Positions 1 to 64,000 of a stretch of 64,000 bases of DNA are shown piece by piece. The stretch spans positions 44,866 to 108,865 of the forward strand of contig VGJS01000008.1 of the NCBI GenBank assembly GCA_016867395.1, read 5' to 3'. The position numbers were made by a program, and so were the translations under genes. The notes beneath the pieces are model-generated. The model was not told the origin of the DNA and did not search any database. It saw only the letters and a program-made list of their open reading frames with translations. The first letter of the stretch is position 1, and each line of letters starts with the position of its first letter. Origin of the DNA: Candidatus Handelsmanbacteria bacterium. Lineage in GTDB: Bacteria; Latescibacterota; UBA2968; UBA8231.

Positions 1-775
1 AGGGCTCGGTGACCGAGGCAATGATGCCGAAGCAGGTGCCGTCGGCCAGGCGGAAGCGCCCGGCCGGTGCCGCCCCCTGCGGGCCGCAGGGGGTGATGGG
101 GCCCAGGCGCTCTTCCAGGCGGGCCAGGATCTGTGCCTTGGAAAAAACGGCGTCCGCAGACCACTGGGTGGCCCCGCCCACGTCCATGTACTCAATGAAG
201 CGCACCTCCCCACCCACTTGGCGGCCGAATTCGATCAGGTCCTCCAGTTCGTCGTCGTTGAAGCCCCGTATCAGCACGGTGTTAATCTTGAGGCTGGCAA
301 AGCCGGCGGTGGCGGCGGCGCGGATGCCCTCCAGCACCTGGGGCAGGGTGTCGCGGCGGACCAGGGCTTTGAAACGCTCCGGCCGCAGGGAGTCGAGGCT
401 CGCCGTCACCCGGTCGAGGCCAGCCCGGCGCAGGGGGAGGGCCAGGGGTCCCAGGTGGGTGGCGTTGGTGGTCAGGGCCAGGTCCTCGATGGCCGGCTGC
501 TGCCGCAAGAGCGCCACCAGTTCGGGCAATTGGCGCCGCAAGAGGGGCTCGCCCCCGGTCAAGCGCACCTTGCGCACCCCGGCCAGGACAAAGGCGTCCA
601 CCAGGGCGCGGATCTCAGCAAAGCTGAGCAGATCCTCCTGCGGCAGCCAGGTGTAATGCTCCTCGGGCATGCAGTAGAAACAGCGCAGGTCGCAGCGGTC
701 GATGACCGAAATGCGCAGGCTGTTGAGCGGCCGGTCCAGCAGATCGGCGGCCGGACAGTCAGGAGGTGCCTTCAT
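1..775 (-). CDS. moaA: GTP 3',8-cyclase MoaA (radical SAM), truncated by the window edge
   Basis: Reverse complement reads MKAPPDCPAADLLDRPLNSLRISVIDRCDLRCFYCMPEEHY...VRKVRLTGGEPLLR; CxxxCxxC radical SAM motif and MoaA-type TGGEPL. Confidence 0.93.
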   Translation of the reverse strand, partial: MKAPPDCPAADLLDRPLNSLRISVIDRCDLRCFYCMPEEHYTWLPQEDLLSFAEIRALVDAFVLAGVRKVRLTGGEPLLRRQLPELVALLRQQPAIEDLALTTNATHLGPLALPLRRAGLDRVTASLDSLRPERFKALVRRDTLPQVLEGIRAAATAGFASLKINTVLIRGFNDDELEDLIEFGRQVGGEVRFIEYMDVGGATQWSADAVFSKAQILARLEERLGPITPCGPQGAAPAGRFRLADGTCFGIIASVTEP

Positions 776-927
776 GGCATTCGGAATAGCGGTGGGTGAA
801 AAGAAGGTGAAAAGCTAATATAGGGATCGCCAAAGACCGGGCAACCAAAGCGGAGCCAGCTGGCGTTAGCGGAGGTTAAAACAAAACACCGGGACCTGGG
901 GATAGGAAGGAGCCCAGCCTTTGGCGC

Positions 928-1041
928 TCAGTGCAGCGTGGTGATCAGCAGCAGTATGAAGTTATCGCCCAGCAGAAAACCCACCAAAAGGATCTTGAAG
1001 ATCCTCCAGACCGACTCCGTCTGATCAGCAAAGCGGTCCAT
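928..1041 (-). CDS. Possible 37-aa single-TM small protein
   Basis: Reads MDRFADQTESVWRIFKILLVGFLLGDNFILLLITTLH*; hydrophobic helix, but no clear Shine-Dalgarno. Confidence 0.35.
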   Translation of the reverse strand: MDRFADQTESVWRIFKILLVGFLLGDNFILLLITTLH

Positions 1042-1202
1042 GGGGTTCAAGGGGCCTTGGCGCGGACCGTCTGAGGACTGGCCACCGGGCAATGATCCGG
1101 GTCAACAGGGAACAGCGGGGAGGAACGGGAACCGGCCTGCAGAGGGGCGCAGGCACGTCCCAGATGAAACATTACCCCGCGCTCTTGTCAACTGGCCGGG
1201 TC

Positions 1203-3149
1203 TCAATCAGCCAGGGCCGCCAGCCTGGCCTGGAGCTCTTTGACGAAGGAGTTGCCGGCAAAACTGCCCCGCACTGCGGCGAAATCCGCGGCCCGGGCAG
1301 CCTCGTTTCCGTCGGCCCCATAGCCCAGCATGGCCAGGGGGTCGAACTCCTTCTCGGCGTCGGCCAACACCTTTTTGAGATAGCTGGCCGACAACTTCTT
1401 GTGCTCGGCTTCCAGCTGGGCCAGAGCCGCCGCGTCCAACTGGTCCACCTCCACCCCTTCGCGGGCAGCAAAGGCACGTCGTACCCAGCTCCACTCGTCC
1501 TGGGCGTAGGCGGCGTGGGCCTGGGCCAGGGCAGCCTGGAACTGGGCCAGGCCGGCGATGCGGCCGCTTGCCACGGCCTCGGTCAATTCCCGGAGGCGCC
1601 GGCGCCCGATCAGCAGGCCCCCTACGTCGGCCCACTCTTCGCTGTAGCTCCCAGTGTCGGCCAGGGCCTGGCGCCAGGCTTGAGGCCCCTGATTGCGCAC
1701 CGGGGCCAGGCGTTCGAGAATCTTGCCCTTGAGGTACATGTCGGTAGCCGCGGCGTAGCTGCGGGCGCTGGGCCGCAGCAGCAGGCGCTTGATCATGGCG
1801 CCTTTGTAGCGCACCTGTTCCACCTCCCGAGGGGTTTTTTCGTGCAAGTCCAGCATTAGGGCCTCGGCTTGGATCAGCTTCTGCACCAGGTACGGGCTGA
1901 ACACCGCAAAGTGGATCAGGTCGCGTTTGATGCCACCCTTGCGCCGGTCCCGGGCCGGCCACTTCTCCCCGTCGCGCATCACCCCCACAGTGTGCATGTT
2001 CATTGCCGGGGTCAACATGCTCTCGCCACCCACCTCGGTCAGGTAGGAGAAGGGCAGCTCGCTCGTGTCGAGATTGCCCAGGTGCTTGCCGATGGTCACC
2101 GAGAAAGGCCCCACCACCGTAGGCCAGAGCATGTACGAAAACGAGCCATTCTTGCTGCCCCGCTGCACCACACCCTGATGCACCGGCCCGAGCTTGTACA
2201 TGTGGTTGCTCTGGTTGGTCCCTGAGCCGGCGTTGTAGAAGGAGTAGATGCCGGCGATGAGTAGGGTGCTCTTGTGGTGGGTGACAGTGTAGGGGCCGGC
2301 GAAGACCGAACAGGCCTCGCCGTGGAAGCCCTCGCAGTTGGCGAAGAAGAGGGAATTCTCCCCGGAAAACTGTTTGCCCAGTTGCACCCCTTGGCCGACG
2401 AAGCAGCGGCTCAGGACTACGCCGTCTTTTACGGAGGAGCCCTCGCCGATGATGAAGTCCTGGGCGGCGACGCCAGCGCCTACAACGGCAGGGGCTTGCG
2501 GTTCGCTGAGGAGGGTGCCGTTGCAGAGGCGCAGGGCCCCGCGCACCTGGGCGGCCGGGCCGATGTTCAGGTCGGTGATGGAGGAAACTTGGCTCACCAC
2601 CGCCCCCTCGCCCACCCGGCCCCGGTCGGACCTGGCCTGGTCCGTGTAGGCGGCAACCATGCCCTCCAGGCGGGTGATGAGTTCGGGATGGTGGCGGTGC
2701 ATACACAACAGGTAGGCGAACTGGCTGGACATCTCGGCAAAGATGGGCAGTTGCCGGCCGCCCCCCTCGTTGACTGCCTCCACCTCCACCCCGTTGCCAA
2801 AGGTCGCCCCCGGAGCGGTGGCCATCGCGCCCACGTCGCTGATCACCGCCCGGTCGCCGATCTCGTAATTGGCCAGGTGGCTGCCCACGCGGGTCACCCG
2901 CACCTCGTCGCCCAGACTGCAGTTGACCAGGGTGGCGTCGGCCAGCTCGCAGGGCAACTCCACCCCGCCGTCGAGGGCCACCCGGCCCTGCAGGCTGCCC
3001 AGGCGCACCTGCCCGACGAAGCGCACCCGCCGCACACGGCCGGGTTCGAAACCCGGCCCGACCTGCACGGCGGCCCAGTCCTCGGCGGCACAGCCCTCCT
3101 GGGTCAGGGTGTCAATTTCGGCGCGGGTCAAAGCGCGGTGCGAACTCAT
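1203..3149 (-). CDS. DUF4954-like left-handed beta-helix (hexapeptide repeat) protein, possible sugar acyl/nucleotidyltransferase
   Basis: MSSHRALTRAEIDTLTQEGC...; hexapeptide-like repeats (GNGVEVEAVNEGGG, IGDRAVISDVG); start chosen at the SD-proximal ATG rather than the longest ORF. Confidence 0.7.
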   Translation of the reverse strand: MSSHRALTRAEIDTLTQEGCAAEDWAAVQVGPGFEPGRVRRVRFVGQVRLGSLQGRVALDGGVELPCELADATLVNCSLGDEVRVTRVGSHLANYEIGDRAVISDVGAMATAPGATFGNGVEVEAVNEGGGRQLPIFAEMSSQFAYLLCMHRHHPELITRLEGMVAAYTDQARSDRGRVGEGAVVSQVSSITDLNIGPAAQVRGALRLCNGTLLSEPQAPAVVGAGVAAQDFIIGEGSSVKDGVVLSRCFVGQGVQLGKQFSGENSLFFANCEGFHGEACSVFAGPYTVTHHKSTLLIAGIYSFYNAGSGTNQSNHMYKLGPVHQGVVQRGSKNGSFSYMLWPTVVGPFSVTIGKHLGNLDTSELPFSYLTEVGGESMLTPAMNMHTVGVMRDGEKWPARDRRKGGIKRDLIHFAVFSPYLVQKLIQAEALMLDLHEKTPREVEQVRYKGAMIKRLLLRPSARSYAAATDMYLKGKILERLAPVRNQGPQAWRQALADTGSYSEEWADVGGLLIGRRRLRELTEAVASGRIAGLAQFQAALAQAHAAYAQDEWSWVRRAFAAREGVEVDQLDAAALAQLEAEHKKLSASYLKKVLADAEKEFDPLAMLGYGADGNEAARAADFAAVRGSFAGNSFVKELQARLAALAD

Positions 3150-3265
3150 CGGATTCTCCTCTGGCCGAGGGACTGGCGCTCTTGTATATTCTCCCAAGGA
3201 AAAGGGTGCTCTTCCGTGGCAGCTAAGATTATCTGCCCGCCCCGCCCTGTCAAGGCGTGGAGCGC

Positions 3266-3295
3266 TTTACACCCAGGGGGGCATTTTCCTACATT
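3266..3295 (+). promoter_or_regulatory. Candidate sigma70 promoter for the nagB cluster
   Basis: TTTACA - 18 nt - TACATT, ~36 bp upstream of the nagB ATG. Confidence 0.45.
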
Positions 3296-3331
3296 GTCTC
3301 CGCCCCAATCCCTCATCGCGAGAGTCCTGTC

Positions 3332-4087
3332 ATGCCTGGAAACATCAAGGTGACCGTCTGTCCCGATGCCCAGGGCGTGGCCCGCAAGGCTGCCGGGGTC
3401 TTCGCCGCGCTGCTCCGCTCCAAACCCGCAGCCGTCATTGGCCTGGCCACCGGCTCCACCCCGGAGCAGACCTACGCCGAACTGGCCCGCCTGCACCGGG
3501 AGGAAAAGCTCAGCCTCGCCAAGGTCTCCTCCTTCAATCTGGACGAATACTGGGGCCTGGACGGGGACCACGACCAGAGCTACCGCCACTTTATGAACAC
3601 CCATCTCTTCAACCACGTCGATATCCGCCCCTGGAACACCTGCGTACTCAACGGCAAGGCCGCCAACCCCGCGCTCGAATGCCAGGCCTTCGAGACCAAA
3701 ATCCTGGCGGCGGGCGGGGTGGACCTGTGGCTTTTGGGTATCGGCGGCAACGGCCACATCGCCTTCAACGAGCCGGGCAGCCCGGTAGACAGCCGCACCC
3801 GCCTGGTCAGCCTGACCCCCAGCACCATCGCCGCCAACAGCGACGGCCGTTTCTTCAAGGACCCCGCCGAGGTGCCCCGCTGCGCCCTGTCGGCGGGCAT
3901 CGGCACCATCCGCGAGGCGCGCCAACTGGTGCTTTTGGCCACCGGCCCCAAGAAGGCCGCGGCCATCGCCGCCGCCGCCGAGGGGTCCTTCAGCCCCGAC
4001 TGCCCCGCCAGCCTGTTGCAGGACCATCCCGACTGCACCTTCATCGTGGACCGGGAAGCCGCCGCCGGCCTCAAGCATCCCCACTGA
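3332..4087 (+). CDS. nagB: Glucosamine-6-phosphate deaminase
   Basis: LATGSTPEQTYAEL, FNLDEYWGLDGDHDQSYRHFM, LLGIGGNGHIAFNEPG signatures. Confidence 0.93.
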   Translation: MPGNIKVTVCPDAQGVARKAAGVFAALLRSKPAAVIGLATGSTPEQTYAELARLHREEKLSLAKVSSFNLDEYWGLDGDHDQSYRHFMNTHLFNHVDIRPWNTCVLNGKAANPALECQAFETKILAAGGVDLWLLGIGGNGHIAFNEPGSPVDSRTRLVSLTPSTIAANSDGRFFKDPAEVPRCALSAGIGTIREARQLVLLATGPKKAAAIAAAAEGSFSPDCPASLLQDHPDCTFIVDREAAAGLKHPH

Positions 4088-4109
4088 CCTGGAGGAGGAC
4101 GAAGCGCCT

Positions 4110-4352
4110 ATGGACCGCGCCGAGATCAAGGACCGGGTTTACCGCGTCATCAGCCAGGTGCTTAAGCTGGAGCCCGGGCAGATCCAGGAGGACCACACTT
4201 TCACCGTCGATCTGGGCGCCGAGTCGGTGCAGTCGGTGGAGTTGATGGCTGGTTTCGAGGAGGAGTTCGATATCGAGATGGACGAGGACGAGGCCCTGCA
4301 GGTGCAGTCCGTGGGCTCGGCCATCGACTTCATCGCCCGCTATCTTAAGTAG
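4110..4352 (+). CDS. Acyl carrier protein, atypical ESV instead of DSL phosphopantetheine motif
   Basis: 80 aa; VDLGAESVQSVELMAGFEEEFDIEM...VGSAIDFI. Confidence 0.85.
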   Translation: MDRAEIKDRVYRVISQVLKLEPGQIQEDHTFTVDLGAESVQSVELMAGFEEEFDIEMDEDEALQVQSVGSAIDFIARYLK

Positions 4353-4367
4353 GGGGAGGGAAAACCA

Positions 4368-5759
4368 ATGGCCGCCCCCAAGCCCTGGCCCCTGGTGGAG
4401 CCCCAGGCCCCCAACCTGCTCGACGAACAGTTCGACTACCGCCTCCCCCCTAAGATCCTCTTCGACGGGCCCCTCTACGAGGAGATAGATGGGAAAGTAG
4501 TAAGGTTCGACCCACAGGAGGCCCTGGCCCGGGACCTAGTCATCACCGACACCACCTTCCGCGACGGCCAGCAGGCCCGGCCCCCGTACACGGTCGAGCA
4601 GCAGGTCCGGCTCTACGACATGCTGGCCAAGCTGGGCGGGCCCCGGGGGATCATCCGGCAGACCGAGTTCTTCCTCTACACCAAAAACGACCGCAAGGCC
4701 CTGGACCAGTGCCGGGCCTTGGGGCACCGCTACCCGGAGATCACCTCGTGGATCAGGGCCGACAAGGGGGATTTCCGGCTGGTGGTGGAGGCTGGGGTCA
4801 AGGAGACGGGGATGCTCACCTCCTGCTCCGACTACCACATCTTCCTCAAGCTCAAGAAGAACCGCCGGCAGGCTTTTGAGGACTACCTGGGCGTGGTGGA
4901 GGCGGCCTGGGAGGCGGGGGTCCGGCCCCGCTGCCACCTGGAGGACGTCACCCGCGCCGACATCGAGGGCTTTGTGCTGCCCTTTGTCGCCGAGCTGATG
5001 CGCCGCTCTGAACAGGTGGCCCCCCAGATGCGGGCCAAGGTGCGGCTGTGCGATACCATGGGCTTCGGGGTCTCCTTCCCCGGCGCGGCGCTGCCCCGCT
5101 CCATTCCCAAGCTGATCTATCGCATGACCCACGACGCCGGGGTGCCGCCCGAATGTCTTGAATGGCACGGCCACAACGATTTCCACAAGGTCCACATCAA
5201 CGGGGCCAGCGCCTGGCTCTACGGCTGCAACGCGCTCAACACCACCCTTTTCGGCTTTGGCGAGCGCACCGGCAACCCCCCCCTCGAAGGGGCGGTGATC
5301 GAGTACATCGCCCTGCGGGGAGACCTGTGCGGCATCGACACCCGTATGATCCAGGAGATTGCCCAGTACATGCGCTCGGCCGGGGTGGAGATCCCGCCCA
5401 ACTATCCCTTCGTGGGCAGGGACTTCAACACCACCCGGGCCGGCATCCACGCCGGGGGGCTGCGGGCCGACGAGCGGATCTACAATATCTTCGACACCGC
5501 CGCCCTCTTTGGCCGGCCGCCCCGGGTCTCCATCACCGACAAGTCCGGGGTGGACGGGGTGGCCATCTGGGTCAACGAGTTCCTTGGCCTTAAGGGCGAG
5601 GAGCGGCTCAACAAGATCAAGGTCCACAAGGTGGCCCGCTGGGTGATGGACCAATACGAGGTCCACCAGCGCACCAGCGCCATTACCGACGAGGAGTTGG
5701 CGGTCCAGGTCAAGGAGCATCTGCCCGAGCACTACACCCGCCGCGCCCAGAGCGGCTGA
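4368..5759 (+). CDS. HMGL-like / 2-isopropylmalate synthase-like pyruvate carboxyltransferase family protein
   Basis: ITDTTFRDGQQARPPYT N-terminal motif, RCHLEDVTRADIEGF, EWHGHNDFHKVHINGASAWLYGCNALNTT. Confidence 0.8.
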   Translation: MAAPKPWPLVEPQAPNLLDEQFDYRLPPKILFDGPLYEEIDGKVVRFDPQEALARDLVITDTTFRDGQQARPPYTVEQQVRLYDMLAKLGGPRGIIRQTEFFLYTKNDRKALDQCRALGHRYPEITSWIRADKGDFRLVVEAGVKETGMLTSCSDYHIFLKLKKNRRQAFEDYLGVVEAAWEAGVRPRCHLEDVTRADIEGFVLPFVAELMRRSEQVAPQMRAKVRLCDTMGFGVSFPGAALPRSIPKLIYRMTHDAGVPPECLEWHGHNDFHKVHINGASAWLYGCNALNTTLFGFGERTGNPPLEGAVIEYIALRGDLCGIDTRMIQEIAQYMRSAGVEIPPNYPFVGRDFNTTRAGIHAGGLRADERIYNIFDTAALFGRPPRVSITDKSGVDGVAIWVNEFLGLKGEERLNKIKVHKVARWVMDQYEVHQRTSAITDEELAVQVKEHLPEHYTRRAQSG

Positions 5760-5807
5760 AGAGCGCCGGAAGGTGCCGCGCCTGGTGCGGCGCCCACGGA
5801 GGTTGCG

Positions 5808-6774
5808 GTGACGGAAGTGGTCGAGTCCCTGATCGAGCGGGCGCGCCAGCACCCGCGCAAGGTTGTGCTCTCTGAAGGCGAAGACGAAAGGGTGATCCAG
5901 GCGGCCTGCCGCCTGGCCGGCAAGGGCATCGCCCATCCCATCCTGCTGGGCGACCTGCCCTTGATCCGGGCGGTGGCCGCCGGCCGCTCCCTCAAGGCGG
6001 TGGAGGTGGTGGACCCCAACGATGCCGGGGCCCTGGCCCGCTACAGCGAGACACTCACGCGCCGCCGCGCCAGCGTCAGCCCCGGCGCGGCGCCTGCTCA
6101 AGAAACCGCTGCTCCTCGGGGCAGCGATGGTGGGGGAGGGCGAGGCTGACGCGGTGGTGGCCAGGGCCACCCGGCCCAGCGCCCAGGTCATCGCCGCCGG
6201 GGCCCTGGCCGTGGGCTACGCCGAAGGGGTCAGCCATCCTTCCACCTTCTTCATCATGGTTCTCCCCGGCGAGCCCGAGCGGATGCTGGTCTACGCCGAT
6301 TGGGCGGTGGCCCTGGACACGACGGCCAAGGAGCTGGTCCGGATCGCGGTGGTCACGGCGCACAACACCCGGCGGCTGCTCGACCTGGAGCCCCGCGTGG
6401 CCCTGCTCTCCTTCTCTACCCACGGCAGCGCCGCCCACGCCAGGGTGGAAAAGGTCCGCGAGACGGTGCGGCTGGCCAGGGAACTGGCTCCCGACCTGCT
6501 CATCGACGGCGAGTTGCAGGCCGATGCGGCCCTCTCGCCCAAGGTGGCGGCAAAGAAATGCCCCGACTCGCCGCTTAAGGGCCAGGCCAACGTTCTGGTC
6601 TTTCCCGACCTGGACGCCGGCAACATCGCCTACAAACTGACCCAGTACCTGGCCGGGGCCCGGGCCATCGGCCCCATCCTGCAGGGCTTCCGCCGCCCAG
6701 TCAATAACCTGTCGCGGGCGGCCACGGCCGAGAACATCGTCACCGTGGCCGCCATCGCCGAATTGCAGTCCTGA
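5808..6774 (+). pseudogene. Phosphotransacetylase / phosphate acyltransferase split by a frameshift near 6060-6110
   Basis: Frame 5808: VVLSEGEDERVIQAACRLAGKGIAHPILLGD. Continues in a shifted frame: RLLKKPLLLGAAMVGEGEADAVV...SFSTHGSAAHARVEKVRE...NVLVFPDLDAGNIAYKLTQYLAGARAIGPILQG. Confidence 0.8.
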
Positions 6775-6790
6775 AGGGCGCGGCCCACCG

Positions 6791-7978
6791 ATGGAGATCC
6801 TAGTACTCAACTGCGGCAGCTCCTCGGTGAAGTACCACCTCTTCGAGATGGAGGCCGAGCGCGACGTGGCCGGGGGCATGGTGGAGCGCATCGGCCAGGC
6901 CGTCGCCCTGGCCTCCCACCGCTGGGAAGGCGGCAGCGCCAGGCAGGGGCTGGAGGCCCCCGACCACCGGGCCGCCCTCCTGCACGTCCGCCAGGTATTG
7001 CAGGAGCGCGGCGGCGGGGTGGCGGCGGTGGGGCACCGGGTGGTACACGGGGGCGAGCGCTTCGTGCAGGCGGCGCTGATCACCCCCCAGGTGGAAGAGA
7101 GCATCGAGGAGTGCGTCTCGCTGGCGCCCCTGCACAACCCGCCCAATCTGGTGGGCATCCGCGCGGCGCGGCAGTTCTTCCCGCAGGTGCCCCATGTGGC
7201 GGTCTTCGACACCGCCTTCCACCAGACCATGCCGGCGCGGGCCTTCCTCTACCCGCTGCCTTACGAGCTGTACCAGGAAGGGCGCATCCGCCGTTACGGT
7301 TTCCACGGCACCTCGCACCGCTTTGTGGCCGGGCGCGCCGCCCGGATGCTGGGCCGCCAGGCGGAGGACTTTACCGGCATCACCTGCCACCTGGGCAATG
7401 GCTGCTCGCTGGCGGCCATCGAGCGGGGGCGCTCGTTGGACACTTCGATGGGTCTCACCCCCCTCGAAGGGGTGATGATGGGCACCCGCTCGGGGGACAT
7501 CGATCCGGCGATCGTCTTTCACCTGGCCGGCAGCGGCGGGTTGAGCCTGGCCCAGGTCGAGCAGGTGCTCAACCGGCAGAGCGGGCTTTTAGGGGTATCG
7601 GGGGTGTCCAACGACCTGCGCCAGGTGCAGGAGGCCGCGGCCGGGGGCAATGGGCGGGCCGAGCTGGCCCTGGACCTCTACGCGTACCGCGTGCGCAAGT
7701 ACCTCGGCGCGTACCTGGCGGCGCTGGGCCGGGCCGAGGCCGTGGTCTTCACCGGCGGGGTGGGGGAGCACAGCGGGCAGATGCGCCGGCGCATCCTGGA
7801 GCCCCTGGCCGGGTTGGGGCTGGTGCTGGACCCGGAGCGGAACCGCGACGGGTTTGCGGGGGAGCGGGAGATCTCGACCCCCCAGTCGCCGGTCCGGCTG
7901 CTGGTCATCCCCACCAACGAGGAACTGGTCATCGCCCGGGACACCAGGGATGTCCTGTTGTCGCGGGCGCCGCAATAA
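6791..7978 (+). CDS. ackA: Acetate kinase
   Basis: MEILVLNCGSSSVKYHLFEM; VGHRVVHGGERF; GFHGTSHRFVAGRAA; FTGGVGEHS. Confidence 0.95.
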   Translation: MEILVLNCGSSSVKYHLFEMEAERDVAGGMVERIGQAVALASHRWEGGSARQGLEAPDHRAALLHVRQVLQERGGGVAAVGHRVVHGGERFVQAALITPQVEESIEECVSLAPLHNPPNLVGIRAARQFFPQVPHVAVFDTAFHQTMPARAFLYPLPYELYQEGRIRRYGFHGTSHRFVAGRAARMLGRQAEDFTGITCHLGNGCSLAAIERGRSLDTSMGLTPLEGVMMGTRSGDIDPAIVFHLAGSGGLSLAQVEQVLNRQSGLLGVSGVSNDLRQVQEAAAGGNGRAELALDLYAYRVRKYLGAYLAALGRAEAVVFTGGVGEHSGQMRRRILEPLAGLGLVLDPERNRDGFAGEREISTPQSPVRLLVIPTNEELVIARDTRDVLLSRAPQ

Positions 7979-7994
7979 ACCCCGAGGAGCAGGC

Positions 7995-10349
7995 ATGGCC
8001 CAGGACCGCACAGCCGGGTTGAGCCCGGTGGAAGGCCGGGCGCTGGAGGGATCGCCCTTCGCGGCGCTCTATCCGCCGGCCGAGAAGATCCGCACCCTGG
8101 TGGTGGACAATTTTCCGGCCCTGGGCAAGCTGGCGGCCATGCGCTTCATCGAGTGGGTGCAGTGCCATCCGGGCGGGGTGATCTCCCTGCCCACCGGCAA
8201 GACCCCCGAGCATTTCATCAAATGGGTACAGCGCCTGCTGCGCGGCTGGGAGACCCCCCAGGTCCAGGCCCAACTGGAGCGGGCGGGAATCGATCCGGGG
8301 CAAAAGCCCGACATGGCCAGCCTGCACTTCGTGCAGATCGACGAGTTCTACCCCATCGACCCGGTCCAGCAGAACAGCTTCCACGCCTACGTCTCCCACT
8401 TCTACCTGGAGGGCTTCGGGCTGGACCCGCGCAAGGCCCTGCTAATAGATGGCACCCGCATTGGCTTGCCTGCCGGCCACAACCTGCGCTCGGCCTGGCC
8501 GGCCGACGAGGTGGACCTGGGCCTGCGCTACCGGGCGGCCCACACCCCCCTGGAGCAGCTGCAGCAGCGGGTGCTGGCCGAGGTGGACCAGTGGTGCCAG
8601 GACTTCGAGAGCCGGGTGCGGGCGCTGGGGGGGATCGGTTTCTTCCTGGGGGGCATCGGCCCGGACGGGCACATCGGCTTCAACGTGCGCGGCTCGGACC
8701 ACCGCGCCACCACCCGCCTGACGGCGGTCAACTACCAGACCCAGGCCGCCGCCGCCGGGGACCTGGGCGGGATCGAGGTGGCCCGCAAGCGCCTGGTGAT
8801 CACCATCGGCCTGGGCACCATCACCTACAACCCTGACTGTTGCGCCATCGTCATCGCCGCCGGCGAGGCCAAGGCCCAGATCGTCGCCGCCGCGGTGCAG
8901 GAAGCCCCCCATATCGACCACCCTGCCACCAGCCTGCACCTCCTGCCTCAGGCCCGCTTCTACCTGACCCTGGGAGCGGCCAAGCTGCTGGAGCGCCGCC
9001 AGGTGGTGCTTTTGGAGCGGGTCCCGGCCCTGGGCGAGGAGGAGATCGAGAAGGTGGTGGTGGACCTGGCCGTGGCCCGGCGCAAGCGGGTGGACCAGTT
9101 GGAGCCCGACGACTTTGCCGCCGATGCGCGGGGCGCAGTGCTCTTGCAGAAATGTCCCGAGCCGGTGGCGGCGCTGAACGGCCGGGTGCGCGCCAGCCTG
9201 ATCGCCAAGCTGGAGCGGGGCATGAACACCCGCAGCCACACCCGCTTTCTGCACACCGAGCCCCACCACGACGACCTGATGCTGGGGTACTTGCCCTACA
9301 TCGTCCGCCACGTGCGCCAGGCCAGCAACACCCACCATTTTGTCTGCCTGACCGGCGGCTTCACCGCAGTGACCAACCACTTCATCCAGGACCACCTGGC
9401 GCGGCTGGCCCGCCTGCTGGATACCCCGCCCTTTGCCCGGCTGTACGGGGAGGGGTACTTTGCCCCCGACAGCGAGAACGGCCGCAACCGCGACGTGTGG
9501 CAGTACCTCGACGGGGTGGCCGCCGGCGACGAGGATTTGTGCGACGAGGGCGCGGCGCGGCGCTTTTTGCGCAACTTGATGGGGGTGTACGGGGAGGGGG
9601 ACCTGGGCGGGGTCCGGCGGCGCATGGCCGAGTTGGAGGGCTATTTCGTCGCCCAGTACCCGGGGCAGAAGGACGCCCCCCAGGTGCAGCAGCTAAAGAG
9701 CCTGTGCCGCGAGTGGGAGGCCGAGTGCCTCTGGGGGTACTTCGGCTGGGACTGCCCCAGCATCCGCCACCTGCGCCTGGGTTTCTACACCGGCGACATC
9801 TTTACCCGCGAGCCCACCGTGGACGGGGATGTGTTGCCCATCCTCCGGTTGCTCGAAGAGGTGAACCCCGACGTGGTGGGCGTGGCTCTCGACCCGGAGG
9901 CCAGCGGCCCGGATACCCACTACAAGGTGCTACAGGCCATCGCCGAGGCCCTGCGTTGGTACGAGAGCCAGAGCGGCCGGTCCGAGATCCGGGTGTGGGG
10001 CTATCGCAATGTCTGGTACCGCTTCCACCCGGCCGAAGCCGACATCTTCGTGCCGGTCTCGCTCAACATGTTCGCCACCATGCACAACGCCTTCATGAAC
10101 ACCTTCATCTCGCAGAAGAACGCCTCCTTCCCCAGCTACGAGCACGAGGGGCCTTTCTCCGAACTGGCCCAGCGCATCCAGGTGGAGCAGTACCAGAAAC
10201 TCAAGACCTGTCTGGGCCGGCAGTGGTTCCACGAGCATCCCAGCCCCCTGATCCGCGGCACCCGGGGCCTGGTGTACCTCAGAGACTTGAGTCTGGAGGA
10301 GTTTTACGCCCACAGCCGGCAGTTGCAGGCCTACGCCGAAAGCGGTTGA
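7995..10349 (+). CDS. NagB-like deaminase domain fused to a PIG-L/LmbE-like deacetylase domain (784 aa)
   Basis: N-terminus has SLPTGKTPEHFIKWVQRL, FVQIDEFYPI, GGIGPDGHIGFNVRG; C-terminus has LHTEPHHDDLMLGYLPYIVRH typical of LmbE-like fold. Confidence 0.8.
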   Translation: MAQDRTAGLSPVEGRALEGSPFAALYPPAEKIRTLVVDNFPALGKLAAMRFIEWVQCHPGGVISLPTGKTPEHFIKWVQRLLRGWETPQVQAQLERAGIDPGQKPDMASLHFVQIDEFYPIDPVQQNSFHAYVSHFYLEGFGLDPRKALLIDGTRIGLPAGHNLRSAWPADEVDLGLRYRAAHTPLEQLQQRVLAEVDQWCQDFESRVRALGGIGFFLGGIGPDGHIGFNVRGSDHRATTRLTAVNYQTQAAAAGDLGGIEVARKRLVITIGLGTITYNPDCCAIVIAAGEAKAQIVAAAVQEAPHIDHPATSLHLLPQARFYLTLGAAKLLERRQVVLLERVPALGEEEIEKVVVDLAVARRKRVDQLEPDDFAADARGAVLLQKCPEPVAALNGRVRASLIAKLERGMNTRSHTRFLHTEPHHDDLMLGYLPYIVRHVRQASNTHHFVCLTGGFTAVTNHFIQDHLARLARLLDTPPFARLYGEGYFAPDSENGRNRDVWQYLDGVAAGDEDLCDEGAARRFLRNLMGVYGEGDLGGVRRRMAELEGYFVAQYPGQKDAPQVQQLKSLCREWEAECLWGYFGWDCPSIRHLRLGFYTGDIFTREPTVDGDVLPILRLLEEVNPDVVGVALDPEASGPDTHYKVLQAIAEALRWYESQSGRSEIRVWGYRNVWYRFHPAEADIFVPVSLNMFATMHNAFMNTFISQKNASFPSYEHEGPFSELAQRIQVEQYQKLKTCLGRQWFHEHPSPLIRGTRGLVYLRDLSLEEFYAHSRQLQAYAESG

Positions 10350-10495
10350 CAGCGGCAGGAGGGGGGAGTAGGTTATCGGGCGAAACGGGCGGCAGCCAGC
10401 CGGCAACGGGTCTCGGCAGAGGCGCGGGGCAGGGGGGCGGCGCCCCTCATCCCTGGCAGATAGAGCGGGAGGCGGACGCGCCTGACGCGCCATAG

Positions 10496-10540
10496 GCCGG
10501 CGGCAATCTCCAATGCGAGATGTGCGCCGGCTGTTTTTTT
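10496..10540 (+). terminator. Rho-independent terminator hairpin just upstream of the MpsC-like gene; possible attenuator
   Basis: GCCGGCGGCAATCTC / CAATGC loop / GAGATGTGCGCCGGC followed by TTTTTTT, abutting GGGGAG SD and ATG 10554. Confidence 0.75.
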
Positions 10541-10553
10541 GGGGAGACTGAGC

Positions 10554-10922
10554 ATGGAATGGAGCGTGGAGCAGTTGTCCAGCTCGCTGGCCCGGACCAT
10601 CGCCCGCTTCGAGGAGGAGGAGATGGGGGTGCGGCCCAGCCGGGTGACGGTGATGGTGGAGGACGACGTGGTCATCGTCCACCTGCGCGAGGTGCTCTCG
10701 CCCTCGGAGCGGGCCCTGGCGCGCACCGAGGCCGGCCAGGCCATGCTCCAGCGCTTCAACACCCTGCTTTTCAACTCGGGCTCCTCCCCGTCGGTGATGG
10801 AGCAGGTGGCCCAGGTGCTCCGGCGCGAGGTCGTGGAGGTGCAGACCAGCCTCAGCTCTCTGTCGGGCAGCCTGGTGGTGGTCTTTGCCCTGGGCGAGGC
10901 CGTGCAGTTCGACCAGGTCTGA
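10554..10922 (+). CDS. DUF2294/MpsC-like protein (copy 1)
   Basis: ARFEEEEMGVRPSRVTVMVEDDVVIVHLREVLSPSERALARTEAGQAML pattern. Confidence 0.75.
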   Translation: MEWSVEQLSSSLARTIARFEEEEMGVRPSRVTVMVEDDVVIVHLREVLSPSERALARTEAGQAMLQRFNTLLFNSGSSPSVMEQVAQVLRREVVEVQTSLSSLSGSLVVVFALGEAVQFDQV

Positions 10923-10927
10923 GGGGG

Positions 10928-11293
10928 ATGCGGCCGCGGCGCGGGCAGTTGGAGGCCGAGTTCAGCCGGCTGATGGTCCAGTTCGAGCGCGAGCACCTGG
11001 GCCGGGGGCCAGAGGAGGCGCGTACCTATATCTTTGCCGACGTGATCTTCGTGCGCCTCTCGGGGGTGCTCACCCGGGCCGAGCAGCACCTGGCCCGCGA
11101 CCAGGAGGGAGCCAGGCTGATCAAGGAGATGCGGCTGCGGCTGATGGAGGGCAGCCGCCAGACCCTCGAAAACCTGGTGCAGGGGCTGACCGGCTGCCAG
11201 GTGGTCAGCCTGCACACCGACCTGAGCACCCGCACCGGGGAGCAGATCATCGTTTTCATCCTGGACCAGCACCTGGAATCCGGACCGCGCTAA
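10928..11293 (+). CDS. DUF2294/MpsC-like protein (copy 2)
   Basis: VQFEREHLGRGPEEARTYIFADVIFVRLSGVLTRAEQHLARDQEGARLIKEMR; same architecture as the preceding ORF. Confidence 0.7.
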   Translation: MRPRRGQLEAEFSRLMVQFEREHLGRGPEEARTYIFADVIFVRLSGVLTRAEQHLARDQEGARLIKEMRLRLMEGSRQTLENLVQGLTGCQVVSLHTDLSTRTGEQIIVFILDQHLESGPR

Positions 11294-11303
11294 GGAGGGG
11301 ACC

Positions 11304-11978
11304 ATGGCCGTCATCACCATCGCCCGCCAGTTGGGCAGCAGCGGCGACTGGATCGCCGAGAAGGTGGCCGAGCAGCTCGGATATCAATGCGTGGATCGCC
11401 GGCTGGTGGAGGAGATGGCCGGCCTGGCCGACGTGCCCGTCGAGGAGGTCGAGAAGCTCGACGAGAAGGGCGAGGGCCGCATCGCTCTCTTCCTCAAGCG
11501 CCTGCTGGTGCCCGAAGCCGGCGCCGGCGGTCTGCCCCTGGCGGTGGGGTTCCCCGAGTTCGGCATGGAGTTCCCCTACCTGTTGGAGCGGGGCCGGCCT
11601 GAGCGGAACACCTACATGGACCGGGGCACCTACCAGTTGCTGATCACCACCCTGGTCCAGGATTTTGGCGCCACTGGCAAGACGGTGGTGGTGGGCCGGG
11701 CTAGCCAGCTCATCCTGGCCGAGTTGCCCGGGGCCTTCCACTGCCGGGTGGTGGCCCCCTTCAAGCTGCGCTGCGAGCGGCTGGCCCAGGCCCGCCAGAT
11801 GGATCTGGAGAGCGCCGCCCGGCTGGTGGAGCAGCACGACCGCTGGCGCAAGCAGTACCTGGAAAACTACTACAGCGCCGACTGGGATGACCCGCTCCTC
11901 TACCACCTGACCATCAACACCGGCAAGGTGGAGCCAGAGGCGGCGGTGGAGTTGATCGCCGGCTGCGCGGAGGGCTGA
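11304..11978 (+). CDS. Cytidylate kinase-like family protein
   Basis: MAVITIARQLGSSGDWIAEKVAEQLGYQCVDRRLVEE; VVVGRASQLIL; RCERLAQARQMD. Confidence 0.8.
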   Translation: MAVITIARQLGSSGDWIAEKVAEQLGYQCVDRRLVEEMAGLADVPVEEVEKLDEKGEGRIALFLKRLLVPEAGAGGLPLAVGFPEFGMEFPYLLERGRPERNTYMDRGTYQLLITTLVQDFGATGKTVVVGRASQLILAELPGAFHCRVVAPFKLRCERLAQARQMDLESAARLVEQHDRWRKQYLENYYSADWDDPLLYHLTINTGKVEPEAAVELIAGCAEG

Positions 11979-12041
11979 GGCGCGGGGGTTTTCGGCGGGG
12001 GCGGGTGGTGCGGGCGGGGAAATGTATTAAATTCTCTACTT

Positions 12042-12674
12042 ATGGCGCCGAGAACCATCGACCTAAGTCACGACCTGAGCCCCGCGACCCCTCCCTTTCC
12101 GGGCAATCCGCCGGTGTCGGTGTCCATCCTCATGGCCCAGCCCCAGGGGCCGCTCAACGCCAGCGCCTTCAGCACCTGCGTCCACACCGGCACCCACCTG
12201 GACGCCCCCTTCCATTTCTTCAGCCAGGGACAAACCATCGAGCAACTCGCCCCCGAGCGCTGCATGGGGCCGGCGGCGCTCCTGCCGCTGCCCGGCTGTC
12301 GCGAGGTGCTGCCCGCCCATCTGGGGCCCCGCGAGGCGGCCATCCGCCGCGCCGGCAAGCTGGTGCTGGACCTGGATTGGGCGCGGCACTGGGGAGAGGA
12401 GTGCTACTTCACCGAATACCCGGCCCTCAGCCCGGCGGCGGCGAATCTCCTGGTGGAGTGGGGCGTCGGACTTTTGGGGGTGGACACCCCTTCGGTGGAC
12501 TACCCTCCCAATGAGTCGCACCAGACCCTGCTGGGCAACGGAGTGTTGATCCTCGAGAATCTCAATGGCCTGAGCCAGGTCGGCCGCGAGGAGTTCCACC
12601 TGCTGGCCCTGCCCCTGCGCCTGAGCGGCCGCGACGCCTCGCCGGTGCGGGCGCTGGCCCTGGTGGAGGACTGA
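12042..12674 (+). CDS. Cyclase family protein (kynurenine formamidase-like)
   Basis: IDLSHDLSPATPPFPGNP; CVHTGTHLDAPFHF; GVDTPSVDYP. Confidence 0.85.
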   Translation: MAPRTIDLSHDLSPATPPFPGNPPVSVSILMAQPQGPLNASAFSTCVHTGTHLDAPFHFFSQGQTIEQLAPERCMGPAALLPLPGCREVLPAHLGPREAAIRRAGKLVLDLDWARHWGEECYFTEYPALSPAAANLLVEWGVGLLGVDTPSVDYPPNESHQTLLGNGVLILENLNGLSQVGREEFHLLALPLRLSGRDASPVRALALVED

Positions 12675-12677
12675 TTC

Positions 12678-13679
12678 TTGGCCAAGTTGCGTTTCGGCAT
12701 CATCGGCTGCGGCGATATAGCCGCCAATTCTTTTGCCCCCAGCCTGCTCAAGTCGGAGCACGCCGAACTGGTGGCAGTGTGCCGGCGCGACCTGGAAAAG
12801 GCCAGGGCCTTTGCCGCGCGCTTTGGCGGCTGCGCCGCGTACGCCGGTGTCGGTGAACTGATGGAGGACCCGGCGGTGGAGGCGGTGGTGGTGTCCACCC
12901 CCACGGACACCCACTGCAGCGCTACCCTGGAGGCGGCCCGGTTGGGCAAACATGTGTTGTGCGAAAAACCCATGGCCCACAACGCCGCCGAATGCCGGGG
13001 GATGATCGAGGCCTGCCGGGCCGCCGGGGTGAAACTGGGCGTGGCGTATCGCCGCCGCCTCTTCCCCCAGGTGGTCAAGGCCAGGGAGCTGATCGCCCAG
13101 GGCCGCATCGGCAGGGTGGTCTGTGCGCGCACCCACTACAGCGGCTGGTCGGCGATGGGGGAGGGCAACTGGCGCATCGCCCCAAAGATCGGCGGGGCGA
13201 TGATGGAGATGGCTGTCCACCGCATCGAGGTGCTGCTCAACTTCGCCGGGCAGCCCGTGGAGGTGGCGGCTCTGGTCGAGACCGTACACCACGGCTGGCC
13301 GGTGGACGACTCGGACGCGCTGCTCCTGCGCTTTGCCGACGGGGTGATCGGCCTCCATTCCACCATCCTCACCTCGCCGCCGCGCCGCGACTTTGCCCAG
13401 ATCGACGGCACCGAGGGCCGCCTCATCATCGACTCCCTGGAGTTTGGCGGCGCCTCGCTGCGCTTTGAGGGCAATGCCGGCGCCGAGGAGATCGGGGTGA
13501 CGCCTCTGGAAAGTCCCTACTTCGACCTGCCGATGATCGACGATTTCGTCGGGGCGGTGCGCCAGGGCCGCGAGCCGGTCTGCGGCGGGCTGGCCGGGTA
13601 CTGGACCCAGGCGGTGGTGGACGCAGCCTTCCAGTCGGCCAGGGAAAAGCGGCACGTCGCAGTGGAGCCCTGGGGCTGA
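12678..13679 (+). CDS. Gfo/Idh/MocA family oxidoreductase
   Basis: LRFGIIGCGDIAANSFAPSL; STPTDTHCSATLEAARLGKHVLCEKPMAHNAAE. Confidence 0.9.
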   Translation: MAKLRFGIIGCGDIAANSFAPSLLKSEHAELVAVCRRDLEKARAFAARFGGCAAYAGVGELMEDPAVEAVVVSTPTDTHCSATLEAARLGKHVLCEKPMAHNAAECRGMIEACRAAGVKLGVAYRRRLFPQVVKARELIAQGRIGRVVCARTHYSGWSAMGEGNWRIAPKIGGAMMEMAVHRIEVLLNFAGQPVEVAALVETVHHGWPVDDSDALLLRFADGVIGLHSTILTSPPRRDFAQIDGTEGRLIIDSLEFGGASLRFEGNAGAEEIGVTPLESPYFDLPMIDDFVGAVRQGREPVCGGLAGYWTQAVVDAAFQSAREKRHVAVEPWG

Positions 13680-13695
13680 GGAAGGGGAACTGAGC

Positions 13696-14661
13696 ATGTC
13701 CGAACCAATGATGGTCTGGGGGGTTTTTGGCCTGCTGGTGGCGGCCATGCTGGCCCTGGACCTGGGGGTGCTGGGGGGCCGGGACAAGATCATCGGCATC
13801 CGGGAGGCGCTGATCTGGAGCGCCATCTGGGTGGCGGTGGCCCTGGTTTTCAACGCCGGGGTCTACTACTTCAAAGGGTCCGAGGTAGCCCTCAAATTCC
13901 TGGCCGGCTACCTGATCGAACGCGCCCTGAGCCTGGACAACATTTTCGTCTTCCTGGTGATCTTCTCCTACTTCGGGGTCGCGCCCAATCACCAGTACAA
14001 GGTCATCTTCTGGGGCATCATCGGGGCGCTGGTGTTGCGGGCGGTCTTCATCGCCGCCGGCATCGCCCTGGTCGCCAAGTTCAACTGGATCATCTACGTC
14101 TTCGGCGCCCTGCTGGTGTGGACCGGGATCAAGATGGCCATGGGCAAGGGCGAGGAGATCGACCTGGAGGCCAACCCGGTGGTGCGCCTGTGCCGGCGCT
14201 TCATCCCCCTCACCCCGGGCTATGAGGGGGACCGCTTCTTCGTGCGGCGCGAGGGGAAACGCCTGGCCACGCCGCTGCTGGTGGTGTTGCTGGTGGTCAG
14301 CGTGATGGACGTGGTCTTCGCCGTGGACTCGGTGCCGGCGGTCTTCGCCATCACCCTCGACCCCTTCATCGTCTTCAGCTCAAACGTCTTCGCCGTGCTG
14401 GGGTTGCGTGCCCTGTATTTTGCCCTGGCCGGCCTGATGCAGCTCTTTCACTATCTTCATTACGGCCTGGCCCTGATCCTGGTCTTCGTGGGGATCAAGA
14501 TGCTGCTGACCTACTTCGAGATCCACATACCCGTGGTCGCGGCCCTGGGGGTGCTGGCGCTGATCCTGGCCGGCTCGGTGATCGCTTCCGCGATCTTTCC
14601 CCAACCGGCACCGCCCGATCCTGTCCACCAGCCAGGCGACCCAGCCAAGGCCGACCTTTGA
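13696..14661 (+). CDS. TerC family integral membrane protein
   Basis: ERALSLDNIFVFLVIFSYFGV; VVSVMDVVFAVDSVPAVFAITLDPFIVFSSNVFAVLGLRALYF. Confidence 0.93.
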   Translation: MSEPMMVWGVFGLLVAAMLALDLGVLGGRDKIIGIREALIWSAIWVAVALVFNAGVYYFKGSEVALKFLAGYLIERALSLDNIFVFLVIFSYFGVAPNHQYKVIFWGIIGALVLRAVFIAAGIALVAKFNWIIYVFGALLVWTGIKMAMGKGEEIDLEANPVVRLCRRFIPLTPGYEGDRFFVRREGKRLATPLLVVLLVVSVMDVVFAVDSVPAVFAITLDPFIVFSSNVFAVLGLRALYFALAGLMQLFHYLHYGLALILVFVGIKMLLTYFEIHIPVVAALGVLALILAGSVIASAIFPQPAPPDPVHQPGDPAKADL

Positions 14662-14671
14662 GGAGAAACGC

Positions 14672-15508
14672 ATGAATTACATCGACGCCCACGCCCACGT
14701 CTGGACCGACGACCTGGCCAACTACCCTTTCGCCCCCTCCTTCAAGCCGGAGAGCGCCAAGCCCGCCAGTTTTCTACCCGAAGATCTGCTGGCCCAGGCC
14801 ATGCCCTGCGGGGTGGACCGGGTGGTGCTGGTGCAGATGAGCTACTACGGCTCGGACAATTCCTATATGCTCGATGTGATGGAGGAGCACCCGGGGGTGT
14901 TCGCCGGCGTCGGCATCGTCGACTGGACCGGGCCGCGCCCCGAGGAGGAGATGCGCTGGCTGGGCGAGTGCGGGGTGCGGGGCTTCCGCATCTATCCCAG
15001 CGGGGTGCCGGTGGAGCAGTGGCTGGACGGGGAGGGCTTCGAGCGGATGTTCCGGGCCGGGGCCGAGCACCGGCTGGCCCTGTGCCCGCTGATCAACCCG
15101 GACGGGCTGGCCTCGCTGAGCCGGCGCTGCGAGCAGTTTCCCGAGACCCCGGTGATCATCGACCATCTCTGCCGCATCGGGGCCAGCTCACCCATCGGCG
15201 ACGAGCAGGTGGCGACCCTGTGCCGCATGGCCCAGTACCCCTCGGTGATGGTCAAGGTTTCGGCCTTCTATGCCCTGGGGAAGAAGACCCCGCCCTACAC
15301 AGACCTGGGCGACCTGATCCGCAGGGTGTACGAGGCTTTTGGCCCGCAGCGGCTGATGTGGGCCAGCGACTCGCCCTACCAGGTGCAGCCCCCTCATTCC
15401 TACCGCGAGAGCCTCGATCTGATCCACCAGGGCCTGGACTTCCTCTCGGAGGACGACCGCGACCAGATCCTGCGCCGCACCGCGGAGGATTTCTTCTTTC
15501 CGGCTTGA
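14672..15508 (+). CDS. Amidohydrolase-2 family (TIM-barrel) hydrolase
   Basis: MNYIDAHAHVWTDDLANYPF; IIDHLCRIGA; RLMWASDSPYQV. Confidence 0.85.
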   Translation: MNYIDAHAHVWTDDLANYPFAPSFKPESAKPASFLPEDLLAQAMPCGVDRVVLVQMSYYGSDNSYMLDVMEEHPGVFAGVGIVDWTGPRPEEEMRWLGECGVRGFRIYPSGVPVEQWLDGEGFERMFRAGAEHRLALCPLINPDGLASLSRRCEQFPETPVIIDHLCRIGASSPIGDEQVATLCRMAQYPSVMVKVSAFYALGKKTPPYTDLGDLIRRVYEAFGPQRLMWASDSPYQVQPPHSYRESLDLIHQGLDFLSEDDRDQILRRTAEDFFFPA

Positions 15509-15519
15509 GGTGGGACGGG

Positions 15520-15557
15520 GCGTCGGGGAGAGGCTTTCAGGGCCGTCTCCCCGACGC
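15520..15557. terminator. Bidirectional hairpin between convergent genes
   Basis: GCGTCGGGGAGA ... TCTCCCCGACGC, perfect 12-bp stem, no strong T-run. Confidence 0.5.
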
Positions 15558-16639
15558 TAGGCGCTAGTGCGTTCCAGATAGCTTTTGACGATCTGGATCA
15601 CCAGGTCCACGTCGTGCCTGGCCTCCGACAGCGGGGTGCGGCAGGGGGTGTTGCCGGTGATGCACTCGCGGAAGTGGCGCAATTCGCGGGTGAAGGGGTT
15701 CTCCCAGTCGATGGCCGGCTCGCCCCGCATGGGCACGCCCTGGGCGTCGTTGCGGTGGATGGTCAGGGAGGAGAGCTGGCCGCGGGAGAAACCGGTGGGG
15801 TAGGAAAGCACCAGGCGCAGGGCCTCGTCGTAGATCTCCAGGGTTTCCCTAAACTCCCACAGCTTGGGCAGCTCGACCCAGGTGGCGGCGCAGCGCACCC
15901 CGCCGGGGTACTCGATGAGCGCGTTAATCGCCCACCCCTCGTTCCAGATCTCCGCACTGATCACCCGCACCGGCGGTCCCAGCATCAGGCGCAAGCCGTA
16001 GATGTCGTGAATCATGCTGCCGGCCAGGATGAAGAAGGCCCGCTCGGCCTGGGGGGGCACCCGGCCGAGGGCCTGGCGCAGGGAAGCCTGACGGGCGGCC
16101 TGTAGCGCGGCGCCGGCTCCGGCGGGCAGGTCGTCGGCGCGCAGGAGGCGGAATTGTTTGAGGTGGTGGGAGTTGTCGGTGTGCAGGTGGTTGACCTGGG
16201 CGAAGCGGATCTCCTTCAATCCGTCCACCTCTCGTTTGGCCCGCTCGAAGGCCGGGTCAAAGACCTTCATGTACCCGGCCTGGGCGACCACGCCGGCGGT
16301 TTGGGCCGCCCCGATCATGGCGTCGGCGTCCTCCAGGGAGAAGCAGACGGGTTTCTCGATGAAGAGGTGTTTGCCGGCGCAGAGGACGGCGAGGGCCACC
16401 TGGGTCTTGGGGTCCGACTGGCACAGGAGCACGGCGTCGATGTCGTCCTCCAGCAGTTGGCGGTAGTCGCTGGTGTGGCGGGGCAGGTGGAAGCGGCGGG
16501 CCACGGTCTGGGCGAGTTGGGCGGAGAGGTCGCAGACAATGGCGACCTCGAACTCCTCCTGGAGTTCGGCGAGGTTGGGCAGGTGTTGGACCTGGGCGAT
16601 GGCGCCGCAGCCGACGACGCCGAGACGTACTGGTTTCAT
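15557..16639 (-). CDS. Gfo/Idh/MocA family oxidoreductase
   Basis: MKPVRLGVVGCGAIAQVQHLPNLAEL; GKHLFIEKPVCFSLEDADAM. Confidence 0.9.
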   Translation of the reverse strand: MKPVRLGVVGCGAIAQVQHLPNLAELQEEFEVAIVCDLSAQLAQTVARRFHLPRHTSDYRQLLEDDIDAVLLCQSDPKTQVALAVLCAGKHLFIEKPVCFSLEDADAMIGAAQTAGVVAQAGYMKVFDPAFERAKREVDGLKEIRFAQVNHLHTDNSHHLKQFRLLRADDLPAGAGAALQAARQASLRQALGRVPPQAERAFFILAGSMIHDIYGLRLMLGPPVRVISAEIWNEGWAINALIEYPGGVRCAATWVELPKLWEFRETLEIYDEALRLVLSYPTGFSRGQLSSLTIHRNDAQGVPMRGEPAIDWENPFTRELRHFRECITGNTPCRTPLSEARHDVDLVIQIVKSYLERTSA

Positions 16640-16655
16640 GTGGTCCTCCTCAGTG

Positions 16656-16801
16656 GGCGTCGGGGAGCGACCCGCTCCGGCCTCTCTCAAGGCGCGCCCT
16701 GCTCCCTCGCTCGCTTCGCTCCGCTACCCGGCCCCCCGCCACGCGGTCTTCCCTTCCCAGCCACTCCCCGAGAGAGGCCTCCGGGGTCATCTCCCCGCCG
16801 C
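16656..16801. repeat. Palindromic intergenic repeat element (copy A)
   Basis: Near-perfect terminal inverted repeats GCGTCGGGGAG/CTCCCCGCCGC and perfect sub-terminal GGCCTCTCTC/GAGAGAGGCC; resembles 18963-19150. Confidence 0.6.
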
Positions 16802-16803
16802 AA

Positions 16804-17442
16804 TCAGCTGGTTTTTTCCATTCTTGGGGCCAGGGTGTTCCACTGGTCGCCCAGGGCGTGGATTTGTTTGAAGACCTGGTATACTCCTTCCCACATGGTG
16901 TTGCGGGCCTGGTGTGCGGCCGCGTCGTCGCCGGCGGCTAGGGCTTGTTGCAGTTGCATGGCGGCCTGGGCCTGCTGGCGGGCGGCTTCCTGGGCCAGAG
17001 CGGCCATCACCTGGAAGGACTGCACCCAGCGTTCGGCCAGGTCCTCGACCGGGGTCTGAGTGTCGGTCTCTACGTCGTAGGCGCTGGAAGGGGCGAAGTG
17101 GATGGGCAGGCGCTCGCCCTCTGGGGTGCGGCCGGTGTGGGTGGGGTGGATGTGGGGCGTCACCGAGAGGTACATGATCATCGGCTCGTCGCCCACCACC
17201 CGCACGCTGTGGGGCTCGTCCACCAGGGCGACGCACAGTTGGCCTGGACCCAACTCGGCCTCCTCGCCGCTGATCTCAAAGACGCAGCGGCCCTGGAGAA
17301 TGAGGAAGATCTCGTGGCCCAGGTCGTGGCTGTGGCGCGAGGCCACCTGGCCGGGCTCCATGCGCAGGAATCGGGAGCGGATCTGGGGCGTCACCAGCAG
17401 GTTGCGGATGTCGGTGCGGAAGTCGTAGACTTTGAAAGGCAT
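16804..17442 (-). CDS. Cupin domain protein
   Basis: SRHSHDLGHEIFLILQGRCVFEISGEEAELGPGQLCVALVDEPHSVRVVGDEPMIMYLSV. Confidence 0.85.
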   Translation of the reverse strand: MPFKVYDFRTDIRNLLVTPQIRSRFLRMEPGQVASRHSHDLGHEIFLILQGRCVFEISGEEAELGPGQLCVALVDEPHSVRVVGDEPMIMYLSVTPHIHPTHTGRTPEGERLPIHFAPSSAYDVETDTQTPVEDLAERWVQSFQVMAALAQEAARQQAQAAMQLQQALAAGDDAAAHQARNTMWEGVYQVFKQIHALGDQWNTLAPRMEKTS

Positions 17443-17510
17443 GGGGCCTCCTCGGGTGTTGATCGCCCCGCAAATTAGCGCACCCAGCCTCCCCGATCAA
17501 GGAGTACGCA

Positions 17511-18953
17511 ATGGGCACCCTGCACGGCACCATCATCGACGCGGCCACCGGACAACCCATCGACGCCAAGGTCCACGTCCTCGACGCGATGGGCAATTTC
17601 GCCCAGCCCTCGGGCGCATTGCTCAAGCGCGGTACCGGCACGCCTTTCTTCTTTGCCAAAAACGAGTTCGAGGTACACGCCCCGCGCGGCCGGGCCGAGG
17701 TGCTGGTGGAGCGGGGCACCGAGTACGAGCCGGCGCGCGCCGTGGTCGAAGTGCCCGAGAAAGGCGCGGCCGCGGTGGAGATCCCGCTGCGCCGCTGGTA
17801 CTACCCACAGGAGCAGCGCTGGTACCCGGGCAACACCCACATCCACTACGACGACAAGGAGACCCGGCCCGACGAGCGGTTGGGAGTGGATTGCTCGGTA
17901 GAAGGGTACAACGTGACGGTGGTCAGTGTGCTGGACCGGCGGCAACTGCCCTACGCCAGCAACAAGTATCCCCTCGGGGCGATGAACGAGTTCACCACCG
18001 CCCACCACGTCCTCGACATCGGCGAGGAGAACCGCCACTACGGCGAGCGCTCGCCCTGGGGCTTTGGCTACGGCCATGTGATGTTCCTCAACATCCGAAA
18101 TCTGATTCAACCGGTGAGCCGGGGCCACATCCTCACCACCCAATCCGACCCGGACTATCCGCCCCTGTGCCACTGCTGCGACGAGGCGCGGGAGCAGGGG
18201 GGCATCGTCATCTGGTGCCACAACGGCCGCGGCATGGAGGCGCCGGTGGCCGCGGCATTGGGCAAGCTCGATGCCTTCAACCTCTTCGATCCTTTCTGGA
18301 TGGACCCCGAGTACGAATTGTGGTACAAGCTGCTGGACTGCGGCCTGAAGCTGCCGGCCTCCACGGGCACGGACTGGTTCGTCTGCTCCAACAACCGGGT
18401 CTACGTGCAGACGGAGGAGGAGTTTTCCTACGCCAGTTGGATAGGGGGGATGAAGGCGGGCCGCACCTACATCACTAACGGGCCGGCGGTGGACCTGAAG
18501 GTGAACGGCCGGCCCATCGGCAGCGAGCTGGCGCTGAACCAGGAGAGCGAGTTGGAGGCGGAGGTGAGTTTCCGCTCCTACTATCCCATCGAGCGGGCCG
18601 AATTGGTGGTGGACGGGCAGGTGGTGTGCCGGGAGGAGTGGCCCCAGGGCAAACGCGAGGGGGTTTTCCGCCGCCAGGTGCAGGTGGCGCGGGACGGCTG
18701 GGTGGCGGCGCGGTTGTGGGGGGATTCGCGCGACAGCTTCGGCCACGCCATCTACGCCCACACCAGCCCGATCTATTTCCGGGTGGGCCGGCCTTCCCTG
18801 CAGCGGCCGGAGTCGGCGCGCTTCTTTCTGGCGGCCATAGACGAATCCCTCAAATGGATAGACTCCTGGGGGCGGTACAACAGCGACCAGCAGCGCGAGG
18901 ATGTGAAGGAGTTGTTTAGGCGGGGACGGGAGGTGTACGCGGGGCTGGTTTAG
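17511..18953 (+). CDS. CehA/McbA family metallohydrolase (PHP-like)
   Basis: RWYPGNTHIHYDDKETRPDERLGVDCSVEGYNVTVVSVLDRRQ; IVIWCHNGRGMEAPVAAALGKLDAFNLFDPF. Confidence 0.75.
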   Translation: MGTLHGTIIDAATGQPIDAKVHVLDAMGNFAQPSGALLKRGTGTPFFFAKNEFEVHAPRGRAEVLVERGTEYEPARAVVEVPEKGAAAVEIPLRRWYYPQEQRWYPGNTHIHYDDKETRPDERLGVDCSVEGYNVTVVSVLDRRQLPYASNKYPLGAMNEFTTAHHVLDIGEENRHYGERSPWGFGYGHVMFLNIRNLIQPVSRGHILTTQSDPDYPPLCHCCDEAREQGGIVIWCHNGRGMEAPVAAALGKLDAFNLFDPFWMDPEYELWYKLLDCGLKLPASTGTDWFVCSNNRVYVQTEEEFSYASWIGGMKAGRTYITNGPAVDLKVNGRPIGSELALNQESELEAEVSFRSYYPIERAELVVDGQVVCREEWPQGKREGVFRRQVQVARDGWVAARLWGDSRDSFGHAIYAHTSPIYFRVGRPSLQRPESARFFLAAIDESLKWIDSWGRYNSDQQREDVKELFRRGREVYAGLV

Positions 18954-18962
18954 GTAAAGGTC

Positions 18963-19150
18963 GCGTCGGCGAGAGCCCCGTTCCAGCCTTTCCCATCCCA
19001 AGGCGCGTCGGCAACGCCCCATACGTTGGGGCGTTGCGCCCCCTCGCTCCATACACTACGCTTCCCCCTACCGCAGCCCTGCGGTCCTGCCCCCCACCTC
19101 TCCTCCAGAGGCGCCTTCGGGGCACTCCCCCGGCCTGCTGCTCAGGTGGG
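18963..19150. repeat. Hairpin-rich intergenic repeat element (copy B)
   Basis: Collinear blocks with 16656-16801 (GCGTCGG.GAG, CAAGGCGCG, CCCTCGCTC, GCGGTC); internal perfect hairpin GCAACGCCCCA/TGGGGCGTTGC. Confidence 0.5.
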
Positions 19151-19153
19151 ATC

Positions 19154-19972
19154 TCAGCCAGCCCTCTTTTTCCACAGCGCCCAGGTCAGCTCCCCGAACT
19201 CGGCGGAGGTGAGGCGGCAGACGGGTTTGCGGCGCAGCTTTTCGGGCAGGCGGGCCAGGATTTTGGCCAGCAGGGGCTGGGGTAATTGGCGATCCCGGAC
19301 GGCCTGGGCGGCCTGGGCGAGCGGGGCCTGTCGGTGTTTGAAGAAGGCCTCCAGCACCACCCGGAAAAACTCCTCGTCGGGTACCGAGAATTTGGGCCGG
19401 GTGCGTTCAAGGCGCACAAGGGCGCTCTCCACCTCAGGGGGCGGATAGAAGACCTGACGGGGCACCTCCTCCAATATCTCCACCTCGGCGCGGCGGCCCA
19501 CGGCGATGCTCAGCCGGCCGTACCCGCCCTCGCCCACCTTTGCCACCAGGCGCCGGGCCAGGTCCCGCTGCACCATCAGCACCGCCCGCTCGAAACGCCG
19601 CTCCATGAGTTTGAAAACCAGCGGCAGGGCCACCTGGTAGGGCAGGTTGGCCACGGCCTTGTCGAAGGGGGGGAGGTCCACCTCCAAAGCGTCGCCCCAA
19701 AGGATTTCAAGGTTTGGGTGCCGCTCTTGTACTTCCCCGAGGCAGGCGGCGAAGCGGCGGTCGCGCTCTACGGCCACCACCTGCCCGGCCCGCGCGGCCA
19801 GGAGCGCGGTGAGGTTGCCCAGGCCCGGCCCGATTTCGAGCACCGTGTCATCGGGCCCCAGCTCGGCATAGGCCAGCTCCCGCTCCAGCAGTTGGGGGTC
19901 GGCCAGGAAATGCTGGCCCAGCTTCTTGTCCGGCCGCAAGTGGTGGCGGATCAGCAGGTCTTGGATAGACAC
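19154..19972 (-). CDS. rsmA: 16S rRNA (adenine-N6,N6)-dimethyltransferase, archaeal Dim1/KsgA-like
   Basis: KKLGQHFLADPQLLEREL; VLEIGPGLGNLT; WGDALEVDL; VANLPYQVALPLVFKLMERRFERAVLMVQRDLARRLVA; YGRLSIAVGRRAEVEILEEVPRQVFYPPPEVESALV. Confidence 0.92.
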   Translation of the reverse strand: MSIQDLLIRHHLRPDKKLGQHFLADPQLLERELAYAELGPDDTVLEIGPGLGNLTALLAARAGQVVAVERDRRFAACLGEVQERHPNLEILWGDALEVDLPPFDKAVANLPYQVALPLVFKLMERRFERAVLMVQRDLARRLVAKVGEGGYGRLSIAVGRRAEVEILEEVPRQVFYPPPEVESALVRLERTRPKFSVPDEEFFRVVLEAFFKHRQAPLAQAAQAVRDRQLPQPLLAKILARLPEKLRRKPVCRLTSAEFGELTWALWKKRAG

Positions 19973-19981
19973 GGGGTCTTT

Positions 19982-20017
19982 AAAAAAAAAGAGCCGGCCC
20001 GCAGCACGGCCGGCTCA
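19982..20017 (-). terminator. Rho-independent terminator of trxB
   Basis: On the minus strand: GAGCCGGCC-8 nt-GGCCGGCTC followed by a U9-type tract. Confidence 0.85.
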
Positions 20018-20035
20018 GGTGTATTGCGAGGTGCT

Positions 20036-20974
20036 TCAACCGTGGGCCAGGAAACGCTCGGCTTCGATGGCGGCCATGCAGCCGGTGCCGGCGGCAGTGA
20101 CCGCCTGGCGGTACACATGGTCCTGCACGTCGCCGCAGGCAAAGACCCCGGGGATGTTGGTGCTGGCCGTCCCCGGTTTGGTGCGGAGGTACCCGGTCTC
20201 GTCCATCTCGAGCTGGCCGTTAAAGATCTGCGAGTTGGGCTGGTGGCCGATGGCCACGAACACCCCTTCGCAGGGGTGTTCCCACACCCGGCCGCTCACG
20301 GTGTCCTTCAGGCGCACCCCGCGCACCGCCTTCTGCCCCTCGTGGGAGAGGATCTCCTCGGGCACGGCATTGGTGATGAAGGCGATCTTGGGGTTGTCCT
20401 GGGCCCGCTTGAGCATGATCCGCGAGGCGCGGAACTCCTCGCGCCGGTGGATGAGGGTCACCTTGGAGGCGAACTTGGTCAGGTAGTTGGCCTCCTCCAT
20501 GGCCGAGTCGCCGCCCCCCACCACCGCGATCTCCTTGTTGCGAAAGAAGAAGCCGTCGCAGGTGGCGCAGGCCGAGACCCCGTGGCCCATCAGCACTTTC
20601 TCCGACTCCAAACCCAGCAGGCGGGCGGTGGCGCCGGTGGCGACGATCACCGTGTCGCCGGTGTAGCGCTCCCCGTCGCTCTCCACCGTGAAAGGCCGGC
20701 GGCCCAGGTCCACGCTGGTGGCGATCTTGAACTCGCACTGGGCCCCGAAGCGGGTGGCCTGGGCCCGCATCTTCTCCATCAACTCGGGTCCCATGATCCC
20801 TTCGGGGAAGCCGGGGTAGTTCTCCACCTCGGTGGTGATGGTCAACTGGCCGCCCGGCTGGAGCCCCTCCAGCACCAGGGGGGCCAGGTCGGCGCGGGCG
20901 GCGTACAGGGCGGCGGTCAGGCCGGCGGGCCCGGAACCGATGATGATGGCCTTGTAGTGTTTGGCGTCAGCCAT
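20036..20974 (-). CDS. trxB: Thioredoxin-disulfide reductase
   Basis: [52 protein letters not shown]. Confidence 0.96.
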
Positions 20975-21063
20975 TGGGAATCCCTTCTCGCTTGGAGGTC
21001 CGTTGCTCGAATATCAAACATGAGCAACACCCCGTACTTCTGCAAGGCAGGGACAGGCGGGGC

Positions 21064-22017
21064 TCAGGCCACCCGGCTGAGCAGGGGCTTGCCCTCCAGG
21101 CCGGCGCGCAGGTTGTCCACCGAGCGCTGGGCCATGGCCTGGCGGGTCTGGTGGGTGGCGCTGCCCAGGTGGGGCATGATGATGACGTTGTCCAGGCCCA
21201 GCAGGGGATGGTTGCGCGGCAGGGGCTCGGGCTCGGTCACGTCCAGGCCGGCGGCCCAGATCTTCCCTTCCCTCAAGGCCTCGTACAAGGCCTGGTGGTC
21301 GAGCACCCCGCCCCGCGCCGCGTTAACCAGCACCGCAGTGGGTTTCATCAGCGCCAACTCGCGCTGGCCGATCATGCCCCGGGTCTGGGGGGTGAGCGGC
21401 ATGTTCAGGGTGACGAAGTCGGCCTGGGCCAGCAGCTCGTCGAGGGGCACGTAGCGGGCGCCCAGTTCCGCGGCCTGGGCCCTGGGCTGGCGGTTGTGGT
21501 AGATCACCCGCATGTCAAAGGCCAGGGCCCGCCGGGCCACCTGGTAGCCTATGCTGCCCAAGCCGACGATGCCCAGCACCGCCCCGTGTACCTCCTGGCC
21601 CAGCATGAAGCTGGGGTCGTAGTGGGTGAAGGCGGCGCTGCGGGCAAAGTGGTCGCCCCGGACCAGGTTGCGCGCAGCGGCCAGCAAGAGGGCAAAGGTC
21701 ATGTCCGCGGTGGCCCCGTCCAGGAGCTTGGGGGTGTTGGCCACCGGGATGCCGCGTTGGCGGGCCGCCTCCAGGTCGATGTGGTCCACCCCCACCCCGA
21801 AGTTGCTGATCACCTTGAGGCGCGGCATCAGGTCCATCTTGGCCCCGTCGAGGCGGTGGTGGCCGAAGTTGTAGAGACCCTCGATGCGCCGCAGCACCTC
21901 GGCGGGCGGCAGGGGTTCGAGCGGGTTCCACTGGCAGATCTCCCCCAGGGCTTCGAGCTGGGGGCGAATGGTCTGGTAGGGCTCCACCTCGGTGTGGAGC
22001 AGGATCTGATGGGCCAC
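21064..22017 (-). CDS. D-isomer-specific 2-hydroxyacid dehydrogenase (GTG start)
   Basis: VLGIVGLGSIGYQVARRALAFDMRVIYHNR; LVNAARGGVLDHQALYEALREGKIWAAGLDVTEPEPL. GTG placed just after the upstream gene's stop. Confidence 0.9.
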   Translation of the reverse strand: MAHQILLHTEVEPYQTIRPQLEALGEICQWNPLEPLPPAEVLRRIEGLYNFGHHRLDGAKMDLMPRLKVISNFGVGVDHIDLEAARQRGIPVANTPKLLDGATADMTFALLLAAARNLVRGDHFARSAAFTHYDPSFMLGQEVHGAVLGIVGLGSIGYQVARRALAFDMRVIYHNRQPRAQAAELGARYVPLDELLAQADFVTLNMPLTPQTRGMIGQRELALMKPTAVLVNAARGGVLDHQALYEALREGKIWAAGLDVTEPEPLPRNHPLLGLDNVIIMPHLGSATHQTRQAMAQRSVDNLRAGLEGKPLLSRVA

Positions 22018-22019
22018 AC

Positions 22020-23078
22020 TCAGCCCCTCCCCACAGCCTTCTTGACCATGGCTCTCACGTCCACCACCACGCCATTGGACGAAGCTTGGATGGCGGCGAA
22101 CAGCGCCGCGTTGCTGTGGAGGTTGTCGTCGATGGCCGTCTCGGGTTTGGGGCCGCCGGAAAGCCATTTGAGGTGGGCGTCGATCACGTAGTTGTGTCCC
22201 TGGAAGGGGGGCTGGACCAGGGGCACCTCCTCGGTGGTCAGGGCCCCGGTGGCGTTGTCGCGGATCACCAAGCGCAGCGCGTTGTCGCTATCGATCACCA
22301 CCTCGCCCTTTTCACACACCGCCCGGTAGTACTCGCGGTGCCAGGAATTCTGGTGGCCGGTGCCGCTGCAGGTGCCCTCGTAGTGAGCGACCACCCCGTT
22401 GGCCATCTTCATCACGTAGCTGGCGTTGGACTCCCCTTTGAAGCTGCTCCAGGGGCGGTTCCACTCCCAGCCAGAGATCTGCACGCAGCGCGAGCCGGCC
22501 AGGTTGCGCAGCATGTCGAGGTGATGCACCCCACCCTCCACCAGCAGGGAGTGGGGGATCTCGTGGCGAAAGGCGCCCCAGGAGGCGTACTTGCGATAGT
22601 CGGCGGCGAAGCGGCCCATCAAGTAGTTGAGCTGGCCCAGGCGCCCGCTGCGCAGCACCTGGCGAAAGGTGTACATGGTGGCGTTGTAGCGGTAATTCTG
22701 GATGATAGTACACTTGATACCAACCTTCTTCACTGCCCGGTAGATGGCCACCGCATCCTGCCAGGTGTCGGCGATGGGTTTCTCCATGAGGATGTGCAGG
22801 CGGCGGGCGCACGCCAGTTCGACACACTCGCGATGGGCCCAAGGCGGGGTGACGATAGTACAGTAGTCGGCCTCGGTCTGGGCGAAGGCTTTTTTCAGAT
22901 CGGTGTAGCGGGCGCTCTTGGGCAGCCCGAGAAAATCCCCCTGCTCGTTGAGGGGTTTGGGGGCGATGTCCACCAGGGCGACGATCTGGCAGCGCTCGGC
23001 GAAATTGGGATAGAAGGTGCGTATCCAGCCGCGCGCCATGCCACCGGCGCCGATCATCAGGCAGCGTTTCATTTTCAT
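22020..23078 (-). CDS. Gfo/Idh/MocA family oxidoreductase
   Basis: MKMKRCLMIGAGGMARGWIRTFYPNF; LHILMEKPIADTWQDAVAIYRAVKK; VEGGVHHLDMLRNLAGS. Confidence 0.88.
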   Translation of the reverse strand: MKMKRCLMIGAGGMARGWIRTFYPNFAERCQIVALVDIAPKPLNEQGDFLGLPKSARYTDLKKAFAQTEADYCTIVTPPWAHRECVELACARRLHILMEKPIADTWQDAVAIYRAVKKVGIKCTIIQNYRYNATMYTFRQVLRSGRLGQLNYLMGRFAADYRKYASWGAFRHEIPHSLLVEGGVHHLDMLRNLAGSRCVQISGWEWNRPWSSFKGESNASYVMKMANGVVAHYEGTCSGTGHQNSWHREYYRAVCEKGEVVIDSDNALRLVIRDNATGALTTEEVPLVQPPFQGHNYVIDAHLKWLSGGPKPETAIDDNLHSNAALFAAIQASSNGVVVDVRAMVKKAVGRG

Positions 23079-23132
23079 GGGAATCCTCTGGAGCAAAAGG
23101 TCGGTGGTCGGAGTGGTGGCCAAAAATAAACA

Positions 23133-23185
23133 CCCGCCCAAAGGCGGGAAAGGACAAAAAAAGACCCGGGGCGAACCCGGGTCTT
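23133..23185 (-). terminator. Tandem hairpins / Rho-independent terminator for the 23213 gene
   Basis: AAGACCCGGG-5 nt-CCCGGGTCTT with a U7 tract on the minus strand, then CCCGCC/GGCGGG. Confidence 0.85.
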
Positions 23186-23212
23186 ATCGCGGGAGGGAAA
23201 GGCGCGCCACTC

Positions 23213-23845
23213 TCAGGCGATCAGGTCCACCTCGCTCCTGGTGGCGGTGACCAGGGCTGCCCCGGTCACCGCCGCCGTGACGGCAGGCGCCGGCGCCGCG
23301 GGAGCGTTTTTGGCAAAGGCGCGCAGGGCCCCGGCGTTGGGCTGCTCCTGGGTTGGGGCTGAGCGCTGGGCGCCGGGGTTGGCGGCGATTTCTGGCTTGA
23401 CCATGGCGCTGGTGGTCTGCGGCCGGCGCGCTGGAGCGGCCTGGGGCTTGACTGCGGCTGGCGCGGTGGCCTGCGGTCTGGAAGCGAGGGTTGCCGCACG
23501 GCTCAATTCACCCTGGCCTTCGCCGCCGACGATGCCGTCCAGTTCGTTGACCTGGCGCTGCAGGTCGTTAGCGCGGCTGACCAGGACGGTGCGCTGGGGC
23601 GGGCTAACCGCCTCGGAGGAGATACGGCTGGCTACCGCCTTCTTGCTCTGCACCAAATGATCCACCCGCTCGCTGAGGCGGGCCCGCTCCTTCTGCACCA
23701 GCTCGGCCTGGGACGGATCTTTGGCGGCAAAGCGGCGATCGGCGGCCCGTGCCCCAGTCTCCTGGCGGTTGCGAAACTCCCGGCTGACCAAGGACAAGGC
23801 CTGGGCGGAAAGGCTGGGGATTATGGGCGCGACCTGCTCTGACAT
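23213..23845 (-). CDS. Hypothetical protein, coiled-coil N-terminus and Ala/Pro-rich C-terminus
   Basis: Intact ORF MSEQVAPIIPSLSAQALSLVSREF... with own terminator; no family recognised. Confidence 0.65.
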   Translation of the reverse strand: MSEQVAPIIPSLSAQALSLVSREFRNRQETGARAADRRFAAKDPSQAELVQKERARLSERVDHLVQSKKAVASRISSEAVSPPQRTVLVSRANDLQRQVNELDGIVGGEGQGELSRAATLASRPQATAPAAVKPQAAPARRPQTTSAMVKPEIAANPGAQRSAPTQEQPNAGALRAFAKNAPAAPAPAVTAAVTGAALVTATRSEVDLIA

Positions 23846-23975
23846 GACGACCACCTCATGAACTGGGGCGAGACAGCAGAGGTGAAAAGAGTATGCCCAC
23901 TTGTTATGATCTGAAGTCAATGGGTATTATACAACCGCAACCGCAGATGTCAAGCCAAAACCCCAGGAGCGAGAG

Positions 23976-24719
23976 ATGGTCAAGGGCAATTTGCACGGCA
24001 ATTATATGTTCCTTAAAGGTATAGAGCCGTATTCGTGTGGGGTGATCGCCGCCCCGGATCACGAGATCATCCACCTAACCTTCAGGCAGCCCCTGCCCTG
24101 GCGGCAGGGGTTCGAGGCCGTGAGCGCCCACCTCGCCCAGGTGGGCCGGCCCCGCGCCGCCCTGTGCGCCATGGAATTGCGTTCTCCGGCGCCCTTCTCC
24201 ATGGAGGGGTTCATCGCCTTCAACCACCACTACTGCCAGGTGCTGGAGGAGTGGGGACTGCTGGTGGACGGGCTCAACCCCATCGCCCGCACCAACGTGG
24301 CCCCGCTGCACCACCCGCCGGCCTCGCCGGTATTACACGCCTTTTCCTATACGGTCCCCAATCCCGGCGCCGCCACCACCCTGGTGGTGGCCGGGGCCGG
24401 CGAATTGCAGGGAGCGGCGCTGTTGGCCGAAGGAATTGTCCTGCGGGGGCGCACCGACGCCCAGGCCATAGAGGAGAAGGCCGCCTTCGTGCTGGGGGTG
24501 ATGGAGGAGCGCCTGCTGGGACTGGGGGCCACCTGGGATCTGGTCCACACCGTCGACGTGTACACGGTCCATCCGCTGGGGGCCATTTCCGAGCGGATCT
24601 GGGAGCGCATGGGAGGGGCTGGCCGCCATGGCTTCCGCTGGTACCAGACCCGGCCGCCGGTGGAGGAGATCGAGTTCGAGATGGACCTGCGCGGCACCCG
24701 CACCGAACTCTATTTGTAG
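23976..24719 (+). CDS. RidA/YjgF-like superfamily protein
   Basis: Conserved-looking pattern NPIARTNVAPLHHPPASPVLHAFSY...DLVHTVDVYTVHPL; family assignment tentative. Confidence 0.5.
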   Translation: MVKGNLHGNYMFLKGIEPYSCGVIAAPDHEIIHLTFRQPLPWRQGFEAVSAHLAQVGRPRAALCAMELRSPAPFSMEGFIAFNHHYCQVLEEWGLLVDGLNPIARTNVAPLHHPPASPVLHAFSYTVPNPGAATTLVVAGAGELQGAALLAEGIVLRGRTDAQAIEEKAAFVLGVMEERLLGLGATWDLVHTVDVYTVHPLGAISERIWERMGGAGRHGFRWYQTRPPVEEIEFEMDLRGTRTELYL

Positions 24720-25438
24720 AAGCAGCGCAGACTCCAGTTGCTTGCCGGGGCACATAGGGCGCCCACGTACCCCGGCCGGGGGCGCAAGCTCCACAGCCGC
24801 CAGCGCCGGCATTCCCCCTCGCCCTCGTCCGAGCGCAGGATGGCAGCGGGCTCTCCCAGGGATACGGCGAAACTGCCCAGGCCCAGACCCAGGCCCTCGC
24901 CCCTCGCCTTGAGGTATGCCTCTTTGCGGGTCCAGCAGGTGAAGAAGGCTTCGGCGCGGCGGTCGGGGAGCATCCCTTCGAGGGCAGCTACCTCCGGGGC
25001 AGAGAAGAAACGGCGGGCGAGCTGGGCGGCAGTGTCCTGGGGGCGCAGTTGCTCCACGTCGATGCCCAAGGGCAGATGGAGGCTGAAGGCGCACAGGGCC
25101 AGGCCGCCGGAGTGGGAGAGGTTGAAGTGGAGCCCGCCGCCTTCGAGGGCAGGTTTGCCCTGGGGGCCGTAGCCGAAGCGCAGTTGGGCCGGATCAGCCC
25201 CCAGGTACGCGCCCAACAACAGCCGGAGGGCGCCGCGGGCCCCGGCAAAGGCAGCGCGGGTGTGGGGCACCAGGAACCGGTTGGCCCTCGTCCTTTCGTC
25301 GGCCGAGAGCAGGGTCAGGAAGGGAGCGGCCTCCTCTTCGGTCTGGGGCAGGGTGGTCTGCCAGACCTGGATCTCGCTTTCGGACAATGTGAGGGAGGCG
25401 GGAGCCGCCTCCCAGGGCAAGGGGATTTCCATAGGCAT
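24710..25438 (-). CDS. 4'-phosphopantetheinyl transferase superfamily (Sfp-type)
   Basis: LHFNLSHSGGLALCAFSLHLPLGIDVEQLRP and CWTRKEAYLKARGEGL signatures. Confidence 0.92.
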   Translation of the reverse strand: MPMEIPLPWEAAPASLTLSESEIQVWQTTLPQTEEEAAPFLTLLSADERTRANRFLVPHTRAAFAGARGALRLLLGAYLGADPAQLRFGYGPQGKPALEGGGLHFNLSHSGGLALCAFSLHLPLGIDVEQLRPQDTAAQLARRFFSAPEVAALEGMLPDRRAEAFFTCWTRKEAYLKARGEGLGLGLGSFAVSLGEPAAILRSDEGEGECRRWRLWSLRPRPGYVGALCAPASNWSLRCFYK

Positions 25439-25478
25439 AAGCTACGGTTTTAGGCCCGCCGCAGGCCAATGGGCCGCA

Positions 25479-25507
25479 TTGACAAGGCCGGGGCGATTGC
25501 GTAGGAT
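25479..25507 (+). promoter_or_regulatory. Candidate sigma70 promoter for 25566 gene
   Basis: TTGACA - 17 nt - TAGGAT. Confidence 0.6.
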
Positions 25508-25565
25508 AAACGGGCCAATCCCCCCAATAGGGAAAATAGGTTTAAGAAGAAGGAGTCAGCCGCAG

Positions 25566-27881
25566 ATGGAAGCCTCCAAGTCGAACGATCCCGATTATAC
25601 CAGCGAGGGCAAGTTCAAGGTGATCGGCACCCGCCCGGTGCGCCACGACGGGGTGGACAAGGTAACAGGGCGGGCCGTGTACGGGGCGGACGTGCGCCTG
25701 CCCGGCCTGCTCTACGGCAAGGTGCTGCGCAGCCCCCACGCCCATGCCCGCATCCTCTCCATCGACGCCAGCGAGGCGCTGGAACTGCCCGGCGTGCGGG
25801 CGGTCGTCACCGCTGACGACCTGGTGCAGGCGGTGGACAGCAAGCGGCGGCAGATCGGGGAGACCAACGTCGATATCCGCGAGGTCGCCCGCAACTCCCT
25901 GGCCTCGGGCAAGGTGCTCTACCAGGGCCACGCGGTGGCCGCGGTGGCCGCCGTCAGCCCCCACATCGCCGAGGAAGCCCTTGAACTGATCAAAGTGAAC
26001 TACCAGCCCCTGCCGGCGGTGGTGGACGTACGTGAGGCCATGAGGGAGGGGGCCCCGCTGCTGGACGAGAACCGCACCATGCGCGCCCTGGGCGAGGATA
26101 CCGGCAGGAAGAGCAACATCGCCAGCCACAACTGCCACGCCCTGGGCAACGCCGAGGAGGCTTTTGCCCGGGCCGACGTGGTGGTCGAGCGGGAATTCAC
26201 CACTGCCACCGTGCATCAGGGCTACATCGAGCCGCACAACACCACGGTGCTGTGGAAGAAGGACGACTCGGTCACGGTCTGGGTGAGCACCCAGGGGCCC
26301 TTCGACATCCGCACCCAGGTCTCCGAGGTCTTGCAAGTGCCCATCTCCAAGGTCAAGGTCATCCCCTGCGAGATCGGCGGCGGCTTCGGCGGCAAGTTCC
26401 CCATTTATATGGAGCCAGCCGCCGCCATCCTCTCCCACAAGACTGGCCAGCCGGTGAAGATGGTGATGAGCCGCGCCGAGGTGTTTATGGCCTCGGGGCC
26501 GGGGCCGGGCTCCTACATCAAGGCCAAGGTGGGGGCCACCAAGGAGGGTATGATCATCGCCGCCCAGGCAACGATGGCCTACGAGGCAGGGGCCTTCCCC
26601 GGTTCGGCGGTGGGGGCCGGCGCCCTGTGCATGTTCACCCCCTACCACATTGAGAACATCCAGATCGACGCCTACGACGTGCTGGTCAACAAGCCCAAGT
26701 CCAGCGCCTACCGCGCTCCGGGCGCACCCAACGCGGCCTTTGCCTCCGAGTCGGTGCTCGACGAGGTGGCGGAGAAGTTGGGCCTCGACCCGCTGGAGTT
26801 TCGGCTGCGCAACGCCTCCAAGGAGGGCACCCGGCGCGTTGATGGGGTGCTCTTCAAGCGCATCGGCTGCCAGGAAACCCTGGAGGCGACCCGCAATAGC
26901 GCCCATTACCAATCTCCGCTCAAAGGGGCCCACCGGGGCCGGGGCGTGGCCGCAGGGTTCTGGTTCAACGGCGGCGGCCAGTCCGTGGCCACCCTCAGCC
27001 TCAACCCCAACGGCACCCTCAACCTCCTCGAAGGCTCGGTGGACATCGGCGGCTCGCGCGCGGCCATGGCCATGATCATCGCGGAGGAGTTGGGGATCAG
27101 GGCCGAGGAGGTCAACCCGATGGTGGTGGACACCGACTCGATCGGCTATACCGACGGCACCGGCGGCAGTCGCGTCACCTACGCCACCGGCCACGCCTGT
27201 TACCTGGCAGCCCAGGATCTCGTGCAGGAGATGTGCAAGCGCGCCGCCAGGATGCTGGAGGTGGGAGCCAACCAGGTGGAGTATGCCGGCGGCGAGTTTG
27301 TCTGCAAGACCGATCCCTCCAAGCGGACCACCCTCAAGGAGGTGGCGGCGCAGCAGGGCGGTACCGGCGGGCCCATCCTCGGCAAGGGGGCCATCAACGC
27401 GCCCAGCCCGGGCAACGCCTTTGCCGCCCACGTGGTGGACGTGGAGGTGGACCCGGAGACCGGCAAGGTCGAGGTGTTGCGCTATACTGCGGTGCAGGAC
27501 GTGGGCAAGGCTATCCACCCCAGCTACGTCGAAGGCCAGATCCAGGGTGGGGCGGTGCAGGGCATCGGCTGGGCCCTCTCGGAGGGTTACTTTTACAACG
27601 CCGATGGCACCCTGGCCAATCCCACCTTCCTCGACTACCGCCTGCCCACCGCCCTCGACCTGCCCCTGATCGAGACCATCCTCGTAGAGGTGCCCAATCC
27701 CGGCAGCCCGCACGGCATCCGCGGGGTAGGCGAGGTGCCCATCGTGCCGCCCATGGCCGCCATCGCCAATGCCATCTACCACGCGGTGGGGGTGCGGCTC
27801 ACCGACCTGCCGATGAGCCCGGACCGCGTGAGCGTCGCGCTGCAGCAGGCGGCGCGGCAGCACCAGGAAGCGGCCGGCTGA
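25566..27881 (+). CDS. Xanthine dehydrogenase family molybdopterin-binding subunit
   Basis: VRHDGVDKVTGRAVYGADVRLPGLLYGKVLRSPHAHARI; GGGFGGKFPIYMEP; SAYRAPGAPNAAFASES; HGIRGVGEVPIVPPMAAIANA. Confidence 0.92.
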   Translation: MEASKSNDPDYTSEGKFKVIGTRPVRHDGVDKVTGRAVYGADVRLPGLLYGKVLRSPHAHARILSIDASEALELPGVRAVVTADDLVQAVDSKRRQIGETNVDIREVARNSLASGKVLYQGHAVAAVAAVSPHIAEEALELIKVNYQPLPAVVDVREAMREGAPLLDENRTMRALGEDTGRKSNIASHNCHALGNAEEAFARADVVVEREFTTATVHQGYIEPHNTTVLWKKDDSVTVWVSTQGPFDIRTQVSEVLQVPISKVKVIPCEIGGGFGGKFPIYMEPAAAILSHKTGQPVKMVMSRAEVFMASGPGPGSYIKAKVGATKEGMIIAAQATMAYEAGAFPGSAVGAGALCMFTPYHIENIQIDAYDVLVNKPKSSAYRAPGAPNAAFASESVLDEVAEKLGLDPLEFRLRNASKEGTRRVDGVLFKRIGCQETLEATRNSAHYQSPLKGAHRGRGVAAGFWFNGGGQSVATLSLNPNGTLNLLEGSVDIGGSRAAMAMIIAEELGIRAEEVNPMVVDTDSIGYTDGTGGSRVTYATGHACYLAAQDLVQEMCKRAARMLEVGANQVEYAGGEFVCKTDPSKRTTLKEVAAQQGGTGGPILGKGAINAPSPGNAFAAHVVDVEVDPETGKVEVLRYTAVQDVGKAIHPSYVEGQIQGGAVQGIGWALSEGYFYNADGTLANPTFLDYRLPTALDLPLIETILVEVPNPGSPHGIRGVGEVPIVPPMAAIANAIYHAVGVRLTDLPMSPDRVSVALQQAARQHQEAAG

Positions 27882-27912
27882 TCCCCCGTCGCCCGCCCAG
27901 CCCTTCGGGAAG

Positions 27913-27945
27913 ATGCCCGGCCACCTCGGTGGTCCGGGCATTTTC
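27913..27945 (+). terminator. Hairpin terminator after the 25566 gene
   Basis: ATGCCCGGCCACC-TCG-GTGGTCCGGGCAT followed by TTTT. Confidence 0.7.
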
Positions 27946-27953
27946 CTGAGCCC

Positions 27954-28811
27954 ATGCTCATGCCCAAGCCCATCGACCCCGAGGTCTTCGTCCAGGCGCT
28001 GCTGCCAGTGGTGCGCCAGTGTGCCCAGGCCTCGCTGATCTTCTACGGCCAGGTGGCCAACATCGGCAAGGCTCCCGACACCCGCCTGACCGGCCCGGAG
28101 GCCCAGGCGTCTTCGGCAGTGCTGACCGTGCTCGACTGCGCCTTGCAGGACCTGATCCTCAGCGCGGTGCTCAACCACTTCCCCGGCATCGGCTGCATCG
28201 CCGAGGAGGCCACCCCGCTGCGGCGGCGCCTCGCCGGCAAGAGCGAGGAATACACCCTCATCCTCGACCCCATCGACGGCACCATCCACTACCAGCGCGG
28301 GGACGAGCCCTACCACATCTGCGTGGGCCTGGCGCGGCAGGGGCGGATGGAGGCGGCCATCGTGGCCCGGCCTAGCGAGGACAAGATCTTCACCGCCTTG
28401 CGCGGGCAGGGAGCCTTTGTGCAACAGGGCAAGGGCAAACCCCGCCGCCTGCGCTTGGGTGCAGTCCCCCGCACCCGCCGGCTCTACGTCTCCACCAAGG
28501 CCCGGCCCTACCAGGCGGTCTTCCGGCCCAAGTACGAGCCGCAGGAGTTCCCCATCGGCGCGGCCCTGGTGCTAACCCGCATCGCTGAGGGGCAGTTGTG
28601 CGGGTACCTGACCCGGCAGGTGGCCATCTACGACGTGGGGCCGCCCTCGCTCATCGCCGAGGAGGCCGGGGCCCGCTGTTTCCTAAAGGACGGCCGCGAG
28701 CCCCGCTACCGGGGCGGCCGGAAATTCAGCTATTACCTGTGCGCCGCCACCCCCCATTTGCAGGAGTTGCTGCTGGGGGAGGTGCGCCGTTGCAGAGGAG
28801 AGAGAGGATGA
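27954..28811 (+). CDS. Inositol monophosphatase family protein
   Basis: IAEEATPLRRRLAGKSEEYTLILDPIDGTIHYQRG and downstream GAFVQ; IMPase motifs. Confidence 0.88.
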   Translation: MLMPKPIDPEVFVQALLPVVRQCAQASLIFYGQVANIGKAPDTRLTGPEAQASSAVLTVLDCALQDLILSAVLNHFPGIGCIAEEATPLRRRLAGKSEEYTLILDPIDGTIHYQRGDEPYHICVGLARQGRMEAAIVARPSEDKIFTALRGQGAFVQQGKGKPRRLRLGAVPRTRRLYVSTKARPYQAVFRPKYEPQEFPIGAALVLTRIAEGQLCGYLTRQVAIYDVGPPSLIAEEAGARCFLKDGREPRYRGGRKFSYYLCAATPHLQELLLGEVRRCRGERG

Positions 28812-29716
28812 GTCGCTCAATCCAGGGCGTCCTGCCCGTGGTCCACATGCCCTACAACGCCGACCTGAGCATCGACTACGGCGCTCTCGAAACCCAGGTG
28901 GACTGGCTCTTCGCCACCGGGGCTCAAGGGTGCTGCCTGGCCCTGGTCTCGGACCTGTTGCGCCTCAGCGCCCAGGAGCGGCTGGAGTTGCCGGCCAGGC
29001 TGGTGGGCTTTGCCAAAGGCCGGGGACCGGTGGTCATCAGCGTGGGCGCCGAGAGCACCCAGCAGGCCCAGGCTTTTGCCCAGGCGGCCCAGGCAGGGGG
29101 CGCCGCGGCGGCGATGGCCATCCCGCCCCTGTCGCGGGCCCTTTCCGAGGCGCAGTTGCAGGCGTACTTCGAGGGCATTCTGGAGGCGGTGGAGATCCCC
29201 CTCATCGTGCAGGACGCCAGCTCCTACGTGGGTAGGGCCATGAGCATCGAGTTCCAGGCGGGCCTCTTCCAGCGCCACGGCCAGCGCATCCTCTTCAAGC
29301 CCGAGGCCACGCCGTTAGGGCCCTGCATCTCAGCCCTGCACGCCCGCACCGGGGGCAAGGCGGCCCTCTTCGAGGGCAGCGGCGGGGTGCTGCTCATCGA
29401 CTCCTACCGGCGCGGGGTGAGGGGCACCATCCCCGGCGTTGAACTGCTCGACGGCACCGTGGCGCTGTGGCGAGCCCTGGAGGCCGGCGACGAGGAGCGG
29501 GCCTACGCCCTGTACTATCCCATCTGCGCTATCGTCGTGTTGCAAATGCAGGGGGGACTGGACGGCTTCATCGTCACCGAACGCCACCTGATGCAGCAGC
29601 GGGGGCTTTTCAAGAACCAGGTGCATCGCGGGCCGCTGGCCTTCGAGCTGGACACACCGACCCGCGCCGAGATCGACCGCCTCTTCGCCCGCCTGCAAAA
29701 GGTCCTCCACTGGTGA
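28808..29716 (+). CDS. Dihydrodipicolinate synthase/N-acetylneuraminate lyase family protein
   Basis: IQGVLPVVHMPYNADLSIDYGALETQVDWLFATGAQGCCLALVSDL; DapA TIM-barrel features. Confidence 0.88.
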   Translation: MSRSIQGVLPVVHMPYNADLSIDYGALETQVDWLFATGAQGCCLALVSDLLRLSAQERLELPARLVGFAKGRGPVVISVGAESTQQAQAFAQAAQAGGAAAAMAIPPLSRALSEAQLQAYFEGILEAVEIPLIVQDASSYVGRAMSIEFQAGLFQRHGQRILFKPEATPLGPCISALHARTGGKAALFEGSGGVLLIDSYRRGVRGTIPGVELLDGTVALWRALEAGDEERAYALYYPICAIVVLQMQGGLDGFIVTERHLMQQRGLFKNQVHRGPLAFELDTPTRAEIDRLFARLQKVLHW

Positions 29717-30876
29717 GAGAGTCGCGCCGCGTCCAGGCCATCCAGAGCCCGGTGATCCCGGAAGTGGCGGCCCTGATCCGCGCCAATCCGGGCACTATCT
29801 CTCTGGGCCAGGGGGTCGTACACTACGGCCCGCCCCCGCAGAGCTTTGCCGCCATCAACGGTTTTGGCGGGCAGGCCGCCGAGCATCACTACCGGGCCGC
29901 CGGGGGGTTGCCGGAGTTGCAGGAAAGGCTCCGCCAGAAGCTTGAACGGGAGAACGGCATCCGCTTGGGGGACGAACAGGTGCTGATGGTCACCGCCGGC
30001 AGCAACATGGGTTTCTGCCACGCGCTGATGGCCATCGCCGATCCGGGCGACGAGATCGTCATGATGTCGCCCTTCTATTTTAACCACGAGATGGCGGTGG
30101 TTATGGCCAACTGCCGGCCGGTGCTGGTGCCCACCGATGAGCGCTACCAGTTGCGCCTCGACGCCCTCGAGGCCGCCCTCACCCCGCGCACCCGGGCGGT
30201 GGTTACCATTTCGCCCAACAATCCTTCCGGCGCGGTCTACACCCCCGAGGACCTGCGGGCGGTCAACGAGCTATGCCGGCAGCGGGGCATCTACCACCTC
30301 GTCGATGAGGCGTACGAGTACTTCACCTACGACGAGGCCCACCACTTCTCGCCCGGCTCCCTGCCCCATAGCGCCGGCCACACCATCTCCCTCTACTCCT
30401 TCTCCAAGGCGTACGGGATGGCCAACTGGCGGGTGGGCTACCTGGTGGCCCCGCGCCACCTGCTGCGCGCCCTGGAGAAGATCCAGGACACGGTGCTGAT
30501 CTGCCCGCCAGTGATCTCGCAACTGGCGGCGCTGGGTGCCCTGGAGGCCGGCCCTCAGTACTGCCGCCCCTTTACAGCCACCCTGGGTCAGGTGCGCCGG
30601 GCCTGCCTAGAGGGATTGGCTAAGCTGGGGGAGCGCTGTCAGGTGCCCCCCGCCGAGGGGGCGTTTTATCTTTTGGCCCGCCTACGGACCGGGATGCCGG
30701 CCATGCAGGTGGTGGAGCGGCTGGTGCGGGAACACCGGGTGGCGGTCATCCCCGGCACGGCCTTCGGGCTACAGGGCCCCTGCCATCTGCGCATCGCCTA
30801 TGGAGCCCTGGAACCCGACACCGTGGCCCAGGGAATGGACCGGCTGGTCAGCGGGCTGCGGCAACTCTTGGACTGA
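29713..30876 (+). CDS. Pyridoxal-phosphate aminotransferase class I/II (GTG start)
   Basis: ISLGQGVVHYGPPPQSF; TISPNNPSGAVYTPEDL; SFSKAYGMANWRVGYL. Confidence 0.92.
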   Translation: MRESRRVQAIQSPVIPEVAALIRANPGTISLGQGVVHYGPPPQSFAAINGFGGQAAEHHYRAAGGLPELQERLRQKLERENGIRLGDEQVLMVTAGSNMGFCHALMAIADPGDEIVMMSPFYFNHEMAVVMANCRPVLVPTDERYQLRLDALEAALTPRTRAVVTISPNNPSGAVYTPEDLRAVNELCRQRGIYHLVDEAYEYFTYDEAHHFSPGSLPHSAGHTISLYSFSKAYGMANWRVGYLVAPRHLLRALEKIQDTVLICPPVISQLAALGALEAGPQYCRPFTATLGQVRRACLEGLAKLGERCQVPPAEGAFYLLARLRTGMPAMQVVERLVREHRVAVIPGTAFGLQGPCHLRIAYGALEPDTVAQGMDRLVSGLRQLLD

Positions 30877-30891
30877 GGGCGGAGAAGGGGC

Positions 30892-30920
30892 TTGACAGAA
30901 GCGTTGAAGCGGGGTATCTT
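30892..30920 (+). promoter_or_regulatory. Consensus sigma70 promoter of candidate sRNA
   Basis: TTGACA - 17 nt - TATCTT. Confidence 0.7.
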
Positions 30921-30926
30921 GCTCAG

Positions 30927-31047
30927 TGGAATTAAGAGTGACCTGAACTCACAGACGAATGCCCAAGAGGAAGTTTTCCACACCTATGGATGTGGAACTT
31001 CGACAGAAATATTCTCGGCATTCGGGTGGTTGGTCACTCTTTTTTTT
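30927..31047 (+). ncRNA. Candidate ~120-nt structured small RNA
   Basis: Promoter at 30892-30920; nested stems AAGAGTGACC/GGTCACTCTT, CGAATGCC/GGCATTCG and apical AAGTTTTCCACA/TGTGGAACTT; ends in T8. Confidence 0.6.
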
Positions 31048-31984
31048 GGCTCTCGTATAGCGCGACCGCAACACACAGATCCTGTACCGCTAGGCCGGTA
31101 AAGTAAGCCAGCCGCGGCCTGGCGGCGCCCAGCCGGCCGTCGGCCGCGTCCCCGATGGTCAGCACCTGCCCCGCGGCGTCGCGCGCCAAGGCGATCCGCT
31201 CCAGGCTCCCGCGTTCCCCCGCGTAGATGAATTCCCCCGACTGCAGCGCCTGTTCTGGATGGTCCACCAGCACGGGCAGTTCCTCCAGGATCTGGGGGGC
31301 CAGTTGCCGGGTGCGGCTGTCCCCAGCCATTACAGAGAGCAGGGTGCGGGGCCCCAGGTGAGCCGGGGTGAGGATGGGTTGCGGGGTAGGCACGGCAACC
31401 AGGACCGCATCGGCCCCTTCGAGGCACTCCTCCAGGGAGGCGGCCATCTTCAGCGGGGCCCGCAGCAGGGGGGCCAGGTCCCGGGCAAAAACCTCGCGGT
31501 TGGCTGCTTGGCGGCTGGTGGCGCGGATTTCGTGCAGGCCGAAGAGCTGGTCGGCAGAGCGGGCCAGGCAGCGGGCCACCCGGCCAGTGCCCAGCACCGC
31601 GGCGCAGTCCACCGGCCCCTGGGCCAAATACTTGATCCCCAGGGCTCCGGCTGCGCCAGTGCGCATGTCCGTGGCATAATCGGCGTCCATGCGGAAGTGG
31701 GCGCCCCGCACTAGGTCCTCCAGTTCTATATAGGCCCGCCGGGACCCCAGCTGGCCTCCAACCCCCGGTTCCTCCACGATGACCTTGCGCCCCTGGTAGC
31801 GGCCAGGCCAGAGGGCGGGCATCTCCAGGCGGAAGATCCCCCCTTCGAGGGACTGGCGGCGCGGCGGGTTGAGCAATACCCCCTGGCCCCAGAGGCGGAA
31901 TGCCCGGTCACAGGCAGCGAGGAAGTCGGCGGGGGAGAGCCGGGTGAGAAAATCCCCGTCGCTGAAAGTGGCGCTGGCCATCAC
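31034..31984 (-). CDS. Ornithine cyclodeaminase/mu-crystallin family protein
   Basis: RTGAAGALGIKYLAQGPVDCAAVLGTGRVARCLARS; DAVLVAVPTPQPIL. Confidence 0.88.
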   Translation of the reverse strand: MMASATFSDGDFLTRLSPADFLAACDRAFRLWGQGVLLNPPRRQSLEGGIFRLEMPALWPGRYQGRKVIVEEPGVGGQLGSRRAYIELEDLVRGAHFRMDADYATDMRTGAAGALGIKYLAQGPVDCAAVLGTGRVARCLARSADQLFGLHEIRATSRQAANREVFARDLAPLLRAPLKMAASLEECLEGADAVLVAVPTPQPILTPAHLGPRTLLSVMAGDSRTRQLAPQILEELPVLVDHPEQALQSGEFIYAGERGSLERIALARDAAGQVLTIGDAADGRLGAARPRLAYFTGLAVQDLCVAVALYESQKKE

Positions 31985-32144
31985 CCCCTGCTCGGCGCCT
32001 GCCGGCGCCCAAAAAACGATTGACGTACCTGGGGAAGTCCCATTGATTTAAAAGGAGATATGTCGTTTTGCCAAACAACCGGCGGTCAAGGCGCCTGCGC
32101 CCGCGGCCGCGCGGCTTTTCCGTAGTCCCCCGAGACGGGTTGAG

Positions 32145-32585
32145 GTGCAGGAACGAGCACTGTGGCTCCTGGCCATTGCCGCAGGCGCCATCCTTCTGGT
32201 GGCCGCGCTGCGGCCCTATTTTTCCGCGGACGAAGAGCCGACCCCCCTCTCTTCTCCGCCTCCCTCCTCCCCTCAGCGCACCTTAGAGGCCGGCGTCCGG
32301 GTGGCCGTGCTCAACGGCTGCGGCGAAGCGCAGGTGGCCGGGCGCCTGACTAGGAAGATGCGCGGTCTGGGCTTTGATGTAATCTACGAAGGCAACGCAG
32401 AGAATTTCAACTTTTTGCAGAGCATGGTGGTGGACCGCCGCGGCGATCTGGACAAGGCCAGGCTGGTGGCGACGGCCCTGGGATTGCCCCACCTCCAGCA
32501 GGTAAACGAAGACACCTTCCGCCTCGAAGAAGTGGCGGTCATCATCGGCAGAGACTACCGGCAGGTGAGGTTATTGGATGAGTGA
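32145..32585 (+). CDS. LytR C-terminal domain protein, N-terminal TM anchor (start uncertain)
   Basis: ALWLLAIAAGAILLVAALRPYF then VRVAVLNGCGEAQVAGRLTRKMRGLGFDVIYEGNA. Confidence 0.8.
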   Translation: MQERALWLLAIAAGAILLVAALRPYFSADEEPTPLSSPPPSSPQRTLEAGVRVAVLNGCGEAQVAGRLTRKMRGLGFDVIYEGNAENFNFLQSMVVDRRGDLDKARLVATALGLPHLQQVNEDTFRLEEVAVIIGRDYRQVRLLDE

Positions 32586-32993
32586 AGCAGGCGTGGCAGA
32601 CAGGGCCCCGGCCGCCGCGGCCGAGGTCGAGGCCCGGGCGCGGCGCATCGGCGGACTGCTCCAGGACAAGAAGGGCATCGACGTGGTGTTGCTCGACCTG
32701 CGGGCCGTGACCGACACCGCCGACTTTTTTGTTCTTTGCAGCGGCACCTCGGACCTGCACATCAAGGCCCTGGCCGAGGAGGTGTGCGACACGCTGGGGG
32801 CCCAGGGGCAGGGGCCCTGGCACGTGGAGGGCTTTGAAAGCCGGCGGTGGGTGCTGCTGGATTTCGTCGATATCGTGGTCCACATCTTCCGCCATGAGGT
32901 GCGGGCCTTCTACGCATTGGAGCGCCTATGGGGTGACGCGGTGCGCACGGATCTGCCCGAGGAGGTGCGGGGCAAAGCGGTCCTGCCCGGCCC

Positions 32994-32997
<4 letters not shown>
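32578..32997 (+). CDS. rsfS: Ribosome silencing factor RsfS
   Basis: LLQDKKGIDVVLLDLRAVTDTADFFVLCSGTSDLHIKALAEEV; WVLLDFVDIVVHIF. Confidence 0.95.
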
Positions 32998-34043
<1,046 letters not shown>

Positions 34044-34142
34044 GAATTTGCTTCTATTTAGGTTTAACAATCGCTCCGCGGTCGGCAACAGGCTGTTGGG
34101 AGCGGCCGCCGAACCCATGATTTCCAGGCCAAGCATCGAGTT

Positions 34143-34988
34143 GTGAAAAACACCATCCAGTTTCGCTCCCCGGCCCCGGCTGGAGGCAGGGGGGTAAAAA
34201 ATTGCCGCCGCTGGTTGGCGGTGGGGCTTTGGGGGGGGCTGCTTCTGGGTGGGTGCGCCGGGTCCGGACAGTTCCAGTCCCCTTCAGGGGTGGGCCGGGG
34301 CGGGGCCTTTGACCCGGAGTCGCTGAGCGAGGATCTGCTGCTGATCCAACCCAGTTTCCCGCCGCCGGCGGTGTCAGCCGCCGACACGGCCAGCGGTTCG
34401 GCTGCCGACGCCCGGACCGCCGCTGCCCAGGAGTCACAGTCCCCGGTCTACCGTCTGCAGGTCATTGCCTTCAAGACCGAGGAATTGGCCCGGCAGCGCG
34501 CCTCTGCCCTGCAATCGAAGCTGGGTGCGCCGGTGCGGGTGGTGGCCGATGCCCAGCGTGGCCTGTACATGGTGCAGGCCGGCGAATACCATACTGCCGA
34601 GGAGGCCGAGGCCCTGTACGAGCGCCTGGTGGCCCACAATCCCAACTACGCCGAAGCCTACGTGATCCCCCGCACCGGGCGGACCCGCCCCGTCGCCGGG
34701 GAGCCGGCCGGGGGCACCGAGCCTGCTACCTCCGTTTCTGGGTGGCGGGTGCTGATTGACCAGTTCCTCAGCTACGGCGAGGCCGAGCAACTGCGGCAGG
34801 AGGCCGCCGAGCGCCTGCAGCGAACAGACGTGGAGATCCATTTCAAGGCCCCCTGGTTCAAGGTGGAGGTGGGGCGTTTCGGCAATGAAGCCAAGGCCCA
34901 GGAACTAGTGGAATTGGTCCAGAGCCACGGCTATCGCAACGTGCTCAAGGTGCGAGAGAAGATCGAGCGACAGGAGGGCAGACCGTGA
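34143..34988 (+). CDS. SPOR domain lipoprotein-like protein
   Basis: LLLGGCAGSG lipobox-like segment; SPOR-like repeats YRLQVIAFKTEELARQRASALQ and WFKVEVGRFGNEAKAQELVELVQSHGYRNV. Confidence 0.82.
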   Translation: MKNTIQFRSPAPAGGRGVKNCRRWLAVGLWGGLLLGGCAGSGQFQSPSGVGRGGAFDPESLSEDLLLIQPSFPPPAVSAADTASGSAADARTAAAQESQSPVYRLQVIAFKTEELARQRASALQSKLGAPVRVVADAQRGLYMVQAGEYHTAEEAEALYERLVAHNPNYAEAYVIPRTGRTRPVAGEPAGGTEPATSVSGWRVLIDQFLSYGEAEQLRQEAAERLQRTDVEIHFKAPWFKVEVGRFGNEAKAQELVELVQSHGYRNVLKVREKIERQEGRP

Positions 34989-37063
34989 ACCGAATGCGGG
35001 TCCTGGGCGCCGCGCTGCTCTCGCTGTGGCTGGCTTCGTGCGCCCAGCAATGGCAGCGGCTCGCCCTCGACGGCGAGCCGGGGGCCGCGGCCGGCGATTC
35101 GCCGGGCGGGGCATTGATCCTCGACGGCGAGATGAAGGAGGGGTTGCGGGCCGTGCGCTGGCACCTCTACCGGGCCCAGGAGGCGCAACTGGGCCAGCGC
35201 TACGAGCAGGCCCAGGAGGACCTCGACCTGGTCTTCCAGTTGCTGGCCGCCCTCGAAGAAGCCGGCAGCGAGGATGCTGCGGCCCAGGCCGAGTTAGAAA
35301 ACCTCAGCACCGCGGCCGAGCGGGCCTACATCGATCTGTTGCCCAACCTGGAGCGCTTCTCCGCCGACAGTCCCCTCACCCTGCTGTTGCGCGGCCTGTC
35401 CAAGGAACAACTGGAGGGGCCCGAGGCCGAGCGCCACCGAACCCTGGTCGATAAGCTGCTCCATGCCTGCGACGTGCCCATCGACCTCAACGACCGGGTC
35501 ATCTCCAGCATCCGCTTCTTCCAGACCAGGGGCAAGACAACCTACACCACCTGGCTGCGCCGGGCCGGCCGCTACGACGACCTTATCAGGCAGACCTTCA
35601 GGGAGGAGGGGCTGCCCCAGGACCTGCTCTTCGTCTCGATGATCGAGAGCGGCTTCAATCCCCGGGCCCGCTCTAAGGCTCACGCGGTGGGGCTTTGGCA
35701 GTTCATCGAGAGCACCGGCCAGATGGAGGGGTTAAACAGCACCCGCTGGGTGGACGAGCGCCGGGACCCGGTCAAATCCACCCGGGCCGCCGCCCGCCAT
35801 CTCAAACGCCTGCACCAGGAGATGGGGGACTGGCGACTGGCCCTGGCCGCGTACAACGCCGGCCCCGGGCGGGTGACCCGGGCCATCGAGCGGGCCGGTA
35901 CCCGGGACTACTGGAAGCTGGACCTGCCCGAGGAGACCCGCAACTACGTGCCCCTCTTCATGGCCGCGGCCCTGCTCTCCAAGGACCCCAAGCTTTTCGG
36001 CTTTGATCCCGAACCTCCCGAGCCCGACCTGGCTTTCGCCGAGGTCGAGGTGCCGCATCCGGTCTTTCTGGAGGAGGCGGCCCGCTGCATGCGCATCTCC
36101 CACGATACCCTGCAGGACCTCAACCCCGAACTGCGGCTCAATGTCACCCCGCCCCAGTCGGCGCGGCGCTATCGCCTGCGGGTGCCCACCGGCACCGACC
36201 AGGAGCTGGAGGCGTGTTTCGCCAAACTACCCGAGGCCTGGCAGCAGTACGTGGTCAAACGCCGCGACACCATCTCCACCATCGCCAGGGCCTTTGGCGT
36301 CAGTGCCCAGGTGATCGCCCAGGTCAATCATCTCAAGAACCCCAACCGCATCTCCCCCGGCCAGCAGCTTACCATCCCGGTGGGAGCGGCCGGCTCGCTC
36401 AAATCCTCGCTGCGGGTGGCCCATGTGGGCGACGGCAGCCCCGTGGCCGGCGAGAGCGCCCAAAAACCAGCGGCCCGGGGCGGCAAGACCGTGTACAAGG
36501 TGCGGCGGGGGGATTCCCTCAGCCGCATCGCCCAGGTACACGGGGTGGAGGTGGGCGACCTGAAGCGTTGGAACCGCCTGCGCGGCAACCAGATTCTTGC
36601 CGGCGACAAGCTGACCCTCTGGTCGGCGGCCCCGGTCGCCCGCTCTGGGGCGGTGCTGTCGGCGCCGGCCGAGGCCAAACGCCGCGAGTACACGGTGCGG
36701 CGGGGCGAGAGCCTGTGGGATATCTCCCGCAAGTTCAAGGTGCCGGTGGCGGACCTCAAGCGCTGGAACAAACTGGCCAACACCACCATCCGCGCCGGCC
36801 AGCACCTGGTGGTCGCCCAGGGGCAGGCGGCTGCAGGCAAAAAGAGCGCCACCTCCCCAGACAAGAAGGCCGCCCAAGCCAAGAAGAAAGGCGGGGCCGG
36901 CGGGCAGACCTACACCGTGGTCCGGGGGGACACCCTCTTCGGCATCGCCCGCAAATTCGGCCTGGAGGTCCGGGAACTGGCCCACCAGAACAACCTCAGC
37001 CCTTCCGCCAAGCTGGTCGCGGGCATGACCCTGCAGCTCAAGCCAGGCGCCAAGGTCAGGTGA
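34985..37063 (+). CDS. Membrane-bound lytic murein transglycosylase (MltD-like) with LysM repeats
   Basis: SMIESGFNPRARSKAHAVGLWQFIESTG...LALAAYNAGPGRV; four LysM units (e.g. YTVRRGESLWDISRKFKVPVADLKRWN). Confidence 0.93.
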   Translation: MNRMRVLGAALLSLWLASCAQQWQRLALDGEPGAAAGDSPGGALILDGEMKEGLRAVRWHLYRAQEAQLGQRYEQAQEDLDLVFQLLAALEEAGSEDAAAQAELENLSTAAERAYIDLLPNLERFSADSPLTLLLRGLSKEQLEGPEAERHRTLVDKLLHACDVPIDLNDRVISSIRFFQTRGKTTYTTWLRRAGRYDDLIRQTFREEGLPQDLLFVSMIESGFNPRARSKAHAVGLWQFIESTGQMEGLNSTRWVDERRDPVKSTRAAARHLKRLHQEMGDWRLALAAYNAGPGRVTRAIERAGTRDYWKLDLPEETRNYVPLFMAAALLSKDPKLFGFDPEPPEPDLAFAEVEVPHPVFLEEAARCMRISHDTLQDLNPELRLNVTPPQSARRYRLRVPTGTDQELEACFAKLPEAWQQYVVKRRDTISTIARAFGVSAQVIAQVNHLKNPNRISPGQQLTIPVGAAGSLKSSLRVAHVGDGSPVAGESAQKPAARGGKTVYKVRRGDSLSRIAQVHGVEVGDLKRWNRLRGNQILAGDKLTLWSAAPVARSGAVLSAPAEAKRREYTVRRGESLWDISRKFKVPVADLKRWNKLANTTIRAGQHLVVAQGQAAAGKKSATSPDKKAAQAKKKGGAGGQTYTVVRGDTLFGIARKFGLEVRELAHQNNLSPSAKLVAGMTLQLKPGAKVR

Positions 37064-37551
37064 AGCCGGTGCAAGTGGCGCGCCATGTCCTGCTGCTGCT
37101 GGTGGCCTTTGTGCTGCAGACGACCTGGGGGTACGCCTTCGACATCCTCGAACTGCACCCAGATCTGATCCTGCTGGCCTTGGTCTATATCGCCCTGCGG
37201 GTCGGCCCCTTCGAGGCCACCATCCTGGGTTTCGCCATCGGCCTTTTGCAGGACGCGTACATGCCGCAGAACCTGGGACTCAACGCCCTGGTCAAGTCCC
37301 TGGTGGGCTTTGGCGTTGGGTACGGCCGTTCCGGCATCATGGCCGACGATTTGCAAGTGCAGACCTTGCTGATCTTCGGCGTGGTGCTGCTCCACGATTT
37401 GGTTTATTATCTGGGCCACAACGGGCTGGGGCTGGCCCACGTGCCTTTTTTCTTGCTGCGCTATGGCCTGGGCCGGGCCCTTTACACCAGCCTCATCGGC
37501 GGCGGCCTGGCCTATGCCTGGGGCATGCGCCGGCGCCTCTTATCCGTTTAG
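37060..37551 (+). CDS. mreD: Rod shape-determining protein MreD (GTG start)
   Basis: Hydrophobic 163 aa; HPDLILLALVYIALRVGPFEATILGFAIGLLQDA; upstream of mrdA/rodA. Confidence 0.85.
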   Translation: MKPVQVARHVLLLLVAFVLQTTWGYAFDILELHPDLILLALVYIALRVGPFEATILGFAIGLLQDAYMPQNLGLNALVKSLVGFGVGYGRSGIMADDLQVQTLLIFGVVLLHDLVYYLGHNGLGLAHVPFFLLRYGLGRALYTSLIGGGLAYAWGMRRRLLSV

Positions 37552-37565
37552 CGATACGCGCCAGT

Positions 37566-39371
37566 ATGGAATACCCCGATCCCAACCGCCACGGCCAGCA
37601 CCTGCGCGGCTTGCTGGTGGTGGTCGGTCTGCTCTTCCTCATCCTCTTCTTGCGCCTGTTCTACCTGCAGATCGCGAGCTCCGCCCACTACGCCCAGAAA
37701 TCAGAGGAAAATCGGATTGCCCAGAAGCGCATCAAGGCCCGCCGCGGCTTGATCCTGGCCCGGGGGACCAACGGGGTCTCCGAGATCCTGGCCCGCAGCC
37801 GGCCTACCTACACCGTCACCCTCACCCGTTCCAAGCCCGACAACGACGCCCGCGCCGTCGAAGCCCTGTCCCTGGCCACCGGCAGCCCCGAGATCCGCTA
37901 CACCCGCAGCGGCCGCACCATTCGCGTCTTGCGCGACGTGGACTTCCGCACCGTCTCCCTGGTGCTAGAGCGGCTGAGTGAGGACTGGCCCCTCGACGTG
38001 ATGGTGGAGTCGGAGCGAGACTACCCCTACGGCCCCCTTGCCGCCCACCTGCTGGGCCACCTGGGGGAATTGCAGGAGGAGGAGTTGCAGGCCCTGCGGT
38101 ACAAGAACTATACCCCGGGGGACTTCATCGGCAAGACCGGGATAGAGAAGGTGTACGAGGACCTGCTGCGCGGCGAGGACGGGGTGGCGTACATTGAGGT
38201 GGACGCCATGAACCGCCCGCAAAGCGAGTTCCCGGAACGGGAGCAGCCCCCCGAGCCCGGACGGGACCTGGTCCTGACCCTCGACTACAAGACGCAGCGG
38301 GCCGCTGAAAGGGCCCTGAGCGACAGCATGACCGGGGCGGTGGTGGCCCTCAATCCGCAGACCGGGGCGATCCTGGCCCTGGCCAGCCGGCCCACCTTCG
38401 ACCCAAACGTCTTTGTTTCCTTTCAGGCCCAGGAGGAGCGCCGGCGCTTACTTCAAGATAGTTCCAAACCGCTGCTCAACCGGGCCACCCGGGAGCATTA
38501 TCCCCCCGGTTCCACCGTGAAGATGGTGGCCGCGGTGGCTGCCCTGGAGACGGGCATCCTCGATACCCTGGGCACCTTCCCCGGTTGCGGCGGGTCGCTG
38601 CGGGTGGGCAGCACGGTGTTCCACTGCGCCCGCAAGGAGGGGCATGGGGTGCTCACCCTGCAGGAGGCCATCGAGGCGTCCTGCAATGTCTACTTCTACC
38701 ACCTGGGGCAGAGCCTGGGCTTCAAGGCCTGGCGCGACTACGCCGAGCGGCTGGGCTTTGGTCGTCCCACCGGCATAGATTTGCAGCCCGAGGAGGAACT
38801 GGGCAACCTGCCCACCCGCAAGTACTACGAGGAGCGCGGCGGCTGGGCCCTGGGGCACATGATGAACCTGGTCATCGGGCAGGGGGCGCTGCTGGCCACC
38901 CCGATGCAGATGGCCCGCTACACCGCGGCCTTGTGCAACGGGGGGTACCTGGTCACCCCCCACTTCTACGCCGCCCCGCCCCGCCGCGAGTACACCGGGA
39001 TCTCGGCCAGCACCCTTGAAAAGGTCAAGCGGGCCATGCGCCGGGTGATCTACGGGGATCAGGGCACTGGCCGCCGGGTGCGGATCGAGGGCGTCGAGGT
39101 GGCCGGCAAGAGCGGCACCGCCCAGGCCCCCGGCCGCAATACCGACGCCTGGTTCGTGGCCTTTGCCCCCTTTGACCGGCCGGAGATCGCCGTGGCGGTG
39201 GTGGTGGAGGGCGGCGGGCACGGCGGGGTGGTGGCCGGTTCCATCGCCCGCAAGGTGCTGGAAGCCTATTTTGGCAAGGAGCCCGAGGCGGAGGTGGCCG
39301 CCGATTCCACCGATGCGGCCAGGGAGGAGGGGTCGTTGATGAGGCTGCCCGGGGCGACGGCCGGGACATGA
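37566..39371 (+). CDS. mrdA: Penicillin-binding protein 2
   Basis: RGLILARGTNGVSEILARS; VALNPQTGAILALASRPTFDPN; YPPGSTVKMVAAVAALE; VAGKSGTAQAPG. Confidence 0.95.
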   Translation: MEYPDPNRHGQHLRGLLVVVGLLFLILFLRLFYLQIASSAHYAQKSEENRIAQKRIKARRGLILARGTNGVSEILARSRPTYTVTLTRSKPDNDARAVEALSLATGSPEIRYTRSGRTIRVLRDVDFRTVSLVLERLSEDWPLDVMVESERDYPYGPLAAHLLGHLGELQEEELQALRYKNYTPGDFIGKTGIEKVYEDLLRGEDGVAYIEVDAMNRPQSEFPEREQPPEPGRDLVLTLDYKTQRAAERALSDSMTGAVVALNPQTGAILALASRPTFDPNVFVSFQAQEERRRLLQDSSKPLLNRATREHYPPGSTVKMVAAVAALETGILDTLGTFPGCGGSLRVGSTVFHCARKEGHGVLTLQEAIEASCNVYFYHLGQSLGFKAWRDYAERLGFGRPTGIDLQPEEELGNLPTRKYYEERGGWALGHMMNLVIGQGALLATPMQMARYTAALCNGGYLVTPHFYAAPPRREYTGISASTLEKVKRAMRRVIYGDQGTGRRVRIEGVEVAGKSGTAQAPGRNTDAWFVAFAPFDRPEIAVAVVVEGGGHGGVVAGSIARKVLEAYFGKEPEAEVAADSTDAAREEGSLMRLPGATAGT

Positions 39372-40588
39372 GGCTGCTGCGCGAAACGGACACCGCCCTG
39401 CTCTGGGCGGTGGGGGCCATCGTCCTGCTGGGGATCGCCATGATTTACAGCGCCTCCAGCGGCGCGGTCGAATGGCAGAAGCAGGCCGCCTACGCGATAC
39501 TGGCGGGCGGGGCGCTTGTGGCGGTGATCCACGTGCCCAACCGCATGCTCTACGCCCTGGCCTACCCTTTTTACTTGGTGAGCCTGGTGAGCCTGGTGAT
39601 CGTGCTGCTGTGGGGCTCGGGCGAGGATTCCAGCCGCTGGATCACTCTGGGGCCCTTCAGCATGCAGCCCTCGGAGTTCGCCAAGGTGGCCGCCATCCTG
39701 ACCCTGGCCCATTACCTGGGCGACCGCACCGTCGAGCAGATCAACCACTACAAAACCCTGTTCGGCGCCCTGGTGATCGTGCTGCCGCCAATCTACCTGA
39801 TTATCAGGCAGCCCGACCTGGGCACCGCCCTGACCCTGGTCGCCATCCTCCTGCCCATGCTCTACTGGGCCGGCATGAACCCGCTCTACCTCATTGTGAT
39901 CATCGCCCCGGGGCTGAGCGTGGCCTGCTCCTTTGAGCCCCTGTGGCAGGGGGCGGCACCTTTTGTCTTCGCCGCCTTCATCATCCTTTCCTCCCTGGCC
40001 CTGCACCTGTTCTTCGCCCGACTGTGGATCACCCTGAGCATGTTGGGGGTCAACGTGGCTGCCGGCCTGGCCACCGTGTACCTGTGGGAACACCTGCTGC
40101 ACGGCTACCAGAAGGATCGCATCCTCACCTTCCTCGACCCCGAGCGCGACCGCCTGGGGGCCGGGTGGAACATCATCCAGTCCAAGATCGCCATCGGCTC
40201 GGGTGGACTGACCGGCAAGGGCTACCTGGGGGGCACCCAGACCAAGTTCGAGTTCCTGCCGGCCTCGCACACCGACTTCATCTTCTCGGTGATCGGCGAG
40301 GAACTCGGCTTCATCGGCACGGTCGTAGTGCTCTCCCTCTTCGCCTTTGTCATCTGGCGTTCCCTGCACCTGGCCGCCGGGGTGAACAACCGCTTCTACA
40401 GGCTGATGGCCATCGGCCTGGTCTCGCTGATCACCTTCCATGTCTTCGTCAACATCGGCATGACCATCGGCGTCATGCCCGTCACCGGCATCCCCCTGCC
40501 CTTCATCAGCTACGGCGGCTCGGCTCTCTTGACCAACTGCACCGCCATCGGCCTGCTCCTGCACGCCCACACCTACCGCCATGAATAG
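39368..40588 (+). CDS. rodA: Rod shape-determining protein RodA (SEDS family)
   Basis: LGPFSMQPSEFAKVA; KIAIGSGGLTGKGYLGGTQTKFEFLPASHTDFIFSVIGEELGF; PLPFISYGGSALLTN. Confidence 0.96.
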   Translation: MRLLRETDTALLWAVGAIVLLGIAMIYSASSGAVEWQKQAAYAILAGGALVAVIHVPNRMLYALAYPFYLVSLVSLVIVLLWGSGEDSSRWITLGPFSMQPSEFAKVAAILTLAHYLGDRTVEQINHYKTLFGALVIVLPPIYLIIRQPDLGTALTLVAILLPMLYWAGMNPLYLIVIIAPGLSVACSFEPLWQGAAPFVFAAFIILSSLALHLFFARLWITLSMLGVNVAAGLATVYLWEHLLHGYQKDRILTFLDPERDRLGAGWNIIQSKIAIGSGGLTGKGYLGGTQTKFEFLPASHTDFIFSVIGEELGFIGTVVVLSLFAFVIWRSLHLAAGVNNRFYRLMAIGLVSLITFHVFVNIGMTIGVMPVTGIPLPFISYGGSALLTNCTAIGLLLHAHTYRHE

Positions 40589-41657
40589 GCAGTGGCTGCC
40601 CGCTCTGGCCCTGCTGGGGGTCTTTGTCATCGAAAACCCCCAGTGCGGCGTCACCGCTGAACACCGCCGCCTGGCCCTCTATTACCTGGATCAGGGCCAT
40701 TATGCGCGGGCCCTGATCGAGGCCCGGCGGGCGGTGCGCGAGGAGAAAGACGACGCCCCCTCCTACCTAGTGATGGCCATGGCCGAGCTGGGACTGGAGC
40801 GCCCGGAGGCGGCGGTGGCCGCTCTGGGTCAGGCCATTCTGGCCGACCCCGACAACCCGCAGTACTACGCCACCCTGCGCCAGGTCTGCCAGGAGGAAAA
40901 GCGCTTTGACCAGGGCCGGAAGGTGCTGGACCAGGTGCTGGAGGCCCACCCCGGCAACCGGCTGGCCCAGTCCAGCCTGGGCTGGGCCTACGCCCAGCTC
41001 GACGACGAGGACCAGGCGCGGCAGTGGCTGGAAGAGGCCGCCGGCGACAGCGCCGCCACCTTCGCCCAGGTGCAACTGGCCCGCTTTCACCTGCGCCACC
41101 AGCGCTATGCCGAGGCTGCCCAGATCCTCGAAGCGGCCTTAATCCAGGCCCCGGAGGACCCGGCCGCGCTGCTGGCCCTGGGCGAATGCCGCCTGCGCCA
41201 GGGGCTTCAGGAGGTGGCGGCCCGCCGTTTCGCCGCGGCCCTCGAACACAGCGAGGAGCAGGGAACCCTGGCCGGGCAGATCGCCTCTCTCTGCTACGAC
41301 CAGGGACAGCGCCGCCTGGCCATCGAGTACTACGAGCAGGCCCTGCGGCTTGGCCCGCAGCCGCCCGCCCCTGGCCTGCTCAACAACCTGGCCTGGGCCT
41401 ACGGGGAGGAGAACCTGGAACTGGAACGGGCCCTCGAACTTTCGCTCCAGGCGCTCAAAAGCGATGCCGACAACCCCGTGTATTTGGACACCTATGCCGA
41501 ACTGTTTTTCCGCCGGGGTGATGCGGCCCGCGCCATCGCCCTGATGCGCCGGGCCCTGGAAAGCAAGCCTGCCGAGGGGGAGCAGCGGCACTACCTCGAA
41601 GGGCAGATGCAGAAGTTCCACCAGGCCCTGGGCCTTTCCTATTCCTCCTCGCTCTGA
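40581..41657 (+). CDS. Tetratricopeptide repeat protein
   Basis: Repeating TPR pattern (LALYYLDQGHYARALIEARRAVREEKDD, LAIEYYEQALRLGPQPPAPGLLNNLAWAYGEEN). Confidence 0.88.
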   Translation: MNRQWLPALALLGVFVIENPQCGVTAEHRRLALYYLDQGHYARALIEARRAVREEKDDAPSYLVMAMAELGLERPEAAVAALGQAILADPDNPQYYATLRQVCQEEKRFDQGRKVLDQVLEAHPGNRLAQSSLGWAYAQLDDEDQARQWLEEAAGDSAATFAQVQLARFHLRHQRYAEAAQILEAALIQAPEDPAALLALGECRLRQGLQEVAARRFAAALEHSEEQGTLAGQIASLCYDQGQRRLAIEYYEQALRLGPQPPAPGLLNNLAWAYGEENLELERALELSLQALKSDADNPVYLDTYAELFFRRGDAARAIALMRRALESKPAEGEQRHYLEGQMQKFHQALGLSYSSSL

Positions 41658-42268
41658 GCCCCCCACGGGCGGTAGCGGGTGTAGTCGATCTTAAGCTGGT
41701 CCATCATGGTGTACAGGTTCTTGCGCGACATGTCGATGGCCTCGGCCACCTAGCTGATCACCCCCCGGTGCTGGCGCAGAGCGGCGCAGAGGAAGCGCCG
41801 CTCGAAGAGGTCCTTGGCCTCCCGGTAGAAACAGGCGCCCAACTCCTCCAATTCCCGCCACCGCACGATCTCCTCCGGCAAGTCGGCCAGCTCCAGGAAG
41901 GGCCGCCGCGGCGATGAAGTACTCGACCAGCGGGGGGATGTCGTCGCGGCGCTCGCGCAGGGGGGGCCGGATCACCGGCAACCCGTTAAGGCGGTAGTAG
42001 CGGTCCTCGTGGAAACGGCCCCGTTCCACCTCGCGCCGCAACTCGGCGTTGGTGGCGGGGATCACCCGCACATCCACCCGCAGGGTCTGGGTGCCGCCAA
42101 TGCGCTCGAATTCCTGCTCCTGGAGCCCCCTCAAGAGGCGCACCTGCACCGAAGGCGAGGCGGCCAAGCTGGGTGAGCAGGTGCTGCATGTGGAGGTTGC
42201 GGGGGGGCAGCGCACCGGGGCTGGGACGGGTAGGCCTGGGCCAGGTAGGGATCGTGGGTGGGGTGCAT
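41639..42268 (-). pseudogene. Degenerate sigma54-dependent regulator (partial AAA+ and Fis-type HTH)
   Basis: [56 protein letters not shown]; frameshift; then DLPEEIVRW...[28 protein letters not shown] with TAG at 41750-41752. Confidence 0.8.
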
Positions 42269-42576
42269 GGCCTCCTCCTGCGAAAAAAGGTTTGCCGGCC
42301 CCTGGCAAGTCCCGTGCCCGGCGCGCATGGTCTCGGCGCGGCACCGCGCAAGTGGCTGAAAAGGGGGGCTTTTGCCGGCTGGTCCCGGGTGGCGAAATGG
42401 AGCCGGGGCGAGGCCGCTGCTGCGGGATTTCCGATAAGGGTTTCAGGCGCCGGGGCGCTCCGGCGCGTAATAGGGCCGAAACGCGCTAGAAGTGCCGGCG
42501 GGTGGCAGATTTTCCGTTTGAAGCAACCCCGGTTCGCCGCCATACTATGGGTAGCACGAAAAATGGAGGCGCAGCG

Positions 42577-43346
42577 ATGGGACACGTGGACCTGGCAAGC
42601 GAGCGGAGACTGGGGCAGATCGGCGGCAGTCAGGGAGGATTGGCGGGGGGGGGGTGGCCGACCTGAGCCAGGTAGAGGGTGCGGGTGAACGTCCTAATCC
42701 TCAGGGAGAGTGGCACCGGCAAGGAGGTAATGGCCCGGGCCCTGCACGAGGCCAATCCCCGGCGCAGGCAGGGCATCCGGGCGCCTGTCTGCAGGCTCAG
42801 GGCGACGCCCTCTTCCTCGACGAGGCGGGGGAGTTGCCCCTGGCCCTGCAGCCCAAGCTGCTGCGGGTCCTGCAGGAGCGGGCAGTGCGCCGCCTGGGCG
42901 AGGCCCGCGAGGTGGAGGTGGACGTGCGGGTGGTGGAGGCCACCAGCTGGCCCCTGGGCGCGGGCGGGGGGATTTCCGCGCCAACCTCTACTACCGGCTG
43001 GCCGAGTTCGTCCTGCGCCTCCCCCCGCTGTGCCAGCGGCGCCAGGACCTGATCCCCCTGGCCCGCCAGATCCTGGAAGGGTGCTGCCTGCCGGCTGTCC
43101 CCGGCGGCGGCGGCCTGGCTGGAGGCCAGGGACTGGTCCCAGAACAATGTGCCCGAGCTACAGGTGGCCCTTAAGCGGGCTCTGCTATTGTGCAAGGGGG
43201 GGTGCGTCGAGCCGGAACACCTGAAGGCGGGAAGGCTGGAGCTGGCAACCCCGGCCGCAGGGCTGCCGCGGCGGCTGGAGATGAAGCGCTCCACCCTGTG
43301 GGACCGGCTGGCCAAGATGGGGATTCACCCCCGGGCAGGGAACTGA
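42577..43346 (+). pseudogene. Degenerate sigma54-dependent regulator, multiple frameshifts
   Basis: SD GGAGG plus ATG 42577; [23 protein letters not shown]; frame change to [46 protein letters not shown]; frame change to ELQVALKRALLLCKGGCVEPEHL. Confidence 0.82.
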
Positions 43347-44132
43347 CTAAAGGGTGGCGGCCAGGGCCGGCTGGCGGCCCTCGCAGAGTTCCTCGGCCAG
43401 TTGGCGGTAGTTCTCGGTGCCGGTGGAAAAGGCTTCGTAGAGGAGGACCGGCTTGCCGAAACTGGGGGCCTCGGCCAGGCTGATGTTGCGGCGGATCAGG
43501 GTGCGGTGGACCTTGTTGCCAAAATAGGATTTGGCCTCGGCCACCACCCGGCGCGAAAGCTGGAGGCGGTCGTCGTACATAGTCATCAGCACCCCCTCGA
43601 CGCTCAGCTCCGGGTTGAGGTAGCGCTGCACCATGCGCACCGAGTTGAGCAGCTTGCTCAGGCCCTCCAGGGCGTAGTACTCGCACTGGACCGGGATCAG
43701 CACCAGGTGGGCGGCGGCCAGGGCGTTGAGGGTGAGCAGGCCCAGCGATGGGGGGCAGTCGATGAGCACGAACTCGTATTCCCCTGCCACCGGCTCCAGG
43801 GCCTCGGCCAGTTTCTTTTCTCGGCCCAACATGGCGGCCATATCCAGCTCGGCGCCGATGAGGTTGATGTGGGAGGGGATCAGGTCGAAGAGGGGGATTT
43901 CCAGGTGGCAGACGACCTGGGCCAGCCGGGTCTTGCCGATGAGGACCTCGTAAACCGAACCGCCCAGGCTGTCGGGGCCGGCGCCGCAGCCGCTGGTGGC
44001 GTTGGCCTGGGGGTCCATGTCGATAAGGAGGGTCTTGTGCCCTCTAGCCGCCAGGCAGGCAGAGAGATTGACGGCCGTCGTCGTTTTGCCAACCCCGCCC
44101 TTCTGGTTGGCAATGGCAATAATCTTGCCCAT
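43347..44132 (-). CDS. parA: ParA/Soj family chromosome partitioning ATPase
   Basis: [58 protein letters not shown]. Confidence 0.93.
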
Positions 44133-44273
44133 GGGAGCGTGTTCCCGGGGAGCAAAGGGCCCCACGGACAGGGTCCGGACCAGCCCAGCTCGGTACGGCG
44201 CCAAGGGGCGACGCCGGAAATTATTCAGGATAGGATGCAGGAAAAATTTGAAGCTACCACCGCCTTGAACGGC

Positions 44274-44302
44274 AATATAGTAGCTGGCGATAGAGTCGTC
44301 AA
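44274..44302 (-). promoter_or_regulatory. Candidate sigma70 promoter for parA
   Basis: Minus strand TTGACG - 17 nt - TATATT. Confidence 0.6.
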
Positions 44303-44409
44303 GTATTCGTCACAAAACTGGCCCGGGAGGCCTGGGGCAAGGGGCGGAAGGGGATTGAAATCAGCCTGTAACGGGATCTGCCGGTGGAGAACGGGCAGAA
44401 GGAGGGGGA

Positions 44410-44529
44410 TCAGACCCCGCCCAACGAGGCGAGGAGGGCGCCGAGAAAAAGGCCGGTCAAGACAAAAAACAGGGCGCCCACGCGGGCTAGCATCTGGCTG
44501 CGGGAGATGTTCATGCGTTCGGAGGACAT
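44410..44529 (-). CDS. Small (39 aa) single-TM protein
   Basis: MSSERMNISRSQMLARVGALFFVLTGLFLGALLASLGGV*; AGGAG SD 6-7 nt upstream; lies between the sigma factor and parA. Confidence 0.6.
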   Translation of the reverse strand: MSSERMNISRSQMLARVGALFFVLTGLFLGALLASLGGV

Positions 44530-44670
44530 GCTCGGCTCCTGGGTTGGCGATTACTGGGATTATCGGCAGGAAGTTCGCCCGGACCAGCAGTTTTTTCCCC
44601 TTGGAGGCGGCGCTGCCCGGCGCCGGGCCCTGCGGGGAGGAGCCAGGCAAGATACGTGCCGCGGCGCGGC

Positions 44671-45543
44671 TCAGTTGTCGGTGTAGCTGCGCAGGCGGGT
44701 GCAGTAGCGGGGGTGGCGGAGCTTGTTGAGGGCCAGTTCCTTGATCTGGCGCACTCGTTCCCGGGTGAGCTTGAAGCGCAGGCCGATCTGGTCCAGGGTC
44801 AGGGGGCAGTCCTGGCCCAGGCCGAAGTACAGGCGCAGCACCTCGGCCTCGCGGGCATTGAGGCTGGTCAGCACCACCTCGATGTTCTCCCGCAGGTTGT
44901 ACTCGATGACCTCCTGCTCGGGGTTGGGCTGGTCCTCGTCGGTGAGCTGGTCGAGCAGGCACTGGTCCTGGGCCTCGTCGAAGGGGGCGTCGAGCGAGCG
45001 GACCGGCTGGGCGTCGACGAGGGTGTCCTCGATCTCCCGGGGGCTCAGGCCCAGGGCCTGGGCGATGCGTTCGGGGGTGGGACGGGCCCCCTGCTGCTGG
45101 AGGGCGTCGCCGGTGCGGGCGATCTTGGCCAGCAGGCCGAGGCGGTTGACCGGCACCCGCACCGTGGACTGCTCGGTGAGGGTCTGGAGGATGGCCTGGC
45201 GTATCCACCACACGGCGTAGGAGATGAATTTGAAGCCACGGGTCTCGTCGAAACGCTCGGCCGCGGTGATCAGGCCCACGTTGCCGGCGCTGATCAGTTC
45301 GGCCAGGGAGAGGCCGCGGTTCTGATACTCCTTGGCCGTCCGGATCACGAAGCGTAGGTTGGCCTCGACCAGGAGGTTGCGGGCTTCGCCGTCGCCCTGG
45401 CGGATGCGGCGGGCCAGGGCGGCTTCGTCCTTGGAGGACAGGGGCCTGGAACCTGCGATGGCTTCGAGGTACGCGGCCAGAAGCGGGTCCCCCTCCGGGG
45501 GGCGATCCTTGGGGTCGAGGGGCTGTCTTTTCTTCTTTTTCAT
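44671..45543 (-). CDS. RpoD/SigA-family RNA polymerase sigma factor
   Basis: NLRFVIRTAKEYQNRGLSLAELISAGNVGLITAAERFDETRGFKFISYAVWWIRQAI; TLDQIGLRFKLTRERVRQIKELALNKLRH. Confidence 0.93.
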   Translation of the reverse strand: MKKKKRQPLDPKDRPPEGDPLLAAYLEAIAGSRPLSSKDEAALARRIRQGDGEARNLLVEANLRFVIRTAKEYQNRGLSLAELISAGNVGLITAAERFDETRGFKFISYAVWWIRQAILQTLTEQSTVRVPVNRLGLLAKIARTGDALQQQGARPTPERIAQALGLSPREIEDTLVDAQPVRSLDAPFDEAQDQCLLDQLTDEDQPNPEQEVIEYNLRENIEVVLTSLNAREAEVLRLYFGLGQDCPLTLDQIGLRFKLTRERVRQIKELALNKLRHPRYCTRLRSYTDN

Positions 45544-45652
45544 AGAATTCGGACCTCGCAGGCGCTGGGGCGAGTGCGTACATAAAATGCTTGAGTTCTG
45601 CTAGGGTTCCCCGCCCAGCGGCTGTTGACAGGGTCAGGCGAAATCCGCTTTT

Positions 45653-46486
45653 TTGTTGCCCACCCGCACCCCAGAGGCATTGGCCTTGGACAAAGAAACC
45701 CGGAGCAGCTTTGCGGAATTGGTGGCTGTGATGGCCCAGCTACGCGGCGAGGGGGGCTGCCCCTGGGACCGCGAGCAGACCCACGCCTCGCTCAAGCCCT
45801 ATTTGGTCGAAGAAGTATACGAGGCCCTGGAGGCCATTGACGGGGGAGACGACGCCGAGCTGCGCCGCGAGCTGGGGGACGTGCTGCTGCAGGTGGTCTT
45901 CCACGCCCAGATCGCCAGCGAGGAGGGGCGCTTCTCCATCGAGGAGGTGTGCCGAGCCATCGTCGACAAGCTGATCCGCCGCCACCCCCACGTCTTTGGC
46001 CAGACCCAGGTGGACGGCGCCGAAGAGGTGCTAGCCAACTGGGAGCGCATCAAGCAGGCCGAGCGCGAGGAAGAGGACAAGCCCGATTCGGCCCTTGAAG
46101 GGGTGCCCCGCCAGCTGCCGGCCCTCCTGCGGGCCCAGCGCATCCAGCACAAGGCCGCCCGGGTAGGCTTCGACTGGCAGGATCTTGCAGGCCCCCTGGC
46201 CAAGGTGGAGGAGGAATTCGGCGAGCTGCGCCGGGCCTCCCAGCAGGGCGCCCGGCAGGAGCTGGAGGGGGAATTCGGGGATCTGCTCTTCGCCCTGGTC
46301 AACACCAGCCGCTTCCTCGAGATCGACGCTGAGGACGCCCTGCGCCGGGCCGTGGACAAGTTCGAGCGCCGCTTCCGCGCCGTGGAGGCCGCCTTCCGCG
46401 CCCAGGGAAAGCCGCTGCAGGAGAGCACCCTGGCAGAGATGGACCAGGTGTGGGAGCAGGTCAAGGCCCAGGAGGTTTCGCCGTGA
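45653..46486 (+). CDS. mazG: Nucleoside triphosphate pyrophosphohydrolase MazG (start uncertain)
   Basis: LRGEGGCPWDREQTHASLKPYLVEEVYEALEAIDGGDDAELRRELGDVLLQVVFHAQIA. Confidence 0.94.
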   Translation: MLPTRTPEALALDKETRSSFAELVAVMAQLRGEGGCPWDREQTHASLKPYLVEEVYEALEAIDGGDDAELRRELGDVLLQVVFHAQIASEEGRFSIEEVCRAIVDKLIRRHPHVFGQTQVDGAEEVLANWERIKQAEREEEDKPDSALEGVPRQLPALLRAQRIQHKAARVGFDWQDLAGPLAKVEEEFGELRRASQQGARQELEGEFGDLLFALVNTSRFLEIDAEDALRRAVDKFERRFRAVEAAFRAQGKPLQESTLAEMDQVWEQVKAQEVSP

Positions 46487-47607
46487 AGATCACCAGCATC
46501 GGCGCGGCACTGCTCTCCCCCTTCCCGTGGGTGCTGGTCAAGGTACGCACCGACGAGGGGCTGGTGGGCATCGGCGAGGCGTACCACGGGGCCGGGGTGC
46601 ATCAGATCACCGTGGACAGGCGCCTGACCCAGGCCCTCATCGGCCAGGACCCCCGCAACGTGGACAAACTCTTCCGCGACATGCAGCGCCGCATGTCGGC
46701 CTCGGGCTTCTACCAGGGGGCGGTGATGAGCGCCATCAGCGGCATCGAGATGGCCCTGTGGGATCTGACCGGCCAGGCCTGCGGGGTACCCATTTGGCAA
46801 CTCCTGGGCGGCAGATTCCGCGAGCGGATCCGGCTCTACAACGACTGCCACGCCGGCGAGGAGGACGACCCCTCCTCGTGGGTGGCCAAGGCCAAGGAGG
46901 TGGAGGCCCGGGGCTTCGATGCCCTCAAGTTCGACATCGACCCGCGCCCCTCCACCCGCGACCCGTACAACCGGGGCATCCGCAACCGCGACATCGCCTA
47001 TTTCATCGAAGTAGTGCGGGCAGTGCGCGAAGCTCTGGACCCGGACACGGACCTGGCCATCGATGCCCATTGGTACTACGCCCCGGCCGACATCCTCAAG
47101 GTGGCCTACGCCTTCGAGGGATTGAACCTGCTCTGGCTGGAGGACCCCATCCCGCCGGAGAACATCGACGCCATGGCCAAGGTCAAGGCCGCCACCCGCA
47201 CTCCCATCTGCACCGGCGAGAACTTCTACACCCGTTTCGGTTTCCGCCAACTGATCGAGTCGCAGGCGGCCGACATCATCTCCCCGGATTTGGCCAAGGC
47301 CGGCGGCCTGCTCGAAGGCCGGCGCATCGCCGACCTGGCCGATATGTACTATGTCCCTCTCTCGCCCCACAATATCTGCGGGCCGGTGGGCACCATCGCC
47401 GCCTGCCACGTCTGCGCCGCGGCGCCCAACTTCCAGGTCCTCGAATTCCACCATCTGGACAACGAGTTGTGGAACACCCTGACCGTGGAGCGGGATCTGA
47501 TCCAACATGGGCACATCGCGGTGCCCACTCGGCCGGGACTGGGTGTCTCTGTAGATGAGGAGGTGGCGCGCCGGGTGACCGCAGAGGATCTGGGGTTTTT
47601 TAACTAA
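46483..47607 (+). CDS. Mandelate racemase/muconate lactonizing enzyme (enolase superfamily)
   Basis: DLAIDAHWYYAPADILKVAYAFEGLNLLWLEDPIPPENIDAMAKVKAATRTPICTGENFYTRFGFRQLIE. Confidence 0.9.
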   Translation: MKITSIGAALLSPFPWVLVKVRTDEGLVGIGEAYHGAGVHQITVDRRLTQALIGQDPRNVDKLFRDMQRRMSASGFYQGAVMSAISGIEMALWDLTGQACGVPIWQLLGGRFRERIRLYNDCHAGEEDDPSSWVAKAKEVEARGFDALKFDIDPRPSTRDPYNRGIRNRDIAYFIEVVRAVREALDPDTDLAIDAHWYYAPADILKVAYAFEGLNLLWLEDPIPPENIDAMAKVKAATRTPICTGENFYTRFGFRQLIESQAADIISPDLAKAGGLLEGRRIADLADMYYVPLSPHNICGPVGTIAACHVCAAAPNFQVLEFHHLDNELWNTLTVERDLIQHGHIAVPTRPGLGVSVDEEVARRVTAEDLGFFN

Positions 47608-49183
47608 AGCTGTTCTCCCAGGGCCCCAAGTCCGCGTCCTGGCCGCGGTTGAAGTGCCGGCCCATCAGGTAGCTGATCTCCAACTCTACATCGCGCACCC
47701 GGATCTCGGGCAGGGCCTGGGGGTCGGTCTTGAGCAGGGTGATCTCCAGCAGATTCTCGCCCCGGCGGGGCCAGTGTCCCTGGTCGAGCCGGAACACGAA
47801 CCAGTACCCCGAGCCGGTGCGGTAACGGGGGGCCTTCATCCGGTAGGTCTCGTTGATCACGCGTATCCTTTCCAGGGGCAGGGCCTTGCTGTTGAGGCAA
47901 AAGCGCAGCCGATGGCGCTCGTTCAGCCCCATGACCCGCACCCGCAAGAGCACCCGATGCACCCGGCCCGCCTGCTGCCAGCGCCGCAAATCGTCGCTGA
48001 TCTGCAAGGGCAGCGCCACCGGCTGCTTCAGGTGCAGGGGCGCCGGCAGCACCATCTCCAGTCCGGGCTCGCGGATGGGATTGGGATAGCGCCCGGTCTC
48101 GGTGGGGATGAAGTAGGTCTTGTCCTTGGGCGCCATCACCTCGGGATGGGGCAGCTCGCGCAGTTTCTCGTAGAAGGGCGCTTGGTATGGCCAGTTGCCG
48201 AACCAGTGCGCCAGGTACAATCCATCCACCCCCTGGGCCCAGTAATTGCAGGCCCCGGCGCGGACCATCTCGATAGAAGCATCCGAGAGCCGGTCCGAAT
48301 CCACCAGGCTCTGGATGGCGGCCAGCACTCGGCAACCGCTGCCCCTGGCCGCCTTCACCAGGGGCCGAAAGTCGGCCATCTGGTCGAGCAGCTCCGGCCC
48401 GGAGAAGTTCTGGCCCACCAGCACGTCGGCGATGCCCCGCCGCAACCACTCCCGCACGTCCAGCCCCACCTCCATGCAGCCTTTGATACTGGCGGGGATG
48501 CGGATCACCAGCTCGCGTCCCTTGCCGCTCTGCTTGACCGCCTGGTACACCCGCTCGATCCAGTCGGTCATCAGCTGGCGGCCTTTTTTGCAATTGGACG
48601 GATGGAAGTAGTACGGCTGGTAGTTCATCTGCAACTCGAAACCCTCCACCGGATAGTTCCGGAGTACCTCCTCGATAAGGGCGAAGCGCTCCTGGCGCAC
48701 CTCCTCGTGGACAAAGTCAAGGCAGGTAGTCCCGGGAAAGCCGGGCGGCAGTTCCCCTTGCGCGCCGATCTCCAGGTGCTGGCTGCCGAAGCGAAATTCG
48801 GAGCAACGCACATCCTGCTCGCGCGGCCCCCGGCCCTGCTGCACCAGCAGTGTGGGGTAGATCAGCAGCCCCTTGGCCCTGGCCCGCTCGCAGACCACCC
48901 GCAAGGGATCCAGGCCCCCGCGGATCATCTGGCTGGCATTGCGGTGGGCCCGCTGGAAGACCAGGTGCGGCCAGCGCTCGACGTTGTCGCCCCACAATTC
49001 GCCCACTCTGGTGTCGTGCAGCACGGTGCGGCCGTCTCCGAGGCAGAACATCAGCGCCTCGACGGGGGTGCCCACCAGCTCGTCCACCGCGGCTTCCATC
49101 TCCGCCTGCTGCATGGGCGGCTCGTACATATAGATGAGGGGGTGCCGGCTGTCGTGGAAGAACATGATACGCGGTTTAGCCAT
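47600..49183 (-). CDS. Conserved-looking hypothetical protein, possible TIM-barrel glycosyl hydrolase-like N-terminal domain
   Basis: Intact 527-aa ORF; alternating beta/alpha pattern (GLLIYPTLLVQQ, VEGFELQMNYQPYYF, IADVLVGQNF, GCRVLAAIQS); family not firmly recognised. Confidence 0.6.
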   Translation of the reverse strand: MAKPRIMFFHDSRHPLIYMYEPPMQQAEMEAAVDELVGTPVEALMFCLGDGRTVLHDTRVGELWGDNVERWPHLVFQRAHRNASQMIRGGLDPLRVVCERARAKGLLIYPTLLVQQGRGPREQDVRCSEFRFGSQHLEIGAQGELPPGFPGTTCLDFVHEEVRQERFALIEEVLRNYPVEGFELQMNYQPYYFHPSNCKKGRQLMTDWIERVYQAVKQSGKGRELVIRIPASIKGCMEVGLDVREWLRRGIADVLVGQNFSGPELLDQMADFRPLVKAARGSGCRVLAAIQSLVDSDRLSDASIEMVRAGACNYWAQGVDGLYLAHWFGNWPYQAPFYEKLRELPHPEVMAPKDKTYFIPTETGRYPNPIREPGLEMVLPAPLHLKQPVALPLQISDDLRRWQQAGRVHRVLLRVRVMGLNERHRLRFCLNSKALPLERIRVINETYRMKAPRYRTGSGYWFVFRLDQGHWPRRGENLLEITLLKTDPQALPEIRVRDVELEISYLMGRHFNRGQDADLGPWENSFS

Positions 49184-49378
49184 GATCTTTTCTCTTGCTC
49201 GCAGGTCAGTGGGGGAAGGCGGCGCACCCAATTTACAATAAAGGCAGAGAGGTGAAAAACCAGCGGGGACTAAGCGGCAATAGCGGCGGCGGGCCGGCCA
49301 GGGAAAGGTGCCGCCGGCTTGACACTGGCCGGCAGCGTGGCTTTATTGGGCCCACCCTCAAACCGACGGATCGCAACG

Positions 49379-50494
49379 ATGACTGACAACCCCCTGCCCG
49401 ATATGGCACTCGCGGAAACCCCCGCTGACCAGGACCTGTGGGCCACTGGCCGCAACACCGGACCCAGGTACAACGAGCCGCCCAAGAAGAGCCGGGTTAA
49501 ATGGTACCGCTGTTACGTGTCCCGCGAGGAACTGGCCCGGCTCAACAAGCGCAGCGATATCCTCGGCTTCGCCCAGACCCTGGGGCACCTGGGGGTGCTG
49601 GCCCTGTCCGCCGGGGCCGCCATCTACTCCTCGCTGCACTGGCCCTGGTACGCAACCGCCTTGCTGGTCTTCGTCAACGGGCATTTCTGGCATTTCCTGA
49701 TCAACGGCTTCCACGAACTGATCCATGACACGGTGTTTCGCACCACCTGGCTCAACGGGTTCTTCCTGCGCATCTTCTCCTTCCTCGGCTGGCACAATCA
49801 CCACCACTTCTGGGCCAGCCACACCGAGCACCACAAGTACACCCTGCACCCACCCGACGACTTAGAGGTAGTGCTGCCGGCCAAGGTGGACACGGGCAGT
49901 GTGTGGAAGTGGGGCATCGTCAACTACAATTACCCTTACCATCTATTCAAGGGGAAGCTCAAGAACTTCACAGGGTACCTCAACACCGCGGACAAGTGGA
50001 CCGGGATGCTCTTCCCCACCAGCGATCCGGAGCGCCGCCGCGCCTACACCCGCTGGGAGCGCCTCATGCTGGCCGGGCACCTGCTCATCGCCGGGGTCTC
50101 GCTGGCCTTTGGCCTGTGGGTGGTGCCTCTGGTAATCACCGTCCCGATGATGTTCGGGGCCTGGCTGCAGTTCTTCTGCAACTCCGTCCAGCACATCGGC
50201 CTACAGGACAAGGTGCCGGACTTCCGCCTCTGCTGCCGCACCGTCTACCTCAATCCTTTCGTGCAGTTCCTCTACTGGCACATGAACTACCACACCGAGC
50301 ACCATATGTACGCCGGCGTTCCCTGCTACAAGCTCCACCGCCTGCACCAACTCATCAAGGCCGAGATGCCGCCCTGCCCCGACGGGTTGCGCCAGACCTG
50401 GAAACACATCAACGAGATCCAGCGCCGGCAGGAGCGCGAGCCGGGCTACCAGTACGCCCCGGAACTGCCCCCCCCGGTCCGACGCCGCCACTAG
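49379..50494 (+). CDS. Fatty acid desaturase family protein
   Basis: Histidine boxes NGFHELIHD, HNHHHFWASHTEHHKYTLH, HMNYHTEHHMY. Confidence 0.9.
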   Translation: MTDNPLPDMALAETPADQDLWATGRNTGPRYNEPPKKSRVKWYRCYVSREELARLNKRSDILGFAQTLGHLGVLALSAGAAIYSSLHWPWYATALLVFVNGHFWHFLINGFHELIHDTVFRTTWLNGFFLRIFSFLGWHNHHHFWASHTEHHKYTLHPPDDLEVVLPAKVDTGSVWKWGIVNYNYPYHLFKGKLKNFTGYLNTADKWTGMLFPTSDPERRRAYTRWERLMLAGHLLIAGVSLAFGLWVVPLVITVPMMFGAWLQFFCNSVQHIGLQDKVPDFRLCCRTVYLNPFVQFLYWHMNYHTEHHMYAGVPCYKLHRLHQLIKAEMPPCPDGLRQTWKHINEIQRRQEREPGYQYAPELPPPVRRRH

Positions 50495-50766
50495 GCTCTA
50501 AGCTGCACCCGCTTTCTCTTTCACCCGGACCCCGACTCCGGACCCTCCGAGTAGACCATCATCACCCGGATGTGCGCCAAGCCCCGGCGCCAATCCGGGG
50601 CGGGTACTGGCCCCCCGATTCCCGCTAGCCCGACGATTGCCTGCGCGGATAATCCCCTTGAAGCTCCTTTTTTTTCGTGGTAGCCATTTTTAATTATAAT
50701 TATTATTGGAAATTTTATATTTTAATTAAAGTTGCCACAAATCGAGAAGTGCGGGTCATGGACGAT

Positions 50767-52165
50767 GAATCGCAGTCATGAGTCCCCTATGGCCGCGGCG
50801 GCCCTAGCCGTCGAACTTGCCCGGACCCGGCGTGACCTGGCGCGTGAGCAGACCCTGGGCCGTATCCGCGACCAGCTCATGGCCATGCACAGCCTGGAGG
50901 AGGTGCCCGGGAGGCTCTAAGCAACCTGGGTCGAGGAACTGAGGAGCCTGGGCACCCCCATTTGCCGCACCTCCCCGCAATTCCCCTCGGCCAGGGAGGG
51001 GCACTTCTCCAGCTACCGCGCCTTTTTCTTGTGTGAGCAGCAGCGGGAAAGCGGCTGCCTGGCCGACTATCCCTGGGTGGCGGAGGTCTCGCGCTACGGA
51101 CAGCCGGTGGTGGTGGGTGGGGAGCGCCTCAGGCAGAGCCCCATGCCCGCGGAGGTCCAAAGCCCGGTGGAGGTGTCCCTGCCGGGCGGGGGCTCCCTGG
51201 CGATGAATAGCCTGCAGGAGGATGCCTTTGACGAGGAGGCAGTCCAGTTTCTCCGACAGGTGGCCCGTTTGCTGGCCCGAAGACTGGAAGGGCTGGAGAC
51301 CCTGGAGGCCCTGCGCCGGGCCAAGGAGACGCAGCGCATCGAGCTTGCGGTGCAGCAGCTGCGCAACGAGACCCTGCAGATGCAGCAGGTGGGAGGTGGG
51401 GGACTGGAGAAGGGTCGTGGCCGCCGTCGAGCGGGTACTGATAACCCTGGTGGAGTTCAGGGACTGCGGCATCAGCCTCATAGACTTCCAGCGCCATCGC
51501 TACGTGGATTACGAGACGGCCACCGGGCGGATCATCGAGAAGCACTACGAAACCCTCCCGCGTGCCCTGGGCCAGGCCATGGAGACCGGCAGGCCGGTGT
51601 ATTAGCGCAACCAAGTGGCGATCGATCAGTTCGGGGACCAGGTTCCGGCGGGGGCCGTCAGTGTGCTCGACGTGCCCTTCAGCGGGGCTACCCTCGCCAT
51701 CAACAGCCCTCGGGAAGACGCCTTCAGCGGCCGGGACATCGCCATCCTCGGGCAGTTCGCGCAGGTGCTGTCCGAGGCGCACCGCCGGCTGGAAGATCTG
51801 AAGAACCTGGCCCTGCAGGAGGAGCACCTCCGCCAGATGCAGAGACTGGAGGCCATCGGGGTGGCCCACGAGATCAACAATCCCCTCACTTCGGTGCTGG
51901 GTTTCAGCGAGCGGTTGCTGCACCGAGAGCTGGACCCCCAGGTCCACGAGTACCTCGCCATCCTCCACCAGGAGGGGCCGCGGGCCCACCAGATCGCCGA
52001 CCAGCTGTTGCAGTTCGTGCGCCGCCAGAGGGTCCGGCTGGCAGCTCCTTTCCCTCACACCTCTGGCGCAGGAGGTGCTAGCGCTGGTGGGCCAGCCATT
52101 CGACCTGGACCACGTGCGGCTGAGCGCGGCGCTGGCCCCGCATCTGCGGCCGGTGAGGGAAAAAC
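50767..52165 (+). pseudogene. Degenerate GAF-domain sensor histidine kinase, truncated before HATPase
   Basis: MNRSHESPMAAAALAVELARTRRDLAREQTLGRIRDQLMAMHSLEEVPGRL*ATWVEELRS; TAA 50918, TAG 51603, frameshifts; HisKA IGVAHEINNPLTSVLGFSERLL. Confidence 0.82.
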
Positions 52166-53449
52166 CGGCCAGCTCTCGGTGCTGCCCCCTCTGTGGGTGG
52201 ACCAGGGGCAGATGCGCGCCTGCTGGGTGTTGCTCGACGAGCACCCTCTGCCGCTGCGGGCAGAGACGGTGGAAACCTGCCTGGCCGACGCCGGGATCTG
52301 CGCCGGGGTACATTCCGGCCGCGTCGAGGAACTGGCTGCCCTGGTGCAGCAGGGCCGGCATCCCCTGGGGATTTTTCCGCTACCCCAGGGCCTGCTGCCG
52401 GTACACGGGCAGGACGCCCAGGTCGAGATCCTGGTGGATGTCTAGCGCCGGCCGGGCAAGGAGATGGATGACGGCTTCTTTGACTTCCGCGAGGTGAACT
52501 TCACCCCCAGCACCGGAGTAGGGCAGCTCATCGCGCAAAGGCCGCAGCCGGTGCCGGGCAGGGTCGGGTACGACGTGAAGGGCCGGGTCCTGGAGGCGCG
52601 CCAGGGCCTGGACTATCCGCTAAAGGCCCGGTCCCACGTGGAGGTGCGCCGCGAAAAAGGGGTGGAACTGTACTTGGCCACCATCGACGAGGTGGTGCGG
52701 ATAAGCGTCGACGCGCTGAAGGTAATCTGGCAATTGGCAGTGAAGGGAGACATCGACTTTGGCCCCGGCAACCTGGATTTCCGGGGGACGTGTGCGTCGA
52801 TGGCTCGGTAGTGCAGGGCTTCTCGGTAAAGGCGACGGGCAGCATCACCAACACCCCCGAAACCGGCAGCATTATGCAAGCCGCCGAAGATGTCACCGTG
52901 GTCCGGGGCATCCTGGGGCGGCGGACCCGGGTGCAGGCCGGCGGCGACCTGCGCGCCCAGTTCACCCAGGAGGCCCGGGTGGAGGCGGGAGGGGATTTCA
53001 CCGCCGGCAATCATGTCTACCGCGCCCTGCTGCACGCCGCCGGCAAGGTGCTGGTCCTCAAGGGAGGGGGAAGCCGGGGTAGGGGCATCCTGGGCGGCGA
53101 GGTATGGGGACAGGAAGGGGTTGAGGTCTACCAACTCGGTTCGCCCAATGGGGTGGCCGGCGCCGTCGTGGCCGGTCTGGAGCCCTGGCAGGCCAAACAA
53201 CTGGATCGGCTCAAGACCAGTGCCGGCACCTGCGAGGAGCACATCCAGATAGAGCTGCGCCGCTTCAACCTGACCCGCATCGACCTGGGGCAGATCCGCA
53301 ACATTGTGGCCGCGGCTACCGGCCCTCACCGCACGGTGCTGATACACCAAACCCACCAGCTAGGACAGTTGGTGCAGCTCTACAAGAAACTCCAGGGCGA
53401 GCAACAGACACTCGAAGGGCGGATCAGGACCACGGTCAAGGGGGTTTGA
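52166..53449 (+). pseudogene. Degenerate FapA/DUF342-like polymer-forming protein
   Basis: DDGFFDFREVNFTPSTGVGQLIAQRPQPVPGRVGYDVKGRVL...DIDFGPGNLDFRG then shifted frame VDGSVVQGFSVKATGSIT...VTVVRGILGRRTRVQAGGDLRAQF; TAG 52443. Confidence 0.78.
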
Positions 53450-53471
53450 TCAAAGTGCGTCGGCAGGCGTG

Positions 53472-53621
53472 TTAGCAGTAGCCGCGGTATTCGGCGAGGA
53501 TACGCGCCTCGTAGCAGACCTGTAGCACCCCCATGGCCACCAGCCGCACCAACTCAACCGGCGGTCCATAGGGGGAGAGCAGTCCTGAGACCAGGACATT
53601 GGTGTCCAACACTACCCTCAC
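53472..53621 (-). pseudogene. Truncated PIN-domain toxin (VapC-like)
   Basis: VRVVLDTNVLVSGLLSPYGPPVELVRLVAMGVLQVCYEARILAEYRGYC*; stops after ~49 residues; 4-nt overlap with antitoxin. Confidence 0.75.
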
Positions 53622-53905
53622 CGGGCACGCCCCTTGCGCACCGCCGCGATCTCGGCCTCGATCTCCTTCTTAGACAGGCGGTCAGTCCCCGCCTTCACAG
53701 AGGTCTGCTGCATGGCCGTCACTGCGGCCAGGGCGCGGGCACGGCGCACTGCCACCAGCGATTCCTCCAGGGTGTCCTCCGAGGTCGCCGAGAGCACGGC
53801 AATGGGTTTGCCATTGGAGGTGACCACTAAGTCTTTCTCCGCGGCCAATGTTTTCCAAATGGCCGCCGACTTGCCGCGCAACTCCCTGACACTGACAAAG
53901 CGCAT
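53618..53905 (-). CDS. Phd/YefM-like type II antitoxin
   Basis: MRFVSVRELRGKSAAIWKTLAAEKDLVVTSNGKPIAVLSATSEDTLEESL. Confidence 0.82.
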   Translation of the reverse strand: MRFVSVRELRGKSAAIWKTLAAEKDLVVTSNGKPIAVLSATSEDTLEESLVAVRRARALAAVTAMQQTSVKAGTDRLSKKEIEAEIAAVRKGRAR

Positions 53906-54070
53906 ATCCGCCTCCTTGTGTACACATACGTGTACACAAACGCGTATCTTCTATCAACCCTCCCGAGACTTCGGCCGGCTCTGAGGGATGGTGGAGTAGA
54001 TCGGCGGCAAACTACTTGCAGAGGAGAACTAGGCCATATCTATACACGGCGGAGAAGACGAGGGAAAACA

Positions 54071-54105
54071 AAAAGCGCCACCCTTGCTGTGGGGATGGCG
54101 CTTTT
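54071..54105 (-). terminator. Rho-independent terminator of tmRNA
   Basis: AAAAGCGCCA...TGGCGCTTTT hairpin directly downstream of the tmRNA CCA end. Confidence 0.85.
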
Positions 54106-54109
54106 GAAT

Positions 54110-54467
54110 TGGTGGAGGCGGCGGGACTCGAACCCGCGTCCGAGAGCAGTTCCACCGGGCCGCTACGTGCGTAGTCGGTTTTTTAATCTCGCCCCCTGAG
54201 TCTCCAACCGACAAGATGCCCAGAGGGCCAGTTCAGTAGATCTCACCTACAGCCCCTGAACGGAAGCTGTTGGCCAGCCTGCTATAGGATGACACCGGTT
54301 CCAGCGGCGCAGGCACCACTAGTTCCAGTGGGTCGCCTAATTACTTAGGCGGCCAGTGCGTAGTTGTTATCGTTGGCGATTAAAGGTTTCCCAAAGTTTT
54401 TACGAGGCTTCGGGACCTCGGCACGCAACCCTAGCTTCTCCGTCCCCGTCGAAGCCAGATCGCCCCC
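54110..54467 (-). ncRNA. ssrA: Transfer-messenger RNA (tmRNA)
   Basis: 5' GGGGGCGATCTGGCTTCGACGGGGAC; 3' GGACGCGGGTTCGAGTCCCGCCGCCTCCACCA (minus strand); tag ORF ANDNNYALAA* at 54345-54377. Confidence 0.97.
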
Positions 54468-54493
54468 AAAGTCGATTGTCAAAGATCGGGAAG

Positions 54494-54522
54494 AATATAC
54501 CCGCACTGGCGACCCCTGTCAA
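54494..54522 (-). promoter_or_regulatory. Consensus sigma70 promoter of ssrA
   Basis: Minus strand TTGACA - 17 nt - TATATT, ~27 nt upstream of the mature 5' end. Confidence 0.8.
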
Positions 54523-54530
54523 CGCGGGCA

Positions 54531-56678
54531 TCAGAACGCCTGGCCGATGGAGAAGTAAATAGTCGGCTGCCGGGTCCGGCCGCCGCTCCAGCCCAGGTCC
54601 AGGCGGAAGGGGATACCCAGGGTGTAGCGGAGCCCGGTCCCGTACCCGTCTACCATCCCCGACCAGTTGGTTTGGCGGGTGTGGCGCCAGACCCCGGCCC
54701 GGTCCCAAAAGAGCACCACGCCGAAGTCGCCGGCCTTGAGGCGCAGCTCGCTGCGTAGGTTGAGGCCCGCCCGACCGCCGCCGGTGGCCTGGATGCTGTT
54801 TAGCGCCACCCCGCGCACACTTCCCTCCCCGCCGTATTCCTTCCAGTAGAGCTGCGGCAGAGAGCGATCTTGGCGCAGCGAGGCGGTGAGGCCGCCGCGC
54901 AGGGACTGGGCCCAGACCAGGTTGCGGCCCAGAGGCAGGTACAGTCGGGCTTCGAGGTCGCCGTCGAGCACCCGGGTGTTCTGGCCGCCCACCTGGATGG
55001 CGTACAGGGCCGCGGCCCTCAGGAAGGCGCCGTGGGTGGCGGCGATGGGGTCGTTGCGGGTGTCGCGCTGGAAACGCAGGCTGAAGTTGACGGTGTTGGA
55101 GCGGTCGGTCAGCAACTGCTGCCAGGTGTGGTCGATGGGGATGCGGCCCTCGCTGTAGTCGATGGTGGCCGGCAGCGCTGCGCCGCCGGTATCGCCGTTG
55201 CCAAAGGGGTCGTCGCTCCCAAAGGGGTCGTCATTGCCGAAAGGATCATCCCCACCGAAGGGGTCGTCGCCCCCAAAAGGATCGTCGTCCGGGGGCGTGG
55301 CGGTGGTGTCGCCAACCGGGGCGGCGGTGGACGCCTCGGAGTTGTAGTCGATGTCGCCGCGCAGTTCGGGCTGGGTGCGGGCCTGATTCCAGGCCACGGA
55401 GAAGTCGAGCTGGTACTGGCCGGCGGGCCTTCTCTCCCAAAGCTTGCCCAGGGTGCTCGTGAACTGCCACAACCGCTCCACCGAGGCGTAGCGGTAGGTG
55501 GAGGCGGCGATGTACTGGCTGACGGCCTCGGGCCCGGCGAAGAGCAGCAGCCCGTTGAGGATGGAGTCGTTGGAGGTCAGCAACTCAAACTGGAGGGAGT
55601 CGGCGGGATCGGCAAAGACCCGGGTGCTCCCCTCCCACTGGTCGGTGAGCCCGGACGAAAGGGTGAAGTCCACCCCCGATCGGAACAGGTTCCGCTCGCT
55701 CAGGTACACGGTGCCCCCTTGCAGGGGCCTGCCCACCCCGGCGTCGAGGCCCAGGCGCGCGCCGCGCCCCAGCCAGTTGCGGTGCTGGAGGTTGGCGCTC
55801 AGGCCAGGCTCCACACGGCTGCCTGCGACGTTGAGAAAGGCGTTGCTCTCAAGGTAAAGGTAGCGCTTCTCCAGCAGGCGGAGTTCCACCGGCTGCAGGC
55901 TGTCCTCAGGCGAGACCGGAAGGTTGTCGAGGGTGATGCCGCGGAACAGGTCGGTGTTCGTCAGGCTGGCGCTCGTGTGTTTGAGCTGCTCCGGATCGTA
56001 GGGCTCGCCGGGGCGGAAGCTGATCTGGCGCTGGATCAGGGCGAGATGGGTCCGCAGGCCGCGCAGGGAATCGCCGGGGGTGATGCGCACCGGCCCAAAA
56101 TACATGCGTTTGCCTGGGCTCACCCGGTAAACCACCTCGACCTGGTGGGCGGCCCGGTCCATGCGGATCTCGTTCTGCACCGCAGCCCTGGCGTGGCCGC
56201 GGCGGTTGAGGAAGGTCAGCAACTGCCGCTCATCCTGTAGCACCTGGCTGTAGCGGAAGATCCCGCCGGGGGCAAGCTCCAATTGCTGGCGCAGGGCCGT
56301 AGTGTCGTAGGGGGCGTCCAGCTCTAAGCGGACGTCGGCGGCCAGCCAGCGGGCCTTGCTGTCGATGCGGATGGTGAGGTGGAGGTCGCGCTCGTCTTCG
56401 AGGATCAGGGTCCGGCCGGGGATGCTCGCCTCCATGTAGCCTTCGCTCTGGTACAATTCCTCGATGGCCATCAGGTCGGCGCGGAAGAAGCGGCGCTGGA
56501 AGGGCTGGCCTTCGCGGGTCTGCATGGCGGCCCGTAGATCGGGATTGCGGAAGGGTTTGTCGGTGAGGTGGACGAAGTGGATCTCCTTGACCTTTTTGCC
56601 CTGGGCCTCGGCCAGGGTGATTTCGCGCTGGTCGGCCAGGGCCAGGGCCGGCAGCAGAAGCAGCAGGAGCAACCTCAC
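54531..56678 (-). CDS. Omp85/BamA superfamily outer membrane protein (TamA-like), GTG start
   Basis: VRLLLLLLLPALALADQ signal; POTRA-like region; C-terminal RGGLTASLRQDRSLPQLYWKEYGGEGSVRGVALNSI and terminal GQAF; GTGA overlap with TamB-like gene. Confidence 0.88.
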   Translation of the reverse strand: MRLLLLLLLPALALADQREITLAEAQGKKVKEIHFVHLTDKPFRNPDLRAAMQTREGQPFQRRFFRADLMAIEELYQSEGYMEASIPGRTLILEDERDLHLTIRIDSKARWLAADVRLELDAPYDTTALRQQLELAPGGIFRYSQVLQDERQLLTFLNRRGHARAAVQNEIRMDRAAHQVEVVYRVSPGKRMYFGPVRITPGDSLRGLRTHLALIQRQISFRPGEPYDPEQLKHTSASLTNTDLFRGITLDNLPVSPEDSLQPVELRLLEKRYLYLESNAFLNVAGSRVEPGLSANLQHRNWLGRGARLGLDAGVGRPLQGGTVYLSERNLFRSGVDFTLSSGLTDQWEGSTRVFADPADSLQFELLTSNDSILNGLLLFAGPEAVSQYIAASTYRYASVERLWQFTSTLGKLWERRPAGQYQLDFSVAWNQARTQPELRGDIDYNSEASTAAPVGDTTATPPDDDPFGGDDPFGGDDPFGNDDPFGSDDPFGNGDTGGAALPATIDYSEGRIPIDHTWQQLLTDRSNTVNFSLRFQRDTRNDPIAATHGAFLRAAALYAIQVGGQNTRVLDGDLEARLYLPLGRNLVWAQSLRGGLTASLRQDRSLPQLYWKEYGGEGSVRGVALNSIQATGGGRAGLNLRSELRLKAGDFGVVLFWDRAGVWRHTRQTNWSGMVDGYGTGLRYTLGIPFRLDLGWSGGRTRQPTIYFSIGQAF
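55201..55290 (-). repeat. Five tandem 18-nt repeats encoding DDPFGX
   Basis: 90 bp = 5 x 18; protein ...DDPFGGDDPFGGDDPFGNDDPFGSDDPFGN. Confidence 0.95.
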
Positions 56679-59600
56679 CGGAAATCCTTCTTGAGGCCGA
56701 CGCCCAGGCCGTAGCGCTGGTACTTGCTCTGCGCCGCCCCGGTGAGGGTAAGGTAGGGGCCGACCTTGTGCTCGACGCGGAACTGGCCCTCGGAGGGCAG
56801 CGCGGTGGCTGCCTCGTAGCTGACCTGGAGGGGCAGGGGGAACTTGAAGAACTTGCCCATCCGCACCGAGGGTTTGCCCACGGTTTCGAGCAGGGTGCCC
56901 GAGGGCAGGATCTGGAACTGGTCCAGGCCGATCTTCTTGACCTGCCGGCTGAGCAGGAGCTGGCTGGCGGCGGTGAAGAAGACCTCCCGCTCCCCCTGAC
57001 TCTGCTGGATGGAGCCAAAGGCCAGGAGGCGGATGAGGTCCTGCTCGGGCATGGCCGGCTCGGAGGAGAAGACCGGCACCACCTGCAGGGCGGGCCCCTG
57101 CAGCTTGAGGGTCACCTTGCACTCATCGGCGTCGAGTTCGGCGGCATCGTCGCCGGAGAGGCGGACGGTGGTGCCCAGCTCGACGTCGAGATCGGGATTG
57201 AAGAGCAGGGGCTCATAGGCCAGGTCGAGGAGCGAGTAGGTGGGCGCGGGCCGGTCCAGACTGACGCGGCCTTTCTGAAAGGCGAACTCGCTGTTGAGCA
57301 GCGCCACCTTGCCCGAGGGGATCTCCAGGCCGCCCTGGAACTGGGGCTTGTAGAAGCTGCCGTAGACGCGGGAGAAGCCCTCCACCTGAAGCTCGCTCAA
57401 CTCGTTCTCGACCTGGAGGTCGCGCAGGTTGACGGTCAGCTCCAGTTGCATGTTTTCGAGGAAGGGATCGCGCACCGCGGCAGGGGGCGGGGGCACCGGG
57501 GTGCTGGGGTCGAAGAGGGGTACCTCCGCCTGGGCGCGGTCGATGCGCACCTGGCAGCGCAGCAGGGAGCCGGCGGGGGTGCTGCTAAGGCTGCCGTCCA
57601 GGTCGATGCCGGGGGCCACGAAGATGTCGGCGTAGTTGAGGGGCAGGTCCCGGGCCTGCAGCCGCAGATCGTAGACCAGGGAGTCGAGGGCGGCCAGCTC
57701 CAGGTGGCCGCTCAGCTCGGCGCGGCCCTCCCCTTTGAGGGGCCCGCCGACGAAGTCGCGCAGTTCGCCGCGCTGGCCTGCAAACTCGATGCGCCCGGCC
57801 GGGAAGAAGTAGGAGGGCTTCACGTCCAGGGGGCGCAGCTCCAGATCCTCGATGGCGGCCCAGCCGCTCAGCCGCAGGTCCTCGCCAAAGCCGGCCAGCG
57901 CCAGATCGGTGCTCAAGGTGCCATCGAGGCGTTCGAACTGCGGCAACTGATCGAGCAGGGGCAGCAGACTGAAGCCGCTGGAGTAGACCCGCCCCTGGCC
58001 CCGGTCCCAGTGGACCAGGCCCTCGCCGAGGCTCCAGGGAAGTTGGGCGCTGACTTCGAGGCTGTCGCCGCCGAGGGCCAGCCACACCAGTTGCAGCCCG
58101 CCCTCGGCCTCGTCGCCGCGGAAGCGGCCCTCAATGCGGCCCAAATCCTCGGTGTCAATCTGGAGGGCGGCGTCCAGGTCCGGGTCAGTCAGAGTGCCGG
58201 CGAAACGCGCCTGGAGACTGGCCTGGCCGGCGGGCATGGCGGCCTCCTCCTGGTTCCAGGTTTCCAAAGCCCGCAGGTCCAAGCCGCGCAGGTCGAGCTG
58301 GAGCTGGAAGGGCGCCGCCGGGGAGAAGCAGCCCTTGAGGCTGAGGGCGCCGGCTTCCTGCAGGTGATTCCCCGCCGGATCGAAGCGGTCGAGCAGGAGC
58401 GCCAGCTCCTCCACCTCCAAGTGGTCGTGGCGCAGGGAAAGGGTGGCCGGGTCCTGGAGGCGCAGGCGCAGCCCGGGTTTGTCGAGCTGGAACTGGCCGA
58501 AGCGCAACTGCCCGCCCAAGCCCTGCCAGCGCCGGGGGTCGGCCAGTAAGGAGAGGGGCAGTTGCAGGTCGCCGTCAAGGCTCAGCTGCCCACCCAGGCT
58601 GTCGGCCAGGAGCAGGCTGAGGGGGGCGCGCAAATCGGCCTGGCGGGCGCGCAGGCGCAGGCTGAGTTGGGCGTCGGTGGCGTCGCCCCCGGCCAGGAGC
58701 GGGGTCGCTGGGGCCGCCAGATCCAGGTCGAATTCCCGCTCCTGGTCCCCGTCCTGCTCCAGGTCGGCGGCAAAGCGCAGGGTGTCGGCCAGGTCCAGTT
58801 GCACCTGCATCCAACCCACGGGATTGCCCCCCAGCTTGAGCTGTTCCAGGTTGGCCTGGGCCCGGAGGACTGGCTGGCTGATGGCGCCGCCCAGCGAGAA
58901 ACCCAGTTGCCCGGTCCCGGTGAGGGAGGACGACCAGTTGCCCAGGTCGAGGGTGTCGATGTGGCCCTCGACGGCCAGCATATCCGGGCCGCCGCCTCCC
59001 TCCAGGTGCAGGGTCCCGGCCGGGGTGAGGAGAGCGAAAGGGTCACAGCGCAGGCGCTGGTCTGCATAGGTGAAGCGGAGGGTGTCGGCCAGGCGCATCC
59101 CCCACCCCTCCTGGCGCAGGGCCAGGTGGGAGAGCAGGCCCGCGGCGGCGATCTTGGCGGGGGCGGAAAGGCGGCCGTCCAGGTGCAAATGGCCCGAGAG
59201 GGAGAGGCTGTCGCCGGGGGTGTGGCGGAAACGGGCCTGGTCCATTTCGAGCTGGCCTTCGAGGCGGTCGCCCCGGTCCAGCAGGAAGGCGGCTCCCACC
59301 CCCTGGCCGCTCAGGCGCAACTGCCCCCGGTTGGCGGTCTGCTGGAGTTCCAGGTCCAGGTCGCCGGCTTTCCAGCCTTGATAGGCCACTTCTGACAATT
59401 GGAACTGGCCGCCCAGCCGCAGCGAGGCCAGGTCGAAACCGCCGCTGGCGGATAGCTGGCCCCCCAGGGTGCCGGCCAGGGAGGTGTCGAAGCGGGCCAG
59501 GGGCAGAGCGGCGAGGGCGAGGGCAAAGGTGTCGAGCCGGCTCTCCGCCAGATCGGCGCGGAGCCGGGCCTGTACCTGGTCGCCGGCTGCGACAAGGGTG

Positions 59601-60997
59601 GTTTCGAGCCGACGCCCTTCCACCAGGGACAGCTCGGCCTCTACCGGCCCCAGGCTGATCCCCTGCAGGGGCAGATCGGGGCTGTCCAGGCGCAGTTGCA
59701 GGGAGTCGGGGCGGGCCCGGCCCTGCAACTGCACCGGCGGGGCTGAGTAGCCCAGCAGCGGGCCAGGGTGGAGGACGCCTGCCAGCTGGAGATCGCAATC
59801 GCCGCTGGGAGAAACCGGTCCCGTGGCCTGAAGGCGGCCCAGGGGCGAGTCGAGGGCAGCTTCGAGCAGGTGGCCGGGATGCAATCTGGCCTGGAAGCGG
59901 GCGTCCAGGGGGGGGCCGGGCAGCAGGGCCAGTTGGCGGCCCCACAGGTCCAGGCCACCTGTGTAGCGCTGGGCCCCAAGGTTGGCCTGGACCTGGAGCA
60001 GGGCGTCCACCTGGCCCTTGGCCGCGCTGAGGCGCGACAGGTCGAGGTGGTCGAGGCGCAATTCCAGGGCGAGGCTGTCGGCGTCCAGGCCGTAGGCCAG
60101 CCGGCCCCTGGCCAGGCCGCCAGCGGCTTCCAGGTGGAGGGTTTCCACCACTAAGCGCAGGGTATCGAGAATGCCCCGGGCCCGCAATCCCAGTGGACCC
60201 AGAGCGGGAAGTGTGAACTGCCCCTCTAACAGCAGGCGGGTGTCCAGGGGGCGGAGGCCCCCCTCCAGGTCCAGGCGCAGTTGGGCGCGCAGGGAATCGG
60301 CCTGCAGTTCGGTCTGGAGTCGGAAGCTGGCCGGCAGGGTGCGGCCCAGACCCAGGGAACCCTGGGCCTGGGTGTCGAAGCGGGTATGACCGCTCTGTAT
60401 GTGAGCCTGCAGGCGCGTCAGGGCCAGCCGGTCCGGCTCCAGCTGCAACTCGCCCTGCAGGTCGCCGGCGGCCTGCTCGGCGCCGCCCTGGATAACCTGC
60501 CAGCGGGCGAGGCGCAGTTGCAGGCTGCCGGTGGTATCGCCGGTGGGCCGGTACCGGGCCTCCAGGCCCGTTAGGTGGACGGCGGTGCTGTCGGCAGGCT
60601 GGGTGAGGTGGAGGGCGCCCTGGCTCAGGTCTAAGCTGGGGTAGGAGGAGATTGCCAGGCGCAGGCCGGCGGTGTCGGCGGCGCTGGTGTCGGCCTCTGC
60701 TCCCAGCAGCAGCTCCAGCACCGGGCGGCGCAGCGCCAGGGCGCGGTCCCAGGGCGAGAAGGAGAGTTCTTCGGCGGTGAAGCGCAGGCTGTCGCCGGGG
60801 CCGGCGACCCGCAGGTCGCGGATGGACACCCTGCCCGCCAGCGCCCCAGAGGTGGAGCCCAGGTGTAGCCGCCATCCCCAGTGCGGGGCCAGTTGCACCA
60901 GGCCCCGGCCGATCAGCCAGGGACCGGCGGGGGTGGCCAGCCCCAGCAGGACCAGGCCCAGGGCCAGGCCGAGCCAGGGGGCACGGGGGAAGGTCAT
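56675..60997 (-). CDS. tamB: TamB/DUF490 family translocation/assembly module protein (1440 aa)
   Basis: N-terminal TM, very long beta-rich protein, C-terminal MPEQDLIRLLAFGSIQQSQGER...KIGLDQFQILPSG...VEHKVGPYLTLTG; adjacent to Omp85. Confidence 0.88.
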   Translation of the reverse strand: MTFPRAPWLGLALGLVLLGLATPAGPWLIGRGLVQLAPHWGWRLHLGSTSGALAGRVSIRDLRVAGPGDSLRFTAEELSFSPWDRALALRRPVLELLLGAEADTSAADTAGLRLAISSYPSLDLSQGALHLTQPADSTAVHLTGLEARYRPTGDTTGSLQLRLARWQVIQGGAEQAAGDLQGELQLEPDRLALTRLQAHIQSGHTRFDTQAQGSLGLGRTLPASFRLQTELQADSLRAQLRLDLEGGLRPLDTRLLLEGQFTLPALGPLGLRARGILDTLRLVVETLHLEAAGGLARGRLAYGLDADSLALELRLDHLDLSRLSAAKGQVDALLQVQANLGAQRYTGGLDLWGRQLALLPGPPLDARFQARLHPGHLLEAALDSPLGRLQATGPVSPSGDCDLQLAGVLHPGPLLGYSAPPVQLQGRARPDSLQLRLDSPDLPLQGISLGPVEAELSLVEGRRLETTLVAAGDQVQARLRADLAESRLDTFALALAALPLARFDTSLAGTLGGQLSASGGFDLASLRLGGQFQLSEVAYQGWKAGDLDLELQQTANRGQLRLSGQGVGAAFLLDRGDRLEGQLEMDQARFRHTPGDSLSLSGHLHLDGRLSAPAKIAAAGLLSHLALRQEGWGMRLADTLRFTYADQRLRCDPFALLTPAGTLHLEGGGGPDMLAVEGHIDTLDLGNWSSSLTGTGQLGFSLGGAISQPVLRAQANLEQLKLGGNPVGWMQVQLDLADTLRFAADLEQDGDQEREFDLDLAAPATPLLAGGDATDAQLSLRLRARQADLRAPLSLLLADSLGGQLSLDGDLQLPLSLLADPRRWQGLGGQLRFGQFQLDKPGLRLRLQDPATLSLRHDHLEVEELALLLDRFDPAGNHLQEAGALSLKGCFSPAAPFQLQLDLRGLDLRALETWNQEEAAMPAGQASLQARFAGTLTDPDLDAALQIDTEDLGRIEGRFRGDEAEGGLQLVWLALGGDSLEVSAQLPWSLGEGLVHWDRGQGRVYSSGFSLLPLLDQLPQFERLDGTLSTDLALAGFGEDLRLSGWAAIEDLELRPLDVKPSYFFPAGRIEFAGQRGELRDFVGGPLKGEGRAELSGHLELAALDSLVYDLRLQARDLPLNYADIFVAPGIDLDGSLSSTPAGSLLRCQVRIDRAQAEVPLFDPSTPVPPPPAAVRDPFLENMQLELTVNLRDLQVENELSELQVEGFSRVYGSFYKPQFQGGLEIPSGKVALLNSEFAFQKGRVSLDRPAPTYSLLDLAYEPLLFNPDLDVELGTTVRLSGDDAAELDADECKVTLKLQGPALQVVPVFSSEPAMPEQDLIRLLAFGSIQQSQGEREVFFTAASQLLLSRQVKKIGLDQFQILPSGTLLETVGKPSVRMGKFFKFPLPLQVSYEAATALPSEGQFRVEHKVGPYLTLTGAAQSKYQRYGLGVGLKKDFR

Positions 60998-61000
60998 GGG

Positions 61001-61840
61001 CTATTTCTTGATCTGGTTCAGGTCCTTGGGCACCGCGAAGACCGAGTCGGGCAAGGCGGTGTAGGAGAGCCCCCGCACCTTGCGCTCGAGCTGAAAGAGT
61101 TGCTCCTCGCCCTTGCCGGTATTGACGAAGACCTTGAGCTCCGATTGCATCACCAGGCCATCGAGTTCCACGACCGCAGCTTTCTCGGCCAGTTGGTTGT
61201 AGTCCTCGACGATGCCCTGCAACTGGGCCAGGTCGCCGCTGATCAGGGGGGGGAAGGAGGTCTTCTGGGTCTGCAATTTCTGGAAGCGCTCGATCTCCTG
61301 ATAAGCGGGAAAATCCCTGGCAATCCAAGCCTGGTACAGGTAGCGGTTCTCCTTGCGCAGGGTCTTGGTGCCGGCCTGGTAGTAGCGGGCCTTCATCTGG
61401 GCGGCCACCCGCCGGCAGAGCACCCCCTCGATGCGGCTGGTGTCGGGCAGGGCCTTGACCTCGAACTGGATCTCCGGGGCGTTGGGGTTGGCGGCGGCCT
61501 TGGGGGCGGCTTTGGCGGCCGGGGCGGGCAGGGCTTCCTGGGCGTAGGTCTGGCGCAGGTGATCCACCTTGTAGACCTTAACCGAGTCGAGGCGCAGGAT
61601 GGTGCTGCTGTTGAGGGGTTTGCCTTCCTTTTCGAGGGCCTGGGCCAGTTCCTTGCTGGCCGCGATCTGGCTACGGACCTTCTGGCGCTCGCCCTTAATA
61701 TAGATGCTGTTGGTGGTCTTGCGAGCCCCCACCTTCTTGGGACCGATGCCAGAATTGTCGATCTCTTCGGTGTAGTGGACGTCCGCCCCGGCTGGGCAAA
61801 GGGCGAGGGCAAAGATCAGCGCCAGGAATAATGCAACCAT
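61001..61840 (-). CDS. Secreted/periplasmic DUF4412-like hypothetical protein
   Basis: Signal peptide MVALFLALIFALALCPAGAD; VHYTEEIDNSG...NSIYIKGERQKVRSQI pattern. Confidence 0.55.
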   Translation of the reverse strand: MVALFLALIFALALCPAGADVHYTEEIDNSGIGPKKVGARKTTNSIYIKGERQKVRSQIAASKELAQALEKEGKPLNSSTILRLDSVKVYKVDHLRQTYAQEALPAPAAKAAPKAAANPNAPEIQFEVKALPDTSRIEGVLCRRVAAQMKARYYQAGTKTLRKENRYLYQAWIARDFPAYQEIERFQKLQTQKTSFPPLISGDLAQLQGIVEDYNQLAEKAAVVELDGLVMQSELKVFVNTGKGEEQLFQLERKVRGLSYTALPDSVFAVPKDLNQIKK

Positions 61841-61865
61841 GGCAGACTCCTTTTATGACGGCGCA

Positions 61866-63055
61866 TTAATATAAGGAAAATCGGAGCGGCGGAGCTTGGC
61901 GGGCCGGCGGGGCGGCCAGGGGGAGGGCGGCGGGCTCGGTGCGCGAGCCGGGTTTCAGGCACAGGGCAACGAGCACGCCGGCCGAAAGGGCGACCACAGG
62001 CCGCTGACCACGACGGGGGCGCTGATGGACACCCCGGCCCGTTACCCAGCCAGGATGGGGCCGATGGCCCCGCCCAGGGCCGAGAAGGCCAGGGGTCTTG
62101 CTCAGGTCCAGGCCACGCGATTCCTCGCGGCACTCGCCCTGGATGATGGCACTCTGGATGGGAATCCAGATCCCGGCACCCACCAGGTCGTGCAGAAGCC
62201 AGATGGCCGCCGCCCAGAACAAATCGGGGATGAGGGCGCCGGCGCTGATAGCGATCCCATAGAGGAAGACAATGGTGATGAACACCGCCTTGTAGTGTTT
62301 GATATGCAGGTAGCCCACTGGCAGCAGGGGCAGGACCGCGGTGAGCCGGTGGATGGTCATCCCTGTAGAGACGGTGGCGGCCGACTCGCCAAACTTCTGG
62401 CTGAAGAAGAGGGCATGATGAAGCAGTGGCTGGTGCTCAGGCCCACCGAAAAGATGAACTTGGCCAGCATGATCACCTTGAGATTGCGCGGCAGGTCAAA
62501 GTTGAGCAGGGAGCGCAGGCTCGCGGCAGCGCACCCCCAGTCCCATCAGGACCGCGGCCAAGGCCCAGGCCCCCAGCCACAGGGCTCCCCGGTCGGCCAC
62601 CACGGCGATGTCCAGGCCGGCGATCCAGGTGCCCACGACCAGAAAAAGGAACTCCACCCCGCGGGTCTTGCCGATGAAGTCGGCAAAGCGGCTGCGGCCC
62701 TCGGCGTAGAGCAAGAGCAGGTGGGCTATGTCCCGGGCCAGCCCCCCCACCTTGCGCGGGGTTTTCAGGGGGATGAGCAAGAACAGGCTGGCGGTGAGGG
62801 GAGTGGCCAGGCAGGCGAGGGCGCAACTGGAGACGGCCACCAGGTAGAGCCGCTTGCTGCCCCACTGGTCCGCCAGGTTGCCCAGGCCGATGCGCACGGC
62901 CAACATCGCCAGGTTGGAACAGGCGAAGATGTAGCCCATGCTCTGGAAGGAGAGGCCCCGGCCTTCCAGCTATTAGGGGAGGATGAAATCGTAGATCCCG
63001 CTAGCCACCCCGAAGAGGACGGAGACCAGCAGTAGCACCCGGACATTGCCCCCCA
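61866..63055 (-). pseudogene. Degenerate major facilitator superfamily transporter
   Basis: MGGNVRVLLLVSVLFGVASGIYDFILP** (TAA TAG at 62970-62975), then SFQSMGYIFACSNLAMLAVRIGLGNLADQWGSKRL and a frame change to SAATVSTGMTIHRLTAVLPLLPVGYLHIKHYKAVFITIVFLYG. Confidence 0.8.
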
Positions 63056-63121
63056 TAGGCCCCCGCTAAGCAGTGCTACACAGCATAGGGCAGGAGGGGG
63101 AAGGGGTCAACAAAAGAGAAA

Positions 63122-63149
63122 GGGCGCCTTCCCACAAGGGAAGGCACCC
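63122..63149 (-). terminator. Hairpin terminator downstream of the metallopeptidase gene
   Basis: GGGCGCCTTCCC-ACAA-GGGAAGGCACCC, U-rich on the minus strand. Confidence 0.65.
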
Positions 63150-63170
63150 CAGAAGGCTATGGGAGGGAGG

Positions 63171-63860
63171 TTATTCTTCCGAGTTGTTGCGATGCAGCAC
63201 GAACTGCAACAACTGCATCACCGCGGTGGCGGCGGCGGCCACGTAGGTGAGGGCCGCAGCGTTGAGCACCTTGCGGGCCAGGGAGCCCTCCTGCACCGCT
63301 AAGTAGCGGCCGTCCACCAGTTGGACCATGGCCCGCGAACTGGCGTTGAATTCCACCGGCAGGGTGACGACCTGGAAGACCACCACTGCGGCGAAGAAGG
63401 CGATGCCCAGGTCCATCAGGCCGGCGCTCTTCATCAGCAGCCCGATGAAAAAGAGCGGGAAGGCGGCCATCGAGCCGATGTTGCAGACGGGCAGGATGGC
63501 GTGGCGCAGGTTGAGGGGCAGGTACCCGCTGGCGTGCTGGATGGCGTGGCCCACCTCGTGGGCGGCCACCGCCAGGCCGGCCAAACTGTGGCCGCGGTAG
63601 TTGCCGGTGGACAGCCGCACTGCCTTATCGCGCGGATCGTAGTGGTCGGAAAGGGTGCCTTCGACCTCCTCCACCCGCACGTCGTGAATCCCGTTGTCGC
63701 GAAGCAGGCGGCGCGCCGTTTCCGCGCCCGAGAGGCCGGCGGCGGAGGGGACTTCGCTGAATTTGCTGTAAGTGTGCCTCACCTTGTACTGCGCATAGAG
63801 CGCCAAGATCATCGGTGGGATGAGCAGGATGAAGGTGGGGTCAAAGGCAAAGGGCATCAC
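63171..63860 (-). CDS. Zinc metallopeptidase, YugP family
   Basis: VAAHEVGHAIQHASGYLPLNLRHAILP; hydrophobic segments; LPVEFNASSRAMVQL. Confidence 0.93.
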   Translation of the reverse strand: MMPFAFDPTFILLIPPMILALYAQYKVRHTYSKFSEVPSAAGLSGAETARRLLRDNGIHDVRVEEVEGTLSDHYDPRDKAVRLSTGNYRGHSLAGLAVAAHEVGHAIQHASGYLPLNLRHAILPVCNIGSMAAFPLFFIGLLMKSAGLMDLGIAFFAAVVVFQVVTLPVEFNASSRAMVQLVDGRYLAVQEGSLARKVLNAAALTYVAAAATAVMQLLQFVLHRNNSEE

Positions 63861-64000
63861 GGTGCAATCTCCTCGAAAAGGAATAAGGTGGCCCGGACCG
63901 CGGGGCGGACACGGTTGATGAGATGCCTACAATATAAAAGTTTCCGTCGCCCGGCAAAGTGTCCAGGGCGAGACAAACCGCAGGGCGCGCGCGGCGCCCT

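Follow-up and report, generated by a model that had tools for sequence, protein, structure and literature searches.

Positions 30892 to 31047 of the 64,000-nucleotide stretch of Candidatus Handelsmanbacteria DNA analysed here (the window) comprise a promoter of the form TTGACA-17-TATCTT, a T8 tail and, between them, a rod-shaped RNA some 108 nt long. The locus is almost certainly a genuine small-RNA gene, substantiated in every respect but expression. The initial annotation had proposed an independently transcribed, structured small RNA at this place, and comparison with relatives bears the proposal out: promoter and terminator are conserved, the stems covary in 29 copies, 44 of 47 class genomes have the RNA, and its flanking genes vary. 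The features that define a standalone bacterial structured small RNA (its own promoter and terminator, a covarying structure, independence from its neighbours) are all found here. Taken as a whole, the locus probably specifies a trans-acting, protein-binding structured RNA, common to nearly all of one class.

The gene and its transcription signals

The -35 element TTGACA (30892-30897, + strand) stands at the same position in nearly all first copies of the RNA in family f1, that of the window, where the promoter reads TTGACA-17/18-TATNTT. A 17-nt spacer separates it from the -10 element TATCTT (30915-30920, +), exactly where the initial annotation had put this promoter. From this sigma70-type promoter, transcription would read into the gap, with a start predicted at about 30925-30928. 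The structured RNA itself (30934-31041, +) scores 114 bits against R1, a covariance model built from 26 aligned copies, and 104 bits against R2, a refined model built from 29 copies. Its closing stem and U-tract would form an intrinsic terminator (31032-31047, +), the 3' strand of the stem, GGTCACTCTT, running directly into the T8 tract at 31040-31047. A class I/II aminotransferase gene (PF00155) lies upstream of the RNA, and an ornithine cyclodeaminase (OCD) gene (Pfam PF02423), convergent on the - strand, ends at 31034, so that the terminator overlaps its last 14 nt (31034-31047). Both the stem leading into T8 and an overlap of about that size had been correctly anticipated.

The RNA region has a GC content of 47% vs 67% for the window. 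Folded alone, 30892-31060 reaches -56.8 kcal/mol (z -2.9), and 2 of 200 shuffles did equally well, a suggestive result for a predicted fold that is moderately better than chance. A chance fold is set aside because conservation and covariation in relatives are the decisive evidence.

Elsewhere in the class, first copies likewise carry a T-rich tail and a sigma70-like promoter, whose distance upstream of P1 is 5-44 nt, in most cases 5-25 nt. Most members of f1 use the TTGACA-17/18-TATNTT form, and most of f2-f4 have TTGAYN or TTGCGT with a TATATT-type -10 element. Because the -35 match in f2-f4 is weaker, and within the range of shuffled sequence in several genomes, the promoter call in these families rests on the common TATATT and its position. 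It may be added that in f2-f4 (L069-L073, L077-L082, L035-L039) many transcripts would start with an extra small 5' hairpin upstream of P1, for example GAAGCTTNNGCTTC or GGAGATTCGTCTCC, which is absent in family f1, window included.

Structure, covariation and conserved core

The RNA is a rod in which helices P1 to P5 follow one another from the closing stem to the apex (all coordinates on the + strand). P1 pairs AAGAGTGACC (30934-30943) with GGTCACTCTT (31032-31041); after an invariant UG bulge (30944-30945), P2 pairs AACTCAC (30946-30952) with GTGGTT (31026-31031), and P3 pairs CGAATGCC (30956-30963) with GGCATTCG (31017-31024). Beyond an asymmetric internal loop, whose 3' strand (31002-31016) opens with a conserved GACA(A/G) motif, the segment 30970-31001 holds the nearly invariant P4 (GAAGT/ACTTC), a bulge, P5 (TCCACA/TGTGGA) and a variable apical loop. 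The three nested stems of the initial annotation thus all lie where it had placed them, but its apical hairpin is not one continuous helix, being interrupted by a 2-nt bulge, and it had overlooked the short P2 helix and the UG bulge. The consensus over all copies retains this order: P1 (10-11 bp), the UG bulge, P2 (AAYNCAC/GTGNRTT), a small loop, P3 (GAATGCC/GGCATTC), the asymmetric loop, P4, a short bulge, P5 and the apical loop.

The suggested check, for conservation and covariation among related genomes, upholds this structure. Among 29 distinct copies, standard pairs fill 97.1% of the pair cells and 15 of the 32 pairs have changed on both sides. Doubly changed cells number 105, against 32.3 +/- 4.7 in 500 shuffles, none of which reached as high, and controls in which the partners were slid by 1-3 columns gave only 1-20; the 29-copy alignment was fitted to the structure, which makes these counts lean upward. 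An earlier MAFFT alignment of 26 copies (A1) yields the same helices, with 12 doubly changed pairs in its consensus fold. The lower helix (P1 and P2) shows changes on both sides in 8 of 16 pairs, with 99.1% of its cells paired, and P3 in 4 of its 6 consensus pairs.

The copies range from 96 to 118 nt in length. By consensus columns, the 5' strand of the internal loop has exactly 7 nt in all of them; across the 29 copies its 3' strand, with an AU content of 64%, has 13-17 nt, and the apical arm 10-14 bp. Sequence conservation is very uneven along the rod: identity is 100% in the UG bulge (29 copies), 94-96% in P4 and 28% in the apical loop. Within the 3' loop strand, the first six positions (of the GACAAA type) are 79% identical and the remainder 41%, and the unpaired conserved motif itself takes the forms GACAA, GTCAA and TACAA among families.

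Two further candidates were discarded upon reading the alignment. A CsrA sponge would not fit the only two conserved GGA triplets, neither of which is in a hairpin loop, both being part of a stem or next to one; and a conserved small open reading frame, judged by eye, does not fit the tolerated indels that are not multiples of three, nor the lack of a common start codon.

Distribution

The 4.9-Mb draft genome from which the window comes has one copy of the RNA. BLASTN against 59 relatives retrieved it from all genomes of the same genus (85-91% identity) and from nearly all those of the same family (73-80%), with weak matches in other families. Among 64 genomes of the phylum, R1 gave matches in 44 of the 47 that belong to the class (families f1, f2, f3 and f4) and no match in the other 17; R2, run with strict filters over 384 relatives, recovered the same 44 class genomes and nothing in the 337 outside the class, the genomes searched being drafts and the E-values of such home-made covariance models rough. 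The three class genomes without the RNA are draft MAGs (73%, 91% and 89% complete), and a laxer search of these three and of twelve phylum-mates gave nothing above chance. To judge from these searches, the RNA is nearly universal in one bacterial class and apparently restricted to it.

At the blastn level, a plasmid collection held no match to the RNA, and a search for related loci with the neighbouring OCD protein found none. A repeat or mobile element was rejected as an explanation, the RNA being single copy in the genome and the region free of repeats. Two loci call for separate comment. A decayed-looking copy at L076:3001-3115 (-) (G041:C34), scoring 26-32 bits, sits on a contig whose flanks resemble the locus of genus g6, in a genome of family f4, a case of either bin contamination or transfer. 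L077 and L078, on contigs C9 and C36 of G046, both show the same 6.1-kb stretch with the RNA, which is probably an assembly duplicate.

Gene neighbourhood

The genes next to the RNA change from lineage to lineage. Genus g1 has the convergent OCD gene; g3 has an Ig-like (ASH) secreted protein, with similar secreted proteins in g2 and g5; an hpt-type phosphoribosyltransferase gene and mutL are the neighbours in f3, prs in f2, and PhyH or RidA-like genes in f4. The upstream aminotransferase gene is common to f1 only. Since flanking genes differ between families, the RNA would be an independent, trans-acting molecule, not a leader, and a cis-regulatory role seems unlikely. To be sure, its terminator overlaps the convergent OCD gene in the window, and it lies just upstream of a co-directional gene in f3 (mutL) and f4 (PhyH), as a leader, an attenuator or a shared bidirectional terminator of the flanking genes might. 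Such a cis-acting element is nevertheless very improbable and, as far as sequence comparison goes, already contradicted: the neighbours vary by family (OCD, Ig-like secreted protein, mutL, prs, PhyH, RidA, ahcY), the RNA is convergent with some of them, it has its own promoter, and nearly every copy either ends in a terminator of its own or points at a gene's 3' end.

Second copies under a sigma54-type promoter

Seven genomes of genera g3, g5 and g6 (G006, G008, G009, G010, G014, G015 and G019) have a diverged second copy of the RNA. In six of the seven (loci L026, L031, L032, L034, L074 and L075) the sigma70 promoter of first copies is replaced by an exact sigma54 promoter, TGGCAC-N5-TTGC, which ends 11-17 nt before P1; the remaining one, in G006, has a degenerate 5' end without this promoter. 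The pattern is rare, with just 8 matches in the 943,516 positions of all fetched sequence, both strands included, a count equal to the six second-copy loci plus the two of them present twice in the set (L092, L093). The sigma54 gene rpoN was present in 15 of 15 genomes tested. In three genomes, from g3 and g5, the second copy is convergent with ahcY, the gene for S-adenosylhomocysteine hydrolase (L026, L074, L075), and the g5 second copies share a GC-rich terminator hairpin in place of the T-tail. In a small tree the second copies do not all fall together, so that there may have been one duplication or several. The first copy would presumably be constitutive and the second, in those members of f1 that have one, induced.

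Relation to 6S RNA and other known families

The initial annotation had pointed to a loose resemblance with 6S-type RNAs and to Rfam, 6S/SsrS in particular, as the place to look. The search of Rfam 15 (4227 families) was run and returned no family match at the locus at gathering score; at E<=10 only mir-584 appeared, a chance match of 17.4 bits vs a cut-off of 80. The distant copies gave only sub-cut-off, inconsistent matches to unrelated families. The 6S model RF00013 had no match at the locus (cmscan, E<=10), in its own genome or in the 47 class genomes, and with lax filters in 13 class genomes it gave only chance-level matches (E>=0.75).

Like 6S RNA (RF00013, SsrS), the class RNA is a standalone rod, closed by a stem, opened by an internal bubble and capped by an apical hairpin, and it sometimes comes in two copies under different promoters. 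Resemblance did not extend to membership. A 6S RNA is recognised by a match to its covariance model, by a closing stem, large central bubble and long apical arm, and by a length of about 160-200 nt; the class RNA has no such match, measures 96-118 nt, and has a 7-nt bubble strand, an invariant P4 sequence and an apical arm of 10-14 bp, where the 6S-like RNAs of sister families have 21 bp. These last are found in f5 and f9 as RNAs of 176-178 nt that align over the full length of the 6S model, below its cut-off (33.5 bits, E 4e-5 and weaker), at L098:1501-1676 (-), L099:1501-1678 (+), L100:798-975 (-), G063:C160:10125-10302 and G058:C53:2227-2404; they carry a conserved GAGGARUCC ... CGGACAACCACUG. 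A phylum-specific 6S model, R3, built from three of them, detected five genomes in f5 and f9 and had no match in the class, nor in f6, f7, f8 or f10. Detection of 6S RNA in this phylum is thus difficult, and these searches do not prove that the class lacks it.

Among lineage-specific RNAs, 6S-Flavo (RF01685), which its discoverers classed as a diverged 6S RNA of Bacteroidetes (PMC2864571), is similarly lineage-restricted and of similar length, its Rfam model having 108 positions. That model had no match in 17 of the 18 genomes tested and, in the other, a single weak one at another locus (21.2 bits vs a cut-off of 85). Ms1 is a phylum-specific RNA of Actinobacteria, where 6S was not detected, and is kept across many genera (PMC9130861); set beside it by description, the class RNA of 96-118 nt differs from Ms1, which has about 300 nt and binds the RNA polymerase core. 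Acido-1, Flavo-1 and Chlorobi-1 are lineage-specific structured RNAs that came from comparative genomics (PMC2864571). The class RNA is likewise lineage-restricted and a find of comparative genomics, but it belongs to no Rfam 15 family and has sigma70- and sigma54-controlled copies.

Identity with two housekeeping RNAs was also considered and dropped. A separate SRP RNA gene (RF00169) exists in 8 of 8 genomes tested (e.g. G000:C4:108335-108435), and the tmRNA (RF00023) of the genome sits at window positions 54110-54467 (-), with the tag peptide ANDNNYALAA.

Function

Protein binding is suggested by where the RNA is conserved. Its fixed parts are the GACAA side of the internal loop, P4 and the UG bulge; the apical loop, through which antisense RNAs usually pair, is free to vary. 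Both region-wise conservation and the constant geometry of the loop fit a protein-binding core better than antisense pairing through a loop. The RNA would bind a conserved protein and then sequester or adapt it. RNA polymerase, for which it would act as a 6S-like decoy, is the leading specific candidate for this partner. As a counterpoint, GACAA, being short, conserved and unpaired, could be a pairing seed instead, and the long conserved run around P4 could serve a function other than protein binding.

A special case of the protein-binding reading, in which the molecule would be the functional 6S RNA of the class, a shortened open-promoter mimic or decoy binding sigma70-RNA polymerase, is possible though rather unlikely. 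A sigma54-driven copy would then make repression conditional, in the manner of the paired 6S RNAs found elsewhere. The rod with its asymmetric, AU-rich internal loop and the near-universality in the class are in keeping with it, as is the failure of both RF00013 and the phylum-specific model to find a 6S RNA in the class while f5 and f9 have a diverged one; precedents are Ms1 of Actinobacteria (PMC9130861) and the 6S-Flavo RNA of Bacteroidetes (PMC2864571). It is difficult to reconcile with the small total length, the 7-nt 5' bubble strand, the lack of a covariance-model match and an apical arm that would probably fall short of the part of sigma that binds the -35 element. The strong primary-sequence conservation of P4 also argues against it, such conservation not being known as typical of 6S RNA, and, 6S having escaped detection in sister families f6, f7, f8 and f10 as well, the failure to find it in the class may be no more than a matter of low sensitivity.

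It is also rather unlikely, though this is the other serious alternative, that we are dealing with a base-pairing regulatory RNA, using the internal-loop GACAA(A) and the adjoining AU-rich stretch to bind mRNAs. A short conserved unpaired motif beside an AU-rich strand, a U-rich 3' tail, an independent gene and a sigma54-controlled copy typical of regulated small RNAs would all suit that role. Yet only some 5-6 unpaired nucleotides are conserved, and these differ among families; the apical loop is not conserved; conservation runs through the paired P4, which mRNA pairing leaves unexplained; and base-pairing small RNAs are seldom kept across a whole class. Finally, the inverted repeats, and a stretch TTTTCCACA that resembles a DnaA box, might evoke a palindromic DNA element (MITE, REP or DnaA-box cluster) instead of an RNA. 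The covariation contradicts this vanishingly improbable reading: compensatory changes occur throughout a single-copy locus with a strand-specific promoter and T-tail, and the DnaA-like stretch, which becomes TTTTCCGC in f3 and TTATTCCAC in f4, is not kept across families.

Few RNAs are retained by almost all members of a bacterial class, and those that are usually perform basic tasks, as do tmRNA, SRP RNA, RNase P RNA and 6S RNA; this one, missing from Rfam, is kept by selection on its structure and on a small invariant core. A single-copy locus with clean boundaries, together with the conserved core, makes it experimentally tractable, given a cultured member of the class. It is conceivable, if doubtful, that the class has here a ribonucleoprotein of a new RNA family replacing 6S as global RNA regulator of transcription, with housekeeping and sigma54-switched copies. 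Should it bind RNA polymerase, it would show that an unrelated and much shorter RNA is able to fill the role of 6S.
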